Positions 1 through 64,000 of a stretch of 64,000 nt of DNA are shown one piece after another. Source of the DNA: an uncultured Bacteroidota bacterium. Its GTDB lineage: Bacteria > Bacteroidota > Bacteroidia > B-17B0 > Aurantibacillaceae. Below the pieces are notes generated by a model. The model searched no databases and was not told the DNA's origin. It worked only from the letters and a program-made list of their open reading frames with translations. Both the position numbers and the translations under genes were made by a program. Positions within the stretch are counted from its first letter, which is position 1. Every line of letters begins with the position of its first letter. The stretch is from positions 61,722-125,721 of the forward strand of contig CAILKE010000050.1 of the NCBI GenBank assembly GCA_903834765.1, written 5' to 3'.

Positions 1-1
1 A

Positions 2-1959
2 CCAAATATACAGTTCGGTAACTGTACATCTACAGCTAATCCAAATTCATTTTCTTATAGTTGGTTACCAACTACAGGCTTAAATAATCCTTCCATACAA
101 AGCCCAACAGCAAACTTAAATTCATCTATAATGTATACAGTTGTAGTTACACCAACAGCTGCTGCAACCTGTTCTAATGTAGGAACAACGAGCTTAACTG
201 TTACTCCTCCAACAATTCCAACAATTACTGCAGTATCTGCCCTTTGTTCTAATGCATCAGCTGTTTCTTTAACAGCCTTACCTTCGGAGGAACTTGGAGT
301 TTAACGACAGCTACATCTTCCTTTGGTGTATTTACACCATCATTAGCAAGTATAGGAAATAACACCGTTACTTATACTTACGGTGGAATTGGATGTTCGC
401 AAACAACTACTGCAATTATTCCAGTCGAACAATATGTGCCATCAACTATTACAGGTGTTATTAATCCTTTGTGTATAACGAATTCAACTGTAAATTTAGC
501 AACCGCTCTCACGACTTCTACCTTAGGTATTGGAGTATGGGCTGGAAATGGGGTTACAGGAACAACCTTTAATCCAGCAATTGCGGGCGTTGGAACACAT
601 ACTTTAACTTATAGTACTAACTCCTTACCAACTATTGGGCTTTGCCCTTCTACAAGTAGCTTGGCTGTTTCTATAAGCTCAGTAACGCCGCCTATTATTT
701 CTGCAGCAGGTCCTTATTGCGATAATTTCGCCATACAATCCATGACTGTTACACCAATAGTATCGTCAGGCGCCACATGGTCATCAACAAGTTCTCCAAC
801 GGCTATTTCTTCTTCAGGTCAATTTAACCCTGCATTAGCAACTTTAGGTAATTCAACAATTACATATTCAGTTGTAAATGGACCTTGCACCGCATCTACA
901 TCTATTAACATCAGTGTTGTGCATTTTATACCGGCAACAATTACTGGTACTCTAGGACCTTATTGTATTTACAACCCATTAGTGAATTTACAAGCAACAG
1001 CTCAATACACAGGTGGAGTTTGGTCTGGTAGTGGTGTTAGTGGCTCTGATTTTACCCCTGCTTTAGCCGGTGCAGGTACTCATGACGTAACCTATAAAAC
1101 TGATCCAACTCCAAGTGGATTATGTCCTGACTCTATGAAATTATCAATTTTGGTAAATGCTAAACCACAAGCTAATGCGTTATCAAATATTTTACAAGGT
1201 TGTAATCCCTTGATAGTAAATTTATATTCAAGTACCGTTAATACAGGTAACGCTAATTGGGATTTTGGTGATGGAAGTCCATTAGTTAGCGGTTTAGCAG
1301 TATCACATACTTACTCTGTGCCAGGCGTATACTCGGCATCGATTTCATATACAGATGCAATTGGTTGCGTAAATGATTCAGCAGTAGCTAATTCATTTAC
1401 TGTATTTGCTAATCCTATAGCATCTTTTGAACCATCACTTTTTCAGACTACAGTAGTAGACGGTCAAATAGATTTTACAAATCAATCCACAATATTAACT
1501 AATAATACCTATTCATGGGATATTGGTGGCTTAGCAACGAGCACAGAAATAAATACATCATATTTATTCTCTAATTCTGGGCATTATGTAATTACATTAA
1601 CTGCAACAAATTCTAACAACTGTGTGGATGATACTTCGATAGTGATTATTGTTAATCCAGATGTTGTATTGTATGTTCCTAATGCATTTACACCTGGCGA
1701 TGGTAATGGATTGAATGATTTGTTTCAAATATTTTTACCGCCTACTGGGGTTGATTACTCAACTTTTAACTTACAAATTTTTGATAGATGGGGAGAGATG
1801 ATTTATTCAACCAATGATGTTACTAAATATTGGAATGGAGCAAAAAATAATGTTGGACCTTTGGTAAAACAAGACACTTATGTATGGAAAATATCATTTT
1901 TAGATGAAAAGAAAAAAGAATATAATAAATTAGGCCATGTTACTATACTAAGTAAATAG
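2..1959 (+). CDS. T9SS type B sorting-domain adhesin-like protein, 5' partial, with frameshift
   Basis: This is the 3' part of a large secreted surface protein that runs in from the left edge. Tandem Ig-like units with recurring TWS/VWSG..GV..FTPALAG.GTH..TY patterns are followed by a PKD-like domain (WDFGDGS, then HTYSVPGVY) and a C-terminal block, FTPGDGNGLNDLF...FDRWGE...GHVTI. That block is the gliding-motility-associated type B sorting domain, which directs T9SS export across the outer membrane. Positions 2-301 read in one frame and meet TAA at 302-304. The same repeat pattern continues in the next frame from about 289 to the stop at 1957-1959, so one base appears to be missing near 287. 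The downstream part alone has an ATG at 436. Either the gene is broken or the assembly has an error. The ligand is unknown. Confidence 0.85.
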
Positions 1960-1994
1960 TAGAAACCTAAATTTACATATTGATTAAAAGCTAC

Positions 1995-2028
1995 AAACTC
2001 TGCAAGTAATTTTGCAGAGTTTTTTATT
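1995..2028 (+). terminator. Intrinsic terminator after the T9SS adhesin gene
   Basis: A perfect 11-bp stem (1995-2005 with 2012-2022) with a 6-nt loop is followed by a T-rich run. It lies 35 bp after the stop codon and separates this gene from rnr. Confidence 0.85.
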
Positions 2029-2136
2029 TATAATATTTGAATAAAAGTTAAATTGCAGAAAGTTCGCATTAATTTTAATCCAACTCTTAGATATTCATTA
2101 TCTTTACCTAGAGCGTAGATCGCTTAATTATTTTAT

Positions 2137-4356
2137 ATGGCGAAATCAAAAAAACAACCCAAACGTTATTTATTCGAAGAAGTATTAACGTTTTTAAAAC
2201 ATAATTCGGAAAAATCTTTTAATTACAAGCAACTTGGCTCTGCCATGGAAATTGACAATGAAGGTGATCGATTTGCATTGCTCGAGACGTTAGAAGAATT
2301 AAAACACCAAGGCTTTGTCGTTGAAACAGAGATCGGTAAATACCAAGCGAAAGATGTAAAAACCTATCAATCTGGCACCATTGATTTCACAACAAATGGA
2401 TCATCCTATGTTATTATTTCACCTGAAGTACCTGATGTTTTTATTCCATTCGGAAAAAGTAAAGATGCCTTTCATGGCGATTTAGTAAAAATAAATATTT
2501 TCAATCGCAGAGGTAATAGTAAGCCTGAAGGCGAAGTGATAGAAGTGATTAAACGAGCTAAAACGCGCTTCGTTGGTACCATTCAGATCACCCCAAAATT
2601 TGCTTTTGTTGTTCCTGATTTTATGAAATTACATGTTGATTTTTTTGTAAAATCGGAAGATACACTTGGTGCAAAAAATGGACAAAAGGTATTAATTGAA
2701 TTTGAAAAATGGGAAAAAGGAACCGGTAATCCCAATGCAAAAGTGATTGAGGTATTAGGAAATGCAGGCGAGCATGAAACCGAAATGCATGCCATCATGG
2801 CTCAGTTTGGTTTACCAATGGTGTTTGCACCAGAAGTAGAAGCGGCTGCAAAAAAATTAGCAACTGAAATTACTCCTGAAGAAATTGCGAAACGTAGAGA
2901 TTTTAGAAGTATCACAACCTTTACCATTGACCCCGTTGATGCAAAAGATTTTGATGACGCGCTTTCTATCCAAAAATTAGAAAATGGGAACTGGGAAATT
3001 GGTGTTCACATTGCAGATGTAACGCATTACTTAAAACCAAATACTATTTTAGATAAAGAGGCGGTGAACCGCGCGACATCAGTCTACTTAGTAGACCGTT
3101 GTGTGCCAATGTTACCAGAAGTGTTAAGTAATTTTGCTTGCTCTTTACGTCCACACGAAGAAAAATATTGCTTCAGTGCTGTGTTTGAAATGGACAATGA
3201 CGCACAAATACAAAATCAATGGTTTGGCAAAACAGTTATTTATAGTGATAGACGTTTTAGTTACGAAGAGGTACAATTAATTATTGAAACTGAACAAGGT
3301 GATTACGTAAAAGAAATATTAACCTTAGATCGTTTAGCTAAAGTATTAAGGAAAGAACGAACTTCTAAAGGATCGATCTTCTTTGATAAAGCGGAAGTGA
3401 AATTTACCTTGGATGATGCAGGTGCTCCAACTGGTGTGTATTTTAAAACTCAAAAAGATGCACATAAACTGATTGAAGATTTCATGTTACTAGCCAACCG
3501 AAAGGTAGCAGAGTTTTTAGGAAAACCTAAACGCGACGAATCTCAACAAGGACAAGGTAAAAAGAAAGAGTCTGGTAAAGCAGAGAATGCAGTTGTATAC
3601 CGTGTGCATGATGTACCGAAGGACGATAAATTAATGGAGTTAAATAATTTTGTGGCTCGTTTTGGATATTCAGTTGCAGTTGGTAATAAACAAAAGACCG
3701 CGCAATCAATTAATAAATTATTAATTGATGTCAAAGACAAAAAAGAACAAAGCATGATTGAGTTGTTAGCAGTGCGAAGTATGCCTAAAGCAATTTACAC
3801 AACTAAAAATTCAGGACATTATGGTTTAGGGTTTGATTATTACACACACTTTACCTCTCCTATCCGTCGTTACCCCGACGTGATGGTGCATCGTTTATTA
3901 GAAGCGAAATTAGAACACCACCTATATTTAAAAGCAGACGAGTTAGAACAACTATGTAAGCACTCGTCTGATATGGAAAAATTAGCTGCTGAAGCAGAAC
4001 GCGCCTCCATCAAATACAAACAAGTAGAATACTTGACTGATAAAATCGGACAAGAATTTAAAGGGGTTATTAGTGGTGTTACCGAATACGGTTTGTTTGT
4101 AGAAATTATCGAAAACAAATGTGAAGGCATGATTCGCGTTCGCGATATGAAAGATGACAGTTATAGTTTTGATGCTGATAACTATCGCATGGTAGGGCGC
4201 AGAACTGGTCGTATCTATTCCTTAGGAGATAATGTCAACATTATTGTACGCCGAGCTGATCTAGTTAAAAAACAATTGGATTTTGAATTTGTGAATGCCA
4301 CTCCTGTGAAGCAAGAGCTTATCAGAAATGAAAAGCGTTATAAGAAGAGGAAGTAA
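2137..4356 (+). CDS. rnr: Ribonuclease R
   Basis: This is a 739-residue 3'-to-5' exoribonuclease of the RNB (RNase II/R) family, which degrades structured RNA in the cytoplasm. The order is an N-terminal winged-helix region (about 10-70), OB/cold-shock-like domains (about 75-225), and the RNB catalytic domain carrying DPVDAKDFDDA near residue 265, whose aspartates bind the metals. A C-terminal S1 domain starts near residue 636 (FKGVISGVTEYGLFVEI) and is followed by a basic tail. Length and domain order are normal for RNase R. It stands alone behind a terminator, and TATCTTTA at 2099-2106 may be its -7 box. It converges with the next gene, leaving only 7 bp between the two stops. Confidence 0.96.
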   Translation: MAKSKKQPKRYLFEEVLTFLKHNSEKSFNYKQLGSAMEIDNEGDRFALLETLEELKHQGFVVETEIGKYQAKDVKTYQSGTIDFTTNGSSYVIISPEVPDVFIPFGKSKDAFHGDLVKINIFNRRGNSKPEGEVIEVIKRAKTRFVGTIQITPKFAFVVPDFMKLHVDFFVKSEDTLGAKNGQKVLIEFEKWEKGTGNPNAKVIEVLGNAGEHETEMHAIMAQFGLPMVFAPEVEAAAKKLATEITPEEIAKRRDFRSITTFTIDPVDAKDFDDALSIQKLENGNWEIGVHIADVTHYLKPNTILDKEAVNRATSVYLVDRCVPMLPEVLSNFACSLRPHEEKYCFSAVFEMDNDAQIQNQWFGKTVIYSDRRFSYEEVQLIIETEQGDYVKEILTLDRLAKVLRKERTSKGSIFFDKAEVKFTLDDAGAPTGVYFKTQKDAHKLIEDFMLLANRKVAEFLGKPKRDESQQGQGKKKESGKAENAVVYRVHDVPKDDKLMELNNFVARFGYSVAVGNKQKTAQSINKLLIDVKDKKEQSMIELLAVRSMPKAIYTTKNSGHYGLGFDYYTHFTSPIRRYPDVMVHRLLEAKLEHHLYLKADELEQLCKHSSDMEKLAAEAERASIKYKQVEYLTDKIGQEFKGVISGVTEYGLFVEIIENKCEGMIRVRDMKDDSYSFDADNYRMVGRRTGRIYSLGDNVNIIVRRADLVKKQLDFEFVNATPVKQELIRNEKRYKKRK

Positions 4357-4363
4357 TTGATTA

Positions 4364-5458
4364 CTATTTTTTTAAATAATTATATTGAAAATATTTTCTT
4401 AAAGAGTAGATGGGGTTTTCAATGGCGTAATAAGAGATGGTTGCTAGGAGCAGTAAAACCAAGGCATTGATGGCATATAGGATTGGTGATATCTGCATTG
4501 TGATTTCTAATTTTTCAAACATATAGGTTGTAAGATCCGGGATCAAATTATGGTACACATATAAGCCATAACCTATTTTACCTATGTAAAGGCACACTTT
4601 ATTTTCAAGAAATAACTTTGTAATGCCTCCTATACCATTAGAAGCAAAATAAATCAAAGCCATGCTAAATAAAGCGGCAGAAGGTATGGCAACTTTTAAA
4701 AATGTTTTACCCGTAAAATACATAAACGTTGGTAAGGGTAAAAACACATATAACACCAATCCTACTAAACCTATAAGATGCATGTAGGAAATTGTTTGGT
4801 AGTTAAGTTTTAAATAGGCTAATAATACACCCATAGCCAATGCATCAAAACTCGATAACGTAAAAATGTGATAATACTCGTGATGCGCTAAATACAGTCC
4901 TGTTCGGCAGAGGATGCCAGTAATGCCCATGCCTATAATAGCGTGTAATACAAAGCGTTTGGGAATAAAAAAGATGAGCAAGGGAAAGATCACAATAAAA
5001 TGTTCTTCCACCGCTAAGGACCAAAAGTGTGTGATGGGCCAAATCCATCCATGAAAAAAGATGTACAGGTTACTGGCATGAAAAAACAACCAGGGAAATA
5101 CTTGATTGATGCACAAGGGAAAACCAATGATCAACAATACAAAAATAGTGAGGTAATAAATAGGAAAGATTCTCAACATTCTTCTTACATAAAATACTTT
5201 TAATACAGGCAATATAGTCTTGAGCGTTTTGTCTTTTAAATATTCGTTTTCTTTTAAAACAATGTTTCCAATTAAAAACCCGCTGAGTACATAAAAAAAA
5301 GTAATGCCCCACACACCTGCCCATCTAATCCAGTATTCATAAGCGTTTCCGTCTACTTGCCAATGCGCAATGATCACAAACAGAATAGCATACGCTCTCA
5401 TTCCTTCGAGTTGAGGAAGAAAGGCAGAGGGTTTATGAAGCGGTGAATTTTGTTTCAT
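4364..5458 (-). CDS. Acyltransferase family 3 membrane protein (OafA/YrhL-like)
   Basis: This is a 364-residue integral membrane O-acyltransferase. The N-terminal signature LEGMRAYAILFVIIAHW holds the family's catalytic histidine, and an SGFLIG motif follows near residue 60. Hydrophobic helices fill the rest of the protein, with HFWSLAVEEHF in the middle as in acyltransferase_3 proteins. Members transfer acetyl or similar groups to LPS O-antigen, exopolysaccharide or peptidoglycan sugars at the inner membrane. The acceptor cannot be told from sequence. It lies 12 bp downstream of the barrel-like gene at 5471-6370, so the two are probably co-transcribed. No glycan gene cluster surrounds it. 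Confidence 0.88.
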   Translation of the reverse strand: MKQNSPLHKPSAFLPQLEGMRAYAILFVIIAHWQVDGNAYEYWIRWAGVWGITFFYVLSGFLIGNIVLKENEYLKDKTLKTILPVLKVFYVRRMLRIFPIYYLTIFVLLIIGFPLCINQVFPWLFFHASNLYIFFHGWIWPITHFWSLAVEEHFIVIFPLLIFFIPKRFVLHAIIGMGITGILCRTGLYLAHHEYYHIFTLSSFDALAMGVLLAYLKLNYQTISYMHLIGLVGLVLYVFLPLPTFMYFTGKTFLKVAIPSAALFSMALIYFASNGIGGITKLFLENKVCLYIGKIGYGLYVYHNLIPDLTTYMFEKLEITMQISPILYAINALVLLLLATISYYAIENPIYSLRKYFQYNYLKK

Positions 5459-5470
5459 TTTTATATGATA

Positions 5471-6370
5471 CTAATAAAATATATTAGCATTCGTAAAAGC
5501 ATTTAAGTATAAGGTAGGCTTTTTGATGACCTGTCCTTTTTTATATAAATATTGATGACCAGTCGTGTCAATCATAGGTATATGATAGTTGTTTTTGAAC
5601 AAAGTATGAGCCACTTTATTTTGAAAAACATTTCTCAATTGTTCAGAATCAATACCTGCATTAGCTTGTAAATACTGACCATATTCGTTAGAAAGTTTTA
5701 TTTGCGCACTTAATAAACCATGTGAATAATTTGCATAAACACCACCTTCTGTATTGATATAGCCTTTATAAGGAAACAAGTTATCGTTCGTTACCGCTCT
5801 GCCGAGTTGCCCTGTCCAAAGCGTGGCATTCACCGCGTATTGTATGTGTTTATCTTGATACTGAAGCAATATAGCTCCCGTTCTAAATCTATCTAATATA
5901 CGTTTTGCTAATAAATCATTCTCGCTGATGACGGAAAAGTGATGAAACTGTAAGGCAATGATACCAGTTACCTGAGAGGTTTTCACTTTATTATACCAAA
6001 CGTTATAACTATAAGCAATTGAATTCGTATATCCGGTTTGATTTCCTATAGAGCTTACAAACTGATTGGTTTCCCTATTCTTTTTTCCATAACCTATACA
6101 TACCCCAAGTGCTGCATTAATTTCTGCATACTCACCTTTAGGGCCTAAATTTTTAAAATTATCATAAAGCCTCACACTCGCATTGACTTGCGCAAAGTGA
6201 TAGACGTAGTAACCTTGAACGACGACACCGAACTTCTGAAAATGCGTGCCAAAGGCACTGACGAAGCCTACATTAAAACCATAATGTGCTGTTTGTTCTA
6301 ATTGGGCATAGTTTTTTAAACTTATCCCAATTAAAAAAATAAAGATGATTTTTTTTAAAGTCATGTTCAT
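5471..6370 (-). CDS. Secreted outer-membrane-like hypothetical protein
   Basis: This 299-residue protein has an N-terminal signal peptide (hydrophobic stretch ending near residue 22, NYAQ). The rest is rich in alternating aromatic and small residues (HYGFNVGFVSAF, VVVQGYYVYHFAQVNASVRLY, INAALGVCIGYG), a pattern typical of outer-membrane beta-barrels. I recognise no named family. It superficially resembles PorP/SprF-sized barrels but lacks their usual N-terminal start. It sits 12 bp upstream of the acyltransferase gene in an apparent two-gene operon. A role at the outer membrane is inferred from composition only. Confidence 0.6.
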   Translation of the reverse strand: MNMTLKKIIFIFLIGISLKNYAQLEQTAHYGFNVGFVSAFGTHFQKFGVVVQGYYVYHFAQVNASVRLYDNFKNLGPKGEYAEINAALGVCIGYGKKNRETNQFVSSIGNQTGYTNSIAYSYNVWYNKVKTSQVTGIIALQFHHFSVISENDLLAKRILDRFRTGAILLQYQDKHIQYAVNATLWTGQLGRAVTNDNLFPYKGYINTEGGVYANYSHGLLSAQIKLSNEYGQYLQANAGIDSEQLRNVFQNKVAHTLFKNNYHIPMIDTTGHQYLYKKGQVIKKPTLYLNAFTNANIFY

Positions 6371-6384
6371 AAATTGAAGGCTAT

Positions 6385-6640
6385 CCTAAATAGGTAATAA
6401 GCTTTTTTTCTTTCTTTCTTTTTCCATAGATGAAAAAGAAACTAAAAATCTAGTCAAAAATATGCTCCATGCTCCTCTCGGAATTCTACGATTTTCACGC
6501 TCCGCTATCGCTACACTAAAATCTTGAATTCTCGATTCACCCCAACTCTGCTCGCATTTTTGACAGGCCTACGCTCTTATTCTATTCAGCATTTCCTATG
6601 GGTATCATCTGTTTCGTTTATTAGAACGTTTTAAACAGTA
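6385..6640 (-). repeat. Intergenic relic with hairpin, likely dispersed non-coding repeat
   Basis: The 306-bp gap between the barrel-like gene and aroK holds no open gene. On the minus strand it carries a GC-richer block (about 6460-6590) unlike its AT-rich surroundings, then an A/T hairpin near 6412-6432 (CTTTTTC, ATCTAT, GGAAAAAG). That hairpin resembles the ends of the relics at 9107-9194 and 61613-61783. I read it as a degenerate dispersed repeat. The outer borders are approximate. Confidence 0.4.
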
Positions 6641-6676
6641 AAAAAATTTAGATGTTTTTATTAATCTTTATTGATG

Positions 6677-7210
6677 TTATGCTTTAGGAGTAACAATTTC
6701 TAATATAGACTTCTTCATCTCATCCACTTCATATAAATTACCGTCAACAGAGATCGTTGATTGGTTATAATATACTTCGCGTTTCGCTAACAAGTCTTTG
6801 ATGTATACATATAATTCATCGGTTTCTTTATTAGCAACTAAAGGTCGTTTAGCAGTTTCTTTAAACAAGCGTTTATATAAATCATCCGCCGACATTTTTA
6901 AGTAAACGACAGTCCCACTGTTTTTTAATAACTCGATGTTATGATTAAAACAGGGCGTTCCTCCACCTAAAGCGATGACCGTTTTCATATTATCCGTGAT
7001 GCATTCGGTTAAGGAAGTTGTTTCTATTTTTCTGAATTCATCTTCTCCAAATTCTTGAAAGATATCGGTGATATCTTTATCATATTTGTTGGCTGTATAT
7101 TCATCCAAATCAATAAAATGATAGCCTAATGCTTTAGCTAATTTCTTTCCCTGTGTTGTTTTTCCGCAGCCCATGAAGCCACACAAAAATATTAGTTTTT
7201 TATCTTCCAT
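6677..7210 (-). CDS. aroK: Shikimate kinase
   Basis: This 177-residue enzyme phosphorylates shikimate with ATP (fifth step of the chorismate pathway, cytoplasmic). The Walker A loop GFMGCGKTTQGKKLA lies at residues 11-25. The shikimate-binding region follows: FIDLDEY near 32-38, FRKIE near 59-63 and GGGTP near 82. The lid arginine region KRPLV is near residue 119. Length is typical of the family. It is 13 bp downstream of kdsB on the same strand, so the pair is probably one transcript, although the two enzymes serve different pathways. Confidence 0.95.
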   Translation of the reverse strand: MEDKKLIFLCGFMGCGKTTQGKKLAKALGYHFIDLDEYTANKYDKDITDIFQEFGEDEFRKIETTSLTECITDNMKTVIALGGGTPCFNHNIELLKNSGTVVYLKMSADDLYKRLFKETAKRPLVANKETDELYVYIKDLLAKREVYYNQSTISVDGNLYEVDEMKKSILEIVTPKA

Positions 7211-7223
7211 ATTTTTTACTTTA

Positions 7224-7973
7224 TTATTTGTTTATGCCCATTAATCGTATAACCTTTTCAATATCTTCTGGTGTGTCTATACAATGGCTATCAAACGAGG
7301 TAACGGCGCATTTTACTTTATAGCCATTTTCGAGCCAACGCAATTGCTCTAAGGATTCTGTGTTTTCTAAAGAAGAAGGTTCTAATTTAGTAACGGCTTC
7401 TAAAATATCTTTTCTATACGCATACATTCCCACATGTCTGAAATAGGCATGATGCTTATGCCATTCAGCTTCGGGCTTACCTTTGATATAAGGAATCACC
7501 ATTCTGCTAAAATATAAGGCTTCGTTGTTTTTATTAAGTGTAATTTTTACTTCACCCATATCAAACAAAACTTCGTGTGAGTCAACAGGAATCATCAACG
7601 TGGCGAGTTCCGTTTTACCATCGCACACATCACATAATAAATCAATTTGAGTAGGATCAATAAAGGGCTCATCACCTTGTATATTGATCACATAATCAAA
7701 ATCGCCTTTTACTTGTTTCAGAGCCTCAAAGCAACGATCGGTTCCACTAGGATGTTCGGCTTTTGTATAAACCGCTTTTCCACCGAAGGATTCCACATGC
7801 TTATAAATTCGCTCATCATCGGTGGCAACAACCACATCCGTTAGTCTGGTTGATTTCTTCGCTTGTTCGTATACGCGCTGTATCATGCTCTTTCCTAAAA
7901 TATCAATTAAGGGTTTGCCGGGAAATCGGCTAGATGCATAACGAGCGGGAATAATTCCTAAAATGGTAGACAT
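7224..7973 (-). CDS. kdsB: 3-deoxy-manno-octulosonate cytidylyltransferase (CMP-KDO synthetase)
   Basis: This 249-residue enzyme activates KDO with CTP to give CMP-KDO for the LPS inner core. The nucleotide-binding signature IPARYASSRFPGKPL is at residues 8-22, followed by VVATDDERI, HPSGTDRCFEA, INIQGDEPFI and DTPEDIE near the end, all hallmarks of KdsB. Length matches the family (about 245-255). Its presence means the organism makes KDO-containing lipopolysaccharide. It is the first gene of a likely kdsB-aroK pair. Confidence 0.96.
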   Translation of the reverse strand: MSTILGIIPARYASSRFPGKPLIDILGKSMIQRVYEQAKKSTRLTDVVVATDDERIYKHVESFGGKAVYTKAEHPSGTDRCFEALKQVKGDFDYVINIQGDEPFIDPTQIDLLCDVCDGKTELATLMIPVDSHEVLFDMGEVKITLNKNNEALYFSRMVIPYIKGKPEAEWHKHHAYFRHVGMYAYRKDILEAVTKLEPSSLENTESLEQLRWLENGYKVKCAVTSFDSHCIDTPEDIEKVIRLMGINK

Positions 7974-8080
7974 ATATTTTACTATTTAATGCTTAAAAGA
8001 ATACACTGTGTCAGATAAGAAAAAATCAAGTTCGAGGCTTGCGATACCGCTACAGCGTTATAAATAATGGGAGTTTGCTG

Positions 8081-8104
8081 CTTGTACTGAGCGAAGTCGA
8101 AGTA
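8081..8104. repeat. Short dispersed repeat with GAGCGAAGTCGA core
   Basis: The core GAGCGAAGTCGA recurs in this window at 40546-40557 and 45830-45841, with degenerate copies near 33514 and 42861. It lies in the 249-bp gap upstream of kdsB, where I see no gene. Confidence 0.55.
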
Positions 8105-8184
8105 TAGCAAATGACCATTTTTAAGGCAAGCATAACAATGAAATTGAAGTTTTATTACTGACACACTAAAAGTACAAAAAGTTG

Positions 8185-8215
8185 TTTGCATTTGCAGGGT
8201 TAAATTCTATCTTTA
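8185..8215 (+). promoter_or_regulatory. Candidate promoter for the DUF1571 gene
   Basis: TTTG at 8185-8188 and TATCTTTA at 8208-8215 are 19 bp apart, close to the Bacteroidota pattern TTTG-N17-23-TAnnTTTG. The last base differs. The ATG follows after only 7 bp, which would give an almost leaderless mRNA. Confidence 0.3.
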
Positions 8216-8222
8216 AAAAATA

Positions 8223-9071
8223 ATGATGACTCGGTTTTTTATACTATTTGCGCTAATTGCAGAAAATCTTTGTTCTCAAATTTCAAAAGAACATTTAAAG
8301 GATTTTAAGGTCATTTCTGACATGATGGATTCTGCTAAAAAAATAACGTCTCTTCGTTATAAAATGAAATCCATGGAACGAATTGAAAATGGCTGGAACA
8401 TTGCCAATACACAAATAAAATTACAAATAAACCCTCGTAAATCTTATTTACTAAATACAGAAAATAAAATTGAAGTATTATATAATTCTACCGAATCAGT
8501 CACCAAATGCTTGGTAAAATCAAATACCTTCCCGTATGTTTCTCTCAACTTAGACCCTCGCGGTAATTTGATTCGAAAAAACCAACACTTCACCATATTA
8601 GAATTAGGCTATGATTTTACCGTAAGAACCATAGCGGTTGCGCTTAGTAAAGAAAAGGATCAAATCATCAAACACCTCACATTGTTAGGGAAAGTAGAAA
8701 AAAACAACGCACACTGCATCATGCTTATCTACGAAAATTTAAATTTCACCTATCACGATTACGTGGTGCAACCTAAGGAAACCGTTACCAGTATTGCCTC
8801 TAAATTTGTTGTAAATGATTATATGGTGCGCACTAAAAATAAATTGTACAACGAATACGGATATTTAAAAGTTGGCTCTGTTATCAAAATCCCTTCGTTT
8901 TATTGCAAGAAAGGTATTTTTTATATTGACGAAAAAACGATGCTACCTATTAGCGTTAGTATTTTTGATGAAGTTGGTTTATTTGAAAGCTATGATTATT
9001 ATGAAGTTGAATTAAATAAAAACATTCCAGATAAAGAGTTTAAAAAAGATTTTAAGGATTATAAGTTTTAA
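8223..9071 (+). CDS. DUF1571-like secreted protein with embedded LysM-like segment
   Basis: This 282-residue exported protein has a short N-terminal hydrophobic segment (FFILFALIAENLCSQ). Residues about 25-150 resemble the DUF1571 family: repeated MKSMERIENGW-type lines, NPRKSYLL, and LDPRGNLIRKNQHFTI. Residues about 180-225 look like a LysM unit (VVQPKETVTSIASKF...VGSVIKIPSF) set inside the family fold, before the closing FESYDYYEVELN block. LysM binds N-acetylglucosamine polymers, so peptidoglycan contact in the periplasm is plausible. The biochemical role of DUF1571 is unknown to me. ATG codons occur at 8223 and 8226. Confidence 0.7.
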   Translation: MMTRFFILFALIAENLCSQISKEHLKDFKVISDMMDSAKKITSLRYKMKSMERIENGWNIANTQIKLQINPRKSYLLNTENKIEVLYNSTESVTKCLVKSNTFPYVSLNLDPRGNLIRKNQHFTILELGYDFTVRTIAVALSKEKDQIIKHLTLLGKVEKNNAHCIMLIYENLNFTYHDYVVQPKETVTSIASKFVVNDYMVRTKNKLYNEYGYLKVGSVIKIPSFYCKKGIFYIDEKTMLPISVSIFDEVGLFESYDYYEVELNKNIPDKEFKKDFKDYKF

Positions 9072-9106
9072 TAGTCTTTCAGTATTTTCTAAAGAATGAA
9101 GTTAAA

Positions 9107-9194
9107 TAAACTAACGCATACATTGGTAAGGGCATTTGCTGTCTCAAATAAGCACTGCTTATTTCCCCTGCATCTTTTGGTCAAGCAAAAGATG
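9107..9194. repeat. Hairpin-ended relic element, short copy
   Basis: It begins TAAACTAACGCATACATTGG and ends in a perfect 9-bp hairpin (9171-9179 with 9186-9194, loop GTCAAG). The element at 61613-61783 starts with nearly the same block and ends in a hairpin with the same GTCAAG loop. The hairpin may also terminate transcription between the convergent genes at 9071 and 9228. Confidence 0.55.
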
Positions 9195-9227
9195 ATAAAA
9201 AATCAACTAGTTTTTTAGAGAAAATTT

Positions 9228-11333
9228 TTAATAACTCATTCCTAAATTAAAAAACACAAAACTCCACATATCGGCAAATTCATTTATTTGTTTATCCGTT
9301 GGCTTTCCTGAGCCATGTCCTGCATTGACATCTACTCTAATTAGTGTTGGATTAAGCCCTACATTGTTTTTTTGAAGCGTCGAGATAAATTTAAATGAAT
9401 GCGCAGGAACGACTCTGTCATCATGATCACCCGTTAATACAAGAGTAGACGGATAAGAAACCTTTTTTATGTTATGCAAAGGAGAGTATTTTATTAAACA
9501 ATCAAATTCTGCTTTGTTCTCACTACAGCCATAATCCACTGTCCAAGCCCTACCGATAGTAAATAAATGAAAGCGTAACATATCTAATACACCAACTGTT
9601 GGAATAGCCACTTTTGCAATATCGGAACGCTGTGTTATAACAGCACCAATTAATAATCCGCCATTACTTCGGCCGTGTATGGCTAATTTTTGGTGTGACG
9701 TATATTTTTCTTTAACCAAGTAATCACATGCCGCTATGAAATCATCAAACACATGTTGCTTTTTACATTTAGTTCCATTCAAATGCCATTCTTCTCCATA
9801 CTCACCACCACCGCGCAAATTAGGTACACAATAAATACCCCCGGCTTCTAGAAACACCGCGCGATCTATTCTGAATTCGGGTGTATACGAAATATTAAAA
9901 CCTCCATAACCAAATACAAAACAAGGATTATTGCCATTTAATTGTATGTCTTTTTTATGTGTGATAAACATGGAAATAACGGTTCCATCCTTACTCGGAT
10001 AAAACACTTGTTTTGTTTCGTAATCATTGGAATTAAAAACACAATTCGGTTTAAATATGCGGCGGCTTGTAAATACCTTAGAATCGAAATAGTAAACCTC
10101 TTCCGGACTCACATAAGACACGGTGGAATATAAGGCGAAATCATCTTCTCGAGAAGAGTTAACACCATTTACTTTACAAATTCCAGGCAAGGCAATTTCT
10201 TTTTCTACTTTACCATTAAGTGCGTGTAAAAATAATTTAGAAGATGCTTTTTGTAAATAATTAGAAATTAATTTATTACCACAAAATGCAACGCCCTCTA
10301 GTAAATCTTCTTTTTGAGCCAACACATCTTCGCTGCTGTTTAACGAGGGGTTACTTAAACCTAATTTTATTAATCTATAGTTTGGCGCTTTATAATTTGT
10401 ATAAATATAAAACTGACTTCCAATATTATCTATAACGACATATTCATTTTCGAAATTAGTAACGATAGGAATAAACTGAGAGTCTACATTTATAAGATCT
10501 TTTATCATCAGACTTTGCCCACTGGTTGTTTCGCTGCCATAGATAATTAAATAATTTTCATCATGAGTAACTTGAGCAGAAAAATTTCTATTCGGATGTT
10601 TATCATCGCTATAAATTAAAACATCTTCAGCTTGAGGTTTACCAAGAGTATGATAATATAATTTATGAAATTCATTTTTTTGGGTGAAGGCTTTTTCATT
10701 GCTTGGTTCATTATAACGGCTATAATAAAATCCATTTCCTTTCCACGCAATATTAGAAAACTTGACCCACTTAATCACATCAGTCAGCTCTTTGTTTTCA
10801 GTAATATTCTTTACATGTATGTCTACCCAATCACTTCCTGCCTTAGATATACCATAGGCTAAATAAGTTCCGTCTTTAGAAATGGAAATTTCTCCAAGAG
10901 CTGTTGTTCCATCATTAGATAAAGTGTTTGGATCTAGCACAACTTTAAATTCATCTTGCAATGATTGTTGCGAACAAAATACGGCTTGGTTTTTTAATCC
11001 ATCATTACGAAATGAAAAAAACAGTTTTCCTTTCTTAAATGGCGTGCTCATTTTTTCAAAATTCCAAAGCGCCGTTAAACGATCTTTCAATTTATTTCTA
11101 AATTGAATTTGAGATAAATATTGAGTAGTCGTTTTATTTTGTTTTTCAACCCAAACCTTTGTTTCCAAAGAATTATCATCTTCTAACCAACGATAAGGAT
11201 CATCTATTATTGTCCCATGATAATCGTCTGTTTGCTTAACCGTTTTGGTTTCTGGATAAGTGATTTGACTATACATATTTAAACATAAACTTGTGAATAG
11301 AACATTATACAAACTTGTATTTACAACCTTCAT
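9228..11333 (-). CDS. Prolyl oligopeptidase family serine peptidase (S9A)
   Basis: This 701-residue enzyme cleaves short peptides after proline. The order is an N-terminal signal-like segment, DDPYRWLEDDNS (about 45-56, the conserved S9A start), a seven-bladed propeller region to about residue 420, and an alpha/beta hydrolase domain. The nucleophile lies in GRSNGGLL (Ser near 553), the acid in TGDHDDRVVP (near 636) and the histidine in NAGHGSGKP (near 671). The start at 11333 (MKVVNTS) is preferred because a signal-like sequence follows directly; an in-frame ATG at 11414 would run deep into the divergent gene. Location is probably periplasmic. Confidence 0.93.
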   Translation of the reverse strand: MKVVNTSLYNVLFTSLCLNMYSQITYPETKTVKQTDDYHGTIIDDPYRWLEDDNSLETKVWVEKQNKTTTQYLSQIQFRNKLKDRLTALWNFEKMSTPFKKGKLFFSFRNDGLKNQAVFCSQQSLQDEFKVVLDPNTLSNDGTTALGEISISKDGTYLAYGISKAGSDWVDIHVKNITENKELTDVIKWVKFSNIAWKGNGFYYSRYNEPSNEKAFTQKNEFHKLYYHTLGKPQAEDVLIYSDDKHPNRNFSAQVTHDENYLIIYGSETTSGQSLMIKDLINVDSQFIPIVTNFENEYVVIDNIGSQFYIYTNYKAPNYRLIKLGLSNPSLNSSEDVLAQKEDLLEGVAFCGNKLISNYLQKASSKLFLHALNGKVEKEIALPGICKVNGVNSSREDDFALYSTVSYVSPEEVYYFDSKVFTSRRIFKPNCVFNSNDYETKQVFYPSKDGTVISMFITHKKDIQLNGNNPCFVFGYGGFNISYTPEFRIDRAVFLEAGGIYCVPNLRGGGEYGEEWHLNGTKCKKQHVFDDFIAACDYLVKEKYTSHQKLAIHGRSNGGLLIGAVITQRSDIAKVAIPTVGVLDMLRFHLFTIGRAWTVDYGCSENKAEFDCLIKYSPLHNIKKVSYPSTLVLTGDHDDRVVPAHSFKFISTLQKNNVGLNPTLIRVDVNAGHGSGKPTDKQINEFADMWSFVFFNLGMSY

Positions 11334-11353
11334 AATAATTAATTTTATAGGAA

Positions 11354-12106
11354 ATGAACTTATATAAAAGCAAATATACCAAAGAAGTAGAAAATACACT
11401 AACACAGCAATCAATCAATATTGATAAGCAGAAAACCGAAAAACTAAAAAAATATATTGGGACACAGTACCACGTTCATGGCTTAACCTCAGCTATACAA
11501 CTAGATGTTTATAAAAGTGGTTTTAGTTTTACAAAAAATAGTATTGAAGAAGATTTCGAACTATTCAATATGATTTATCATCAAAGTCCTTCGTTTGAAG
11601 GTAAAAATTTAGCCTTTATTTTTTTAGATAAACATCATAAGCAAATTCCTGTAACCACTCAATTACAAATTTTACCGTTATGGGTTGAGAAAGTTGATAA
11701 CTGGGCACATTCAGACTCTTTATCTAAATATTTAACTCGTTTGTTAGAGCATAAAACGTCACACAAAGAATTACTTATCATTTTAAAAATATGGAGTTCT
11801 TCGTCGAATTTATGGGAACGTCGGCAATCATTAATATCTTTGTATTATTATGCACGTACTAAAAAAGAATTTATTAAATATGAAATTTCAGAAAAACTAA
11901 TTTCAAATTTATTGTTAGATAAAGAGTATTATGTTCAAAAAGCAGTTGGCTGGGCTTTGCGCGAATCCTTTAATGCTTATCCAAAGCAAACGTTTGCATT
12001 TATAGAAGATAACATTAAGTCTATTTCTGCCATAGCTTTTACTACTTGTATAGAAAAGATGAATGATGTACAAAAATTAACTTTAAAAACGAAACGAAAA
12101 AAATGA
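11354..12106 (+). CDS. DNA alkylation repair protein, AlkD-like HEAT-repeat family
   Basis: This 250-residue protein resembles the AlkC/AlkD DNA glycosylase family, which removes bulky or cationic alkylated bases without base flipping. Characteristic lines are WVEKVDNWAHSDSLS (about 115-129), SSNLWERRQSLISLYYYA (about 154-171) and DKEYYVQKAVGWALRESF (about 193-210), within an all-helical HEAT-like protein. It starts only 20 bp from the divergent peptidase gene. Its stop overlaps the start of the glucosaminidase gene in ATGA, so the two are translationally coupled. The glycosylase function is from family knowledge. The specific substrate is not determined. Confidence 0.85.
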   Translation: MNLYKSKYTKEVENTLTQQSINIDKQKTEKLKKYIGTQYHVHGLTSAIQLDVYKSGFSFTKNSIEEDFELFNMIYHQSPSFEGKNLAFIFLDKHHKQIPVTTQLQILPLWVEKVDNWAHSDSLSKYLTRLLEHKTSHKELLIILKIWSSSSNLWERRQSLISLYYYARTKKEFIKYEISEKLISNLLLDKEYYVQKAVGWALRESFNAYPKQTFAFIEDNIKSISAIAFTTCIEKMNDVQKLTLKTKRKK

Positions 12107-13014
12107 AACAGGTACTGATCGTTTTTATACTTCTCACTGATTTTATTTATGGGCAACCCACACTTACACCCGAAGATTATATTGCCTCATTTAAAGATGA
12201 TGCTATTAAGGAAATGTATTTACATAAAGTTCCTGCGTGCATCACATTAGCGCAAGGCATGCTTGAAAGTGGCTGCGGAAACAGTCCTTTGTGTCGCAAT
12301 GCCAATAATCATTTTGGTATTAAATGCCATAAAGAATGGGGTGGTGATTCATACATTATGAATGATGATGAAGAAAATGAATGTTTTCGTAAATATGAAA
12401 AAGCTCTAGATTCATACAGCGATCACAGCCTCTTTTTATTTTCACGATCTCGTTACGCTTCATTATTTGAATTATCAATTAATGATTATAAAGGATGGTG
12501 TTATGGCTTGAAACAAGCAGGCTATGCAACAGACCCTAAATACCCCGAAAGATTAATAGAATTAATTGAACGTTATAATTTACAAGAATTAAATTCAATT
12601 GAAACTACTCCTAAACAAACATTGCCTATTGCTTCAACTATTAAGTCGGAAATGACAATAAGAGAAGTGTATCGCTTTAACCATGTCAGATTTGTTATTG
12701 CAAAAGAAAATGATTCATATTATAAAATTTCACATGATTTTAATATTGAATTAGATCAATTACTCAATTTTAATGATTTTTCAAAAACGGATAAAATACA
12801 ATATGGCCAAAAGATTTACATACAAAAAAAACGTAGAAGAGCTCTAGAGCCCTATCATGTTGTGCAAAAAAACGAAACGCTTAAATCAATTTCTCAATTG
12901 CACGGCATCAGATTAAATATGCTTTGTAAAAAAAATAAATTAAAGCCAGAAGATAAATTAAAAATAGGAGACGTATTATTTTTACGTCAAAGAAAACCTA
13001 CTACTCAGAAATAA
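12103..13014 (+). CDS. Glucosaminidase (GH73) with LysM domains
   Basis: This 303-residue secreted peptidoglycan hydrolase has a signal peptide (about 1-18). The GH73 domain spans about 24-160, with LAQGMLESGCGNSPL holding the likely catalytic glutamate, ANNHFGIKCHKEW, and the C-terminal YATDPKYPERLIELI motif. Two LysM-like regions follow: a weak one near 195-245 and a clear one near 250-298 (YHVVQKNETLKSISQLHGI...KIGDVLFL). It probably cleaves the glycan backbone during wall remodelling. It overlaps the upstream AlkD-like gene by 4 bp and its 3' end overlaps convergent purN by 14 bp. Confidence 0.92.
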   Translation: MKQVLIVFILLTDFIYGQPTLTPEDYIASFKDDAIKEMYLHKVPACITLAQGMLESGCGNSPLCRNANNHFGIKCHKEWGGDSYIMNDDEENECFRKYEKALDSYSDHSLFLFSRSRYASLFELSINDYKGWCYGLKQAGYATDPKYPERLIELIERYNLQELNSIETTPKQTLPIASTIKSEMTIREVYRFNHVRFVIAKENDSYYKISHDFNIELDQLLNFNDFSKTDKIQYGQKIYIQKKRRRALEPYHVVQKNETLKSISQLHGIRLNMLCKKNKLKPEDKLKIGDVLFLRQRKPTTQK

Positions 13015-13570
13015 TTTTCTCAATAGCCTTTGGAAGGTATTCCAATTCTAATTTTCTAATTTTCAGTTGTAATGATTCAGCTGTTTCGCTTTCATCTAAT
13101 GAGCATTTCTGTTGTAATATAAATGCACCGTTATCGTATTCTTCGTTAACATAATGAATAGTAATTCCGCTTTCGTTTTCTTTATTTTCAACAACAGCCT
13201 TATGCACATGAGCTCCAAACATTCCTTTTCCCCCATATTTAGGCAATAAAGAAGGGTGTATATTGATAATTTGATTTGGAAATGCCTTTATGAAATCAGC
13301 TGGAATTTTTAATAAAAAACCTGCTAAAACTATTAAATTAATATTTTCTGCTTTTAAAAATTCAATAATTTGAGCCGAATATTCATTTAACGATGTTTTA
13401 CTAATTAGTTGAACCGTTTTTTTATGAGCTTCAGCTTTCGCAATAACTCCAGCTGTATCACTATTAGTAACAACTAATTTGATTTTAATTCGAGTATCAT
13501 TTTTAAAATAGTTAAATAAATTTTCGGCATTTGTTCCTTCACCTGAGGCAAATATAGCAACGTTAGTCAT
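13001..13570 (-). CDS. purN: Phosphoribosylglycinamide formyltransferase
   Basis: This 189-residue enzyme transfers a formyl group from 10-formyl-THF to GAR in purine synthesis. FASGEGTNAENL (about 6-17) forms the phosphate-binding start, VLAGFLLKIP is in the middle, and NIHPSLLPKYGGKGMFG holds the catalytic His and the HPSLLP signature. An aspartate in EEYDNGAFI completes the set. The start at 13570 (MTNVAIFASG) fits the family; five extra upstream residues from 13585 look spurious. It is monocistronic here and convergent with the glucosaminidase gene. Confidence 0.95.
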   Translation of the reverse strand: MTNVAIFASGEGTNAENLFNYFKNDTRIKIKLVVTNSDTAGVIAKAEAHKKTVQLISKTSLNEYSAQIIEFLKAENINLIVLAGFLLKIPADFIKAFPNQIINIHPSLLPKYGGKGMFGAHVHKAVVENKENESGITIHYVNEEYDNGAFILQQKCSLDESETAESLQLKIRKLELEYLPKAIEKIISE

Positions 13571-13595
13571 GCTGCAAAAATACATTAATTTATAA

Positions 13596-13715
13596 GGGAA
13601 TTTCTAAAAATTCATTTTTTGAAGCGAACAAATTTTTGAAAACGCAGAATACATAGGTATTTGAGGCTTTCAAAAATGTAATACAACGATGAAAAGGGAT
13701 TAAGTAGAAATTCCC
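13596..13715. repeat. 120-bp inverted-repeat element, MITE-like
   Basis: GGGAATTTCTA (13596-13606) and its exact reverse complement (13705-13715) bound a 120-bp segment. Inside, AATTTTTGAAA and CTTTCAAAAAT form a second, nested inverted pair. It has no coding capacity. The whole could fold into one long hairpin. It lies between the promoter side of purN and the terminator of the giant gene. Confidence 0.5.
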
Positions 13716-13724
13716 ATAAAACAA

Positions 13725-13754
13725 AATCGCCCCCAATATGTATTGGAGGCGATT
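13725..13754 (-). terminator. Intrinsic terminator of the giant SprB-repeat gene
   Basis: A 14-bp stem (13725-13738 with 13741-13754) has a single mismatch and a 2-nt centre. On the minus strand it is followed by TTTGTTTT. It lies 23 bp past the stop at 13778. Confidence 0.85.
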
Positions 13755-13777
13755 AAATAAATAACTGATAAATTGAC

Positions 13778-16700
13778 TTATTGATTTTCTCTTAAAACAG
13801 TTACGTGCCCAACAAATGGATGTTTATTGCCTTGTAAATCAACCACTTGTAACTTATAAACATATACACCTTGTGGAGCAACTTTAGTGCTTCCCTTTAC
13901 AGTGCCATCCCATCCTTTACGGAAGTTATTACTAGTAAAAACATTTTCGCCCCATCGATCAAAAATATCCATACGATAATTCTCTTCGTCTATTCCCACA
14001 CCTAAAGGCTGAAACATATCATTTTTCCCATTAGCATCTGGCGTAAAACAATTTGGAATAAATAAGGCAAAGTCTGGAGTTATTTCTATTGGATGAGAAA
14101 CAACAGCGGTGCAACCATGTATTGATGTAGCTAATAAACTTACATTGTAAGTTCCCGCAAAACCATATGTGTGACTTGGATTTTCAAATGTTGAATTATT
14201 TCCTCCACCCAACGCTGCAGGATCGCCAAAATTCCAAATATAACTAACAGCTCCTTTTGTTGTATTAGTAAAACTAATTGTTGGATCTATAATGCTTGCA
14301 GTTGGAGGCACTGCATAAAAATCAGCAACCGGTTGAGGATAGATTATAATATAATTTGGCCTAGTAATAACAGATTGGCAGCCTGTTAATGCATCCGTAA
14401 TTACTAAATCTATCGAAAAAGTATCTGCATTTAAAAAATTATACGAAACTGGATTTGTAGTTCCTATCATATCTTTCAAATCAACATACCAGTTATAAGT
14501 ATCTGATGCACTTCCTGTAGTTGCCGAAAAAGTAATAGTAGATGGAGCGCATGCCGTTGTTGTAATAGCTGCAAATGTTCCTGTAGGTATAGGATTCGCA
14601 TTTACCGTAAACACACCACTAGCAATAGGAATAGTACAACCATCTCCAACAGTTACTGTATATATATTTGGAGTAGTTAAAAAATTTGCATTCACAGTAA
14701 TAGAATTTGTTGTGGCTCCGTTACTCCATGAGTAATTATATTGAGGAACTCCACCGTTACCTGGGCTTGTAAATATAGGACTTAAAGTAACTGCAGCACC
14801 ACTACATTTTGTCACAGCGAAACCTGTAACTGATAAAGATGGGGTTACATTTACTGTAATTATAACTGGCGAAGTTGTACAGCCATTAACATCACTCATC
14901 GCTACTGTATAAAACGAATTTACAGTTGGACTTACCGTTATGGGGCCTCCTCCCACTCCTATAGCTGGTGTCCATGTATATGTATAAGGAGAACTTGTAA
15001 CTCCTCCAAAACCTGCCGCATAAATTTGTGCGCTTTGCCCAAAACAAATTGTTTGAATGGTAGATGAATTTATTCCTAAAAATTGGGCTGCATTTACAGT
15101 TGCAAAACCTGAAGTATTGCAACCATAAGAATCAGTAACTGTTGCTGTATATACGCCAGAACCAACACCCGTTAATGTTTGCGATAATCCACTTGTTGTT
15201 TGAACTTGAGATATTGAATTAGACCAAGCAACTGAATAACTCGGTGTTCCAGACGTGTAATTTATTACTATAGATCCATTCTGCTGCCCAAAACAAATTG
15301 GTTGAGTAGTGGTAAAACCAGTAATAATTGGACTTGGAGCGTTAGCCACATTAACTGTTTGAGTTAAAGAACATCCCTTGTTGTCTATAATAATACAATT
15401 CCAGTTTCCTGGCGACATACTATTTGCAACTGAGCCTATTTGGGCTGGTGCCGTATTCCAAGTATAACTATATCCACCATTACCTCCGGTGGCAGTTGTT
15501 GTAGCAGAACCATTAGATAAACCACACTTAGCCGGCAAAGTATTTGCTGAAGCTATTAATGCTGATGGCTCTATTACTGTAAAGTTTGCATTAACCGAAC
15601 AGCTATTTACATCTGTGACTACTAAACTATAAGAACCTTGAACTAAACCTCCAATAACGCCACTGTTGGTTTGTGTTGGCGTCCATGAATATGTTAATCC
15701 TGGTGTACCGCCAGATACATTCGTTATTATCTGGCCATTATTGCCTCCAAAACAAGATACATTAGTCACAGAAGAACTTGTAATTACCAATGGACTTGGC
15801 TGAGAAATCGTCACCACCTGAGAAGTTGTACATAAATTTGCATCTGTTACATTACAAGTATATGTGCTTGCCCCTACATTAATCAATACCGAAGATGTTT
15901 GAGCACTAGGCGTCCACACATAATTATAATTTGGAGTCCCTCCGTTTACTAAAATAGTTGCTTGTCCATTTGTAAAACCTGCGCAACTTACATTTGAGTA
16001 ACTACCTATTGCACTAACTAATGCTGGTGGTTCAGTAATTGTTACTCCTGCTGTTCCCACGCAACCAGCAGCATCAGTAACTGTTATATTATGCAAACCA
16101 GCATTGAAATTAGTAACGTTTTGGACTGTCGATGAATTAGCAGACCAATTAATATTGTATGGAGTTACGCCACCTGTAATTGTTGTATTTGCAGTTCCAT
16201 TACTTTGTCCAAAACATTTAACTGCTGTTGTACTTGTTACAACAACTGATGGTCCAGCTATATCATTAATTAATCCACTTGCTGCCAAGGTACATAAGTT
16301 AGCGTCGGTTACTGTAAAAGTATATGCTCCTGAAACAATATTATTAATACATAAAGTTGTTGGTCCATTATTCCATTGGTATGAAAGTGGTGCAGTACCT
16401 CCACCCACTGTAACACAAGCTTTACCATTTGCTTGACTACAATTTGAATTAGTAGTAGAAATTACGGCTGATAATGGAGCAGGCTGAGTTAATGTAAAAG
16501 TTAAAACAGTTGGACAAACTCCGTTTGATGTAATGGTAACTGTTTGACTGCCTATACCTAAATTATTTACTGAATTGCCTGATTGCAAACCTGGTTGCCA
16601 TAAGAAAGTGGTTGATCCAGACCCTCCTGCAAAAGCGACATTACCAGTACCATCAGAAGCGCCATTACACTTTACATTTGTAGTAGTCAAAGTTGTTGCT

Positions 16701-19700
16701 AGTGGAGATGGCTGTAAAATAGTAATACTAGCCGTTGCAGCGCAAAGATTAATATCTTTCACAGTAACTACATAATTACCCGCAATTAAAGTATTTGCCG
16801 TTGCTCCATTTCCTCCGCTAGGAGACCATGTAAAGCTATATGCGCCTGTTCCGCCACCGGGTGTTAACGATGCAAATCCATTATTTCCACCATTACAAGT
16901 TACACTTCCGCTTGATGTGATATTGGCTGTTATTTGAGTTGGTTGAGTAATTGTTACAATACTACTGCCTGTACAGTTGTTCTGGTCTGTAGCCAACATT
17001 GTATAAGTTCCAGCACATAAACCAGTTGCTGTTTGAGCAGTAATAGGGCTCGCTCCTCCTGTCCAATAATAACTAACAGCTCCTACTCCATTTGTTGATG
17101 TAGCAGCCGCTATACCATTGCATGCATTAAAACATGTAACATTAGTTGATGAAATACTAGCTGACATTGCTAGTGGATTAGATAAAACCATTGAAGATGT
17201 TACAACACAACCTTTAGAATCTGTTACACTAATACCATAATTACCCGCACCTAAAAGATTACTCGTTGCAGCGTTCCCACCACCTCCAGTCCATGCATAA
17301 GAATAACCAGGGCTACCACCTATTGCGGCTGCTATACCATAACCAGTAGATTCACCAAAGCATTTTGGGTTAGTAGGACTTACAGTAACCGTTAAAACAG
17401 ATGGCTGTGTAATATTAACACTAGTAGAGGCAATGCAACCATTATTATCAGTAACTGATACAGTATATATTTGGGCACATAAATTAGTTCCGGATCCTGT
17501 AACTTGTCCATTACTCCAGGAATAGACGTATGGTGTTGCTCCGCCGCTTACGCTTGTTGTTGCTGCACCATTACAAGTTCCAAAGCAACTCACATTGGTC
17601 TGACTAACAACACTTATAGCTGGCCCTGATTGATTAGGAATCGTTACCGCTAATGTTTGGGTACAATTATTTGCATCTTTTACATTGATCGTATAAGTAC
17701 CAGCAAAAACCGAACCTTGGGCTGTTGTTGTTGATCCTGCACTCCATGTTTGAGTATAAGCAGGTGAACCGCCTGCAATTGAAATAGTAGCAGAACCATT
17801 TGCTTGATTACAAATAGCTGACGTTACTGTTGATGTTAATGTTATTGAACTTGGTTGTGTAACAGCTATTGTTTGAGTAATGGAACAATTATTTGCATCT
17901 GTTGTAGTACATGAATAAATTCCTATTGCCACATTATTAACAGTTGACAACGTGCTTGCTAATGTTGGCCACAAATAAGTATATGGCGCAGTACCTCCTG
18001 AGCCCGTAACTGAAATTGTACCAGTAGATGTACCGAAACATTTAACATTCTGAGAGTTCATTATCGGTGATAATACCGAAGGCTGTGTTACCGTTCCAAA
18101 TGCAGTAGATTTACACCCATAAAAATCTGTAATAGTACATGAATAAGTATTTGGAGCTAAATTAGAAGCTGTTGACGAGGTTTGTCCACCTGGTGACCAC
18201 GAATATGTGAATGGAGAAGCGCCTCCAGTAATTCCAGCTGTCATTATTCCATTATTAAAGCCATTACACGTAATATTAGTAGACGCTGTAATTGAAGCAC
18301 TTCCTCCAAGAGTTATTCCAATAGTTACAGGACTACTAATTACACATCCATTGGCATCAGTTGCTGTTACCGTGTAATTACCTCCTATTAAACCGTTACT
18401 TGTAGAAGCTGCTCCACCAGTGCCTGTCCAGGTATAAGTATATATTGGCGAACCTCCTGTTACACTAACCGAACCTATTCCATTTGCTGCGGTACAATTT
18501 GCGTTTTGCGATGATACACTAATAGCTAATGCCGTTGGTTGAGTTATGGTTACCGTTTGAGTAGAAAGACACAAATTAGCATCTTTTATACCCACAATAT
18601 AAGTTCCTGCATTTTGATTTGCAAAAATAGCTGACGATTGATAAGTTCCCCCATTTAAATTATAAGTATAAGCCGGGGTTCCACCAGAACCAACAACATT
18701 AATCGTTCCAGTAGCAGTACCAAAACATTTAACAGGTATTGAACTAGGAGTAACAGCAACCTGTGAAGGTTGATTAATAGTAAGTGAGGTTGTTGCAATA
18801 CAACCACCCACATCTTTTACTGTTATATTATATACTCCCACAGATAATCCTGTAAAAGTGCCAATACCATTAGACGATACAGGTGAAGTAGAAATTGAAT
18901 ATGTATAAGGCCCTCCGGCGCCACCAGTAGGAATGGCAATAGTACAAGAGCCATTAGCGCCTCCAAAACAACTTACATTGGAAAAACTAGTAATAGATGT
19001 GGTAGGGCTTCCTAAACTAACAACTGTATACAACACAGATAATGTGCAGGTATTTACGTCTTTAATAACGACTGTATGATTTCCTGCTGCTAACCCAGTT
19101 GTATTTGAACTGCCAACAAAACCAGCTCCATCATACGAATAACTGTATGCAGGAGTTCCACCTGTTACTAATGAAACAGTTGCCGTACCATTTGTGGCAC
19201 CACAGCTAACAGATGATGCATTAACGGTAGCTGAAGAAATACCAGCTGTTAAACCAATACTAAAAGTAGATGGAAAAGTACATCCATTAGCATCTTTTAC
19301 CGAAATAGAATGAGTCCCTGCTGATAATCCCCCAAAAGTAGAGTTAGTTACATAGGCTCCTCCATCTATTGAATAACTATATGTGGGAGTTCCACCTGTT
19401 ACTCCAGTTACTGTATAAGTTCCTGTAGCACCTGCGCAACTCGCTGGCCCTGGAGTTCCTGCAATTGCAGTAGGTCCGGAACTGCTTCCAATTATTACAG
19501 TTTGTACATAAATACATCCATTTACATCTCTTACTGTTAAAGAATATGTTCCCGATGCTAAACCTGTAATTGGGGACACAGCAGTAAAAGGACCAGCATT
19601 TAAAGCATAGGTATACGGTGCCGTACCTCCAACTGGAGATGCAAATGTAAAGCTTCCGTTATTTTGTCCACAAGAAGCATTTGTAGGGCTTAATGTTATA

Positions 19701-21727
19701 CTACTTGGACCTGGAGACGAAGTTAATGCAGCAGAAACTGTGAAAGTACAACCGAAATTATTCGTTAAAGTAATAATTGGCGTAACAGCACCTAAACCAG
19801 TTACAGTTTGGCCAGACACAGAGCCTAAACTACTTGCTATTGGCAAATTAAGAGTTTGACCACCACTTGAAGTATTATTTATAACAACAATACCATTTGA
19901 AGCGCCACACGAAGGATTAGTGAAAGTAAGCGTTGCGGAAGGGTTTGGTCGTATTGTAACTGTAACAACGGCAGTGGCCGCAGGGCAACTTCCAGATGCA
20001 GGAACAGTATAAGTATAGTTATATGTTCCAGCAGTATAAGATGCAGGGTTAATTGTACCTAAATAACCGCCTGTAAGTGCCGGCGCAGGGCCGGTCCAAG
20101 TACCAGTTGTTGCAACTCCACTTCCTAATAGTGAATATAAATTTGAACTTGCTGCTGAGCTACAAACCCCTAATGTATTACTAACACCCGCGTAAGGCCC
20201 TGGTGTTACTGTTACACATCTAACAGTTGTATAACTGCATCCAAAATTATCAACTGCTGTTAACGTGTAACAATAGGTACCAGTTGCGGTAGGTGTAATT
20301 ACAGCATTATTGCCTGATGTAGAAGTTATATTTGGCCCACTCCATGTCTGAGTAACAATGGTTGGAGTAAAAGATTGAGATGCAGGAACTGCTGTATTAA
20401 AATTGATATCCCAATTAAAAATATAGCCATTATCTGCACCTAAGTTATCAGTCACCTTAATCGTCCACGAACCATTTAAAGGACAACCAATTAAACTATT
20501 AAAATTCCCTGTAGGTGCATATGTGCCCGCAGCTATTGAAGTATTTGGTGGCGTTCCTTGCCCAGCAATCGTAGGTCCATTGCATAATAAAACAGTTCCA
20601 GACATAGAAAAACAATAATATGCACCAACACCTGGCCCAACTGCTGGGTCATCTAATGGCGCTCCTAAATAATTATAAGCTCCGCCTGGATAATCTTTTA
20701 AATTACATACTTGTCCATTTGGACAAAGAATTTGTATAGATAAATCACCCTGATAAGAATGCTCCATGTTTAAACAAATATTAGCAATATCAGCTGCAGA
20801 TGTAACCGTTTGTGATGAACCATAACAATCTACAACTATAGAAGTACTGTAAGACAAACCAGAACCATCTGGCAAAAATGTTGTTCCGGAAATTGGTGGC
20901 GTACAGTTAGCTACATAGGGAGTTGGTGATACAGAACCAATTAATGTAGCCGATTGGCCCAAACAAATACTCGTTGTTGATGTTGTTGTGGCTGAAAAAG
21001 ATGGTGTGGTTGAAACTTGAACTATTTGATTAATTTTATTGTAATTAACACATCCTGCTTTATTTATATTTAAGTTTACTACATAAACTCCTGGATTAGG
21101 ATAGGTTGTTGTTGCATTTGGCGAAGCAGATGCCGGAGAACTTGTACCATTATCAAAAGCCCATGAGTAGGTTGCACCGGTGCTACTACCAGATGAGAAA
21201 GTTCCACCTCCATTAAAAGTCACTGATCCTCCTTGACATACTCGAATGATACTACCTGCTCCTGGTGCTGGAGTTGAACTTACAAATGTAGAATTGATCG
21301 TTTCACAAGGCACAACGCATGAAATAGTTGCAGCCCAACCTGCATTATTAATACTGGCATCTGATGTAAAAACAAAAGTTAAACAACCTGTTGTGTTTGT
21401 ACCGGTTGCTTGAACTGTTCCTGGACCTAGTAGGCCTGTATAGGTTCCTAGCGATGGAGAAGACGTATTTGGACCATTATAAACGGTTAAAAAATCGTAA
21501 CTATTCTCAAGATCAAAAGATGTAAATATCATTTGTAACTTATTTCCAGCAATGGAAGGACAAAAAGTCTTAGTAAATGTTTGACTAGTTCCATATGTAG
21601 CAGCACTTCCGCCTGAATCATAAAAAGTTCCTGCACAAGTATTTACTGAAACATTGCTCATGTTATACGTTTGAGCAACCGAGGCAAGTGAAATTAAAGC
21701 TAAAAATAATGTGATTAATTGTTTCAT
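13778..21727 (-). CDS. Giant SprB-repeat surface protein with CUB, PKD and T9SS type B sorting domains
   Basis: This is a 2649-residue exported protein. A signal peptide ends near residue 18 (SVAQ). Next is a CUB-like domain (about 25-136, SYDFLTVYNG...NNAGWAATISC), a PKD domain (about 145-240), and a proprotein-convertase P-like domain (about 275-442, VVDCYG...HSYQGDLSIQILCPNG...GSWTIKVTDNLGADNG). Ig-like segments precede about 21 SprB-type repeats (about 600-2200), each with a conserved cysteine (NVSCFG..NG) and GGTP.YTYSW. A PKD domain (about 2465-2550) and the type B sorting domain (FTPDANGKNDMF...FDRWGENVF...GHVTVL) end the protein. SprB repeats occur in gliding adhesins, so a motility or attachment role is plausible but inferred. 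The 131-residue gene upstream is probably in the same operon. Confidence 0.93.
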   Translation of the reverse strand: MKQLITLFLALISLASVAQTYNMSNVSVNTCAGTFYDSGGSAATYGTSQTFTKTFCPSIAGNKLQMIFTSFDLENSYDFLTVYNGPNTSSPSLGTYTGLLGPGTVQATGTNTTGCLTFVFTSDASINNAGWAATISCVVPCETINSTFVSSTPAPGAGSIIRVCQGGSVTFNGGGTFSSGSSTGATYSWAFDNGTSSPASASPNATTTYPNPGVYVVNLNINKAGCVNYNKINQIVQVSTTPSFSATTTSTTSICLGQSATLIGSVSPTPYVANCTPPISGTTFLPDGSGLSYSTSIVVDCYGSSQTVTSAADIANICLNMEHSYQGDLSIQILCPNGQVCNLKDYPGGAYNYLGAPLDDPAVGPGVGAYYCFSMSGTVLLCNGPTIAGQGTPPNTSIAAGTYAPTGNFNSLIGCPLNGSWTIKVTDNLGADNGYIFNWDINFNTAVPASQSFTPTIVTQTWSGPNITSTSGNNAVITPTATGTYCYTLTAVDNFGCSYTTVRCVTVTPGPYAGVSNTLGVCSSAASSNLYSLLGSGVATTGTWTGPAPALTGGYLGTINPASYTAGTYNYTYTVPASGSCPAATAVVTVTIRPNPSATLTFTNPSCGASNGIVVINNTSSGGQTLNLPIASSLGSVSGQTVTGLGAVTPIITLTNNFGCTFTVSAALTSSPGPSSITLSPTNASCGQNNGSFTFASPVGGTAPYTYALNAGPFTAVSPITGLASGTYSLTVRDVNGCIYVQTVIIGSSSGPTAIAGTPGPASCAGATGTYTVTGVTGGTPTYSYSIDGGAYVTNSTFGGLSAGTHSISVKDANGCTFPSTFSIGLTAGISSATVNASSVSCGATNGTATVSLVTGGTPAYSYSYDGAGFVGSSNTTGLAAGNHTVVIKDVNTCTLSVLYTVVSLGSPTTSITSFSNVSCFGGANGSCTIAIPTGGAGGPYTYSISTSPVSSNGIGTFTGLSVGVYNITVKDVGGCIATTSLTINQPSQVAVTPSSIPVKCFGTATGTINVVGSGGTPAYTYNLNGGTYQSSAIFANQNAGTYIVGIKDANLCLSTQTVTITQPTALAISVSSQNANCTAANGIGSVSVTGGSPIYTYTWTGTGGAASTSNGLIGGNYTVTATDANGCVISSPVTIGITLGGSASITASTNITCNGFNNGIMTAGITGGASPFTYSWSPGGQTSSTASNLAPNTYSCTITDFYGCKSTAFGTVTQPSVLSPIMNSQNVKCFGTSTGTISVTGSGGTAPYTYLWPTLASTLSTVNNVAIGIYSCTTTDANNCSITQTIAVTQPSSITLTSTVTSAICNQANGSATISIAGGSPAYTQTWSAGSTTTAQGSVFAGTYTINVKDANNCTQTLAVTIPNQSGPAISVVSQTNVSCFGTCNGAATTSVSGGATPYVYSWSNGQVTGSGTNLCAQIYTVSVTDNNGCIASTSVNITQPSVLTVTVSPTNPKCFGESTGYGIAAAIGGSPGYSYAWTGGGGNAATSNLLGAGNYGISVTDSKGCVVTSSMVLSNPLAMSASISSTNVTCFNACNGIAAATSTNGVGAVSYYWTGGASPITAQTATGLCAGTYTMLATDQNNCTGSSIVTITQPTQITANITSSGSVTCNGGNNGFASLTPGGGTGAYSFTWSPSGGNGATANTLIAGNYVVTVKDINLCAATASITILQPSPLATTLTTTNVKCNGASDGTGNVAFAGGSGSTTFLWQPGLQSGNSVNNLGIGSQTVTITSNGVCPTVLTFTLTQPAPLSAVISTTNSNCSQANGKACVTVGGGTAPLSYQWNNGPTTLCINNIVSGAYTFTVTDANLCTLAASGLINDIAGPSVVVTSTTAVKCFGQSNGTANTTITGGVTPYNINWSANSSTVQNVTNFNAGLHNITVTDAAGCVGTAGVTITEPPALVSAIGSYSNVSCAGFTNGQATILVNGGTPNYNYVWTPSAQTSSVLINVGASTYTCNVTDANLCTTSQVVTISQPSPLVITSSSVTNVSCFGGNNGQIITNVSGGTPGLTYSWTPTQTNSGVIGGLVQGSYSLVVTDVNSCSVNANFTVIEPSALIASANTLPAKCGLSNGSATTTATGGNGGYSYTWNTAPAQIGSVANSMSPGNWNCIIIDNKGCSLTQTVNVANAPSPIITGFTTTQPICFGQQNGSIVINYTSGTPSYSVAWSNSISQVQTTSGLSQTLTGVGSGVYTATVTDSYGCNTSGFATVNAAQFLGINSSTIQTICFGQSAQIYAAGFGGVTSSPYTYTWTPAIGVGGGPITVSPTVNSFYTVAMSDVNGCTTSPVIITVNVTPSLSVTGFAVTKCSGAAVTLSPIFTSPGNGGVPQYNYSWSNGATTNSITVNANFLTTPNIYTVTVGDGCTIPIASGVFTVNANPIPTGTFAAITTTACAPSTITFSATTGSASDTYNWYVDLKDMIGTTNPVSYNFLNADTFSIDLVITDALTGCQSVITRPNYIIIYPQPVADFYAVPPTASIIDPTISFTNTTKGAVSYIWNFGDPAALGGGNNSTFENPSHTYGFAGTYNVSLLATSIHGCTAVVSHPIEITPDFALFIPNCFTPDANGKNDMFQPLGVGIDEENYRMDIFDRWGENVFTSNNFRKGWDGTVKGSTKVAPQGVYVYKLQVVDLQGNKHPFVGHVTVLRENQ
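15115..19930 (-). repeat. Coding array of about 21 SprB-type repeats
   Basis: Counting the recurring Cys-centred start (C(F/N/G)...NG followed by GG.P.Y.Y.W) gives about 21 units of roughly 70-80 residues. The units differ considerably from each other, so this is an old array rather than a recent expansion. Boundaries are approximate. Confidence 0.8.
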
Positions 21728-21786
21728 ATTGAAGTAAATAATAGTTAGTTAAGGGCTAATGTATTTCAGAAAAAAAGAAGAAAATA

Positions 21787-22182
21787 TTAATTAATTTTTT
21801 GTGGCTCTATAATGATAATGTAATTTGTATTATCTACCCTATATACCATATTTGAATTTGTATAAAAATTAAAATTATATTTAATGGGATTAAAGTTATC
21901 AGGATTAAACACCTCATCATAAGTCAATGCAGGGTTATACTTATTTAGTAATGGAATACTAGATAATTTAGGAAATTTATTGTTAGTAGAAGAAGGAGAT
22001 TCTACTATTTTAACTCTATTAACAATGATATCTGTTAAATAGCTGAGACGAGTCGGATTATTATATACTTCTTGTTGCGCAAAAGTACCATAAACCTCTT
22101 GAATTTTTTCATTTATTTGCTGTGCATTAACTTGCAATGATAATAAAGTAAAAAATGCAAAAGCAACAATAATAGGTTTCAT
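21787..22182 (-). CDS. Small secreted conserved hypothetical protein upstream of the giant T9SS gene
   Basis: This 131-residue protein has a clean signal peptide (hydrophobic core, cleavage near VNAQ at 18-21). The mature part shows YNPALTYDEVFNPDNFNP, YNFNFYTNSNMVYRVDN and a C-terminal TNYIIIIEPQ. I know similar small proteins beside type B sorting-domain genes in Bacteroidota but no assigned function. It is 59 bp upstream of the giant gene with no terminator between, so co-expression is likely. It could be a periplasmic helper or a surface-attached partner, but that is inference from position only. Confidence 0.7.
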   Translation of the reverse strand: MKPIIVAFAFFTLLSLQVNAQQINEKIQEVYGTFAQQEVYNNPTRLSYLTDIIVNRVKIVESPSSTNNKFPKLSSIPLLNKYNPALTYDEVFNPDNFNPIKYNFNFYTNSNMVYRVDNTNYIIIIEPQKIN

Positions 22183-22205
22183 GTAAAATAGTTTTTAGTT
22201 TGAGC

Positions 22206-22238
22206 TAAAGATAAACAATTCATTAAAAAAAATGACAA
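22206..22238 (-). promoter_or_regulatory. Candidate promoter of the small secreted gene and giant adhesin operon
   Basis: On the minus strand TTG (22238-22236) and TATCTTTA (22213-22206) are separated by 22 bp, near the Bacteroidota TTTG/TAnnTTTG spacing. The ATG at 22182 follows 23 bp after the -7 box. The rest of the 162-bp gap is AT-rich with nothing else seen. Confidence 0.35.
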
Positions 22239-22344
22239 CATTAACTAAGTCATTTAATCAATTCACTCATTAATATAAGATTTAATGTAATAAATAATCA
22301 AAATTTAAATTAATTGATATTTAATCTAAATTATAACAAATCGA

Positions 22345-24339
22345 TTAACGAACGACTGTTCTCCCTAAAATTTTATTAACACGTTTTTTTTGATTTTCCA
22401 AAGAAATTAAAAAACGGAACACATCTTCATTCTCAAATGGATCGGCAGTTTTTAATAATTCTTTAGTTGAGGATATTATTGTTGATAAGCGTTTTTCTTT
22501 TAATGAAAATAATTGATGTTCAACACCTCGTTTTATCGCATGTATTTCTTTTGGAATCGCAACTCCCAATGTTTCCCATTTAGGCGAAACAACATCTGAA
22601 AAAGAAGCGACATCAATGGCCACTTGGGAAATTGCAGGATTTTGATGATGTGTAAACGTTTGAAGTACGGGGATAATTCCTTTTTCTAATTCATGCTGAA
22701 ATTCATCCAACACTAACTGATAAATAGGATTGATAAATTGTATCTGATCTCGCCATAATTCAAAAATTACAAACTCACAAACCGTTAATTGTATATTAAT
22801 TTCCTTGCTGTCTGTATCTTCAGCTTCTAGATCAACTAATACATTTCCATATTGCATCATCATCCGCAACAACTCCTTTTCTTCGTGATCTAAAATGGCA
22901 TCAACTACTTTTTCTTCTTCGCTGTATTCTTCTGGAGGAGCCTCATTAAAATTATTTGAACTATTTGACGCATTATTAGAATTATCTTTTGGTAAATGTT
23001 TTCCTGTTTTTTTACGAATGAGTTTATTAATTTCTATTTGTAAAATTTGCTCGTGAATGTCCATTATTTTAGAACATTCTTTGACATATACACTTCTGTT
23101 AATCGCATCCGGAATAACAGCAATGCTCTCAACAATATCCTTAATTAATTCAGCACGCTTAATGGGGTCGTTCTCTACTTCCTTATATAATAAGCTTGTT
23201 TTGAAGGAAATAAAATCTTTGCTGTTATGTTTAATGAATTCTTTAAACTCTTCGTTCGACACTTTTTTACTATATGAGTCCGGGTCGTCTCCATCAGGAA
23301 ATAATAAGACACGCACATTCATTCCTTCTTCTAAAATCAAATCAATGCCTCGAAAACTAGCTTTAATTCCTGCAAAATCACCATCGTATAAAATAGTAAT
23401 GTTTTTAGTAAAGCGATGTATGAGTTTAATTTGTTCAACTGTTAGCGATGTACCAGAAGAAGCCACTACATTTTCGATACCTGATTGATGCATCGAAATC
23501 ACATCCGTATAACCTTCTACTAAATAACAATTATCGTCTTGGATAATATTCTTCTTAGCTTGAAATAAGCCATATAGAGTTTTACTTTTATCGTAAATGT
23601 CTGTTTGTGGCGAATTAATATACTTTGCTAATTTTTTATCGGATGTTAAAATTCGTCCACCAAATCCTATAACACGCCCAGTTATATTATGTATAGGAAA
23701 CATCACACGACCTGTGTATCTATCAAAAATATCTTTTTCGGTAATCGGACTTCCTTCCACATGATTGTTAGAAAGAATAGACATCCCGGTCTTTACAAGG
23801 TATTCGGGCTTATAACCATTTTTAACGGCTGTTTCTGAGAATTTTCGCCGTTCTTCCGAACTATAACCTAATTGAAATTTCTCAATAATATCTTGTCGGA
23901 AACCTCGCTCTATAAAATAGCCTAAGCCTATAGAGCGACCCATATCATCATTTAACAATAAATCATGAAAGTACTTTTGTGCATATTGCATCACAATGTA
24001 AAGACTTTCTTTTTCGTTTTGTATTAACTTTTCTTCAACCGTAATTTCTTTTTCTACGACTTCAATACCATATTTATTGGCTAAATATTTCAATGCTTCC
24101 GGATACGATAAACTCTCGTGATCCATAATGAAATTAACAGCTGTACCTGATTTGCCACAACCAAAACATTTGTAAATTCCCTTGGCAGGCGAAACCGTAA
24201 AGGATGGTGATTTTTCTCCATGAAAAGGACATAATCCTAATAAATTAGCGCCTCGTTTTTTTAGGGTAATAAAATCACCAATAACGTCCTCTACGCGAGC
24301 CGTATCAATAATTTTATCTATGGTGAGTTTTGGTATCAA
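22345..24339 (-). CDS. dnaG: DNA primase
   Basis: This 664-residue enzyme makes RNA primers at the replication fork. The CHC2 zinc ribbon has ligands C37, H40, C58 and C61 (LCPFHGEKSPSF...YKCFGCG). The catalytic core follows, with FGGRIL near 225, and the TOPRIM motifs VEGYTDVISMHQSG (Glu near 272) and LYDGDFAG (near 316-323). A polar, Asn-rich linker (about 447-465) leads to a divergent C-terminal helicase-interaction domain. Size is normal for Bacteroidota. It is divergent from the hydrolase gene at 24378 with 38 bp between the starts. Confidence 0.96.
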   Translation of the reverse strand: MIPKLTIDKIIDTARVEDVIGDFITLKKRGANLLGLCPFHGEKSPSFTVSPAKGIYKCFGCGKSGTAVNFIMDHESLSYPEALKYLANKYGIEVVEKEITVEEKLIQNEKESLYIVMQYAQKYFHDLLLNDDMGRSIGLGYFIERGFRQDIIEKFQLGYSSEERRKFSETAVKNGYKPEYLVKTGMSILSNNHVEGSPITEKDIFDRYTGRVMFPIHNITGRVIGFGGRILTSDKKLAKYINSPQTDIYDKSKTLYGLFQAKKNIIQDDNCYLVEGYTDVISMHQSGIENVVASSGTSLTVEQIKLIHRFTKNITILYDGDFAGIKASFRGIDLILEEGMNVRVLLFPDGDDPDSYSKKVSNEEFKEFIKHNSKDFISFKTSLLYKEVENDPIKRAELIKDIVESIAVIPDAINRSVYVKECSKIMDIHEQILQIEINKLIRKKTGKHLPKDNSNNASNSSNNFNEAPPEEYSEEEKVVDAILDHEEKELLRMMMQYGNVLVDLEAEDTDSKEINIQLTVCEFVIFELWRDQIQFINPIYQLVLDEFQHELEKGIIPVLQTFTHHQNPAISQVAIDVASFSDVVSPKWETLGVAIPKEIHAIKRGVEHQLFSLKEKRLSTIISSTKELLKTADPFENEDVFRFLISLENQKKRVNKILGRTVVR

Positions 24340-24346
24340 AAAAAAG

Positions 24347-24354
24347 TATTTTTG
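24347..24354 (+). promoter_or_regulatory. Candidate -7 box for the alpha/beta hydrolase gene
   Basis: TATTTTTG matches TAnnTTTG exactly and lies 23 bp before the ATG at 24378. No convincing -33 TTTG at the usual spacing was found. Confidence 0.4.
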
Positions 24355-24377
24355 GACTATAAATATACTCCAAAATA

Positions 24378-25709
24378 ATGATGTCTTTTAAAAATATTAT
24401 CCTCGTTGCTATTTTAGTTTTCAGTTTTTTTTCGAATTTAAAAAGTCAGAAAGCTATTCAACAATCGCAAGCTATTTTTGATAATTTAAAAACTAATCGT
24501 CTTGAAAAAATAGATGCGCAATTTGATTCACTTGGCATGGGAAAGCTTGTTAAAGCTATGCAAACAGAAGCGTACAAAAAAGAATTAGCCGTATTAGGGA
24601 AACCAAAAAAATTACTAGCTATATATGATGAAGATGCTGGCTGCAAAAAAAGAACTGCCTTAGCTATTGAGTTTAAAAAAGAAAAAAAACTACTAACGAT
24701 ATTATTTAATCAACAACATCGTATAGAAAATTTAAAATTGATGCCTTACAGCGAAACCCCATTTCATATCTTAAAGGGTTATAAAGGGTTTAGCGAAGTT
24801 ACCGATTTGACCACTGAAGTTAAAACACGAGATGGCTTAACATTAGGGGCTAATATTGCCTTTGGCGACACATCCAAACAAAAATCGCCTATAGTAATTT
24901 TTGTTCAAGGCTCAGGACCAAGCGATAGAGATGAAACCCTTGGGCCTAATAAAATTTTCAGAGATCTAGCTCAAGGCTTAGCACAACAAGGTGTTGTGAG
25001 TTTGCGTTACGATAAACGTACTTATGCTTATTCTAATAATTTGACTGTATTAAATGACAGCTTAACCTTATATGAAGAAACTATTAATGATGCTATAGAC
25101 GCTGTTAATATTGCACAACAATTTACATTTATTGACACGACTCAAATTTATATTATTGGTCATAGCCAAGGAGCAATGTGTGCTCCAAAGATGGCAGAGT
25201 TATGCCCTAAATTAAAAGGTATTATTATGATGGCGGCACCGTCCAAAAATTTGGTAGATATTATTCCAGAACAAATAGAGTATATGGCCAATATAGATGA
25301 TAGCATTTCTAATAAAGAACAAATGCAAATCAATAGCATTAAATGGATGGTAGAAAAAATTAAATCGCCAACACTCAGCAATAAGACTCCAAAAACGATG
25401 CTGATGGGTGCTAGCGCAAAGTATTGGAAAAGTGTATTGAATTACAACCAAGTTGAAACAGCTAAAAAATTAACACTACCCATTTTTATTTTAAATGGAG
25501 AAAGAGATTATCAGGTAAGAATGATTGAATTTGAAAACTGGCATAATGAATTGAACAAACAAAAAAATGTTACGTATCAATATTACCAAAAATTAAATCA
25601 TTTGTTTTTAGAAGGTGAAGGTGCGCCAAACCCAAAAGAATATGACATTCCAGGACATATTCCTCAATATGTGATTGATGATTTGGTGAAATTTATTTTA
25701 AAGAAATAA
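24378..25709 (+). CDS. Secreted alpha/beta hydrolase
   Basis: This 443-residue exported serine hydrolase has a signal peptide (about 1-24). An N-terminal all-helical or barrel-like domain of about 120 residues resembles DUF3887-type modules, and an alpha/beta hydrolase fold follows. It shows IVIFVQGSGPSDRDETLGPN (oxyanion region), YDKRTYAYS, and the nucleophile elbow IIGHSQGAM (Ser near 263). Near the C-terminus are LNGERDYQVR (likely acid, about 376-385) and LNHLFLEG (likely His, about 406). The substrate is unknown; peptidase or esterase activity is possible. ATG codons occur at 24378 and 24381. It converges with the lipoprotein gene, 5 bp between stops. Confidence 0.85.
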   Translation: MMSFKNIILVAILVFSFFSNLKSQKAIQQSQAIFDNLKTNRLEKIDAQFDSLGMGKLVKAMQTEAYKKELAVLGKPKKLLAIYDEDAGCKKRTALAIEFKKEKKLLTILFNQQHRIENLKLMPYSETPFHILKGYKGFSEVTDLTTEVKTRDGLTLGANIAFGDTSKQKSPIVIFVQGSGPSDRDETLGPNKIFRDLAQGLAQQGVVSLRYDKRTYAYSNNLTVLNDSLTLYEETINDAIDAVNIAQQFTFIDTTQIYIIGHSQGAMCAPKMAELCPKLKGIIMMAAPSKNLVDIIPEQIEYMANIDDSISNKEQMQINSIKWMVEKIKSPTLSNKTPKTMLMGASAKYWKSVLNYNQVETAKKLTLPIFILNGERDYQVRMIEFENWHNELNKQKNVTYQYYQKLNHLFLEGEGAPNPKEYDIPGHIPQYVIDDLVKFILKK

Positions 25710-25714
25710 TGGAA

Positions 25715-26755
25715 TTAATTCCCTAACTGATAATTTAAACGCTGATTACTTTGCTTACGATATCTCAGCATATTGACATATTGCAGGGCTAATTTATTAT
25801 TATAATTTTCATAAGCCTTTTGAGCCCACTCCATTGCTTTATCAATATCTCCATTGATCTCACTTAGTATAGCCATGTTATAACATGCTCGTCCAGCAAT
25901 TTTTCGTTTAGAACTTTTCGTTTCCTGTAACCATAATTCGCCAGCGCCATCCCAATTTCGTGTTCTAGCTTTTCTGGTAGCTATTTTAAAATTATAATTT
26001 CCTTTCACATAATACTCTCTTCTTAATGTTACCCAATAAGGAATAATACGGTTTGAATAATCTCGTCCCATTCTATTGGAACTTTGTTTAATGGCTTCTT
26101 TTCTGCCAAGCAAAGCCTCCGTCGTATTTAATATCGTTGCTGCATTCGCAGTAATAGATAAATTATCTACCATAGGATATTCATCTAATATGTATTTATT
26201 TTTTGGATCATAAATACGCCAACTAGTTTTAACAGTAGTAGTAATATTTACTTGCGCTTGTGCAACTGTATTAATAACATCCATGACGTTATTTATTTTT
26301 GGTGTATTTGTAAAAGGAACAACTTTTAATTGAGTATCAAATATTTCTAAACTAAATAAAATATCTACGCCGTATTTATTGCAAATACTCTCCACATCAT
26401 TCCACATTAAATGAGACGGGAACGTTCCTATTACTGGTGTTTTAACGTCTACTGCATTTAATAATTTAATGGTGTCAAAACGTTTATTTTGCGCTAAAGC
26501 ATCATTCAATCCTTTCAAGCATTCAGTACTGGCGTCTTTAATCAATTGCAAGGTTTCGCCTGAAGCATTTTGGTGGATGGTATTAAGTGTTTTATTATCG
26601 TCGGATGGAATGGCTCTGTTAATAATCCCTACATTTTTTGTTGAAGACGGAATAGTAACTGGAGAAGGATTTGTGGTGTTAATATACACCATATTAGTTT
26701 TACAAGAAGGAAAACCAATTAAAGTAACTATGATAAAAAAAAGAAGATTTTTCAA
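25715..26755 (-). CDS. Putative lipoprotein, DUF6340-like
   Basis: This 346-residue protein has an N-terminal hydrophobic segment ending in FPSC (Cys18), a plausible lipoprotein site. The central part reads VGIINRAIPSDDN...TLNTIHQ, then ECLKGLNDALAQNKRFDTIKLL, and the C-terminal part has a TPR-like pair (GELWLQETKSSKRKIAGRACYNMAILSE, then DIDKAMEWAQKAYE). This layout resembles the Bacteroidota family DUF6340, whose function I do not know. It lies 30 bp downstream of the PlsC-like gene on the same strand, probably co-transcribed. Confidence 0.65.
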   Translation of the reverse strand: MKNLLFFIIVTLIGFPSCKTNMVYINTTNPSPVTIPSSTKNVGIINRAIPSDDNKTLNTIHQNASGETLQLIKDASTECLKGLNDALAQNKRFDTIKLLNAVDVKTPVIGTFPSHLMWNDVESICNKYGVDILFSLEIFDTQLKVVPFTNTPKINNVMDVINTVAQAQVNITTTVKTSWRIYDPKNKYILDEYPMVDNLSITANAATILNTTEALLGRKEAIKQSSNRMGRDYSNRIIPYWVTLRREYYVKGNYNFKIATRKARTRNWDGAGELWLQETKSSKRKIAGRACYNMAILSEINGDIDKAMEWAQKAYENYNNKLALQYVNMLRYRKQSNQRLNYQLGN

Positions 26756-26785
26756 AGTATAAATGAATTAACTTTCATTATAAAA

Positions 26786-27640
26786 TTATTTTCCTATGCG
26801 ATACTCTTCAAACGTCATACCTTTCATAAATTCAGGTGAATAAATATATTGATAAATTAAATCTGCCCAAGCTTGATGAGTTTTACTATCATCTAAAATA
26901 GTGCTATCAAAAGGCTTACTGAAATGTACTCTGATGGTTCCTTTTTTTGCCCTAAACATTTCATCCGGCAAATACATCATCTCTATATTTGGTTTAATGC
27001 CAATACGTTTACGCCACATAGCAAAATTATAAAAGAACTTAGAGTTTTGCCCTTCCATAAAAACAGGTTGTATCATGCGTTTGTGATCAATGGCTTGCGT
27101 AACAAAACTTTTTTTCCATTTTAAATCCCTTACTAATCCTTGTTGTTTTCGAGAGACTAAACCCGCAGGAAAAAACAATAAAGCGCAATCAGTTCTAAAC
27201 ACTTCTTCCATCACTCGCAATGATTTGGCTGATGAAGATCCCAGTTTATTTACCGCAACAAATATATCACCGAAGTTTTTAATATTCTTTAAAACATCAT
27301 TTACGAAAAAACGCACATCAGTTCTAACATCCCCAACCGTTTTAATTAAAGCCATACCGTCTAAGCCACCTAAAGGGTGATTGGCTGCAATGACTATCGA
27401 GCCCGTTTTAGGAATTAAATGTGAATTTACGGCTTCAACATTTGCGCCCATATAAGCGAGGACTTTGGTATTAAAAACTAATCCTTCTTCATCCTTCAAT
27501 TGAAGCATGCAAGCATTAATATCATTTTCGTGTAATGTTCTTTTCAGCCAATTAATAACAAAACGAGGTAGCCATTTATAAACTTTCGTTGCTTTTTCTT
27601 GCAATACCTTATCTATATCAATAAACTTTTTGTGTTCCAT
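26786..27640 (-). CDS. 1-acyl-glycerol-3-phosphate acyltransferase-like protein (PlsC/hemolysin-type)
   Basis: This 284-residue acyltransferase has the PlsC-type motif NHPLGGLDG (about 82-90, an HX4D box). Later it shows FFPAGLVSRKQ, equivalent to the EGTRS region but with altered residues, and VRDLKWKKSFVTQA. Homologues are annotated as putative hemolysins or ornithine-lipid/phospholipid acyltransferases, so the acceptor may not be lysophosphatidate. The start at 27640 (MEHKKF) is chosen; nine extra residues from 27667 look non-native. Location is probably the inner-membrane face. It precedes the lipoprotein gene in a likely two-gene operon and is divergent from mraZ. Confidence 0.85.
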   Translation of the reverse strand: MEHKKFIDIDKVLQEKATKVYKWLPRFVINWLKRTLHENDINACMLQLKDEEGLVFNTKVLAYMGANVEAVNSHLIPKTGSIVIAANHPLGGLDGMALIKTVGDVRTDVRFFVNDVLKNIKNFGDIFVAVNKLGSSSAKSLRVMEEVFRTDCALLFFPAGLVSRKQQGLVRDLKWKKSFVTQAIDHKRMIQPVFMEGQNSKFFYNFAMWRKRIGIKPNIEMMYLPDEMFRAKKGTIRVHFSKPFDSTILDDSKTHQAWADLIYQYIYSPEFMKGMTFEEYRIGK

Positions 27641-27832
27641 AAGTGCGATTCCAAATATATAAAACAATTGTTAATATCTCTCAAATTCCAAATTGAATAA
27701 TCTGAAATAAATTATGAAACGCAAACAACTGTCATTATCAATGAAATCAACAAAAAGTAATCTAAAATCCTTATTTCACATACGTAAAAAATGATTACCA
27801 GCAATTAACAATATTTATTTTTTTCAACAAAA

Positions 27833-27866
27833 GTGGTAAAAAATGGCATAAAGTGGTAGAAAGTGG
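27833..27866 (+). promoter_or_regulatory. MraZ operator: four boxes with exact 10-bp spacing
   Basis: GTGG, ATGG, GTGG and GTGG begin at 27833, 27843, 27853 and 27863, each followed by an A-rich spacer. MraZ proteins are known to bind tandem TGG(G)-type boxes spaced about one helical turn upstream of their own gene. The array ends 12 bp before the -7 box, so binding would cover the -33 region and repress the whole dcw operon. Confidence 0.85.
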
Positions 27867-27878
27867 GAAAATTATAAT

Positions 27879-27886
27879 TATTTTTG
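27879..27886 (+). promoter_or_regulatory. Candidate -7 box of the dcw operon promoter
   Basis: TATTTTTG matches TAnnTTTG exactly, 35 bp before the mraZ ATG. The -33 position falls inside the MraZ boxes and has no good TTTG, which fits a promoter occluded by MraZ. Confidence 0.55.
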
Positions 27887-27921
27887 ACCATATTAATATT
27901 TAAAAGCTCTAAAAACCACTA

Positions 27922-28392
27922 ATGATAAGCCTTATAGGAGAATACGATTGCAAGGTTGATGCGAAAGGGCGTTTCATGTTTCCTGTTAACCTCAGGAAGC
28001 AACTAGAAGAGGTGTTTGAAAAGGGCTTCGTGATAAACCGAAATCTTCATCAAAAATGTTTAGTGCTTTATCCTATTAACGAATGGAATAAACTCAACAA
28101 AAAATTAAGTAAGCTCAATCGATTAATAAAAGCAAACGATGTGTTTGTTAGAAAATTTACTGGAGGAGCAACAACGGCAGATGCCGATACGACAGGTCGA
28201 GTATTATTACCAAAACCTTTAGTTGAATACGCCAGCATTACAACCGATATCAAGGTATTAGGCAGTAATAATGTGATAGAAATTTGGGATAAGAAATTAT
28301 ACGATGCTTTCTTAACGCAAGATATGGATATTGAAAAATTGGCGGAAGATGTGTTAGGTAATTTAAATTTTAATGATGGAGATGATGAGTAA
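27922..28392 (+). CDS. mraZ: Transcriptional regulator MraZ
   Basis: This 156-residue DNA-binding protein has two SpoVT/AbrB-like domains: residues about 5-52 (GEYDCKVDAKGRFMFPVNLRKQL) and about 75-125 (ATTADADTTGRVLLPKPLVEYA). Each carries the D.KGR/D..GR core typical of MraZ. It forms ring-like oligomers that bind the tandem boxes at 27833-27866 and represses its own operon. It is the first gene of the dcw cluster and its 3' end overlaps rsmH. Confidence 0.96.
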   Translation: MISLIGEYDCKVDAKGRFMFPVNLRKQLEEVFEKGFVINRNLHQKCLVLYPINEWNKLNKKLSKLNRLIKANDVFVRKFTGGATTADADTTGRVLLPKPLVEYASITTDIKVLGSNNVIEIWDKKLYDAFLTQDMDIEKLAEDVLGNLNFNDGDDE

Positions 28393-29302
28393 TCATTATC
28401 ACATTCCCGTTCTTTTAAAACCTTGTATTGATGGCTTAGCTATAAATCCTGATGGTGTATACGTTGATTTAACCTTTGGTGGTGGTGGACATTCTAAAGA
28501 AATTTTAAAACATCTATCACCCAAAGGAAAATTATTTTCTTTTGATCAAGATGAAGATGCTAAGGCTAATATTCCTGAAGGAGAAACAAGATTAACGTTT
28601 ATACCTCATAATTTCAGATACATTAAAAATTATTTGAAACTATATGGCATCACTCAAGTGGATGGTATATTGGGAGATCTTGGTGTTTCTTCTCATCAGT
28701 TTGATAAGGGTGATCGTGGTTTCTCTATTCGCTTTGAAGCTGAGTTAGATATGCGAATGAATCAGAAAAGTGAACTCACTGCTAAAAAAGTGATCAACAC
28801 TTATGAGTTACAAAAGCTAACGAATATGTTCAGGGAATATGGTGAAGTTGATAACGCTTACAAATTAGCGCACTTAATTGTTGAGGCTAGATTAAATGGA
28901 AGTATTAATACTACTGAGCAATTTAAAGAAGCGATTAAAAATTGTACGCCAAAATTTGAAGAGAGTAGATACTTAGCAAAAGTATACCAAGCAATCCGCA
29001 TTGAAGTAAATCAAGAAATGGAAGCGTTGAAGGAATGCTTAACACAATGTGTGGATTTATTAAAGCCGAACGCACATTTGGTTATTATGAGTTACCATAG
29101 TTTAGAAGATAGACTTGTGAAAAACCTTATTAAAACAGGCAATATAGAAGGAAAAGAAGAGAAAGACATCGTATTTGGAAGTGTGACTAAATATTTTAAA
29201 TCACTCACAAATAAACCAATTGTGCCTGATGAAAAAGAGATAGCAATCAATTCAAGAGCACGAAGTGCGAAGTTGAGAATAGCTCAAAGAGTTTTAAGTT
29301 AA
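28385..29302 (+). CDS. rsmH: 16S rRNA (cytosine1402-N4)-methyltransferase
   Basis: This 305-residue SAM-dependent enzyme (MraW) methylates C1402 in the ribosomal P site. The motifs are HIPVLLKPCIDGL at the start, VDLTFGGGGHSKEIL (SAM loop, about 26-40), FSFDQDEDA, GDLGVSSHQFD and the C-terminal SYHSLEDRLVK. Several ATGs occur; 28385 (MSNHYHIPVL) puts the family motif right at the N-terminus, while 28373 would add four residues. The start overlaps the mraZ stop by 8 bp, implying translational coupling. Confidence 0.95.
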   Translation: MSNHYHIPVLLKPCIDGLAINPDGVYVDLTFGGGGHSKEILKHLSPKGKLFSFDQDEDAKANIPEGETRLTFIPHNFRYIKNYLKLYGITQVDGILGDLGVSSHQFDKGDRGFSIRFEAELDMRMNQKSELTAKKVINTYELQKLTNMFREYGEVDNAYKLAHLIVEARLNGSINTTEQFKEAIKNCTPKFEESRYLAKVYQAIRIEVNQEMEALKECLTQCVDLLKPNAHLVIMSYHSLEDRLVKNLIKTGNIEGKEEKDIVFGSVTKYFKSLTNKPIVPDEKEIAINSRARSAKLRIAQRVLS

Positions 29303-29362
29303 AAGTTTCAGGTTTTGCGTTGACAAACTAGAAACACCAAACCAGAAATAAATAATTAATAA

Positions 29363-29800
29363 GTGGCAAACAAATTTAGAGACATACCAAAACAAGAAGA
29401 ACTAGAAGAGTTAGAAGAACTTGTTGAGCTAGAAGAGCATAAGGGAGAAGAGAAGGCCGCTAAGCCTAGCAAAAAAGGTGTATTAGCAAAAGGGTTGTCA
29501 AAAATATTTGGAGGTAGCTTTTTAAGTGATGACAGAGCAGTACAACACGTTCCTTTTGTTTTGTTTTTAGGATTAATAGCCATTTTATATATCGCTAATG
29601 GATATTATGCAGATGATAAAATTAGAGAAGAGAACAAAACAAAAAATGAAATTAAAGAATTAAGAACACAATACATTTCATCTAAATCAGATTTAATGTT
29701 TGAGAGTAAACAAAGTCAGGTAGCTAAAGCGGTATTGCCTTTAGGCCTAAAAGAGCCCTTAGTAGCACCAATGATTATAGAACAAGATAGTGTAAAATAA
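29363..29800 (+). CDS. FtsL-like division protein, GTG start
   Basis: This 145-residue protein has an acidic N-terminal cytoplasmic segment with a run of EELEEL (about 10-30) and a single transmembrane helix (about 66-83, PFVLFLGLIAILYIANGY). A coiled-coil-like periplasmic stretch follows (REENKTKNEIKELRTQYISS). This matches the FtsL-like family found between rsmH and ftsI in Bacteroidota. FtsL bridges FtsQ/FtsB and FtsW/FtsI in the divisome. It starts with GTG. Its TAA is immediately followed, in the same frame, by the TTG start of ftsI. The position in the cluster supports the call more strongly than sequence identity does. Confidence 0.85.
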   Translation: MANKFRDIPKQEELEELEELVELEEHKGEEKAAKPSKKGVLAKGLSKIFGGSFLSDDRAVQHVPFVLFLGLIAILYIANGYYADDKIREENKTKNEIKELRTQYISSKSDLMFESKQSQVAKAVLPLGLKEPLVAPMIIEQDSVK

Positions 29801-31948
29801 TTGGAAAATAAAAAAGACATATTATCAAAATCGTATTTAGTATACATACTTCTATGTGTGTTTGCTATTGCTATTTTATATAAAATGTGCATCATCCAAT
29901 TTAAAGAAGGCGATGTTTGGAAAGCTAAAGCAGAAGCCTTTAACACTAAGGTTTTTGAAATAGAGGCAGTAAGAGGAAATATTTTTGACGTTAATGGAAA
30001 TTTATTAGCAACGTCTCTGCCCTACTACGAAGTAGCTGTGGATATTAATGCGCCATCTATCGATAAAAAATTATTTGAAAACAAAGTAGATTCTTTAGGG
30101 ATGATGTTTGCTAATTTATTTCAGGATAAATCGGCAAAGCAATACACGAAGATATTACGTAAAGCCCGCAATAATGGTGATAGATACGTAGTATTGCATC
30201 GCAACGTTTCTTACAAAGATCTACAAACTATTAAAAGCTTCCCGATTTTTAAAAGAGGAAAGCGTGGTGGGTTAGTTACTCTCCAAACTAACAAACGCGA
30301 ACGTCCTTTTCAAAATTTAGCAGCGCGTACCATTGGTATGTCAAGAACAGGCATAAAACCTGTTGGTTTAGAGGGGGCTTACGACACTATATTAATGGGC
30401 ATTAGCGGACAGCGTTTGATGCAAAAAATTGCTGGTGATGTGTGGCGCCCTATTAATGATGAAAATGAAATTGAACCAAAAGACGGTAGTGATCTATATA
30501 CAACGATTGATATTAATATACAAGACGTTGCTGAAAACGCACTATACAATACACTTGTCAAAAACAATGCATCACATGGTTGTGCAATTTTAATGGAAGT
30601 AAAAACAGGCGAAATTAAAGCAATTGCTAATTTAACACGTAACGGTAAGGATTCGAGCTCCTACACAGAAAACTTAAACTACGCTGTATTAAACGCTACT
30701 GAACCAGGTTCTACATTTAAACTTCCTTCTTTATTAGCAGCTATTGATGAGTACAATTTAAGTTTAGATGAAAAAGTAAATGTTGGCAATGGTGAAGTAA
30801 CGTTTTATAACAAAACTATAAAAGATTCTCATGCACCAGAATCCTCTGTATTAAGTATTCAGCGTGTATTTGAAACATCTTCCAATGTTGGAGTAAGTAA
30901 AATTATCACAAAATATTATTCTAAAAATCCTCAACAGTTCGTTAATAAAATAAACTCATTTCATTTGAATAAAAAATTAGGGTTATCTATTCCAGGTGAA
31001 GCGCAGCCTTTAATCAAACAAACAAAAGACAAAGATTGGTCTGGAGTTACCTTACCTCAAATGAGCTATGGGTACGAAACCTTATTGACGCCTTTGCAAA
31101 CATTGGCTTTTTACAATGCGATTGCGAATGATGGCAAAATGGTAAAGCCTCGTTTTGAAAAAGAAATTAAACGTAATGGTGTAAGTGTAAAAACATTTAC
31201 AACGGAAGTGCTGGTTGAGCAAGTAGTTTCTAAAGAAACTATTAAAAAAGCAAAACAAATGCTAGAAGGCGTGGTAAAAAACGGAACTGGAAAAGGATTA
31301 AACATCACAGCATTTAGTGTGGGTGGTAAAACAGGAACTGCTCAAATTGCTAAAACAGGCTTTAAAAAAGGAGATGGAAAAACAGCTTATGGAGATGTTG
31401 GAAATCGCTCATACCAAGCTTCATTCATAGGATATTTTCCAGCAGATAAGCCTTTATACACCTGTATGGTTATCGTGTATAATCCAAGTAAAGGTACATA
31501 CTATGGCGGATTAATTGCTGGACCTGTTTTTAAAGAAATTGCCGAAAAGGTATACTCAAGTAGTTTGAATTTTATGCAGCCTATTAATAACAAACAAACC
31601 TTATTAACGAAAGCCCCAGAAAGTATTAAATCAAAAAACAATGAATTATTAATTGCTTCCAAAGCATTGAATTTAAAAGCGAAATCTTCTACTAGCGAAG
31701 ATGTGTTCACAACAAGAAATGCAAGTGACACACTATCTATTTCATTATCCGAATCAAATTTAAAGAGTCAATTAGATAAAGGAATTGTTCCAAACCTAAA
31801 TGGTTTATCTGCTAAAGATGCATTGTATTTATTAGAGAATAAAGGTATTCACGTTAAACTTCTTGGGATGGGATCAGTAAAAAAACAATCCATAGAAGCT
31901 GGACAAAAATTTATTAAAGGTGATAAAATAACATTGATACTAAGTTAA
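29801..31948 (+). CDS. ftsI: Penicillin-binding protein FtsI (septal transpeptidase) with PASTA domain
   Basis: This 715-residue class B PBP crosslinks septal peptidoglycan. A transmembrane anchor lies at about 12-30. The dimerisation domain begins with AVRGNIFDVNGNLLATS. The transpeptidase motifs are STFK (Ser near 305), SSN near 361 and KTGTAQ near 510. A PASTA domain closes the protein (about 661-715, GIVPNLNGLSAKDALYLLEN). The start is TTG directly after the ftsL stop; the transmembrane helix begins so soon after that no downstream ATG would serve. It works with FtsW, encoded downstream. Confidence 0.95.
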   Translation: MENKKDILSKSYLVYILLCVFAIAILYKMCIIQFKEGDVWKAKAEAFNTKVFEIEAVRGNIFDVNGNLLATSLPYYEVAVDINAPSIDKKLFENKVDSLGMMFANLFQDKSAKQYTKILRKARNNGDRYVVLHRNVSYKDLQTIKSFPIFKRGKRGGLVTLQTNKRERPFQNLAARTIGMSRTGIKPVGLEGAYDTILMGISGQRLMQKIAGDVWRPINDENEIEPKDGSDLYTTIDINIQDVAENALYNTLVKNNASHGCAILMEVKTGEIKAIANLTRNGKDSSSYTENLNYAVLNATEPGSTFKLPSLLAAIDEYNLSLDEKVNVGNGEVTFYNKTIKDSHAPESSVLSIQRVFETSSNVGVSKIITKYYSKNPQQFVNKINSFHLNKKLGLSIPGEAQPLIKQTKDKDWSGVTLPQMSYGYETLLTPLQTLAFYNAIANDGKMVKPRFEKEIKRNGVSVKTFTTEVLVEQVVSKETIKKAKQMLEGVVKNGTGKGLNITAFSVGGKTGTAQIAKTGFKKGDGKTAYGDVGNRSYQASFIGYFPADKPLYTCMVIVYNPSKGTYYGGLIAGPVFKEIAEKVYSSSLNFMQPINNKQTLLTKAPESIKSKNNELLIASKALNLKAKSSTSEDVFTTRNASDTLSISLSESNLKSQLDKGIVPNLNGLSAKDALYLLENKGIHVKLLGMGSVKKQSIEAGQKFIKGDKITLILS

Positions 31949-32019
31949 AAAGTTTTTAGAGAGAAGTTTTTAGTTGTTAGAAATCAAACAACAAAAACCA
32001 ATCTCAAACAACACTATAT

Positions 32020-33483
32020 ATGAAATTATTAAGCGATATATTATATAAAACAAGGCTCGATGAAATAGTTGGTTCTACGCATTTAGCAATATCTTCTGTT
32101 ACGTTCGATTCACGTCAAATAAAAAAAGATTCATTGTTTATTGCCACCAGAGGCACAACCACCGATGGCCACCAATATATAGATAAAGCTATTGAAAATG
32201 GTGCTGTAGCTATTGTTTGCGAAGAATTACCAATCCAGCAAAAAGAAAACATTACGTATATTAAAGTAATAGATTCATCTGAAGCTTTAGGTTATATAGC
32301 CTGTAACTTTTTTGACAATCCCTCTGAAAAAATAAAATTAGTAGGCATTACCGGAACAAACGGAAAAACAACAACAGTTACCTTATTATTTAATTTATTT
32401 AGAGGTTTAGGATATAACGTTGGTTTACTTTCAACAGTTGAAAATAAAATCAACAACACCATTATACCTTCTTCCCACACAACGCCAGATGCATTAACAC
32501 TAAACGAGCTTTTAGCTCAAATGGTTGAGAAAGGCTGTCAGTATGCTTTCATGGAAGTAAGTTCTCATGCTATTGTTCAACACCGTATTGCGGGTATTAA
32601 ATTTACTGGTGCTGCTTTTTCAAATATCACGCACGATCATTTGGATTATCATAAAACCTTTGACGAATACATCAAAGCTAAAAAACGTTTTTTTGATGAC
32701 TTACAAGACGATGCCTTCGCTTTAACTAATAAAGACGATAGACATGGCTTAGTCATGTTACAAAATACTAAAGCTAAAAAATACACTTACGGATTAAAAT
32801 CCATTGCCGATTATAAATGCAAAGTGATGGAAAATCATTTGAATGGATTGTTACTCAATATTGATAATCAAGAAGTATGGGTGAAATTAATTGGGTCATT
32901 TAATGCATATAACGTTTTGGTTACTTATGCGGTTGCGATATTACTAAAGCAAGATCGGGTACAAGTACTTACTACACTCAGTAATTTAAATTCTGTTGAA
33001 GGTCGTTTTCAATATGTGAAATCTAAAAGTGGCATCATTGCAATTGTAGATTATGCGCATACACCTGATGCTTTAAAGAATGTTTTAGAAACGATTAAAG
33101 ATATCAGAACAGGAAACGAACAAGTGATTTCATTAGTAGGATGCGGTGGAGACAGAGATGCAAGTAAACGACCGATTATGGCTCAAATTGCATGTGAGTA
33201 TAGTAATAAGGTGATTCTAACAAGTGACAACCCTCGCAGCGAAAATCCTGAAGATATTTTAAACCAAATGCAGGTAGGTATCAGTCCTGTCGATGCAAAA
33301 AAAACATTACGTATCAGCGACAGAAAAGAAGCTATTAAAACAGCTTGCTCTTTTGCAAAAGATGGAGATATCGTTTTAATTGCTGGTAAAGGACATGAAA
33401 AGTATCAGGAAATAAAAGGTGTGAAACATCACTTCGATGATTTTGAAATTGTAAAAGAAGTATTTGAATTATTAACAAACTAA
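32020..33483 (+). CDS. murE: UDP-MurNAc-L-Ala-D-Glu:meso-diaminopimelate ligase
   Basis: This 487-residue Mur ligase adds the third residue of the stem peptide. It has an N-terminal UDP-binding domain, an ATP loop GITGTNGKTTTVTLL (about 108-122), THDHLDYHKTFDEY in the centre, and DYAHTPDALKNVL and GCGGDRDASKRP in the C-terminal part. The DNPRSENPEDI motif (near 402) is the marker of meso-DAP specificity rather than lysine, so the wall is probably DAP-type. It lies 71 bp after ftsI, in a gap with only AT-rich, weakly repetitive sequence. Confidence 0.96.
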   Translation: MKLLSDILYKTRLDEIVGSTHLAISSVTFDSRQIKKDSLFIATRGTTTDGHQYIDKAIENGAVAIVCEELPIQQKENITYIKVIDSSEALGYIACNFFDNPSEKIKLVGITGTNGKTTTVTLLFNLFRGLGYNVGLLSTVENKINNTIIPSSHTTPDALTLNELLAQMVEKGCQYAFMEVSSHAIVQHRIAGIKFTGAAFSNITHDHLDYHKTFDEYIKAKKRFFDDLQDDAFALTNKDDRHGLVMLQNTKAKKYTYGLKSIADYKCKVMENHLNGLLLNIDNQEVWVKLIGSFNAYNVLVTYAVAILLKQDRVQVLTTLSNLNSVEGRFQYVKSKSGIIAIVDYAHTPDALKNVLETIKDIRTGNEQVISLVGCGGDRDASKRPIMAQIACEYSNKVILTSDNPRSENPEDILNQMQVGISPVDAKKTLRISDRKEAIKTACSFAKDGDIVLIAGKGHEKYQEIKGVKHHFDDFEIVKEVFELLTN

Positions 33484-33513
33484 AAAACTAAAACTCCACT
33501 AAAACTGACAATA

Positions 33514-33539
33514 TTGTCATTTCAAGCGAAGTTGAAAAA
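33514..33539 (+). repeat. Degenerate GCGAAGT-type intergenic repeat in the dcw cluster
   Basis: TTGTCATTTCAAGCGAAGTT followed by GAAAAC is a diverged copy of the GTCA-TTCGAGCGAAGTCGAGA element also seen at 40535-40562. It sits in the 77-bp murE-mraY gap. Confidence 0.55.
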
Positions 33540-33560
33540 CAAAAAAAGAAATACAAAACT

Positions 33561-34829
33561 ATGTTTTACTATCTATTCCACTACTTAGATCAACACTTCA
33601 ACTTCCCTGGAGCTGGCGTTTTTCAGTATATTTCTTTTAGAGCAGCTTTAGCATTAATGAGTTCATTGATCATTACAATGTTATTTGGAAAACGTATCAT
33701 TAGTTATATTCAGAAAAAACAAATTGGAGAAACCATAAGAGAACTAGGATTAGAAGGGCAAACAGCTAAAGCAGGGACGCCAACTATGGGTGGACTTATT
33801 ATTTTAGCAGCAATCATCATCCCAACATTACTATTTGCAAAAGTTCATAACATTTATATTGTATTGATGCTAATATCAACAGTATGGCTTGGAAGTATTG
33901 GATTTATTGATGATTATATTAAAGTATTCAAAAAAAACAAAGAAGGGTTACAAGGTAAATTTAAAATAGTCGGGCAAATAGGTATAGGGTTATTAGTTGG
34001 TGCTGTATTTTATTTTCATCCTGATGTGGTAATAAAAGAACGAGTATCATCAAGTGGGCAAGCAGCTTATTCTTTTGATTCAGCTATTAGTAGCAATAAA
34101 GATTTGACTATGCCTAAATATGCTGCCACACAAATTAAAACAATCAAAACAACTATTCCTTTTTTAAAAAATAATGAATTTGATTATACAAGCCTGATTT
34201 CATTTATGGGAGAAAAGACACAACAATACGGTTGGTTAATTTTTATCCCCATCGTTATTTTAATTGTAACCGCAGTTTCTAATGGTGCCAATATCACAGA
34301 TGGCATTGATGGATTAGCCGCCGGGACAAGCGCTATCATCGGCGCAACTTTAGGCATCTTAGCTTATGTAAGTGGTAACACTATTTTCGCAGATTACTTA
34401 AATATCATGTATATACCAAACACAGGTGAACTCGTGGTATTTATGGCGGCCTTTGTTGGAGCCTGCGTTGGATTTTTATGGTACAATGCGTATCCGGCTC
34501 AAGTGTTTATGGGCGATACAGGTAGCTTGGCAATAGGCGGTATTATTGCCGTATTTGCGATCGCTATTCGTAAAGAATTATTAATTCCAATTTTATGCGG
34601 TGTGTTTGTAGTAGAGAATCTATCGGTGATCTTACAAGTGTATTATTTTAAATACCAAAAGAGAAAACACGGCATCGAATTCGCTAAAGCTAATCGCTTA
34701 TTTAAAATGGCGCCTTTACACCATCATTATCAAAAATTAGGTTTTCATGAATCAAAAATCGTGATGCGTTTTTTTATCATCGGAATCATGTTAGCAGCAT
34801 TAACAATCGTAACACTTAAATTAAGATAA
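33561..34829 (+). CDS. mraY: Phospho-N-acetylmuramoyl-pentapeptide transferase
   Basis: This 422-residue polytopic inner-membrane enzyme makes lipid I from UDP-MurNAc-pentapeptide and undecaprenyl phosphate. The motifs are [12 protein letters not shown] (about 74-85), [12 protein letters not shown] (metal-binding DD, about 115-127), [19 protein letters not shown] (about 240-258), [11 protein letters not shown] and [11 protein letters not shown] near the end. It has an insert of about 60 residues between helices (about 155-220), as in other Bacteroidota MraY. It uses the lipid carrier made by UppS (gene at 49797-50549). MurD starts 5 bp after its stop. Confidence 0.97.
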
Positions 34830-34834
34830 CAACA

Positions 34835-36181
34835 TTGAATAATCGAATCGTGATATTAGGAAGCGGCGAAAGCGGTATTGGCAGTGCAATTTTAGCACAA
34901 GCCAAAGGCTTTAGCGTGTTCGTATCAGACAAAGGTTTGATAAAAGAAAAATACAAAATACAGTTACTAGAAAACAACATTGCTTTTGAAGAAGGGATGC
35001 ATACAGAAGAATTAATCTTAAATGCAAATGAAATTATAAAAAGTCCTGGCATTCCTGATAAAGCAGACCTAGTGGTAAAAGCACGTGCCAAAAATATTCC
35101 TGTTATTTCTGAAATTGAATTTGCAGGAAGATATACTTCTGCTAAAACTATTTGTATTACAGGCAGTAACGGGAAAACAACCACTACCCTACTCACTTAC
35201 CATATCCTAAAAAAAGCGGGATACAATGTAGGCTTAGGTGGTAACGTTGGCAAAAGTTTCGCATACCAAGTTGCAAAAGAAAACTTCGAATACTATGTGT
35301 TAGAACTAAGCAGTTTTCAATTAGATGGCATGTATGATTTCAGAGCAGATATCGCTGTGTTATTAAACATCACTCCTGATCATTTAGACAGATACGATTA
35401 CAAATTTGAAAATTACGTTGCTTCAAAATTTCGTATCGCACAAAACCAAACAACTGACGATGCTTTTATTTATTGCGCTGACGATGCAGTCATGCAAGAG
35501 TATATGAAGTACCACACGTTTAATGCACAATTAATTCCTTTCAGTATTAAAAAAACGATAGAAGGAAACGGTGCGTATTTACAAGAACATGAAATAACCC
35601 TTAATTATAATAATAACCCTAAACCCTTAACCATGACAATTGAACAATTAGCCTTAGCAGGCAAACACAATGTTTACAATTCGATGGCGGCTTCTTTAGC
35701 AGCGCGTATTGTAGATATTCGCAAAGAAATCATCCGCGAAAGCTTAGAAGATTTTGAAAACGCAGAACACCGACTTGAATTTGTTGCTTCTATTAATAGC
35801 ATCGAATTTATTAACGATTCAAAAGCAACTAATGTAAACTCTACATGGTATGCACTTGAAAGCATGCAGAAGCCAACTGTATTAATTCTTGGTGGACAAG
35901 ACAAAGGAAACAACTACGAGGAGTTAATTGACTTAGTAAAAGAAAAAGTAAAAGCGATTGTTTGTTTAGGTGTTGATAATAAAAAAATAATTAAAGCTTT
36001 TAAAGGATCGGTTGAAACGATTGTTGAAGCAAGTTCTGCAGGTGAAGCCGTAGCTATGTCATATAAATTAGCTAGTAAAGGTGATGCTGTATTATTATCT
36101 CCTGCTTGTGCAAGTTTTGATATGTTTCAAAATTATGAAGATAGAGGTGCTCAATTTAAAGCAGCAGTAAGAGGATTATAA
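34835..36181 (+). CDS. murD: UDP-N-acetylmuramoyl-L-alanine:D-glutamate ligase, TTG start
   Basis: This 448-residue Mur ligase adds D-Glu to UDP-MurNAc-Ala. It has an N-terminal Rossmann-like domain (IVILGSGESGIGSAILA), an ATP loop TGSNGKTTTTLL (about 108-119), LNITPDHLDRY in the central domain, and a C-terminal domain with INDSKATN (about 324-331), LILGGQDKG and SPACASFDMFQNYEDRG (about 422-438). It starts with TTG 5 bp after mraY; no in-frame ATG fits the N-terminal fold. The gene directly downstream duplicates its C-terminal domain. Confidence 0.96.
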   Translation: MNNRIVILGSGESGIGSAILAQAKGFSVFVSDKGLIKEKYKIQLLENNIAFEEGMHTEELILNANEIIKSPGIPDKADLVVKARAKNIPVISEIEFAGRYTSAKTICITGSNGKTTTTLLTYHILKKAGYNVGLGGNVGKSFAYQVAKENFEYYVLELSSFQLDGMYDFRADIAVLLNITPDHLDRYDYKFENYVASKFRIAQNQTTDDAFIYCADDAVMQEYMKYHTFNAQLIPFSIKKTIEGNGAYLQEHEITLNYNNNPKPLTMTIEQLALAGKHNVYNSMAASLAARIVDIRKEIIRESLEDFENAEHRLEFVASINSIEFINDSKATNVNSTWYALESMQKPTVLILGGQDKGNNYEELIDLVKEKVKAIVCLGVDNKKIIKAFKGSVETIVEASSAGEAVAMSYKLASKGDAVLLSPACASFDMFQNYEDRGAQFKAAVRGL

Positions 36182-36200
36182 AATAAATTTAGACTGAAAG

Positions 36201-36665
36201 ATGAAGACTGAAATTAAATCGAAAACGTTTGCTATTGATCGTGATACGGATCATAGTTTTGAATTTGTAGCCAATATCAATGATATCACGTTTATTAATG
36301 ACTCTAAAGCTACTAACGCGAAACAAACCGTTGAAAGTATTAATTCTATTGATGCTGAAATCATATTGATATTAGGAGGAGATGATTTAAAAACAGACTA
36401 TTCGTGGTTTACAAACGTAAATTACTACAACATCAAAACCGTTATTTATTATGGACGTCGTTTTCCTGAAATCAAAAACATATTTAATAAACATGTGATG
36501 ATTGTGCTATTAGATAATTTGGAAACGTCAGTGAAATTCTCAAAAGACAGAGCAATAAAAAATCAAGTGGTGCTGTTTTCGCCTGCTTGCCCAAGTTATG
36601 ATACTTTTGATAATTATAAAAATCGCGGGGATAAGTTTAAAGAACTTGTTTTAAAAGGGACCTGA
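36201..36665 (+). CDS. Stand-alone MurD C-terminal-domain paralogue
   Basis: This is a 154-residue intact reading frame with an ATG start 19 bp after murD. Residues 18-154 align with the last 137 residues of the neighbouring MurD over nearly equal length, about one third identical by eye. The conserved points are FINDSKATN (about 30-38), ILILGGDD (about 55-62) and FSPACPSYDTFDNYKNRGDKF (about 126-146). In MurD these regions contact the substrate and bind D-Glu. The ATP loop and the central domain are absent, so it cannot be a ligase by itself. The first 17 residues are unrelated to MurD. The level of divergence with kept motifs argues against a fresh partial duplication or random decay. It might bind MurD or a Mur intermediate; function unknown. 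Confidence 0.8.
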   Translation: MKTEIKSKTFAIDRDTDHSFEFVANINDITFINDSKATNAKQTVESINSIDAEIILILGGDDLKTDYSWFTNVNYYNIKTVIYYGRRFPEIKNIFNKHVMIVLLDNLETSVKFSKDRAIKNQVVLFSPACPSYDTFDNYKNRGDKFKELVLKGT

Positions 36666-36710
36666 AAGACTAAAGAGAAATAAGAAACTTGAGAGATTAA
36701 AAATACTTTG

Positions 36711-36752
36711 CTTTCTCAACGCAAAAATTCTCTGCGAACTTTGCGGTTAATT
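36711..36752 (-). repeat. Dispersed repeat with ACCGCA(A/G)AG core, in front of ftsW
   Basis: The reverse strand reads TTAACCGCAAAGTTCGCAGA, similar to ACCGCAGAG-type copies at 60470-60478 and 60692-60706. It fills the gap between the MurD-like gene and ftsW and lies in a non-native upstream extension of the ftsW frame. Confidence 0.5.
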
Positions 36753-36764
36753 AAAAAAATAACA

Positions 36765-37904
36765 ATGAAACTATTCACATATTTAAAAGGAGATAGAGTA
36801 ATCTGGACAATTGTATTTCTGTTGTCTCTATTATCTATTTTAGTCGTGTATAGTTCTGTTGTAACATTAGCGCATAAATACAAGCAAGGTAATACAGAGT
36901 CGTATTTGATAAAACATGCGATCACTATTTGTGGTGGTATTTTAATTATGTATGTTATTCATAAATTAAAGTATACAATCTTCTCAAGAGTAGCACAAAT
37001 AGGAATAATCTTAGTTATTCCTTTATTATTATTTACCTTACTAAAAGGTGTGAGTGCTGGCGAAGCCAGCAGATGGGTTGAAATTCCAGGGTTAGGGTTA
37101 ACATTTCAATCGTCTGATGTGGCTAAAATTATTTTACTAATTTTTGTAGCGCGAACACTCACGGTAAGACAAGGACAAATAGAAGATTTCAAATCCTTAT
37201 TCAAATATTTGTTATTACCTATTGGTGTTATTTGTCTATTGATATTTCCGGCGAATTTTTCTACAGCAGCCTTGTTGTTTTTAAACTGTTTATTCTTAAT
37301 GTTTGTTGGACAAATAAAAGTAAAATTTATTGCCTATATCTTAGGAGCTTGCATGGCCTTCGCTTTATTATTAGGGATTGTCATTTATCAATTTCCAGAT
37401 GTAATTCCACGTGGCAGAACTTGGAAAGCACGAATAGAAAATTTCTCTGAAGGAGATGCAAAAAATAATTACCAAAGCGAACAAGCAAAAATAGCGATTG
37501 CTACCGGTGGCATTATTGGTAAGGGGCCTGGAAACAGCACGCAACGGGCTTTTTTACCACAAGCATCTTCCGATTTTATTTACGCAATCATTATTGAAGA
37601 ATACGGCTTATTCACTGGGTTTGCGATGATCTTTCTTTACATGATCTTATTATTTAGAGGCATTCGTATTTTAAGAGATTCTGAAAAACCATTTGGAGGA
37701 TTGATGGCAATCGGTTTAAGTTTTAGCTTGGTGTTTCAAGCATTAATCAATATGGCTGTTGCAGTCAATCTATTTCCTGTAACAGGGCAACCATTACCAT
37801 TAGTAAGTATGGGAGGAACCTCAATATGGTTTACCTGTATAGCAATTGGGATTATTTTAAGTGTGAGCAAATCAAACGAAGACAAAGAAGTAATACCTGC
37901 ATAA
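36765..37904 (+). CDS. ftsW: Septal peptidoglycan glycosyltransferase FtsW
   Basis: This 379-residue SEDS-family polytopic membrane protein polymerises lipid II at the septum with FtsI. Features are GDRVIWTIVFLLSLLSILVVYSS at the first helix (about 9-31), ASRWVEIPGLGLTFQSSDVAK (about 100-120), YQSEQAKIAIATGGIIGKGPGNST (about 225-250), SSDFIYAIIIEEYGL, and the C-terminal GQPLPLVSMGGTS signature. The start at 36765 (MKLFTYLKG) is preferred over an ATG-less 19-residue extension from 36708 that is translated repeat DNA. Confidence 0.95.
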   Translation: MKLFTYLKGDRVIWTIVFLLSLLSILVVYSSVVTLAHKYKQGNTESYLIKHAITICGGILIMYVIHKLKYTIFSRVAQIGIILVIPLLLFTLLKGVSAGEASRWVEIPGLGLTFQSSDVAKIILLIFVARTLTVRQGQIEDFKSLFKYLLLPIGVICLLIFPANFSTAALLFLNCLFLMFVGQIKVKFIAYILGACMAFALLLGIVIYQFPDVIPRGRTWKARIENFSEGDAKNNYQSEQAKIAIATGGIIGKGPGNSTQRAFLPQASSDFIYAIIIEEYGLFTGFAMIFLYMILLFRGIRILRDSEKPFGGLMAIGLSFSLVFQALINMAVAVNLFPVTGQPLPLVSMGGTSIWFTCIAIGIILSVSKSNEDKEVIPA

Positions 37905-37910
37905 CTATTA

Positions 37911-37966
37911 GTCACCCTGAACTCGTTTCAGGGTCTCATGAGATGCTGAAACAAGTTCAGCATGAC
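37911..37966. repeat. 56-bp palindromic (REP-like) element between ftsW and murG
   Basis: It runs from GTCA to TGAC and contains two imperfect inverted pairs: CCTGAAC.CGTTTCAGG is its own hairpin, and GCTGAAACAAGTTCAGC forms a second hairpin. In one frame it reads HPELVSGSHEMLKQVQHDK, a string typical of translated intergenic repeats. It fills most of the 86-bp gap before murG. Confidence 0.8.
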
Positions 37967-37990
37967 AAAACAAGAAAGAGTAACAACAAA

Positions 37991-39100
37991 ATGAAACCTT
38001 TGAAAGTCATATTAAGTGGTGGTGGCACAGGCGGGCATATATTCCCAGCTGTAGCGATTGCTAATGAAATAAAAAAACTAGTACCTGATGCTGAAATTCT
38101 ATTTGTTGGTGCCTTAGGAAAAATGGAAATGGAAAAAGTTCCTGCTGCCGGATATAAAATCATTGGCGTTCCTATTGCCGGTTTACAGCGTAAATTCACT
38201 TTATCAAATTTAAAATTACCCTTCCTTATTATACAAAGTCTTTTAAAAACACGAAAGATCGTTAACGAATTTAAACCTGACGTTGTCGTTGGCACTGGTG
38301 GCTATGCTTCCGGTCCATTATTAAAAGCAGCAACTTCCAAGGGTATTCCCGCTTTATTACAAGAACAAAATTCTTATGCAGGAATAACTAATAAAATACT
38401 TTCCAAAAAAGCCAGTAAAATTTGTGTGGCTTATGAAGGAATGGAATCCTTTTTCTCTAAAGAAAAAATTATCCTAACAGGTAATCCCGTGCGACAAGAT
38501 ATTACAAACATTGCCGCTAAACGCGATGAAGCTTTTGATTTTTTTAAATTAGATAAAACAAAAAAAACTATTTTAGTCGTTGGCGGAAGCCTTGGCGCAA
38601 AAGGCATTAACGAGGCTATGAGTGAAGGATTACAATCTTTAGCCGACCAGAACATTCAGTTGATTTGGCAAACAGGTAAAACTTATTTTGAAATAGCTAA
38701 ACAACAAACAGCACCATTCGAATCAAAAAATATCAGAGCGGTTGATTTCATCACTCGTATGGATTTAGCTTATGCATTTGCAGATGTCGTTATTTCAAGG
38801 GCTGGCGCTGGCGCTATTTCTGAATTATGCATTGTTTCAAAACCTTCTATTTTAGTTCCTTTACCAACTGCTGCCGAAGATCATCAAACAAAAAATGCGA
38901 TGTCTTTAGTTAATAAAAAGGCAGCGTTATTAGTAAAAGACATAGAAGCAAAAACTACTTTGATAACACAAGCAATTGCCTTAATCAACAATGAAGCTCT
39001 TCGGCAAGAATTAAGTAAAAACTGTGGAGCTCTAGCCTTACCGAATTCGACTAGTATCATCGCACACGAAGTTTTAAAATTAGCTAACTACGTCTTATAA
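37991..39100 (+). CDS. murG: Undecaprenyl-PP-MurNAc-pentapeptide:GlcNAc transferase
   Basis: This 369-residue GT28 enzyme converts lipid I to lipid II at the inner face of the membrane. The N-terminal loop is LSGGGTGGHIFPAVAIA (about 8-24), followed by GTGGYASGPLL (about 102-112), LLQEQNSYAGITNK, TGNPVRQDI, GGSLGAKGINEA (about 198-209) and SRAGAGAISELCIV (about 270-283). The start at 37991 (MKPLKVILSGG) is correct: the open frame extends upstream to 37826, but that part is ftsW in another frame plus a palindromic repeat. MurC begins 1 bp after its stop. Confidence 0.96.
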   Translation: MKPLKVILSGGGTGGHIFPAVAIANEIKKLVPDAEILFVGALGKMEMEKVPAAGYKIIGVPIAGLQRKFTLSNLKLPFLIIQSLLKTRKIVNEFKPDVVVGTGGYASGPLLKAATSKGIPALLQEQNSYAGITNKILSKKASKICVAYEGMESFFSKEKIILTGNPVRQDITNIAAKRDEAFDFFKLDKTKKTILVVGGSLGAKGINEAMSEGLQSLADQNIQLIWQTGKTYFEIAKQQTAPFESKNIRAVDFITRMDLAYAFADVVISRAGAGAISELCIVSKPSILVPLPTAAEDHQTKNAMSLVNKKAALLVKDIEAKTTLITQAIALINNEALRQELSKNCGALALPNSTSIIAHEVLKLANYVL

Positions 39101-39101
39101 T

Positions 39102-40490
39102 ATGAATATTCTAAATTACAAATTATATTATTTCCTAGGCGTTGGTGGCATCGGCATGAGTGCTTTAGCTCGCTATTTCAATCATTACGGCAAAACAGTA
39201 TTTGGGTATGATAAAACAGAAACAACATTAACCAAACAATTACATCAAGAAGGTATTCAAATTCATTACCACGAAAACGAAACGTTTGTATCCGACTTAT
39301 TTTCTAAATATAACAAAGAAGAAATATTAGTCATCTATACACCTGCTTTGCCAAAGGATTTCAAAGAATTAATATATGCACAAAAACATCAGTATAATTT
39401 ACAAAAACGTGCTTGGGTTTTAGGAGAAATCACTAAACAATTTAAAACAATTGCTATTGCTGGGACACATGGAAAAACAACGACCACAGCCCTTGTCACT
39501 CATATATTAAAATCGGGTGGAATAAATTGTTTTGCCTTTTTAGGTGGCATCTCTCAAAACTATCATACCAATTTATTATTAGGAGACGCGTCCAATAAAG
39601 ATGCTTATGTGGTAGTTGAAGCAGATGAATATGATCGTTCATTTTTAACCTTACATCCTTACATCACAGTTATTACAAGCGTTGACGCGGATCATTTAGA
39701 TATTTATGATAATGCCAATGCGATGTTAGAAACCTATACACAATTTGCTTCACAGGTAAAAGAAAATGGATTTTTGATTGTTAAAAAAACTGTTGATAAC
39801 GATTTGAATCTCAGCAATAAACGGTTAATCTACAGCTTAAATTTAGATACTGAATATTCTGCAAACTCTATTCATATTATTGATGGTCAATTTTGTTACA
39901 ACATCAATAGTCCGATAGAGCCTGTATACCAAGTGGCTATTGGGTTACCGGGTTTGCATAATGTAGAAAATTCTATAGCTGCAGTTGCTGTAGCACAACA
40001 ATTAGGCATTAAGGGCGATGATATTAACAAAGCCTTACGTTCTTTTAAAGGAGTAAAACGAAGATTTGATTACCGCGTAAAATCAAGCTCTGTGGTATAT
40101 ATAGATGATTATGCTCATCATCCGGAAGAATTAAAGGCTGCTATTACAGCTGCTAAACAATTATTTCCTGATAAAAAAATAATGGGCATTTTTCAACCAC
40201 ATCTATTTTCACGCACACGCGATTTTGCTGATGGTTTTGCTGAAAGCCTTGATTTATTAGATGTTTGCGTGCTATTGGAAATTTATCCGGCTCGAGAAAA
40301 CCCAATTGAAGGTATTAATTCTCAAATGCTATTAGATAAAATGAAAAGCAAGCATAAGATTTTAGTGAAAAAAGAAAACGTGATCGAATTTTTAAAAACA
40401 CAGTCTGTTGAAGTAGTAATGACATTAGGAGCAGGAGATATAGACACCTTAATTGAACCGATAGAGACATTGTTGAGCGAAGGGAAGTAA
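39102..40490 (+). CDS. murC: UDP-N-acetylmuramate:L-alanine ligase
   Basis: This 462-residue Mur ligase performs the first peptide-adding step. It has an N-terminal GVGGIGMSALARYFNHYG (about 12-29), an ATP loop AGTHGKTTTTALV (about 122-134), VVEADEYDRSFLTLHP (about 171-186), SVDADHLDIYDN and the C-terminal DDYAHHPEELKA (about 335-346), with FQPHLFSRTRDF, a MurC signature. Spacing to murG is a single base, so the two are translated together. A 134-bp gap with repeat DNA separates it from ftsQ. Confidence 0.97.
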   Translation: MNILNYKLYYFLGVGGIGMSALARYFNHYGKTVFGYDKTETTLTKQLHQEGIQIHYHENETFVSDLFSKYNKEEILVIYTPALPKDFKELIYAQKHQYNLQKRAWVLGEITKQFKTIAIAGTHGKTTTTALVTHILKSGGINCFAFLGGISQNYHTNLLLGDASNKDAYVVVEADEYDRSFLTLHPYITVITSVDADHLDIYDNANAMLETYTQFASQVKENGFLIVKKTVDNDLNLSNKRLIYSLNLDTEYSANSIHIIDGQFCYNINSPIEPVYQVAIGLPGLHNVENSIAAVAVAQQLGIKGDDINKALRSFKGVKRRFDYRVKSSSVVYIDDYAHHPEELKAAITAAKQLFPDKKIMGIFQPHLFSRTRDFADGFAESLDLLDVCVLLEIYPARENPIEGINSQMLLDKMKSKHKILVKKENVIEFLKTQSVEVVMTLGAGDIDTLIEPIETLLSEGK

Positions 40491-40534
40491 GGGACTAAAG
40501 AGACAGAAGAGATAACGAGAATTAAATAAAAAGT

Positions 40535-40562
40535 TTTGTCAGTTCGAGCGAAGTCGAGAACA
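40535..40562. repeat. GTCA-GTTCGAGCGAAGTCGAGAA intergenic repeat, murC-ftsQ gap
   Basis: This is one of the best copies of the GAGCGAAGTCGAG element (compare 45817-45852). It is flanked by AAAGTTTTGTC on the left and AACAAAAAACTTT on the right, an outer inverted pair. The adjacent DNA (40490-40525) has a GGGACTAAAGAGA motif repeated at 42829-42847. Confidence 0.65.
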
Positions 40563-40624
40563 AAAAACTTTCTCAACGAACTCTAAAACTCTTTTACTCT
40601 GTGTTGAAAAAATGAAAAAGTAAA

Positions 40625-41437
40625 ATGAAAAAAATAAGTACAAAAAAAATACTAACACTCGTTCTTTGGATTATTGGATTATCAGGCTTAATAGCAACTT
40701 TAGCATTTGCCACTAATAAAGAAAAAACTATTCTTTCAGAACATTTAAGCGTAGCAATTAGTAATACAAATGACAATGCGTTTATTGATGAGGAAGATGT
40801 TAAATTATTTTTCAAAGAGCGAAGAGATTCTATCCTTCATGCTGAAATAAAAAATATACATGTCACGCAATTAGAAAAAGCATTGAACGCTCACCCTGCT
40901 ATTGAAAATGCAGAAGTTTCAGTTGATGTGAATGGCGATGTGAATGTAAATGTGACGCAACGCACACCCGTTGTTCGTATTATCAATTTGGACGGCGAAA
41001 GTTATTATATCGATTCACAATCGAAATTGATGCCATTGAATGAAAACTATACGGCACGCGTCATCATCGCTACTGGAAATATTTTTGAACCATATGCACA
41101 ACGCTATAGCATTTCAGTAAATGACATTGCCAAAAACGAATTATTTAGCAAAGTCTCTGTGTTAGATGATATTTATGCGGTGACGCAATACATCAATAAA
41201 GACAGTGTTTTAACAAGCCTGATACATCAAATTAACATTACTAATGATAAAGAAATAGAATTATTTCCATCCATTGGTAATCATAAAATCATATTCGGAG
41301 ATGCTCAAAACATCGAAGAAAAATTTAATAAGTTAAAATTATTTTACATCGAAGGACTTAATAAAACCGACGGTTGGAATAAATATTCAATCGTTAATAT
41401 AAAATATAAAAACCAAGTGGTTTGCACTAAAAAATAA
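40625..41437 (+). CDS. ftsQ: Cell division protein FtsQ
   Basis: This 270-residue single-pass membrane protein of the divisome has a basic cytoplasmic tail (MKKISTKKI), a transmembrane helix at about 11-29, and a POTRA-like periplasmic domain (about 55-115). The domain contains QLEKALNAHPAIENAEVSVDVNGDVNVNVTQRTPVVRI, the usual FtsQ pattern of a helix followed by paired strands ending in V.QR.P..R. The beta domain follows (YYIDSQSKLMPLN). It connects FtsL-type proteins to FtsA/FtsZ and precedes ftsA by 4 bp. Confidence 0.9.
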   Translation: MKKISTKKILTLVLWIIGLSGLIATLAFATNKEKTILSEHLSVAISNTNDNAFIDEEDVKLFFKERRDSILHAEIKNIHVTQLEKALNAHPAIENAEVSVDVNGDVNVNVTQRTPVVRIINLDGESYYIDSQSKLMPLNENYTARVIIATGNIFEPYAQRYSISVNDIAKNELFSKVSVLDDIYAVTQYINKDSVLTSLIHQINITNDKEIELFPSIGNHKIIFGDAQNIEEKFNKLKLFYIEGLNKTDGWNKYSIVNIKYKNQVVCTKK

Positions 41438-41441
41438 GTTT

Positions 41442-42806
41442 ATGGAAAATAAACCAACAGATCAAAAAGAAGTATTTAATCAAGAACTAGTTGTTGGACT
41501 AGATATTGGTACAACTAAAATTGCAGCCATTGTTGGTTTCAAAAACCAATTTGGTAAAATTGAAATTTTAAGTGTCGGTAAATCCGAATCGCTTGGTGTT
41601 CACCGCGGAGTGGTTGCAAACATAGAGCAAACCATCGAGTCCATTAAAGCTGCCATTCGTATCGCATCTGATAAAGCAAATATCGATATCGAAGAAGTGA
41701 TTGTTGGTATCGCTGGACAGCATATTAAAAGTATGCAACACCGCGGCATGATCACTCGTAAATCATTAGAAGAAGAAGTAAGTCAAGCAGATGTTGATCA
41801 ATTAATTGATAACATGCACCGTTTGAAAACTCCTGACGGCGAAGAGATTATTCATGTGATTCCTCAGGAATATATTATTGATAACGAAAGTGGTATACGC
41901 TTTCCAATAGGGCATTCGGGAATGCGTTTAGAAGGTCATTTCCATATCATCACTGGTCAGGTATCTGCCGTAAAAAATATCATCAAATGTGTAGACCGTG
42001 CAAAATTAGTAACGGTTGATTTACACCTTGAACCTTTAGCAAGTGCTGACGCAGTATTAAGCGACGAAGAAAAAGAAGCAGGTGTTGTATTAGTTGACAT
42101 AGGTGGTGGAACAACCGACGTTGCTATTTTCTATGATGGCATTATCCGTCATACCGCTGTTATTCCATTTGGAGGAAATATCATTACAGATGATATCAAA
42201 GAAGGTTGTGGTATCATTAAAACTCAAGCAGAACAATTGAAAATGCGTTTCGGTTCGGCGTTAGCACAAGAAAATCAATTGAACGAAGTAATATCAATAC
42301 CAGGTTTAAGAGGACGTCCGCACAAAGAAATTTCAGTGAATACCTTAGCGCAAATTATTCAAGCGCGTATGGAAGAAATTTTAGAGTTCGTTTTATTTGA
42401 AATAAAATCTTCAGGCTTTGAACGCAAATTAGCTGGAGGAATTGTAATTACAGGCGGTGGCGCTCAATTGAAACACTTACAACAATTAGTGATGTTAACT
42501 ACTGGTATGGATTGCCGTATTGGCACACCTAACGAACACTTAGCTGGTGCTGATGATGAATTGAAAAACCCAATGTATGCAACAGGTATTGGTTTGGTAA
42601 TGAAAGGTATTGAAAAATATGAGCGTGATGCAAAACGTGGCGCTAATCTCTCTAAACCATTCGAAGAAAAACCAGCACAAAAAATACCTGAAACTATTAA
42701 GAAAGAAAAAACAAGCGTCACTGGACATTCTAAACAAAAAGCAGGAGACTTCTTTGGATCTTTGATTAGCAAGGCAAAAGATTGGATGAGTGATGACGTA
42801 GAGTAA
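41442..42806 (+). CDS. ftsA: Cell division protein FtsA
   Basis: This 454-residue actin-like ATPase tethers FtsZ to the membrane. It has VGLDIGTTKIAAIVG (phosphate 1, about 18-32), a 1C domain (about 90-170), VVLVDIGGGTTDVAIF (phosphate 2, about 210-225) and GGIVITGGGAQLKHLQQL (adenosine motif, about 328-345). A long charged linker leads to a C-terminal amphipathic helix (GSLISKAKDWMSDD) that would bind the membrane. It is 4 bp after ftsQ and 130 bp before ftsZ. Confidence 0.96.
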   Translation: MENKPTDQKEVFNQELVVGLDIGTTKIAAIVGFKNQFGKIEILSVGKSESLGVHRGVVANIEQTIESIKAAIRIASDKANIDIEEVIVGIAGQHIKSMQHRGMITRKSLEEEVSQADVDQLIDNMHRLKTPDGEEIIHVIPQEYIIDNESGIRFPIGHSGMRLEGHFHIITGQVSAVKNIIKCVDRAKLVTVDLHLEPLASADAVLSDEEKEAGVVLVDIGGGTTDVAIFYDGIIRHTAVIPFGGNIITDDIKEGCGIIKTQAEQLKMRFGSALAQENQLNEVISIPGLRGRPHKEISVNTLAQIIQARMEEILEFVLFEIKSSGFERKLAGGIVITGGGAQLKHLQQLVMLTTGMDCRIGTPNEHLAGADDELKNPMYATGIGLVMKGIEKYERDAKRGANLSKPFEEKPAQKIPETIKKEKTSVTGHSKQKAGDFFGSLISKAKDWMSDDVE

Positions 42807-42860
42807 AAGACACAAAAGATTGAAGAGACAAAAGGGACTAAAGAGATAAATAAAAACAGC

Positions 42861-42890
42861 GTAGTCACTTCGTCCGGAGAAATCGAGAAG
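42861..42890. repeat. Degenerate GTCACTTCG...TCGAGAAG repeat, ftsA-ftsZ gap
   Basis: GTCACTTCGTCCGGAGAAATCGAGAAG looks like a diverged member of the GAGCGAAGTCGAG family. It is next to AGAGACAAAAGGGACTAAAG (42820-42843), a low-complexity motif also present after murC. Confidence 0.4.
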
Positions 42891-42936
42891 TAAAAAAATA
42901 AAATAAATAAAAATTAAAACATTAAAACAATATACC

Positions 42937-44544
42937 ATGATGCAATTTGAATTACCTCAAGAAGAAAGCTCAATTATTAAAGTGATTGGCGTAGGTGGTG
43001 GCGGAAGTAACGCTGTAAACCACATGTTCCGTTTAGGAATTAAAGGTGTCGATTTCATAATATGTAATACCGATAAACAAGCACTAACCAAAAGCCCTGT
43101 GCCTCATAAAATACAATTAGGTAATTCTTTAACAAGAGGATTAGGTGCTGGTGCTAAGCCGGAAATTGGTCGCGACTCTGCTTTGGAAAGCATTGATGAA
43201 ATCAAAAATTTATTGAAAGATAATACCGAAATGGTATTCATCACTGCTGGTTTAGGCGGTGGTACCGGAACTGGTGCTGCTCCCGTAATTGCTTCTATTG
43301 CTAAAGAATTGGGCATCTTAACAGTTGGTATCGTCACTATTCCTTTTTCGTTTGAAGGAAAAAAACGTAGAGAGCAAGCTGAAAAAGGATTAGAGGAAAT
43401 GAAAAAATATGTAGATACATTAATCGTTATTGGTAACGATAAATTACGCGACATATATGGTAGTTTAAAAATGACCGAAGCATTTGCTCATGCTGATAAT
43501 GTATTAACAAGCGCTGCTAAATCTATTGCAGAAATAATCAGTCTACACATGCACATGAATGTGGATTTTAATGATGTGAAAACAGTGATGCAAGATAGCG
43601 GTGTAGCTATTATGGGTTCTGCTATTGCAAGTGGCGAGAAACGTGCGTTACGTGCTGTTGAAAATGCTTTGATTTCTCCTTTATTAAATGATAACGATAT
43701 TTCCGGTGCTCGTCACGTCTTATTAAATATCATGAGCGGAAGTGATGATATTGAAATGGATGAGTTTGGTGAGATTACTGATTTTATTCAGGAAGCTGCC
43801 GGTGGCACTGCTGAATTAATTACAGGTTACGGTACAGATCCATCATTAGGTGATAACGTATCTGTAACAATTATTGCAACAGGTTTCAATTCAAAAATAA
43901 ATTCAGGTTACGAAGCACCAATGGTGCAAGAACGTAAAGTGGTAAAATTAGACGAGCCAATGGCGACTAAAATTGAGCCTGTTCAAACATCCATCATTGA
44001 CGAAATACAAAGCGTAGAACCTTTTATTTTTACAAAAGAGGTGACTGATGAAGTAAAAAATTCAGATACATCAGAAGAAATTTCTTCACCAGTAAATGAA
44101 ATAGAAGAACCTAAAACTCCTGAAATAAAAGTATACTCTTTTGATGAAGAAATTACGACATCTTTCGAACTAACGCCTGAAGCGATAGAAACACCAAACA
44201 TCATAAACGAAACACCAAAACAAGAATTCGTAATCAATGATGTAACTAATGTGTCAGAAGTAAACTCTAAACAACAAGTAGAAGCAAATAGCCGCGAAGA
44301 GCAAATTCGTTTGGCACAAGAGCGTATTAAAAAATTAAAAGAGTTAACGCTTAAAATGAAAACGCCGGAAGGCTTAGCGCACTTAGAAAAAGAATCAGCA
44401 TGGCAACGTAAACAAATCAGCATCGAAAACAACGCAACGCCATCAACTGAATCTCAAGTATCTCGTTACACCTTAGGTAAAGACGAAAACAATAATACAG
44501 AGATTCGTCCAAACAATTCGTTCTTACACGATAACGTTGATTAA
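42937..44544 (+). CDS. ftsZ: Cell division protein FtsZ
   Basis: This 535-residue tubulin-like GTPase forms the Z-ring. It has the N-terminal IKVIGVGGGGSNAVNHMF (about 14-31), the tubulin signature GGLGGGTGTGAAPVIASIAK (about 105-124), TIPFSFEGKKRREQA and NVDFNDVKTVMQDSGVAIMG. A long acidic linker (about 325-505) accounts for the extra length compared with the 380-residue enterobacterial protein, and the conserved Bacteroidota tail NNSFLHDNVD ends it and should bind FtsA. ATG codons occur at 42937 and 42940. It is the last gene of the dcw cluster. Confidence 0.97.
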   Translation: MMQFELPQEESSIIKVIGVGGGGSNAVNHMFRLGIKGVDFIICNTDKQALTKSPVPHKIQLGNSLTRGLGAGAKPEIGRDSALESIDEIKNLLKDNTEMVFITAGLGGGTGTGAAPVIASIAKELGILTVGIVTIPFSFEGKKRREQAEKGLEEMKKYVDTLIVIGNDKLRDIYGSLKMTEAFAHADNVLTSAAKSIAEIISLHMHMNVDFNDVKTVMQDSGVAIMGSAIASGEKRALRAVENALISPLLNDNDISGARHVLLNIMSGSDDIEMDEFGEITDFIQEAAGGTAELITGYGTDPSLGDNVSVTIIATGFNSKINSGYEAPMVQERKVVKLDEPMATKIEPVQTSIIDEIQSVEPFIFTKEVTDEVKNSDTSEEISSPVNEIEEPKTPEIKVYSFDEEITTSFELTPEAIETPNIINETPKQEFVINDVTNVSEVNSKQQVEANSREEQIRLAQERIKKLKELTLKMKTPEGLAHLEKESAWQRKQISIENNATPSTESQVSRYTLGKDENNNTEIRPNNSFLHDNVD

Positions 44545-44565
44545 TAAGATATCGCACTAAATATA

Positions 44566-44594
44566 AAACCCTTGCATAACAGCGAGGGTTTTTT
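44566..44594 (+). terminator. Intrinsic terminator closing the dcw cluster
   Basis: The stem AAACCCTTGC (44566-44575) pairs with GCGAGGGTTT (44582-44591) with one G-T pair and a 6-nt loop. It is followed by TTTTG. It lies 21 bp after the ftsZ stop. Confidence 0.85.
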
Positions 44595-44638
44595 GTTTAA
44601 ACTCATAAAATGCAATAAATGTGCGATATTAAAAATGC

Positions 44639-45664
44639 TTAAAGACTTGTCCAAGTAGTTAAACCTTGTTGAGTAAATTTAAAGGATTGTACTCTGCCTC
44701 CCAAATTTTCAATAGCTCTTGCTACTTTTATTTTAGTAACAGCAGGACAATAAAAAAACATAAAGCCTCCACCACCTGCTCCCGATATTTTTCCACCGGT
44801 TGCGCCTGTTTTAATAGCCGTTTGGTAAACGTTATCAATGAGCTCATTACTGATCGAATGTGCCATTTGTTTTTTGTTGGTCCATCCAAAATGCAAAATC
44901 TCTCCAATGGTAGCTAAATCGCCCCGCAACAAACTATCTTTCATTTGTAAGGCCTGATCTTTCAAATTATGCATCGCATCAATAGATTTTTCATTTTTAT
45001 CTTTTACATTTTTTACCTGCTCATTAATAATGGTAGCTGATAACCGTTGTGTGGCTGTAAAGTATAATAACAAATTGCATTCTAATTCATACAACACCTC
45101 ATCCTTTAATTGCAAAGGATTTACAATGACTTTATCATCCGCTAAAAATTCCATGAAATTAATGCCGCCAAACGTAGCAGCATATTGATCTTGCTTGCCT
45201 CCACTCATATTCAAATCTTTTCGTTCTATTTCATATGCTAAACGCGCAATGTCGTATTTACCTAACGGTAATTTCAACCACTCTACAAAAGCGCCTAATA
45301 ACGAAACAACAATCGTAGATGATGTTCCAAGACCTGAACCCTGAGGAGCTTCAATATATGAAGTCAAACGAAATGATAAAGGCTTTAATTTAAATTCTTT
45401 AATAATACGGTTATACACACCTATAAATAATTCAAAGCCTTCTACTATTTTTAGTTGTTCTTCTGACTTTACGGATAAAGTTTTATCTGTGCCATCAATA
45501 CAAAACTCAATCATTGCGTTATCAAACGGTTCGAGACTTGCATAAGCATATAAATCAATGGTAGTATTTAAAATGGCGCCACCATAAATATCACTGTACG
45601 GCGAAACGTCCGTACCTCCGCCCGCTAAACCAATTCTTAATGGTGCTTTACTTCGAATGATCAT
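44639..45664 (-). CDS. Sugar GHMP kinase, HddA-like (heptose-7-phosphate kinase type)
   Basis: This 341-residue GHMP-superfamily kinase has the N-terminal IIRSKAPLRIGLAGGGTDVS (about 2-21) with the family's substrate loop, the ATP motif EAPQGSGLGTSSTIVVSLL (about 103-121), and motif 3 TGGKISGAGGGGFMFFYCP (about 283-301). It matches D-glycero-alpha-D-manno-heptose-7-phosphate kinases and fucokinase-like enzymes. No other heptose gene is nearby, so the sugar is uncertain. The start at 45664 (MIIRSKAPLR) is used; 20 upstream residues from 45724 are not family-like. Confidence 0.85.
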   Translation of the reverse strand: MIIRSKAPLRIGLAGGGTDVSPYSDIYGGAILNTTIDLYAYASLEPFDNAMIEFCIDGTDKTLSVKSEEQLKIVEGFELFIGVYNRIIKEFKLKPLSFRLTSYIEAPQGSGLGTSSTIVVSLLGAFVEWLKLPLGKYDIARLAYEIERKDLNMSGGKQDQYAATFGGINFMEFLADDKVIVNPLQLKDEVLYELECNLLLYFTATQRLSATIINEQVKNVKDKNEKSIDAMHNLKDQALQMKDSLLRGDLATIGEILHFGWTNKKQMAHSISNELIDNVYQTAIKTGATGGKISGAGGGGFMFFYCPAVTKIKVARAIENLGGRVQSFKFTQQGLTTWTSL

Positions 45665-45816
45665 CTTATAATAAACTAAATTAAGGTATTGCGAATTATA
45701 TTTTAAAAGGTATAACTCATGCACTAAAGATAAATAAATACTTTGGTTTTAATAATTATAGATTTCTATTCTTTCAGTTTAATAGTTCCAAGTATAAAAA
45801 CAAATAGTTCATTTTA

Positions 45817-45887
45817 TTTTTTGTCACATCGAGCGAAGTCGAGATGTAATAATTAGTTCTTCACGCACAATGCGTGACTCGAACTAA
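45817..45887. repeat. Double palindromic intergenic element
   Basis: The first part, 45823-45845, is GTCACATCGAGCGAAGTCGA and its close, a member of the GAGCGAAGTCGAG family. The second part is a strong hairpin: TTAGTTC (45853-45859) with GAACTAA (45881-45887), and inside it TCACGCA (45861-45867) with TGCGTGA (45871-45877). It occupies most of the unannotated 318-bp gap between the GHMP kinase start and the skp terminator. Nothing coding is seen. Confidence 0.7.
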
Positions 45888-45930
45888 CATTGCCTTATTT
45901 GATATTTTATAAAAAATCACTAGTCAAAAA

Positions 45931-45960
45931 AAATCCCTTTAACTTTCATTAAAGGGATTT
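45931..45960 (-). terminator. Terminator of the uppS-bamA-skp-skp operon
   Basis: A perfect 12-bp stem (45931-45942 with 45949-45960) with a 6-nt loop is followed on the minus strand by TTTTTGAC. It lies 23 bp after the last skp stop. Confidence 0.88.
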
Positions 45961-45982
45961 TAGATTTATAACTTATTAAAAA

Positions 45983-46573
45983 TTATTTTCCAGGTGTTTT
46001 TGGTGTAGTTTTAGTTCCGCCTTGAGGCTTTACTGATCCTTGAGCGCCAGGGATTACTGCTGCAGGCATTGATTCTAATTTTTTCTTTACTAATTGTAAA
46101 ATATCTTCAGCTGCTTCAGAATATAATACATTACCTGTACTTGTATCTAATACATATTTGTAACCATTTTCTTTAGCAACTAAATCAATTCCTTTTTTAG
46201 CTTTATCATAAATTGGTTTCGACATTTCGCCATATTTACGCTGGTAATCTTGTTGAGCAGATGCTTTGAAATCTTCGATTCGTTTATTTAAATCTTGTAA
46301 TTCTTTTTCTTTAGCTTGTTTTACTAAGTCAGGTTGATTTTGACCATTAGCCATATAATCTTGATACTTAGTTTGCAATTCTGTTTCCATAGTTGCTACT
46401 TGTTTTTCTAAATCCTTTAAATAGCTTTGAGCTAATTCTTGAGCTACTTTACTTTCAGGCATCATAGTTATTAATGAATCTAACTGAATATGTGCAATTT
46501 TTTGAGCTTGAGCCATAACTACTGAACCAACTGTTAATGCTACTATGGCAACTGATTTTACTAACTTTTTCAT
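45983..46573 (-). CDS. OmpH/Skp family periplasmic chaperone (second copy)
   Basis: This 196-residue OmpH-family protein has a signal peptide ending at AQAQ (about 24). A long charged helical section (about 40-130, ELAQSYLKDLEKQVATMETELQ) forms the tentacle-like coiled coils of Skp, then KPIYDKAKKGIDLVAKENGYKYVLDTSTGNVLY closes the body. A Pro/Gly/Lys-rich tail (about 170-196) follows. Skp holds unfolded outer-membrane proteins in the periplasm for BamA. It is the last gene of the operon, 48 bp after the other copy. Confidence 0.92.
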   Translation of the reverse strand: MKKLVKSVAIVALTVGSVVMAQAQKIAHIQLDSLITMMPESKVAQELAQSYLKDLEKQVATMETELQTKYQDYMANGQNQPDLVKQAKEKELQDLNKRIEDFKASAQQDYQRKYGEMSKPIYDKAKKGIDLVAKENGYKYVLDTSTGNVLYSEAAEDILQLVKKKLESMPAAVIPGAQGSVKPQGGTKTTPKTPGK

Positions 46574-46621
46574 TGTTTTGTTTATGTTTTTTTGATTTAT
46601 TGATTTCTATGTTTGATTTAA

Positions 46622-47140
46622 TTATTTTTTATTGTAACCCATAAATGTAATGACGTCTTCGCTTTTATCATATTTACTGTTAGAGTATAATAATGCTACT
46701 TGACCTGCTTTATCGAAAATGAATGCTAATCCTGCTTTTTCAGCCACTTGTTTTACAGCACTATATACTTTATCTTGAATTGGTTTCACAAGTTCCATAC
46801 GTTTTTTAAATAACTCACCATCTACACCAAAACGCGCTTTTTGCAATTCTTTAACTTCCTTTTCTTTATTGATGATTTCATTTTCACGTTTCTTTCTCAT
46901 ATCATCTGTCAATAAAACAGACTCTGCTTGGTATATTTTATAAAGCTTATCTATTTCGCCATACTTTGCTTCTATTTCTTTTTGCCAATCAACTGATGTT
47001 TTATCAATTTCGGTTTGTGCCGCTTTATACTCAGGTATTTTACCTAAAATATAATCGGTGTCTACATATCCCATTTTTTGCGCAAATGATACACTTGCTG
47101 TGGTAAGGACTACTAGTGCTACTAAAATTACTTTTTTCAT
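46622..47140 (-). CDS. OmpH/Skp family periplasmic chaperone (first copy)
   Basis: This 172-residue protein has a signal peptide ending near FAQK (about 20). Next is GYVDTDYILGKIPEYKAAQTEI, the OmpH start seen across Bacteroidota, a coiled-coil middle (about 45-115) and a closing VAEKAGLAFIFDKAGQVALLY. It is 92 bp downstream of bamA. The two tandem copies are clearly diverged, so they are an old pair and may serve different clients. Confidence 0.93.
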   Translation of the reverse strand: MKKVILVALVVLTTASVSFAQKMGYVDTDYILGKIPEYKAAQTEIDKTSVDWQKEIEAKYGEIDKLYKIYQAESVLLTDDMRKKRENEIINKEKEVKELQKARFGVDGELFKKRMELVKPIQDKVYSAVKQVAEKAGLAFIFDKAGQVALLYSNSKYDKSEDVITFMGYNKK

Positions 47141-47232
47141 GATCTTAAATTTATTGTTTTATGAATTCTCCAACTCTAAATCATAACGTGTGCCAAGGTA
47201 CTATTATTTTACGAATTAACATTTTTTTGGGT

Positions 47233-49800
47233 TTATAACTCTCCTAAGGCTGCTCCTAATGTAAAGTGGAATTGACCTTTTCCATTACCCGAGTTTGGAT
47301 TCCCCGGAATATTATCAAAGCCCCAACCATAATCTAAACCTAATAATCCAAACATTGGTAAATACACTCGCAAACCAAAACCAGCACTCCGTTTTACTTG
47401 GAAAGGATTAAAGTCTTTATACTTAGCCCAGGTATTTCCTCCTTCAGCAAAAGCTAAAACAAAAATAGTTGCTTGAGGATTTAAAGAGATTGGATACCGT
47501 AACTCCATCGTGTAACGTGCACATAAAGGATCACCACTTGAACTAGAAACAGAATTATCTGTGTAACCACGCAACCCAATGATTTCACGAGCCACAAAGT
47601 TTTGATAGCCACTTAAACCGCTACCACCCATATAATAACGTTCGAATGGAGAAACGCCAACACTCTTATTATAGTATCCTAAAATACCATAACCAATTTT
47701 TGTACGTAATACTAAATTACGAGCCTCTTTACCTTCGCCAGCTTTTTTATTAGTTAACTGTGTATACCACTCAGCGGTGAATTTGTATTTTTGATATTCA
47801 ATAAAATGATAACGATCGGCTGGTTCAGAAGTAACATAATCTTTTCCATTAAATAAAGAATATGGCGGCGTGTACTGCGCTAAGAAAGAGAAGTTTGAGC
47901 CATTTTTTGGAAAAATGGCTTGATCAAGGCTATTACGAGTTATATGAATTTTCACATTTAAATCATTCGAATAACCATTTGCAAAAATGAAAGAGTAATA
48001 ATTAAATAATTCATAATAGTTGTAACTCACATCAGTATATAATGAGAAAAAGTCATCCGGTTTTTTTAATCGTTTACCAAAACCAACTGAACCGCCTGTA
48101 ATAAACATTCCACTGAATAAAGGGTTTAATACAGTATTTCCCGCATCATCTTTTTTTGTTCTACTAACATCTGAATTACGGAAACGAGAGTGAAATGCAG
48201 ACACGCTTAAGGAATTAGGCTTTTTACCACCTAACCAAGGCTCTGTAAATGAAATATTATACGATTGATAATATACACCATTTGTTTGCGCACGAATACT
48301 AAATTTTTGTCCATCTCCTGTTGGTAAAGGGCTCCATGATTTGGGTTTAAAAATATTGCGCATCGAGAAATTATTGAACGATAAACCCAACGTTCCAACA
48401 ACACGGCCTCCGCCCCAACCACCAGATAACTCAACCTGATCAGAAGGTTTTTCTTGTACCTTGTATTCAATATCTACTGTTCCGTTTGCGGGATTTGGTG
48501 TAGGTGTAACGCCCATTTTTTCAGGATCGAAATAACCTAACTGACTTAACTCACGTTGTGTACGTATTATGTCTGAACGACGGAATAACTGACCTGGTCT
48601 TGTTCTAATTTCACGATAGATAACATGATCGTTTGTTTTAGCATTACCCAATACTGTTACTTTATTGATAGTGGCTTGCTTTCCTTCATACATATTGATT
48701 TGCAAATCAATAGTATCGTTGTGCACATTAACTTCTTGAGGAGTCACGTTAAAAAACAAATAACCATCATCCATGTACAAAGATGAAATATCATAACCAT
48801 TAGGATTCATAAATAATTTTTGATCCAATTCGGTTTGATCAAAGATATCTCCTTTTTTAATATTTAAAATAGTGTCTAATTGGCCACTACGGTATTTTGC
48901 ATTTCCTTGCCATTTGATATCACCAAAATAGTATTTATGTCCTTCATCTACAGTAATATCAATATCCACTCTGTTTTTCTTTACAAAATACACAGTATCT
49001 TTTGCGATACGCGCATCTCTATAACCTTTACCATTATATTTTGCAACAATCGTTGGTAAATCTTTTTCCAAGTTATCTTCTAAGTATTTACCAGAATTCC
49101 AAAACGTATATAACTTAAAAGGTTTACTATCCTTCATTTTACGACGAAGTTTACCACTTGATATAATCGTATTACCATAAATATTTAAACTATGAATACG
49201 AACACGTTTGCCTTTAACCACATCAATGTTTAGAATGACATGTGGCGTTTTAGCTGTTTTATCAACGTTTTGGGTGATATTAACTTGCGTGTGATAAAAT
49301 CCTTTATTCACATAAAAATCGCGTACGATATTTTTGATGTAACCAATTGTAAAATCTGTAATTACTTTTCCTGGCACTAATCTTAGTTTTCCACGAATAT
49401 CATCCGCATCATTTTTCTTAACATTATTACTAAATCCGAACTTAGTAAGGCGAGGTTTTTCAACAACCACAATGTTTATGAAAGCTTCTTTTTCAATTGT
49501 TTTTAATAAATAAATCTGTACATCTTCAAATAGTCCCTGTTTCCATAGTGATTTAATCGCCTCAGCTATTTTATCTCCTGGTAATTGAATCTTATCTCCT
49601 TCCTGTAAGCCTGATAATAAACGTACAACACTTTTATCTGTAAAGTCGGAACAAGTAACACTTACCGAAGCAATGCTAAATTCTTTTGGTTTGGCATAAT
49701 CGAGTGACGGCATGGATGTCGAATCGCCTGAAATTTGGGCCATACCAGCTAAACTAACAGCAAACAAAAATAAAAAAAGTGTATGTTTTAAAAATATCAT
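47233..49800 (-). CDS. bamA: Outer-membrane protein assembly factor BamA
   Basis: This 855-residue outer-membrane insertase has a signal peptide (about 1-21) and tandem POTRA domains (about 40-430; for example KVTVLGNAKTNDHVIYREIRTRPGQLFRRSDI). The C-terminal 16-strand barrel follows (about 445-855), with the segment LRGYTDNSVSSSSGDPL in place of the usual VRGF/Y loop motif, and an end GKGQFHFTLGAALGEL. Its start overlaps the uppS stop by 4 bp (ATGA) and two skp genes follow, the standard Bacteroidota order for lipid carrier, insertase and chaperones. Confidence 0.96.
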   Translation of the reverse strand: MIFLKHTLFLFLFAVSLAGMAQISGDSTSMPSLDYAKPKEFSIASVSVTCSDFTDKSVVRLLSGLQEGDKIQLPGDKIAEAIKSLWKQGLFEDVQIYLLKTIEKEAFINIVVVEKPRLTKFGFSNNVKKNDADDIRGKLRLVPGKVITDFTIGYIKNIVRDFYVNKGFYHTQVNITQNVDKTAKTPHVILNIDVVKGKRVRIHSLNIYGNTIISSGKLRRKMKDSKPFKLYTFWNSGKYLEDNLEKDLPTIVAKYNGKGYRDARIAKDTVYFVKKNRVDIDITVDEGHKYYFGDIKWQGNAKYRSGQLDTILNIKKGDIFDQTELDQKLFMNPNGYDISSLYMDDGYLFFNVTPQEVNVHNDTIDLQINMYEGKQATINKVTVLGNAKTNDHVIYREIRTRPGQLFRRSDIIRTQRELSQLGYFDPEKMGVTPTPNPANGTVDIEYKVQEKPSDQVELSGGWGGGRVVGTLGLSFNNFSMRNIFKPKSWSPLPTGDGQKFSIRAQTNGVYYQSYNISFTEPWLGGKKPNSLSVSAFHSRFRNSDVSRTKKDDAGNTVLNPLFSGMFITGGSVGFGKRLKKPDDFFSLYTDVSYNYYELFNYYSFIFANGYSNDLNVKIHITRNSLDQAIFPKNGSNFSFLAQYTPPYSLFNGKDYVTSEPADRYHFIEYQKYKFTAEWYTQLTNKKAGEGKEARNLVLRTKIGYGILGYYNKSVGVSPFERYYMGGSGLSGYQNFVAREIIGLRGYTDNSVSSSSGDPLCARYTMELRYPISLNPQATIFVLAFAEGGNTWAKYKDFNPFQVKRSAGFGLRVYLPMFGLLGLDYGWGFDNIPGNPNSGNGKGQFHFTLGAALGEL

Positions 49801-50549
49801 TCAGATGGTTGCGTTAGTTGCTCACTCGTTTTTCCAAAACGGCGTTCGCGATTCTGATAATTAAGTATGGCGGTAAATAAATCTTCTTTTCTAAAATCTG
49901 GCCACAATGTTTCTGTGAAATAAAACTCGGCATAGGCCAACTGCCATAATAAAAAATTACTGATGCGATGCTCTCCACTTGTGCGAATCATTAATTCAGG
50001 GTCAGGAATATCTTTAGTGCATAAATAGTGATCTATATTTTCTTCTGAAATATCTTCGCTCTCTATTTTTCCATTTTTTACATCAACTGCTATTTGCTTT
50101 ATGGCATTAATGATTTCCCATTTAGAGGAATAGCTTAACGCTAGCACTAAAGTAAGACCTGTATTTTTTGAAGTTAAATCTATAGACTCGTTTAACTCAG
50201 CTAAGCAAGCGGGAGGTAAAGAATTCAAATTTCCTATAGCTTGTAAGCGCACATTTTTTTTATGGAGTTTCTCCGTTTCCATACTGATAGTAGAAACGAG
50301 TAATTCCATTAATGCATCTACTTCTTCTTTGGGGCGGTTCCAATTTTCGGTGCTAAAAGCATAAAGAGTAATAAATTTAACTCCAGACTGACCAGCTCCT
50401 TCTACTACATCACGAACAGAATTAACCCCTTCGTAATGCCCATATATACGGTTTTCACCTTGTTGCTTAGCCCAACGCCCATTACCATCCATGATGATAG
50501 CAATGTGTTGTGGAACTTTTGTTTTATCTATTTGATCTATTAAGCTCAT
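49797..50549 (-). CDS. uppS: Isoprenyl transferase (undecaprenyl diphosphate synthase)
   Basis: This 250-residue cis-prenyltransferase makes undecaprenyl diphosphate, the lipid carrier used by MraY and LPS enzymes. The motifs are HIAIIMDGNGRWAKQQG (about 15-31, Mg-binding Asp), FITLYAFSTENWNRP (about 65-79), ALSYSSKWEI, and the C-terminal DPELMIRTSGEHRISNFLLWQLAYAEFYF. The ATG at 50549 is preferred; a TTG at 50552 adds one residue. It is the first gene of the operon with bamA and skp. Confidence 0.96.
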   Translation of the reverse strand: MSLIDQIDKTKVPQHIAIIMDGNGRWAKQQGENRIYGHYEGVNSVRDVVEGAGQSGVKFITLYAFSTENWNRPKEEVDALMELLVSTISMETEKLHKKNVRLQAIGNLNSLPPACLAELNESIDLTSKNTGLTLVLALSYSSKWEIINAIKQIAVDVKNGKIESEDISEENIDHYLCTKDIPDPELMIRTSGEHRISNFLLWQLAYAEFYFTETLWPDFRKEDLFTAILNYQNRERRFGKTSEQLTQPSE

Positions 50550-50689
50550 CAAAATTTATGAACGACGAATTTACACTTTTAGCCGAAATACGGCAACTTT
50601 TAAGCATTTTTAGTCTTAAAATGTGTTAATTAAATCCTATAATAAAAAATGAGATAATTTCTGATTGAAATAATGCCAAAATTCCGAAA

Positions 50690-51301
50690 TTATTTTTTTC
50701 CTTTAGTCTTTTCCTTGTTCCAGGTTTTGTATTCGTTTTGTTGTTCGGGGCGGAAAGCTGGCGCACGGCGCAATGGCTCACAGGGTTTTAAGGTCGCGTA
50801 ACAATCGGCAGGTAATTGTTGGTAAAGCGCAGTACCTTTGGTTTTCCAAGCAATCATATCATCACTCACCTCTTTCACTACTTTTCCAGGATTACCAACT
50901 ACTACTTTTCGATCTTCGATAATGGTATCAGCTGGCACAAAACATAACGCGCCAATGATGCAATTATCGCCAATCACACAATTATCCATCACTACAGCGT
51001 TCATCCCCACCAATACATTTTTACCAATGGTACCGCCATGAATGATAGCACCATGACCAATATGAGCAGCTTCTTTTAACAAAACCGTTGTTCCGGGAAA
51101 CATGTGTATAGTACAGTTTTCCTGAACGTTACAACCATCTTCGATAATAATTTGTCCCCAATCGCCACGAATGGCTGCACCCGGGCCAACATAAACATCT
51201 TTACCAATAATTACATTACCAGTAACAGTAGCATTGGGATGAATAAATGCTGTTTTATGTATAACAGGCTTATAGCCGTTGAATTCAAAAATATTTGCCA
51301 T
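50690..51301 (-). CDS. Hexapeptide-repeat protein, PaaY-like (gamma carbonic anhydrase fold)
   Basis: This 203-residue left-handed beta-helix protein has hexapeptide repeats from about 18 to 140 (FIHPNATVTGNVIIGKDVYVGPGAAIRGDW). Metal-type histidines occur in CTIHMFPG and AHIGHGAIIHG, the gamma-carbonic-anhydrase pattern. The tail EVSDDMIAWKTKGTALYQQLPADC...PAFRPEQ resembles PaaY, a thioesterase/carbonic-anhydrase-like protein, but no phenylacetate pathway gene is near. A basic end (KEKTKGKK) follows. Activity is uncertain: carbonic anhydrase, thioesterase or acyltransferase. Confidence 0.85.
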   Translation of the reverse strand: MANIFEFNGYKPVIHKTAFIHPNATVTGNVIIGKDVYVGPGAAIRGDWGQIIIEDGCNVQENCTIHMFPGTTVLLKEAAHIGHGAIIHGGTIGKNVLVGMNAVVMDNCVIGDNCIIGALCFVPADTIIEDRKVVVGNPGKVVKEVSDDMIAWKTKGTALYQQLPADCYATLKPCEPLRRAPAFRPEQQNEYKTWNKEKTKGKK

Positions 51302-51405
51302 AGGATTTTATTATTAAATTATTGAACGCTGATGATGCTGGTGATTATGAATAGATAAGATTTTTTTAATCATATTGAATCTGTGCTATCTGCCTTACAT
51401 TTATA

Positions 51406-52989
51406 TTAAAACTCACTCTTTAAATGAAACTTAATGTCTGGAAATTTTTCCTGAGCCATCTGTAATAACCATGCAGACTCAGCTAAGAATACCAATCTGT
51501 TTTCTTTATCGTAGGCAATGTGATTGGCCTTATCTATTAAAAATTCTTCTAGTTTCTTTTTATCACTGCATTCTATCCAAAGAGCTTTGTATAAATTGAT
51601 GCTATCATAACCACAAGATGCATTATACTCCGATTTTAAACGATGCTGAATAACTTCGAACTGTAAAGCTCCAACGGTACCAACCACTTTTCGGCCATCT
51701 GTTTTTTTGGTAAATAATTGCGCTACTCCTTCATCTGTCAATTGCTCTAATCCTTTTTGCAGTTGTTTTGTTTTCATTGGATCGAGGTTAGTCACATATT
51801 TAAATAACTCTGGTGAGAAACTTGGTATTCCTTTGAAATTATACTTGGCACCTTCTGTTAAGGTATCACCAATTTTAAAATTACCAGCATCATACAACCC
51901 AATCACATCACCAGGATATGATTCATCAATCACTGATTTTTGCTGAGCCATAAAAGCGGTAGGATTACTAAAGCGCATGTCTTTTTTTTCACGTACATTA
52001 TAGTAATATTTATTACGTTCAAATTTCCCTGATACAATTCGTAAAAATGCAATTCGATCGCGGTGTTTGGGATCTAAGTTGGCGTGAATTTTAAAAATAA
52101 AACCACTGAACTTTGCTGAGTCCGGTTCGATATGTCCTACAACATCTGTATCTCTGCCTTGAGGCGTGGGGGCAATCTCTACGAAGCAATCCAATAATTC
52201 TTTGATGCCAAAATTATTAACGGCACTACCAAAAAACACAGGACTTACATTTGCTTTTAAATATTCTCGTTTATCAAAATCGTCATAAACCCCATCAATC
52301 AAAGTAATATCATCACGCAATTGATTGGCAAAATCTTCACTAATATATTTTTCGATTTCACTATCATTGACATTATCTAATGTTACACTTTCTTCTACCG
52401 TTGTTTTACTATCGCCTTGAAAAAGTGATAATTTTTTTTCGTATAAATTGTAAACTCCCTTGAATGATTTACCAATGCCTATAGGCCAAGTAAGAGGGCG
52501 CACTCTGATTTTTAATTCCTTTTCAATTTCATCTAATAAATCAAAAGGACTTTGTCCCTCACGATCCATTTTATTAACGAATACAATAACCGGCGTATTT
52601 CGCATACGACAAACCTCTAACAACTTACGTGTTTGAGGCTCTACCCCTTTCACACAGTCAATCACCATAATTACACTATCCACTGCTGATAGAGTGCGGT
52701 ATGTGTCTTCCGCAAAATCTTCGTGACCAGGTGTATCTAAAATATTAACTTTAAAATCACGGTAATCAAATGCCATTACGGATGTAGAAACCGAAATCCC
52801 ACGTTGCTTTTCAATTTCCATAAAATCGGAAGTCGTAGCTTTTTTTATTTTATTTGACTTTACGGCACCTGCGGTTTGAATGGCACCACCAAATAATAAT
52901 AATTTTTCGGTAAGGGTTGTTTTACCTGCATCGGGATGGGCAATAATGGCAAAGGTTTTACGCTTATGTAATTCGTCTAAAAAACTCAT
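51406..52989 (-). CDS. prfC: Peptide chain release factor 3
   Basis: This 527-residue translational GTPase recycles RF1/RF2 from the ribosome after termination. The G1 motif is [15 protein letters not shown] (about 17-31), G2 the switch [11 protein letters not shown] (about 64-74), G3 [16 protein letters not shown] (about 87-102) and G4 NKMDREG (about 141-147), with the RF3-specific domains II and III behind ([22 protein letters not shown] in the G domain, [18 protein letters not shown] near 430). Length is normal. It lies between the PaaY-like gene and secA on the same strand, with its own gap of about 115 bp. Confidence 0.97.
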
Positions 52990-53060
52990 GTTGTGTTAAA
53001 AATTAAGATGGTAAATATAGTAAAAAACAAGGAAGGGCATGAGTTACAAATCATCTCATA

Positions 53061-53090
53061 AAAAAAGCTTTTCTTGCGAAAAGCTTTTTT
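53061..53090 (-). terminator. Terminator of secA (bidirectional form)
   Basis: A perfect 13-bp stem, AAAAAAGCTTTTC (53061-53073) with its complement (53078-53090), has a TTGC loop. T runs lie on both strands. It is 14 bp after the secA stop. Confidence 0.88.
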
Positions 53091-53104
53091 AAATTTAAGA
53101 TTTA

Positions 53105-56100
53105 CTATTGTCCGCCGTGGCAGTTTTTATATTTTTTTCCGCTACCACAAAAACAAGGGTCGTTACGGCCTAAAGTTGCTTCTACGCGAATAGGCTTTTG
53201 TTTAGGCTTTTGAGGCTCTTGTTGCTGTCCTTTTGCTTCTTCTTCGCTTCGACTTTCCACTAATTTTTCTTTAGGTTTTTGTTGCACTTGCTCTTGTGTA
53301 AAACGCGCTTGAGGTAATTTAGGTTTAGCGGTGTTTTCTTCTACTGGCAAACCACCTTTCATTAAAAATGAAATAATGTCTTTACTCGTTTTAGCAATCA
53401 TTTCTCTGAATAAATTAAATGATTCTAATTTATAAACTACCAATGGATCTTTTTGTTCTAACGCAGCATTTTGAACAGATTGTTTTAAATCGTCCATTTC
53501 ACGTAAATGCTCTTTCCAAGAATCATCAATCATCGCTAGGATAATAGTCTTCTCGAAAATTGCCACTAATTCGCGTCCTTGAGAATCATACGCTTTTTTC
53601 AAGTTAGCCATTACCTGTATTGAACGAATGCCATCTGTAAATGGCGTAACAATGTTCTCGAAATTATTATTCGGATTTGTGTAAACATCTTTTACAACAG
53701 GGAAAACAGTTTCAGCAATTTGTGCTGTTTTAAAATGGTAATGTTTTTCGCCTGCTTCAAATAAACGTTGCACTAAATCATTTTCTTTTCCGCTTAAAAA
53801 TTCTTTTTCAGTGAATGGAGATTCGATACCGAAATTTTTGATACATTCAAATGTAAAGCCTTCAAAATCCCTGACAGCATGGTATTCCATAACGATACTA
53901 TCAGCTACTTCGTAAACCATATTAGCAATATCAATACTTATTCTATCACCATAAAGTGCATTACGACGACGTTTATACACCACATCACGTTGTGCATTCA
54001 TCACATCATCGTATTCAATTAAACGTTTACGAGTACCGAAATGATTTTCTTCTACTTTCTTTTGTGCACGTTCAATAGATTTAGAAATCATTGAGTGTTG
54101 AATCACCTCACCTTCTTCTAAGCCCATTCTATCCATTAACGAGGCTATACGCTCGCTTCCAAATAAACGCATTAAATTATCTTCCAAAGACACAAAGAAT
54201 TGAGAGGAACCTGGATCTCCTTGGCGACCAGCACGACCACGTAACTGTCTATCAACGCGTCGAGACTCGTGACGCTCTGTACCTATGATTGCTAAACCAC
54301 CTGCTTCTTTTACACCTGCACCTAATTTAATATCAGTACCACGACCCGCCATGTTAGTAGCAATAGTAACCGTTCCAGCTTGTCCTGCTTCAGCAACAAT
54401 ATCAGCTTCTTTAGCGTGTAACTTGGCATTTAATACATTGTGCTTAATACCTCTTAATTTAAGCATCCGGCTTAATAATTCAGAAATCTCAACACTAGTT
54501 GTACCTACCAATACAGGACGACCTTCAGCAACTAACTTCGCTGTTTGTTCAATCACAGCATTGTATTTTTCGCGTTTTGTTTTGTATACCAAATCTTGGT
54601 CATCTTTACGAGAAATAGGGCGATTAGTAGGAATAACAACCACATCTAATTTATAAATATCCCAAAATTCGTTTGCTTCCGTTTCGGCAGTACCAGTCAT
54701 ACCAGCCAATTTATTATACATACGGAAATAGTTTTGTAAGGTAACAGTTGCGTACGTTTGAGTAGCGGCTTCAATCTTTACATTTTCTTTAGCTTCTAAC
54801 GCTTGGTGCAATCCATCGCTATAACGACGGCCTTCCATGATACGTCCAGTTTGCTCATCTACAATTTTAATTTGTCCATCAGAAATAACATATTCTTGAT
54901 CAATTTCAAATAAAGAATATGCTTTTAATAATTGATTTACGGTATGAATACGTTCGCTTTTCACACTAAAATCACGCATCAACAATTCTTTTCGAGCAAT
55001 TTTTTCTTTTGGATCAGCAAAGATTTGTTTTTCTAAATCAGCAATTTCTCCACCTACATTAGGGATGATAAAGAAATGCGGATCATCTGAACTAGCGGTC
55101 ATTAAATCAATACCCTTCTCCGTTAAATCAACGGTATTGTTTTTTTCATCAATCACAAAAAATAATTCTACATCAATTTTATGCATTTCCTTTTGTTGGT
55201 CTTGCATATAATAATTCTCAGTTTTTTGTAATAATGCTTTTACTCCTGGCTCACTTAAAAACTTAATTAATGCACCATTTTTGGGCAAACCACGGTACGC
55301 GCGTAATAATGGGATTCCAGCTTCTTTCTCGTTATTTTCAGAAAATAATCGTTTAGCATCTGTTAAGCAAGATTGAACCATTGCTTTTTGGGCGGCTAAT
55401 AATTTTTCAACGCGAGGTTTAAATTCCATAAACTCATGCTTATCACCTGTAGGCGTTGGGCCCGAAATAATTAATGGAGTACGAGCATCATCAATTAACA
55501 CACTATCCACCTCATCCACAATCGCAAAATTATGTTTACGTTGAACTAATTCATCTACTTCACGCGTCATATTATCACGTAAGTAATCAAAACCAAATTC
55601 GTTATTTGTTCCATAAGTAATATCCGCTAAATAAGCCTTACGACGATAATCGGTGTTAGGCTCATGTTTATCGATACAATCAACGCTTAGACCATGAAAT
55701 TGAAATAATGGAGCATTCCACTCGCTATCTCGTTTTGCTAAATAATTATTTACTGTTACAACATGAACACCGCGACCTGATAAGGCATTTAAAAACACAG
55801 GTAAGGTAGATACGAGGGTTTTACCTTCACCAGTGGCCATTTCAGCTATTTTACCTTGATGTAAAACAGAACCACCAATTAACTGCACATCGTAATGAAC
55901 CATATTCCAAAACACTTCGGTACCTGCAGCTATCCATTTGTTTTTCCAAGCCGCTTGTTCTGAACGTATTTCAATGTTTTTGTGAGTTCTTGCTAATTCT
56001 CTATCATAGTCATTAGCTGTTACAATAATTTCTTCATTTTCAGAAAAACGACGAGAAGTGTCTTTTAAAATAGCATAAGCTTCGGGTAATATCTCTGTTA

Positions 56101-56410
56101 AAGTCTCTTCAATAGTCTTAGTAATTTCTTTTTCAATGCCGTCAATTTCTTTATATAAATCTTCTTTAGCATCAATGTCCAAATCATCCATTTTTTCAAT
56201 ACGGACTTTAAGATCACTTACCTTATTTTGATCAGGTCTGATTGCGTCTTGTATCTTCTCCTTTAAAGCATCAACTTTTGCGCGCAATTGATCGTTTGAT
56301 AAACTGGCAAGTGTAGGATAAATTTCTAAAATTTGATCAACTTGTGGTTGAATGGATTTAATATCTTTTTCGGATTTTGTGCCGAAGAATTTTTTCAGGA
56401 ACGTTAGCAT
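53105..56410 (-). CDS. secA: Preprotein translocase ATPase SecA
   Basis: This 1101-residue motor drives proteins through SecYEG. It has a Walker A region [20 protein letters not shown] (about 189-208), [19 protein letters not shown], the DEAD-type [20 protein letters not shown] (about 295-314), [11 protein letters not shown] and [22 protein letters not shown] in the second motor domain, and a C-terminal zinc motif [17 protein letters not shown]. The extra length over 900 residues comes from an insertion after residue 50 and another near 330-460, as in other Bacteroidota. The start at 56410 ([10 protein letters not shown]) is preferred; 12 extra residues from 56446 are not family-like. Confidence 0.97.
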
Positions 56411-56636
56411 AGTGTGATTTAAATTTAAGCTAACGAAAATAAGCATTTTTAAGATGCCAAAATCATATTTTTCGTAAAAAAATCTGCTCGAAGCAAAGAA
56501 ATAATAACTACATCTCTATCCCAGATTCTTCTAACCAAAAATGGTTGATGAATGAAATAAATTTAACCACTTATTGCCTAATCTCAACCACTTACAAAAT
56601 AATAAACTCAACCTAATTATTATTTGTAATTTAGTA

Positions 56637-59624
56637 ATGATGATTTCTTGCTTATCTATATCTAAAATTGTTTTAAAGCGCTCAGCTCTTACGTTGCTTT
56701 TATTAATTCAAACGGCTGCTTTTGCGCAACAATATAATTTTAAAGGATATTCAGTAGAAAACGGTTTACCCTATATCCAAATCTTCACTATTTTTCAAGA
56801 TAGCCACGGTTATCTATGGAGTGGCGGCTATGGTGGCTTAAGTAAATTTAATGGTAAAACCTTTCAAAATTTTTCGCCAAAAAATGGATTGGCAAATCAT
56901 TATGTAAACGCTATTACTGAAGATAAAAACCATCATATCATTGTTGGTACCATTGATGGATTATCAGTGCTAAACAACAATAAATTCAAAAACTACCATG
57001 TAAAAGATGGGCTTCCTTCTAAAAACGTATCAGCGGTTTGTACAGATTTTTCAGGAAAAATATGGGTTGGGACAACAAAGGGATTATGCACCTATGAAAA
57101 CGGACATATCCAATTATACGACGCATTAAAAAATCAAACCATTAACTGTTTATATCCAACTAGTCAAAATGGGTTATGGATTGGTACTAATAACGGACTA
57201 TATAACATCAATAACGGAACAGTAACTCTGTATTCAACCATTAATGGCTTAGTTGACAATTCGATTAATTGCATTAGTCAAAAAACTACCACTAAAGAAT
57301 TATTTATCGGTACTAAAAATGGATTAAGTATCCTTAATATTTCTTCTCAACATTGCACTAATTATCATGTGATTAATGGTTTATTAGATGAGGATATTAC
57401 TGTTATTACTAATACTCCGGAAGGCTTGGTATGGATAGGGTCCAAAAGCGGATTGGTTAATTTTGACGGTAAATTATTTTCCTATTTTTCTATTCGACAA
57501 GATAATAATACCAACCACATCCGTTCGCTCATTATTGATTATGAAAATAATTTATGGATTGGCACACACAATGGCTTATACAAATTTAGAGACAAAGGAT
57601 TTACAAGCTATTCTAAACAAGAAGGTTTAGGAGGCGCATTCATATACCAGGTGTTAGAAGATAAAGAAAATAATCTTTGGATTACCACTGAAAATAATGG
57701 AATTTATAAGTATGCGAATGGTTATTTTAAAAATTATTCTACGAAAGAAGGATTACTCAGTAGTAATGTAACCTCAGCATTACTTGATAAATCAGGTCAG
57801 TTATGGTTTGGCACAAATAGAGGAATTTCAAAATTTACGAATCAAAAAATTGAAAACATAAGTTATGGTGCTGATTTTAAATTGGAAGCGCCTATTAGTT
57901 GCTTGTTTCAAGATTCCAAACAACGCATTTGGATCGGTGGACAAAATGGATTATGCTGTATGGAAAAATACAATCACGTTTACTTAACAACCTATTATAA
58001 ATTACCAACACCCATTAAAGATTATAATATATGGGCTATTAATGAAGATCCTGAAGGAAACATATGGTTAGGTACTTATTTGGCAGGGATTTTTAAATTA
58101 GAAAACAAGCAGTTCATTAATCAGCAATCTCATTTTAAAACAGGCATAGAATCAGCACTCGAAATAGAATTTGATTCTACAGGTGTTATGTATGCAGCTA
58201 CATTCAATGGTATATTGATATATAATACCAAAACACAGGATACTAAATTCATTTCTGAAAAAGATGGCTTAGCTTCCGAGCTAGTATATAGCTTAAAGAT
58301 GAGTAAAAATAAAAAATACTTATGGGCTGGCACTAATCAGGGGATTAGTAAAATAAATATATCGAAATTAAAACATGATATTATTGAAATTACTTCCTAC
58401 AATAAAGCCGAAGGTTTTGAAGGCGTTGAATGTAATACGCATGGCATCTTTGAAGATCATGCTGGTGATGTTTGGTTTGGAACTGTAAATGGACTTATCA
58501 AATATTCCCAAAATGAATTTAAACCTAACGATAATTTATCAAAAACCACCATCAGTAAAATTCAACTTGCATACGAAGATACACTATTAGCAGATAGTTC
58601 GAAGCTTGCTTACGATTTAAATAACATTACATTTTATGTGGACGGCATCAGTTTAACCAATCCTAACAAAGTAATGTACATGTATAAGCTTGAAGGCTTT
58701 GATAAAAGTTATAGTCCATATACGGATGTTAACTTTGCTAAATATGATAATTTACCTGCAGGAAAATATACATTTAAAGTAAAGAGTTGCAACAGCGAAG
58801 GCATTTGGAATATAGAGCCTACTACTTTTTCGTTTGAAATAAAAGCAGCGTTTTATAAAACCTGGTGGTTTACCGTTGCCTTATTGGCATTGGTAACAGG
58901 CCTAATATATGCGATTTTTAAAATACGATTACATCAAATACAACTTAAGCAAAAAGAAGAGTTTGATAAGCAAGTAGAAGTTTCGAAAGCAGAATTGAAA
59001 GCATTACGCGCTCAAATGAATCCTCACTTTGTATTTAATTCTTTAAATTCCATTCAGCATTATATCCTCAATAGTAAAGGCGAAGAAGCGGCTCGTTACT
59101 TAAATAAATTTGCCAAATTAATTCGTATAATTTTAAATAACTCCGAAAAGCCCACTGTTACTATTAATGAAGACATTGAGGCCTTGACTCTTTATTTAGA
59201 ATTAGAAAAAATGCGCTTTGAAAATAAATTTAATTACTCAATTCAAGTGAGTGACTCTATTGATGGCGACTATGATGAAATTCCACCGATGCTAATTCAA
59301 CCTTATTTAGAAAACGCGATTTTACATGGGATTAATCCTAAAGAAGGACAAGGGCACATTAATGTAGAAATAAGTTTGATTAATGCTTTTATTAAAATTT
59401 CCATTATTGATGACGGTATTGGAAGAGATAAATCAAAAGCAATACAAAGCCTGCAACCAGCTGCTAGACACAAATCTCTGGGCATGAAAATAACAAAGGA
59501 TCGGGTAAGAATATTAAACACCATTCATCAGTCCAATTTAAACGTAAATATTATAGATTTGTATAACGGCAATAAAGAACCCATAGGAACACAAGTAGAT
59601 TTATATATACCGTACATTAAATAA
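56637..59624 (+). CDS. Propeller sensor histidine kinase (two-component propeller, Y_Y_Y, LytS-type kinase)
   Basis: This is a membrane sensor of about 995 residues. An N-terminal signal or anchor segment (ALTLLLLIQTAAFAQQ) leads to about a dozen propeller repeats (WVGTTKGL, WIGTNNGL and similar, about 40-640) that should form two periplasmic seven-bladed propellers. A Y_Y_Y domain follows (about 675-740, YKLEGFDKSYSPYTDVNFAKYDNLPAGKYTFKV), then a transmembrane helix (about 748-768) and the LytS-type kinase: MNPHFVFNSLNSIQHYIL (His near 796) and a PYLENAILHGI N-box. The start is uncertain: ATG at 56637 or 56640 is chosen over TTG at 56574. The LytTR regulator follows. The ligand is unknown. 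Confidence 0.9.
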   Translation: MMISCLSISKIVLKRSALTLLLLIQTAAFAQQYNFKGYSVENGLPYIQIFTIFQDSHGYLWSGGYGGLSKFNGKTFQNFSPKNGLANHYVNAITEDKNHHIIVGTIDGLSVLNNNKFKNYHVKDGLPSKNVSAVCTDFSGKIWVGTTKGLCTYENGHIQLYDALKNQTINCLYPTSQNGLWIGTNNGLYNINNGTVTLYSTINGLVDNSINCISQKTTTKELFIGTKNGLSILNISSQHCTNYHVINGLLDEDITVITNTPEGLVWIGSKSGLVNFDGKLFSYFSIRQDNNTNHIRSLIIDYENNLWIGTHNGLYKFRDKGFTSYSKQEGLGGAFIYQVLEDKENNLWITTENNGIYKYANGYFKNYSTKEGLLSSNVTSALLDKSGQLWFGTNRGISKFTNQKIENISYGADFKLEAPISCLFQDSKQRIWIGGQNGLCCMEKYNHVYLTTYYKLPTPIKDYNIWAINEDPEGNIWLGTYLAGIFKLENKQFINQQSHFKTGIESALEIEFDSTGVMYAATFNGILIYNTKTQDTKFISEKDGLASELVYSLKMSKNKKYLWAGTNQGISKINISKLKHDIIEITSYNKAEGFEGVECNTHGIFEDHAGDVWFGTVNGLIKYSQNEFKPNDNLSKTTISKIQLAYEDTLLADSSKLAYDLNNITFYVDGISLTNPNKVMYMYKLEGFDKSYSPYTDVNFAKYDNLPAGKYTFKVKSCNSEGIWNIEPTTFSFEIKAAFYKTWWFTVALLALVTGLIYAIFKIRLHQIQLKQKEEFDKQVEVSKAELKALRAQMNPHFVFNSLNSIQHYILNSKGEEAARYLNKFAKLIRIILNNSEKPTVTINEDIEALTLYLELEKMRFENKFNYSIQVSDSIDGDYDEIPPMLIQPYLENAILHGINPKEGQGHINVEISLINAFIKISIIDDGIGRDKSKAIQSLQPAARHKSLGMKITKDRVRILNTIHQSNLNVNIIDLYNGNKEPIGTQVDLYIPYIK

Positions 59625-59697
59625 TTTTGAATGTTAAATGATGAATGTTAAATTTCTAAAATAACAAAATCGTACATTCTATTAATAAGAAAAAAAC

Positions 59698-60456
59698 ATG
59701 AAAACATTAATCATAGAAGACGAACAAAAAAGTCGCGATATGCTGGCTACATTGATCAAAAAGAACTTCCCACAATTAACCATTGTTGGCTTAGCTAAAA
59801 ATGTGTCGGAAGGTGTAGAATTTATCAAAACACTTAGTCCTGACTTAGTGTTTTTAGATATCAGTATGCCTGATGGTACTGGCTTTGACGTGCTTGAAAA
59901 AACAGAGGGATTAAAGTTCGATATTATTTTTACAACCGCTACAGATAAGCATGCTTTAAAAGCCATTAAATACAGTGCTTGCGACTACTTATTAAAACCC
60001 ATAGACGTTGAAGAACTTAAACCAACTGTTGATAAACTCATTGTAAAGCATACTAATAAAACATCTACCATGCCGAGCATGGAGAATTTACAATTTTTAA
60101 TCCAAAATTTAAAACGTGCGGATGATAACTACAGTAAAATAACATTACCTAGCGGTAATGCTTATGAAATAGTAAATATTAAAGACATTATTCGTTGTGA
60201 GGCTGATGGAAGTTACACGAATTTTATTTTAATAGGTGGCAAAAAGCTTATGGTATCTGCTAGTATGAAACACTATGAAGATTTATTACCTGCTAACGAT
60301 TTCATTCGTATTCATCATCATCACCTCATCAATATCAATCATGTGGTGCGTTTTTTAAAGGTTGACGGCGGTTATGCCATTATGAGCGACAATTCACAAT
60401 TAGAAATTAGTCGCCGTAAAAAAGATGCGTTTTTAGAGAGATTGAATGCATTATAG
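59698..60456 (+). CDS. LytTR-family response regulator
   Basis: This 252-residue regulator has a receiver domain (about 1-120) with IIEDEQ (acidic pair, 6-8), the phosphoacceptor D54 in LVFLDISMPDGTGF, T/TTA near 80 and LLKPID with the conserved lysine near 101. A LytTR DNA-binding domain follows (about 145-250, DIIRCEADGSYTNFI...FIRIHHHHLININHVVRFLK...LEISRRKKDAF). It starts 73 bp after the kinase gene, so the pair forms one two-component system. Its regulon is not visible in this window. Confidence 0.95.
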   Translation: MKTLIIEDEQKSRDMLATLIKKNFPQLTIVGLAKNVSEGVEFIKTLSPDLVFLDISMPDGTGFDVLEKTEGLKFDIIFTTATDKHALKAIKYSACDYLLKPIDVEELKPTVDKLIVKHTNKTSTMPSMENLQFLIQNLKRADDNYSKITLPSGNAYEIVNIKDIIRCEADGSYTNFILIGGKKLMVSASMKHYEDLLPANDFIRIHHHHLININHVVRFLKVDGGYAIMSDNSQLEISRRKKDAFLERLNAL

Positions 60457-60465
60457 TTTTTTATG

Positions 60466-60713
60466 TTTTAACCGCAGAGGCGCGAACCTATTTCTGTCGC
60501 TTCGAGTTCATTTGCCTGCCTCTTGCAAATGAGTATCGAGAAGCTGTTCTCGATATGAAAAATGAAAGAGGCACATTTTTCTACTCGAACTGACAACAAA
60601 TTATTTTATATCTATAACTAAAATAATTTCTTTTTCTAATCTCTGTAAACTCATCAACCTCTTAAACTTTGTGTTAAAAAATCACCGCAGAGTCACAGAG
60701 AAGGAAAACATTA
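60466..60713. repeat. Cluster of short palindromic and ACCGCAGAG-type repeats
   Basis: The 254-bp gap after the LytTR gene contains AACCGCAGAGGCGCGAACC (60469-60487), a GTCGCTTCGAG... element with CATTTGC and GCAAATG arms, and a perfect hairpin TATCGAGAA (60534-60542) with TTCTCGATA (60547-60555). A second ACCGCAGAGTCACAGAGAAGG block (60692-60712) abuts the stop of the next minus-strand gene. No gene is seen. Confidence 0.65.
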
Positions 60714-61490
60714 TCGAAAGCCCTCAAAAGCTCCTAAACCAAATAAGGAAAAATCATACTTAATGGGATCCTTGCTATCAAAGGATTTTAGAACAGTGGT
60801 AATTTCTTCTACTGCTTGCCAATCGTTTTGTGTGCGTGTTAGTAATCCTAATTTCCGACTAACATTTCCTGTGTGTAAATCCAAAGGCAAACATAATTGA
60901 TGCGGCTTAATGCTTTTCCAAATTCCGAAATCAACACCAAATTTATCCTGACGAACCATCCATCTCAAAAACATACAAAGCCTCTTAGCACTAGATTTTA
61001 CAGCCGGATTAGACACATGCTTTTCTACACGATGTAAATGAGTCGGTTCTAAAAACAAGGTTCTGAAATTAATAATTGCTTGTTTGACATTGGGTTCATT
61101 CTGTGAAAAGGCCTTTGAAAATGCTCCTTCTAAACCATTGTGCTTGGTATAAAGATGTTTGAGCGATTGTAAAAAGAACACACAATCACCTGCGTTAAAC
61201 GTACGGTGAACAAAATCAGAAAAACGCAACGCATCTTTTTTCGTGAAGTTTAAAATAAAATCATGAGGTTCATCATTCATTAAACGCATGAGGCTGTTTC
61301 CATTCTTAATAATAGAGAAACGCTGTCCCCAAGCAATAGTAGAAACTAACAAAGAAGCTATTTCTATATCTTCTTTTTTGGAGAATTGGTGTGGAATAGA
61401 AATTGGATCCGTTTGAATGAAATCTGTATTATTAAACTGAAGGTATTTTTCATCCAATAATTCTTTTATGTCTTTCAAGTGCTTCACCAT
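60711..61490 (-). CDS. TIGR02757 family protein (DUF2400)
   Basis: This 259-residue protein matches the TIGR02757/DUF2400 family: LKDIKELLDEKYLQFN at the N-terminus, IEIASLLVSTIAWGQRFSIIKN (about 42-63), KRLCMFLRWMVRQDKFGVDFGIWKSI (about 168-193) and LCLPLDLHTGNVSRKLGLL (about 199-217). The CLP.D.HTG pattern recalls an HhH-type DNA glycosylase-like layout, but I know no proven activity. It stands alone between two repeat-rich gaps. Repeat DNA touches its stop codon. Confidence 0.88.
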   Translation of the reverse strand: MVKHLKDIKELLDEKYLQFNNTDFIQTDPISIPHQFSKKEDIEIASLLVSTIAWGQRFSIIKNGNSLMRLMNDEPHDFILNFTKKDALRFSDFVHRTFNAGDCVFFLQSLKHLYTKHNGLEGAFSKAFSQNEPNVKQAIINFRTLFLEPTHLHRVEKHVSNPAVKSSAKRLCMFLRWMVRQDKFGVDFGIWKSIKPHQLCLPLDLHTGNVSRKLGLLTRTQNDWQAVEEITTVLKSFDSKDPIKYDFSLFGLGAFEGFR

Positions 61491-61612
61491 TCAAAGGTAA
61501 TTAATAAGGTCGTACTAAAAATTTCGTAGTAATATTTTCTTTTTATTCTTTTCGCTTAATCAAAAAGATACGATCTATTTATTGTTAGAAAAGTTAATAG
61601 AATTTTGTTCTT

Positions 61613-61783
61613 TAAACTAATGCATACGTTGGTAATGGTGCGGTTAGTTTTGCCAAAACGGTGCGAAATCCTAGTTTTTCTGGAGAAGCTGAAGCGTGGA
61701 ATGTGCGAAGAAAAACGGATTTGGCGTTTTGGCTTGTCACGCCAAGGCGTGATTGTTACTTTTTTTCGTCAAGGAAAAAAATG
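61613..61783. repeat. Hairpin-ended relic element, long copy
   Basis: The 511-bp gap upstream of the MFS gene starts with AT-rich DNA. Then it carries TAAACTAATGCATACGTTGG (compare 9107) and a GC-richer centre that can be read as LPKRCE...GEAEAWN in shifted frames, a string I associate with dispersed Bacteroidota repeats. It ends in the hairpin TTTTTTTC, GTCAAG, GAAAAAAA (61760-61781). A 63-codon open frame over it (61605-61796) has no protein-like features. I read it as non-coding. Confidence 0.5.
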
Positions 61784-61838
61784 TAAAAGAGGATGAATTT
61801 TTTAGATGACTCTGTTAATAGATCAACGCCATTTTACT

Positions 61839-61914
61839 CGTCATTGCTAAGCACGAAGCAATCTCAAACAATGCTATGCTTGAGATTGCTTCGTAAAGGA
61901 ACAACGCAATGACG
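61839..61914. repeat. 76-bp nested palindrome (REP/BIME-like)
   Basis: CGTCATTGC (61839-61847) pairs with GCAATGACG (61906-61914). Inside, GAAGCAATCTCAA (61856-61868) pairs with TTGAGATTGCTTC (61880-61892). It is a complete, barely decayed nested inverted repeat with no coding content. Confidence 0.8.
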
Positions 61915-61977
61915 AAGGTTGCATTCATAATAATATATCACTTATATTCTAACTTATAAAATGTCTATTATATTTAT

Positions 61978-61985
61978 TAGATTTG
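61978..61985 (+). promoter_or_regulatory. Candidate -7 box for the MFS transporter gene
   Basis: TAGATTTG matches TAnnTTTG, 16 bp before the ATG at 62002. No clear -33 TTTG was found. Confidence 0.35.
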
Positions 61986-62001
61986 AAATAAAAAAACATA
62001 T

Positions 62002-63201
62002 ATGACAACATCAACAACAGCATTTAAAAAACCGTTTCGTTGGGCTGTGCTTATGGCTTATTTTGGCGTAGCTGCTATGTGCCAGTTTCTATGGTTGAAC
62101 TTAGCTCCTTTAGTTTCTTTTCTTCAACTTAAATACCAAGTCAGTGAATTAGCAGTAAGCTCCTTATTACTCTCCTTTCCTTTATTATATGTATTGCTAT
62201 CCATACACTCAGGAACATTAATTGATAAAAAAGGATACCGTTATGTCATCATGCTAGGAAGCATGATTAGTGCGGTGTTTGCCTGCGTTCGCGTGTTTGA
62301 TGATAATTTTTACATCTTAGTGATTGGACAAACTGGCATTGCGATTGGTCAGCCATACATCATCAATGGTATTTCCAAATTGGTTTCCGATTGGTTTGAC
62401 AAAGAAGAAGTAGCTATGGCAACCGGTATTGGCACAGCAGGCATGCTCATCGGAATGGCTATTGGTATGGGCTTAACGCCTGCACTCAACGAAAGTTTGG
62501 GGTTTCAAAAAACGATGTTGGTGTTTGCTATCTTATCAATTGCTTTAACAGCCGTCTTCTTTTTTTTAGGAAAAGAAAATAATATTGTAAAATCAAAAGC
62601 GATTGCTTTGAGTGCTATTGGCGAAATTAAAGCCTTACTCGCTAGTAAAAATTTGGTGATCCTTTGTACCATTACGTTTTTTGCCTTAGGTGTATTTAAT
62701 GGACTCACCACTTGGTTAGAACCAATTTTAAAACCCAATAACGTGAATGCTGAAGAAGCAGGCTTAGTGGGCGCTTTCCTAATTATAGGAGGCATCGTTG
62801 GTTCATTAATTATCCCAACTATTTCCGATAAATTAAAAGTACGTAAACCTTTTTTAGCTATCTGTTGTTTAACAGCCTTGTTTATTATTTATCCGCTTTG
62901 CACCATGGGTTCGTTAACCATGTTATATGTATTAGGTGGCTTATTAGGATTCTTTTTTCTTCCGGGTTATGCCTTGTTGCTTTCTATGTGCGAAGAAATT
63001 GCAGGCAATGAAAAAGCAGGCGCTGCTACAGGTTTATTAATGATGTCCGGAAATGCAGGCGCTGTGGTTGTTATAGCTGCTATGCCATTAATTAATGGCG
63101 AAGGTTCTGTGTGGATAAACTCCATTTACCTCATGCTCGCTTTAATGGTTGTAGCATTTGTTTTGGTGGTTGGCTTTTTAAAAGAAACCTTTGGGAAATA
63201 A
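62002..63201 (+). CDS. MFS transporter
   Basis: This 399-residue polytopic protein of the major facilitator superfamily has hydrophobic helices spread across its full length. The loop between helices 2 and 3 is SGTLIDKKGYRYV (about 73-85), a form of the MFS motif GxLaDrxGrr. GIGTAGMLIGMAIGMGLTP lies near 145-165, and the second half carries ISDKLKVRKPFL, the matching loop. The overall pattern resembles FLVCR/CynX-like carriers, but the substrate cannot be assigned. It is monocistronic, between repeat-rich DNA and a terminator. Confidence 0.9.
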   Translation: MTTSTTAFKKPFRWAVLMAYFGVAAMCQFLWLNLAPLVSFLQLKYQVSELAVSSLLLSFPLLYVLLSIHSGTLIDKKGYRYVIMLGSMISAVFACVRVFDDNFYILVIGQTGIAIGQPYIINGISKLVSDWFDKEEVAMATGIGTAGMLIGMAIGMGLTPALNESLGFQKTMLVFAILSIALTAVFFFLGKENNIVKSKAIALSAIGEIKALLASKNLVILCTITFFALGVFNGLTTWLEPILKPNNVNAEEAGLVGAFLIIGGIVGSLIIPTISDKLKVRKPFLAICCLTALFIIYPLCTMGSLTMLYVLGGLLGFFFLPGYALLLSMCEEIAGNEKAGAATGLLMMSGNAGAVVVIAAMPLINGEGSVWINSIYLMLALMVVAFVLVVGFLKETFGK

Positions 63202-63226
63202 AAATAACGTATTTGATTTGTAAACA

Positions 63227-63268
63227 AAAACACCTGTAAGGTTTTTTATTAGTAAAGGTGTTTTATTT
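63227..63268 (+). terminator. Probable terminator after the MFS gene
   Basis: AAAACACCT (63227-63235) pairs with AGGTGTTTT (63256-63264) across a 20-nt loop that itself contains a T run. It lies 25 bp after the stop. Confidence 0.6.
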
Positions 63269-63318
63269 TAATCTTCTTTAAAACTTTATTTTTTAAAGGC
63301 TTGTCGCATTGATGCAGT

Positions 63319-63411
63319 TTACCTTTTCTTTTCTTTTAATAATTTAATAACTTCCTTTTGAGAATCAACAAGATCTTTTAAAATGGTATTTTCTTTTTGA
63401 TAATTAATTAT
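63319..63411 (-). pseudogene. Decayed coiled-coil tail of an XRE-type regulator
   Basis: On the minus strand the segment reads NYQKENTILKDLVDSQKEVI and then KLLKEKKR-stop, a coiled coil like the tail of the intact regulator upstream (ENQIDLLKEENAHLKKMIERLLN). A TAA lies just before it in frame, and no HTH is present. It is best read as the remnant of a tandem copy. Confidence 0.45.
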
Positions 63412-63470
63412 TTATTCTTTTAGTTTTCGAAATTCATATATAAAAAGCTTGTAAAATTAATTAAGTGAAT

Positions 63471-63851
63471 TTAATTTAAAAGTCTTTCAATCATTTTTTT
63501 TAAATGAGCATTCTCTTCTTTTAACAAATCTATTTGATTTTCGTATAATTTTTTTTCAGATTCAGAAATTGATTGTTGGTTGATGTGGCTAAAAACATTC
63601 CCTCCATTTGGATTATTACTGATATTAAAAACCATTTGATCATTAAATGAAATAACATCTTCGGGTTTTAAACCCAATATGGAAGATATTTTTTCTAATC
63701 TCGAATAAGAAACCTCAGATTCACCAAGTTCAATTTTACTATAAGCTCCTTGCGATAAACCTAATTCATTGGCTATGTGCGCCTGAGTTAGATTTTTTAA
63801 CTCTCGCAATTTTTTAATTTTTTGACCAATATGCATTGTTTGTAAATCCAT
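63471..63851 (-). CDS. XRE-family HTH transcriptional regulator
   Basis: This 126-residue protein has an N-terminal helix-turn-helix (about 6-63, MHIGQKIKKLRELKNLTQAHIANELGLSQGAYSKIELGESEVS). A short hinge (FNDQMVFNISNN) and a coiled-coil tail (SEKKLYENQIDLLKEENAHLKKMIERLL) suggest a dimer. An ATG at 63836 (MHIGQ) fits the family start equally well. The layout is common in Bacteroidota; the target is unknown. It is divergent from the dehydrogenase gene and may control it. Confidence 0.9.
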   Translation of the reverse strand: MDLQTMHIGQKIKKLRELKNLTQAHIANELGLSQGAYSKIELGESEVSYSRLEKISSILGLKPEDVISFNDQMVFNISNNPNGGNVFSHINQQSISESEKKLYENQIDLLKEENAHLKKMIERLLN

Positions 63852-63892
63852 GTGAAATCTTTTTTGTTATTAAAAGTACACAAAATAAAAGT

Positions 63893-64000
63893 ATTGGCAA
63901 AAAGAAAATAGTTGTGATTACTGGCACTTCTTCTGGTCTTGGAAAACATACAACATTGCAGCGACTACGTGATGGCGGCTTCCACGTGATTGGCGCTGTC
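63893..64000 (+). CDS. Short-chain dehydrogenase/reductase, 3' truncated by the window
   Basis: The frame reads KKKIVVITGTSSGLGKHTTL and then QRLRDGGFHVIGAV. TGTSSGLG is the NAD(P)-binding TGxxxGxG loop of the SDR family after a first beta strand. No ATG, GTG or TTG sits at a suitable place. An ATT at 63893 would give a normal N-terminus, and a TTG at 63894 is one frame off. The rest lies beyond the right edge, so substrate and class are unknown. Confidence 0.7.
   Translation, partial: MGKKKIVVITGTSSGLGKHTTLQRLRDGGFHVIGAV

Follow-up and report, generated by a model that had tools for sequence, protein, structure and literature searches.

A stand-alone gene for the C-terminal domain of MurD, conserved between murD and ftsW in one class of Bacteroidota

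Introduction

The dcw cluster is among the best known bacterial gene orders, and MurD is a drug target. In an uncultured bacterium of the Aurantibacillaceae (Bacteroidota), a short additional gene stands between murD and ftsW in this cluster, and its product resembles the C-terminal domain of MurD alone. What might this domain do as a protein of its own, directly beside murD? We address this question with a stretch of 64,000 nucleotides from that genome (contig CAILKE010000050.1), hereafter called the window, and with related loci from its genus, family, class and phylum.

Results

The stand-alone gene is an intact open reading frame of 154 amino acids on the forward strand of the window (36201..36665). 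It follows a full-length murD of 448 amino acids (34835..36181) at a distance of 19 nt (36182..36200), and the gene before murD, named mraY from its similarity to family loci, occupies 33561..34829. The next gene is ftsW, read from an ATG (36765..37904; the list of open reading frames opens it at TTG 36708), and all four genes share one strand. Repeat-like intergenic stretches flank ftsW (36706-36754 and 37911-37966), which we take to resemble repeats of other Bacteroidota. An Rfam search of the window gave no match.

The stand-alone protein is 36% identical to the C-terminal domain of the neighbouring MurD, has the same length as that domain, and is predicted to adopt the C-domain fold of Mur ligases. 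It matches this domain only, as the N-terminal UDP-binding and middle ATP-binding domains are absent. Its score with the NCBIfam murD model is 124.4 bits, below the curated cut-off of 211.95, and the match covers positions 304-440 of 441. At the catalytic positions R302, D317 and K348 (E. coli numbering) the window copy has S, D and L, and the full catalytic set is therefore not present. R302 and D317 take part in ATP binding, and the Mur ligase reaction needs the ATP-binding middle domain; because that domain is absent, the stand-alone protein cannot run the ligase reaction alone. A preliminary description of this DNA had read the gene as a separate, intact frame that split from murD long ago at about one third identity and that does not encode a normal ligase. 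The intact 154-aa frame, the measured identity, the missing ATP-binding part and the sub-threshold murD score all bear this out. A frameshifted second full murD was considered as the source of the frame and rejected.

The preliminary description also proposed searching for the same short gene in relatives and estimating its dN/dS. Within the genus, all 20 genomes carry the gene: 19 copies are complete and directly follow murD, and one (G371) is cut by a contig end, with ftsW still after it. In three family genomes outside the genus (G345, G328 and G304) the gene occupies the same slot, and it is also found in other families, as described below. The spacing to murD is at most 3 nt, or an overlap, in 18 of the 22 family loci (19 nt in the window). 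The next gene is ftsW in 21 of these loci, the remaining one ending at a contig edge.

Most genera of the family are without the gene, having lost or never gained it. No remnants were found in 61 loci of family genomes lacking it, where the best tblastn match had an E-value of 0.03 and lay on the opposite strand. In most such loci ftsW closely follows murD; in G315 a gap of 352 nt holds an unrelated small frame. Carriers fall in three places of the family MurD tree (three changes), and the family stand-alone copies form one clade (SH-aLRT 100, stem 2.72), all in one slot. One gain with later losses is the favoured history, and the change count alone does not decide it.

Stand-alone copies also extend through the class. 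In the class sample, 84 of 395 genomes had two or more matches, which is an upper limit for carriers, as a second match is not always a stand-alone gene (that of G585 looks like a murD split over contigs). We read the rows of 58 of these 84 genomes and fetched 60 loci, of which six with copies away from murD were set aside. In the remaining 54 loci, from 17 family codes, murD lies directly upstream on the same strand, with a median gap of 22 nt to the first ATG of the copy. The position beside ftsW that had been described for the window recurs here too, ftsW being next in 51 of the 54; the exceptions are a contig end, an ftsW some 700 nt further on, and an ftsW not in the locus. Together with f1 (the window's own family), f86 and f112, the free C-domain occurs in 20 family codes, and the earlier label "orphan" does not fit it. 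No fusion of murD with a stand-alone copy, visible as two matches in one frame, was seen among the rows listed for the 58 genomes. Most genomes of the class sample, like most genera of the gene's own family, do not have it, and so it is not essential class-wide. In the other classes of a 247-genome phylum sample, a second match was found only in G015 and G188.

Database proteins at an E-value of 0.001 or better numbered 310, of which the best 120 were listed. With the copy of G328 as query, stand-alone relatives were found far outside the genus. The source annotations read murD, hypothetical, glutamate ligase domain-containing or cyanophycin synthetase. Trees were built on subsets of 89, 111, 139 and 73 rows. 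A single origin of all 38 class copies was rejected by the AU test (p = 0.024; p = 0.017 without f112), and was not rejected for the 22 core copies (p = 0.33) or for the core plus f112 (p = 0.15), the core having been named after the tree was seen.

Some loci depart from the usual arrangement. Two stand-alone copies stand in tandem in G660 (f114; L229 1534-2641), with murD upstream and ftsW downstream, and a very diverged 135-aa relative without the usual motifs lies between murD and ftsW in G442 (f78; L238 2139-2546). Third, fast-evolving C-domain copies occur outside the dcw cluster in L241, L240 and L198 (f54), L242 (f90) and L243 (f86). In L241 and L242, a frame that we presume to be aldehyde-dehydrogenase-like lies near this third copy.

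The gene is under selection. Within the genus, 19 of 171 pairs had a usable dS (0.1 to 1.5); their dN/dS had a median of 0.045 and ran from 0.018 to 0.231, far below 1. These are NG86 estimates, used in place of YN00, which gave many undefined values. The dN of the stand-alone gene is 2.4 times that of MurD's own C-domain. It thus evolves faster than MurD, yet under clear purifying selection, and this selection together with its conserved position marks it as a functional gene. All copies read, 22 from the family and 55 from the class, have open frames. In the murD of L015 and L016, dS is 0.43 in the C-domain and 1.39 in the rest of the gene, perhaps through recombination.

We next compared residues of the ligase site between free copies and MurD. 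R302 is lost in all 22 family stand-alone copies, and its arginine is kept in all 30 family MurDs aligned. Among 210 listed database proteins it is lost in 207 (one has a gap there) and kept in three. The 55 class copies keep R302 in 31 cases, D317 in 46, K319 in 31, T321 in 40 and K348 in 10 (residue counts near gaps depend on the alignment), so that loss of R302 and D317 is not universal. They keep the equivalent of S415 in 46 cases and P411 in all 55, and the F422 position is a tyrosine in 47 of them and in all 210 listed database proteins. The pocket loop motif has been lost from several copies of families f55, f59 and f112. That the protein keeps the D-Glu motifs, as first described, therefore holds in part: K319 and T321 are variable, and most copies have lost K348. 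The MurDs beside the class copies are complete (R302 in 54/54, D317 in 54/54, K348 in 53/54), and the earlier option that the protein replaces the MurD C-domain is for this reason unsupported.

In family f112 the domain occurs without murD at the locus. The dcw order of G630 is mraZ, mraW, ftsI, murE, mraY, free C-domain, ftsW, murG, murC, ftsQ, ftsA, with no murD. Ten further f112 loci read murE, mraY, free C-domain, ftsW, so that in all 11 loci read the domain has mraY before it and ftsW after it. The short frame was found in 37 of 41 sampled f112 genomes, and three of the four misses belong to genus g310. With dN/dS of 0.03-0.12 in the four closest pairs, the f112 gene is under purifying selection. 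The f112 copies group among canonical MurDs in the tree, and these data suggest a murD cut down to its C-domain; the f112 gene may also be an inherited duplicate (AU p = 0.15). Under either origin, the domain is kept at the locus without murD. In G416 a break in the cluster separates murD from the free domain, which remained with ftsW.

The f112 MurD-type ligase lies on other contigs and is closest to that of G630 in all ten fetched loci. It is fused to or adjoins a MurL-like sequence in five of these ten and in G630 (the pairs are in L235 of G630, L254, L255, L260, L261 and L262, all f112). The MurL-like sequences score 257.8 and 250.1 bits with a MurL model whose cut-off is 700; this model is of the Xanthomonadales kind, and the f112 sequences, which are related to it, are putative epimerases. 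The ligase passes the NCBIfam murD cut-off. Glutamate racemase was detected in none of 25 f112 genomes, versus 12 of 12 others. Bacteria with MurD2/MurL have been reported to be without glutamate racemase (PMC8788868), and the part of that report available to us names Proteobacteria and Actinobacteria only. A MurD2/MurL route in Bacteroidota, namely in f112, is possible; the name is provisional because the MurL-like part scores under the cut-off and the ligase passes the murD model.

A further source of a free C-domain is predicted within murD itself. Synonymous variation along the family murD shows one deep trough, at 0.10 of expectation in 19 genus genomes (median 0.80), and the same trough is present in 36 relatives without the stand-alone gene, at 0.08 of expectation (median 0.86). 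It lies directly before an internal Met (window ATG 35633; MTIEQLALAGKHN), where variation falls about eight-fold. In the window this is 35573..35632 on the forward strand, a stretch of near-zero synonymous variation whose last 41 nt are without G.

The DNA at this site is G-poor in many families, although the peptide differs. Before the internal Met, the mean G content is 0.004 in the 80 MurDs from the family, against 0.200 over the whole gene; in the 48 MurDs from other carrier families the two values are 0.042 and 0.243. Eight family MurDs that had entered the scan twice are counted once in these figures. The Met itself is present in 80/80 family (f1) MurDs and 45/48 of the others, the three misses all being f62, where murD has lost the internal Met and the stand-alone copy retains the tail of the middle domain. 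With one G in the 45 nt upstream, ATG 35633 has the fewest of all 275 internal in-frame ATGs in 41 open reading frames of the window. The folding energy before it is 0.0 (median -8.1 over internal ATGs, -4.5 over gene starts), and in 120 of 125 MurDs the corresponding Met has the least structure of all internal ones. The site thus combines a conserved in-frame Met with an unstructured upstream stretch. In several f112 genera the free C-domain starts at the Met homologous to this one (MTIExLA).

No comparable stretch was found in nine MurDs from other classes of the phylum, nor in most from other phyla. Of 14 additional genomes of the class in which the stand-alone gene is absent, 11 were without the low-G stretch, and f7, f8 and one f5 genome have it. 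These controls show that the signature goes mostly, not strictly, with carrier families (13 of the 158 MurDs were not anchored in the low-G scan, nine of them from other classes and read with another anchor, and two of the nine MurDs marked "cl" come from carriers). The internal Met alone is more widespread than the low-G stretch and occurs also in other classes. A promoter is an unlikely cause of the constrained stretch: the Bacteroidetes promoter consensus requires G on the coding strand, a base that does not occur in the last 41 nt. We infer an internal translation start in murD, which is predicted to release a 182-aa C-terminal product in the window (35633..36181, forward strand).

Discussion

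What kind of protein is the free C-domain? Decay of a copy left by a murD duplication, or an error of assembly, might account for the 2.4-fold higher dN, the absence of the gene from many relatives and the very diverged 135-aa frame in f78. This is hardly credible for a gene with open frames in the 22 family and 55 class copies read, with dN/dS far below 1, in the same slot across many assemblies and with 310 database proteins at an E-value of 0.001 or better (best 120 listed). Fold and length equal to those of the MurD C-domain would also suit a spare domain that completes MurD in trans, but the adjacent MurD has a full C-domain with conserved residues and K348 is mostly lost in the free copies, which makes this role very improbable. 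The protein might instead bind D-Glu, UMA or UMAG, and the S415 equivalent (46 of 55 class copies) and the tyrosine at the F422 position (47 of 55, and 210 of 210 listed database proteins) are consistent with a ligand pocket. In simulations of MurD, K348, T321, S415 and F422 contact D-Glu mimics (PMC3527612). Of these, however, K348 and T321 are often lost, the pocket loop motif is gone in several f55, f59 and f112 copies, and f112 has no detected glutamate racemase; we consider ligand binding improbable.

Closer to the evidence would be a dedicated regulatory subunit of canonical MurD only, binding the middle domain instead of or beside MurD's own C-domain and throttling or stabilising the enzyme. 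The tight spacing after murD in the family (at most 3 nt in 18 of 22 loci) and murD directly upstream in 54 class loci agree with this, as does the inhibition of MurD by a bound protein, MigC, described for Acinetobacter, a member of another phylum (PMC12208494). But the free domain is retained in f112 where murD left the locus, and the G416 copy stayed with ftsW, not with murD. Regulation of MurD, an option raised in the preliminary description, is possible as one activity; it is insufficient as the explanation because the f112 free domain outlasts murD at the locus, and a subunit serving MurD alone seems rather unlikely to us.

Our preferred reading, for which we see a little less than an even chance, is that the stand-alone protein is no ligase but serves the MurD-MraY-FtsW precursor machinery as a small partner subunit without catalytic activity. 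This seems the best account of a domain that is selected, co-encoded with murD, non-catalytic alone, placed beside ftsW and retained when murD leaves the locus. The protein would be co-made with MurD, would bind a MurD-type ligase or a membrane partner, and could scaffold or tune precursor supply to FtsW. Mur enzymes as parts of larger complexes are discussed in PMC6420597 and PMC4929429.

In carrier lineages murD itself may release the free C-domain from its internal start (window ATG 35633). The stand-alone gene would then have specialised as a duplicate of a fragment that murD already yields. A broader, more tentative history is plausible for many Bacteroidia, at somewhat less than even odds. 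In it, murD is a two-product gene to which many lineages added a dedicated gene, and f112 gave up the rest of canonical MurD, shifted catalysis to a MurL-linked ligase and retained, between mraY and ftsW, the free C-domain alone. On this view the free domain would serve the lipid II-FtsW machinery in a structural or regulatory capacity, independent of MurD catalysis. Two findings speak slightly against this history: the f112 ligase scores above the murD cut-off, and the low-G stretch does not occur throughout the class.

Several known systems resemble parts of this picture. The stand-alone protein shares sequence, length and predicted fold with the MurD C-domain, but it is a separate gene without N-terminal or middle domain, and the R302 and K348 equivalents are lost in the window's family. 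MurT, a Mur-ligase relative with GatD as its partner protein, appears lower in the fold search; MurT is catalytic and keeps the ATP-binding middle domain, whereas the stand-alone protein is a C-domain only. SctQ makes a C-terminal fragment from an internal start, the FliM/FliN counterpart is a separate gene, and the fragment partners the full protein. This parallels an internal-start fragment in one lineage and a separate gene in another, although these are secretion and motility proteins without sequence relation, and the murD internal product is only predicted. The MurD2/MurL pathway is matched in f112 by the MurL-like sequence fused to or beside the ligase (5/10 loci and G630) and by the undetected racemase. 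Membership is at most tentative, with a MurL score of 258 versus 700 and a ligase that exceeds the murD cut-off, and the portion of PMC8788868 available makes no mention of a free C-domain. MigC likewise is a protein partner acting on a Mur ligase, as proposed here, but it is an unrelated COG0523 GTPase with no MurD domain (PMC12208494).

In the open-access literature searched, a gene for the MurD C-domain alone was not described; these searches were not aimed at murD internal starts. Conserved in 20 family codes of one class, the gene is an additional component between murD and ftsW and persists even where the locus has no murD. A natural test case is offered by family f112, which kept the domain at a locus that has lost the parent enzyme, and by the internal start, a second, predicted source of the same fragment. 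If our reading is true, a domain regarded as purely catalytic would also act independently and might couple precursor synthesis to FtsW.
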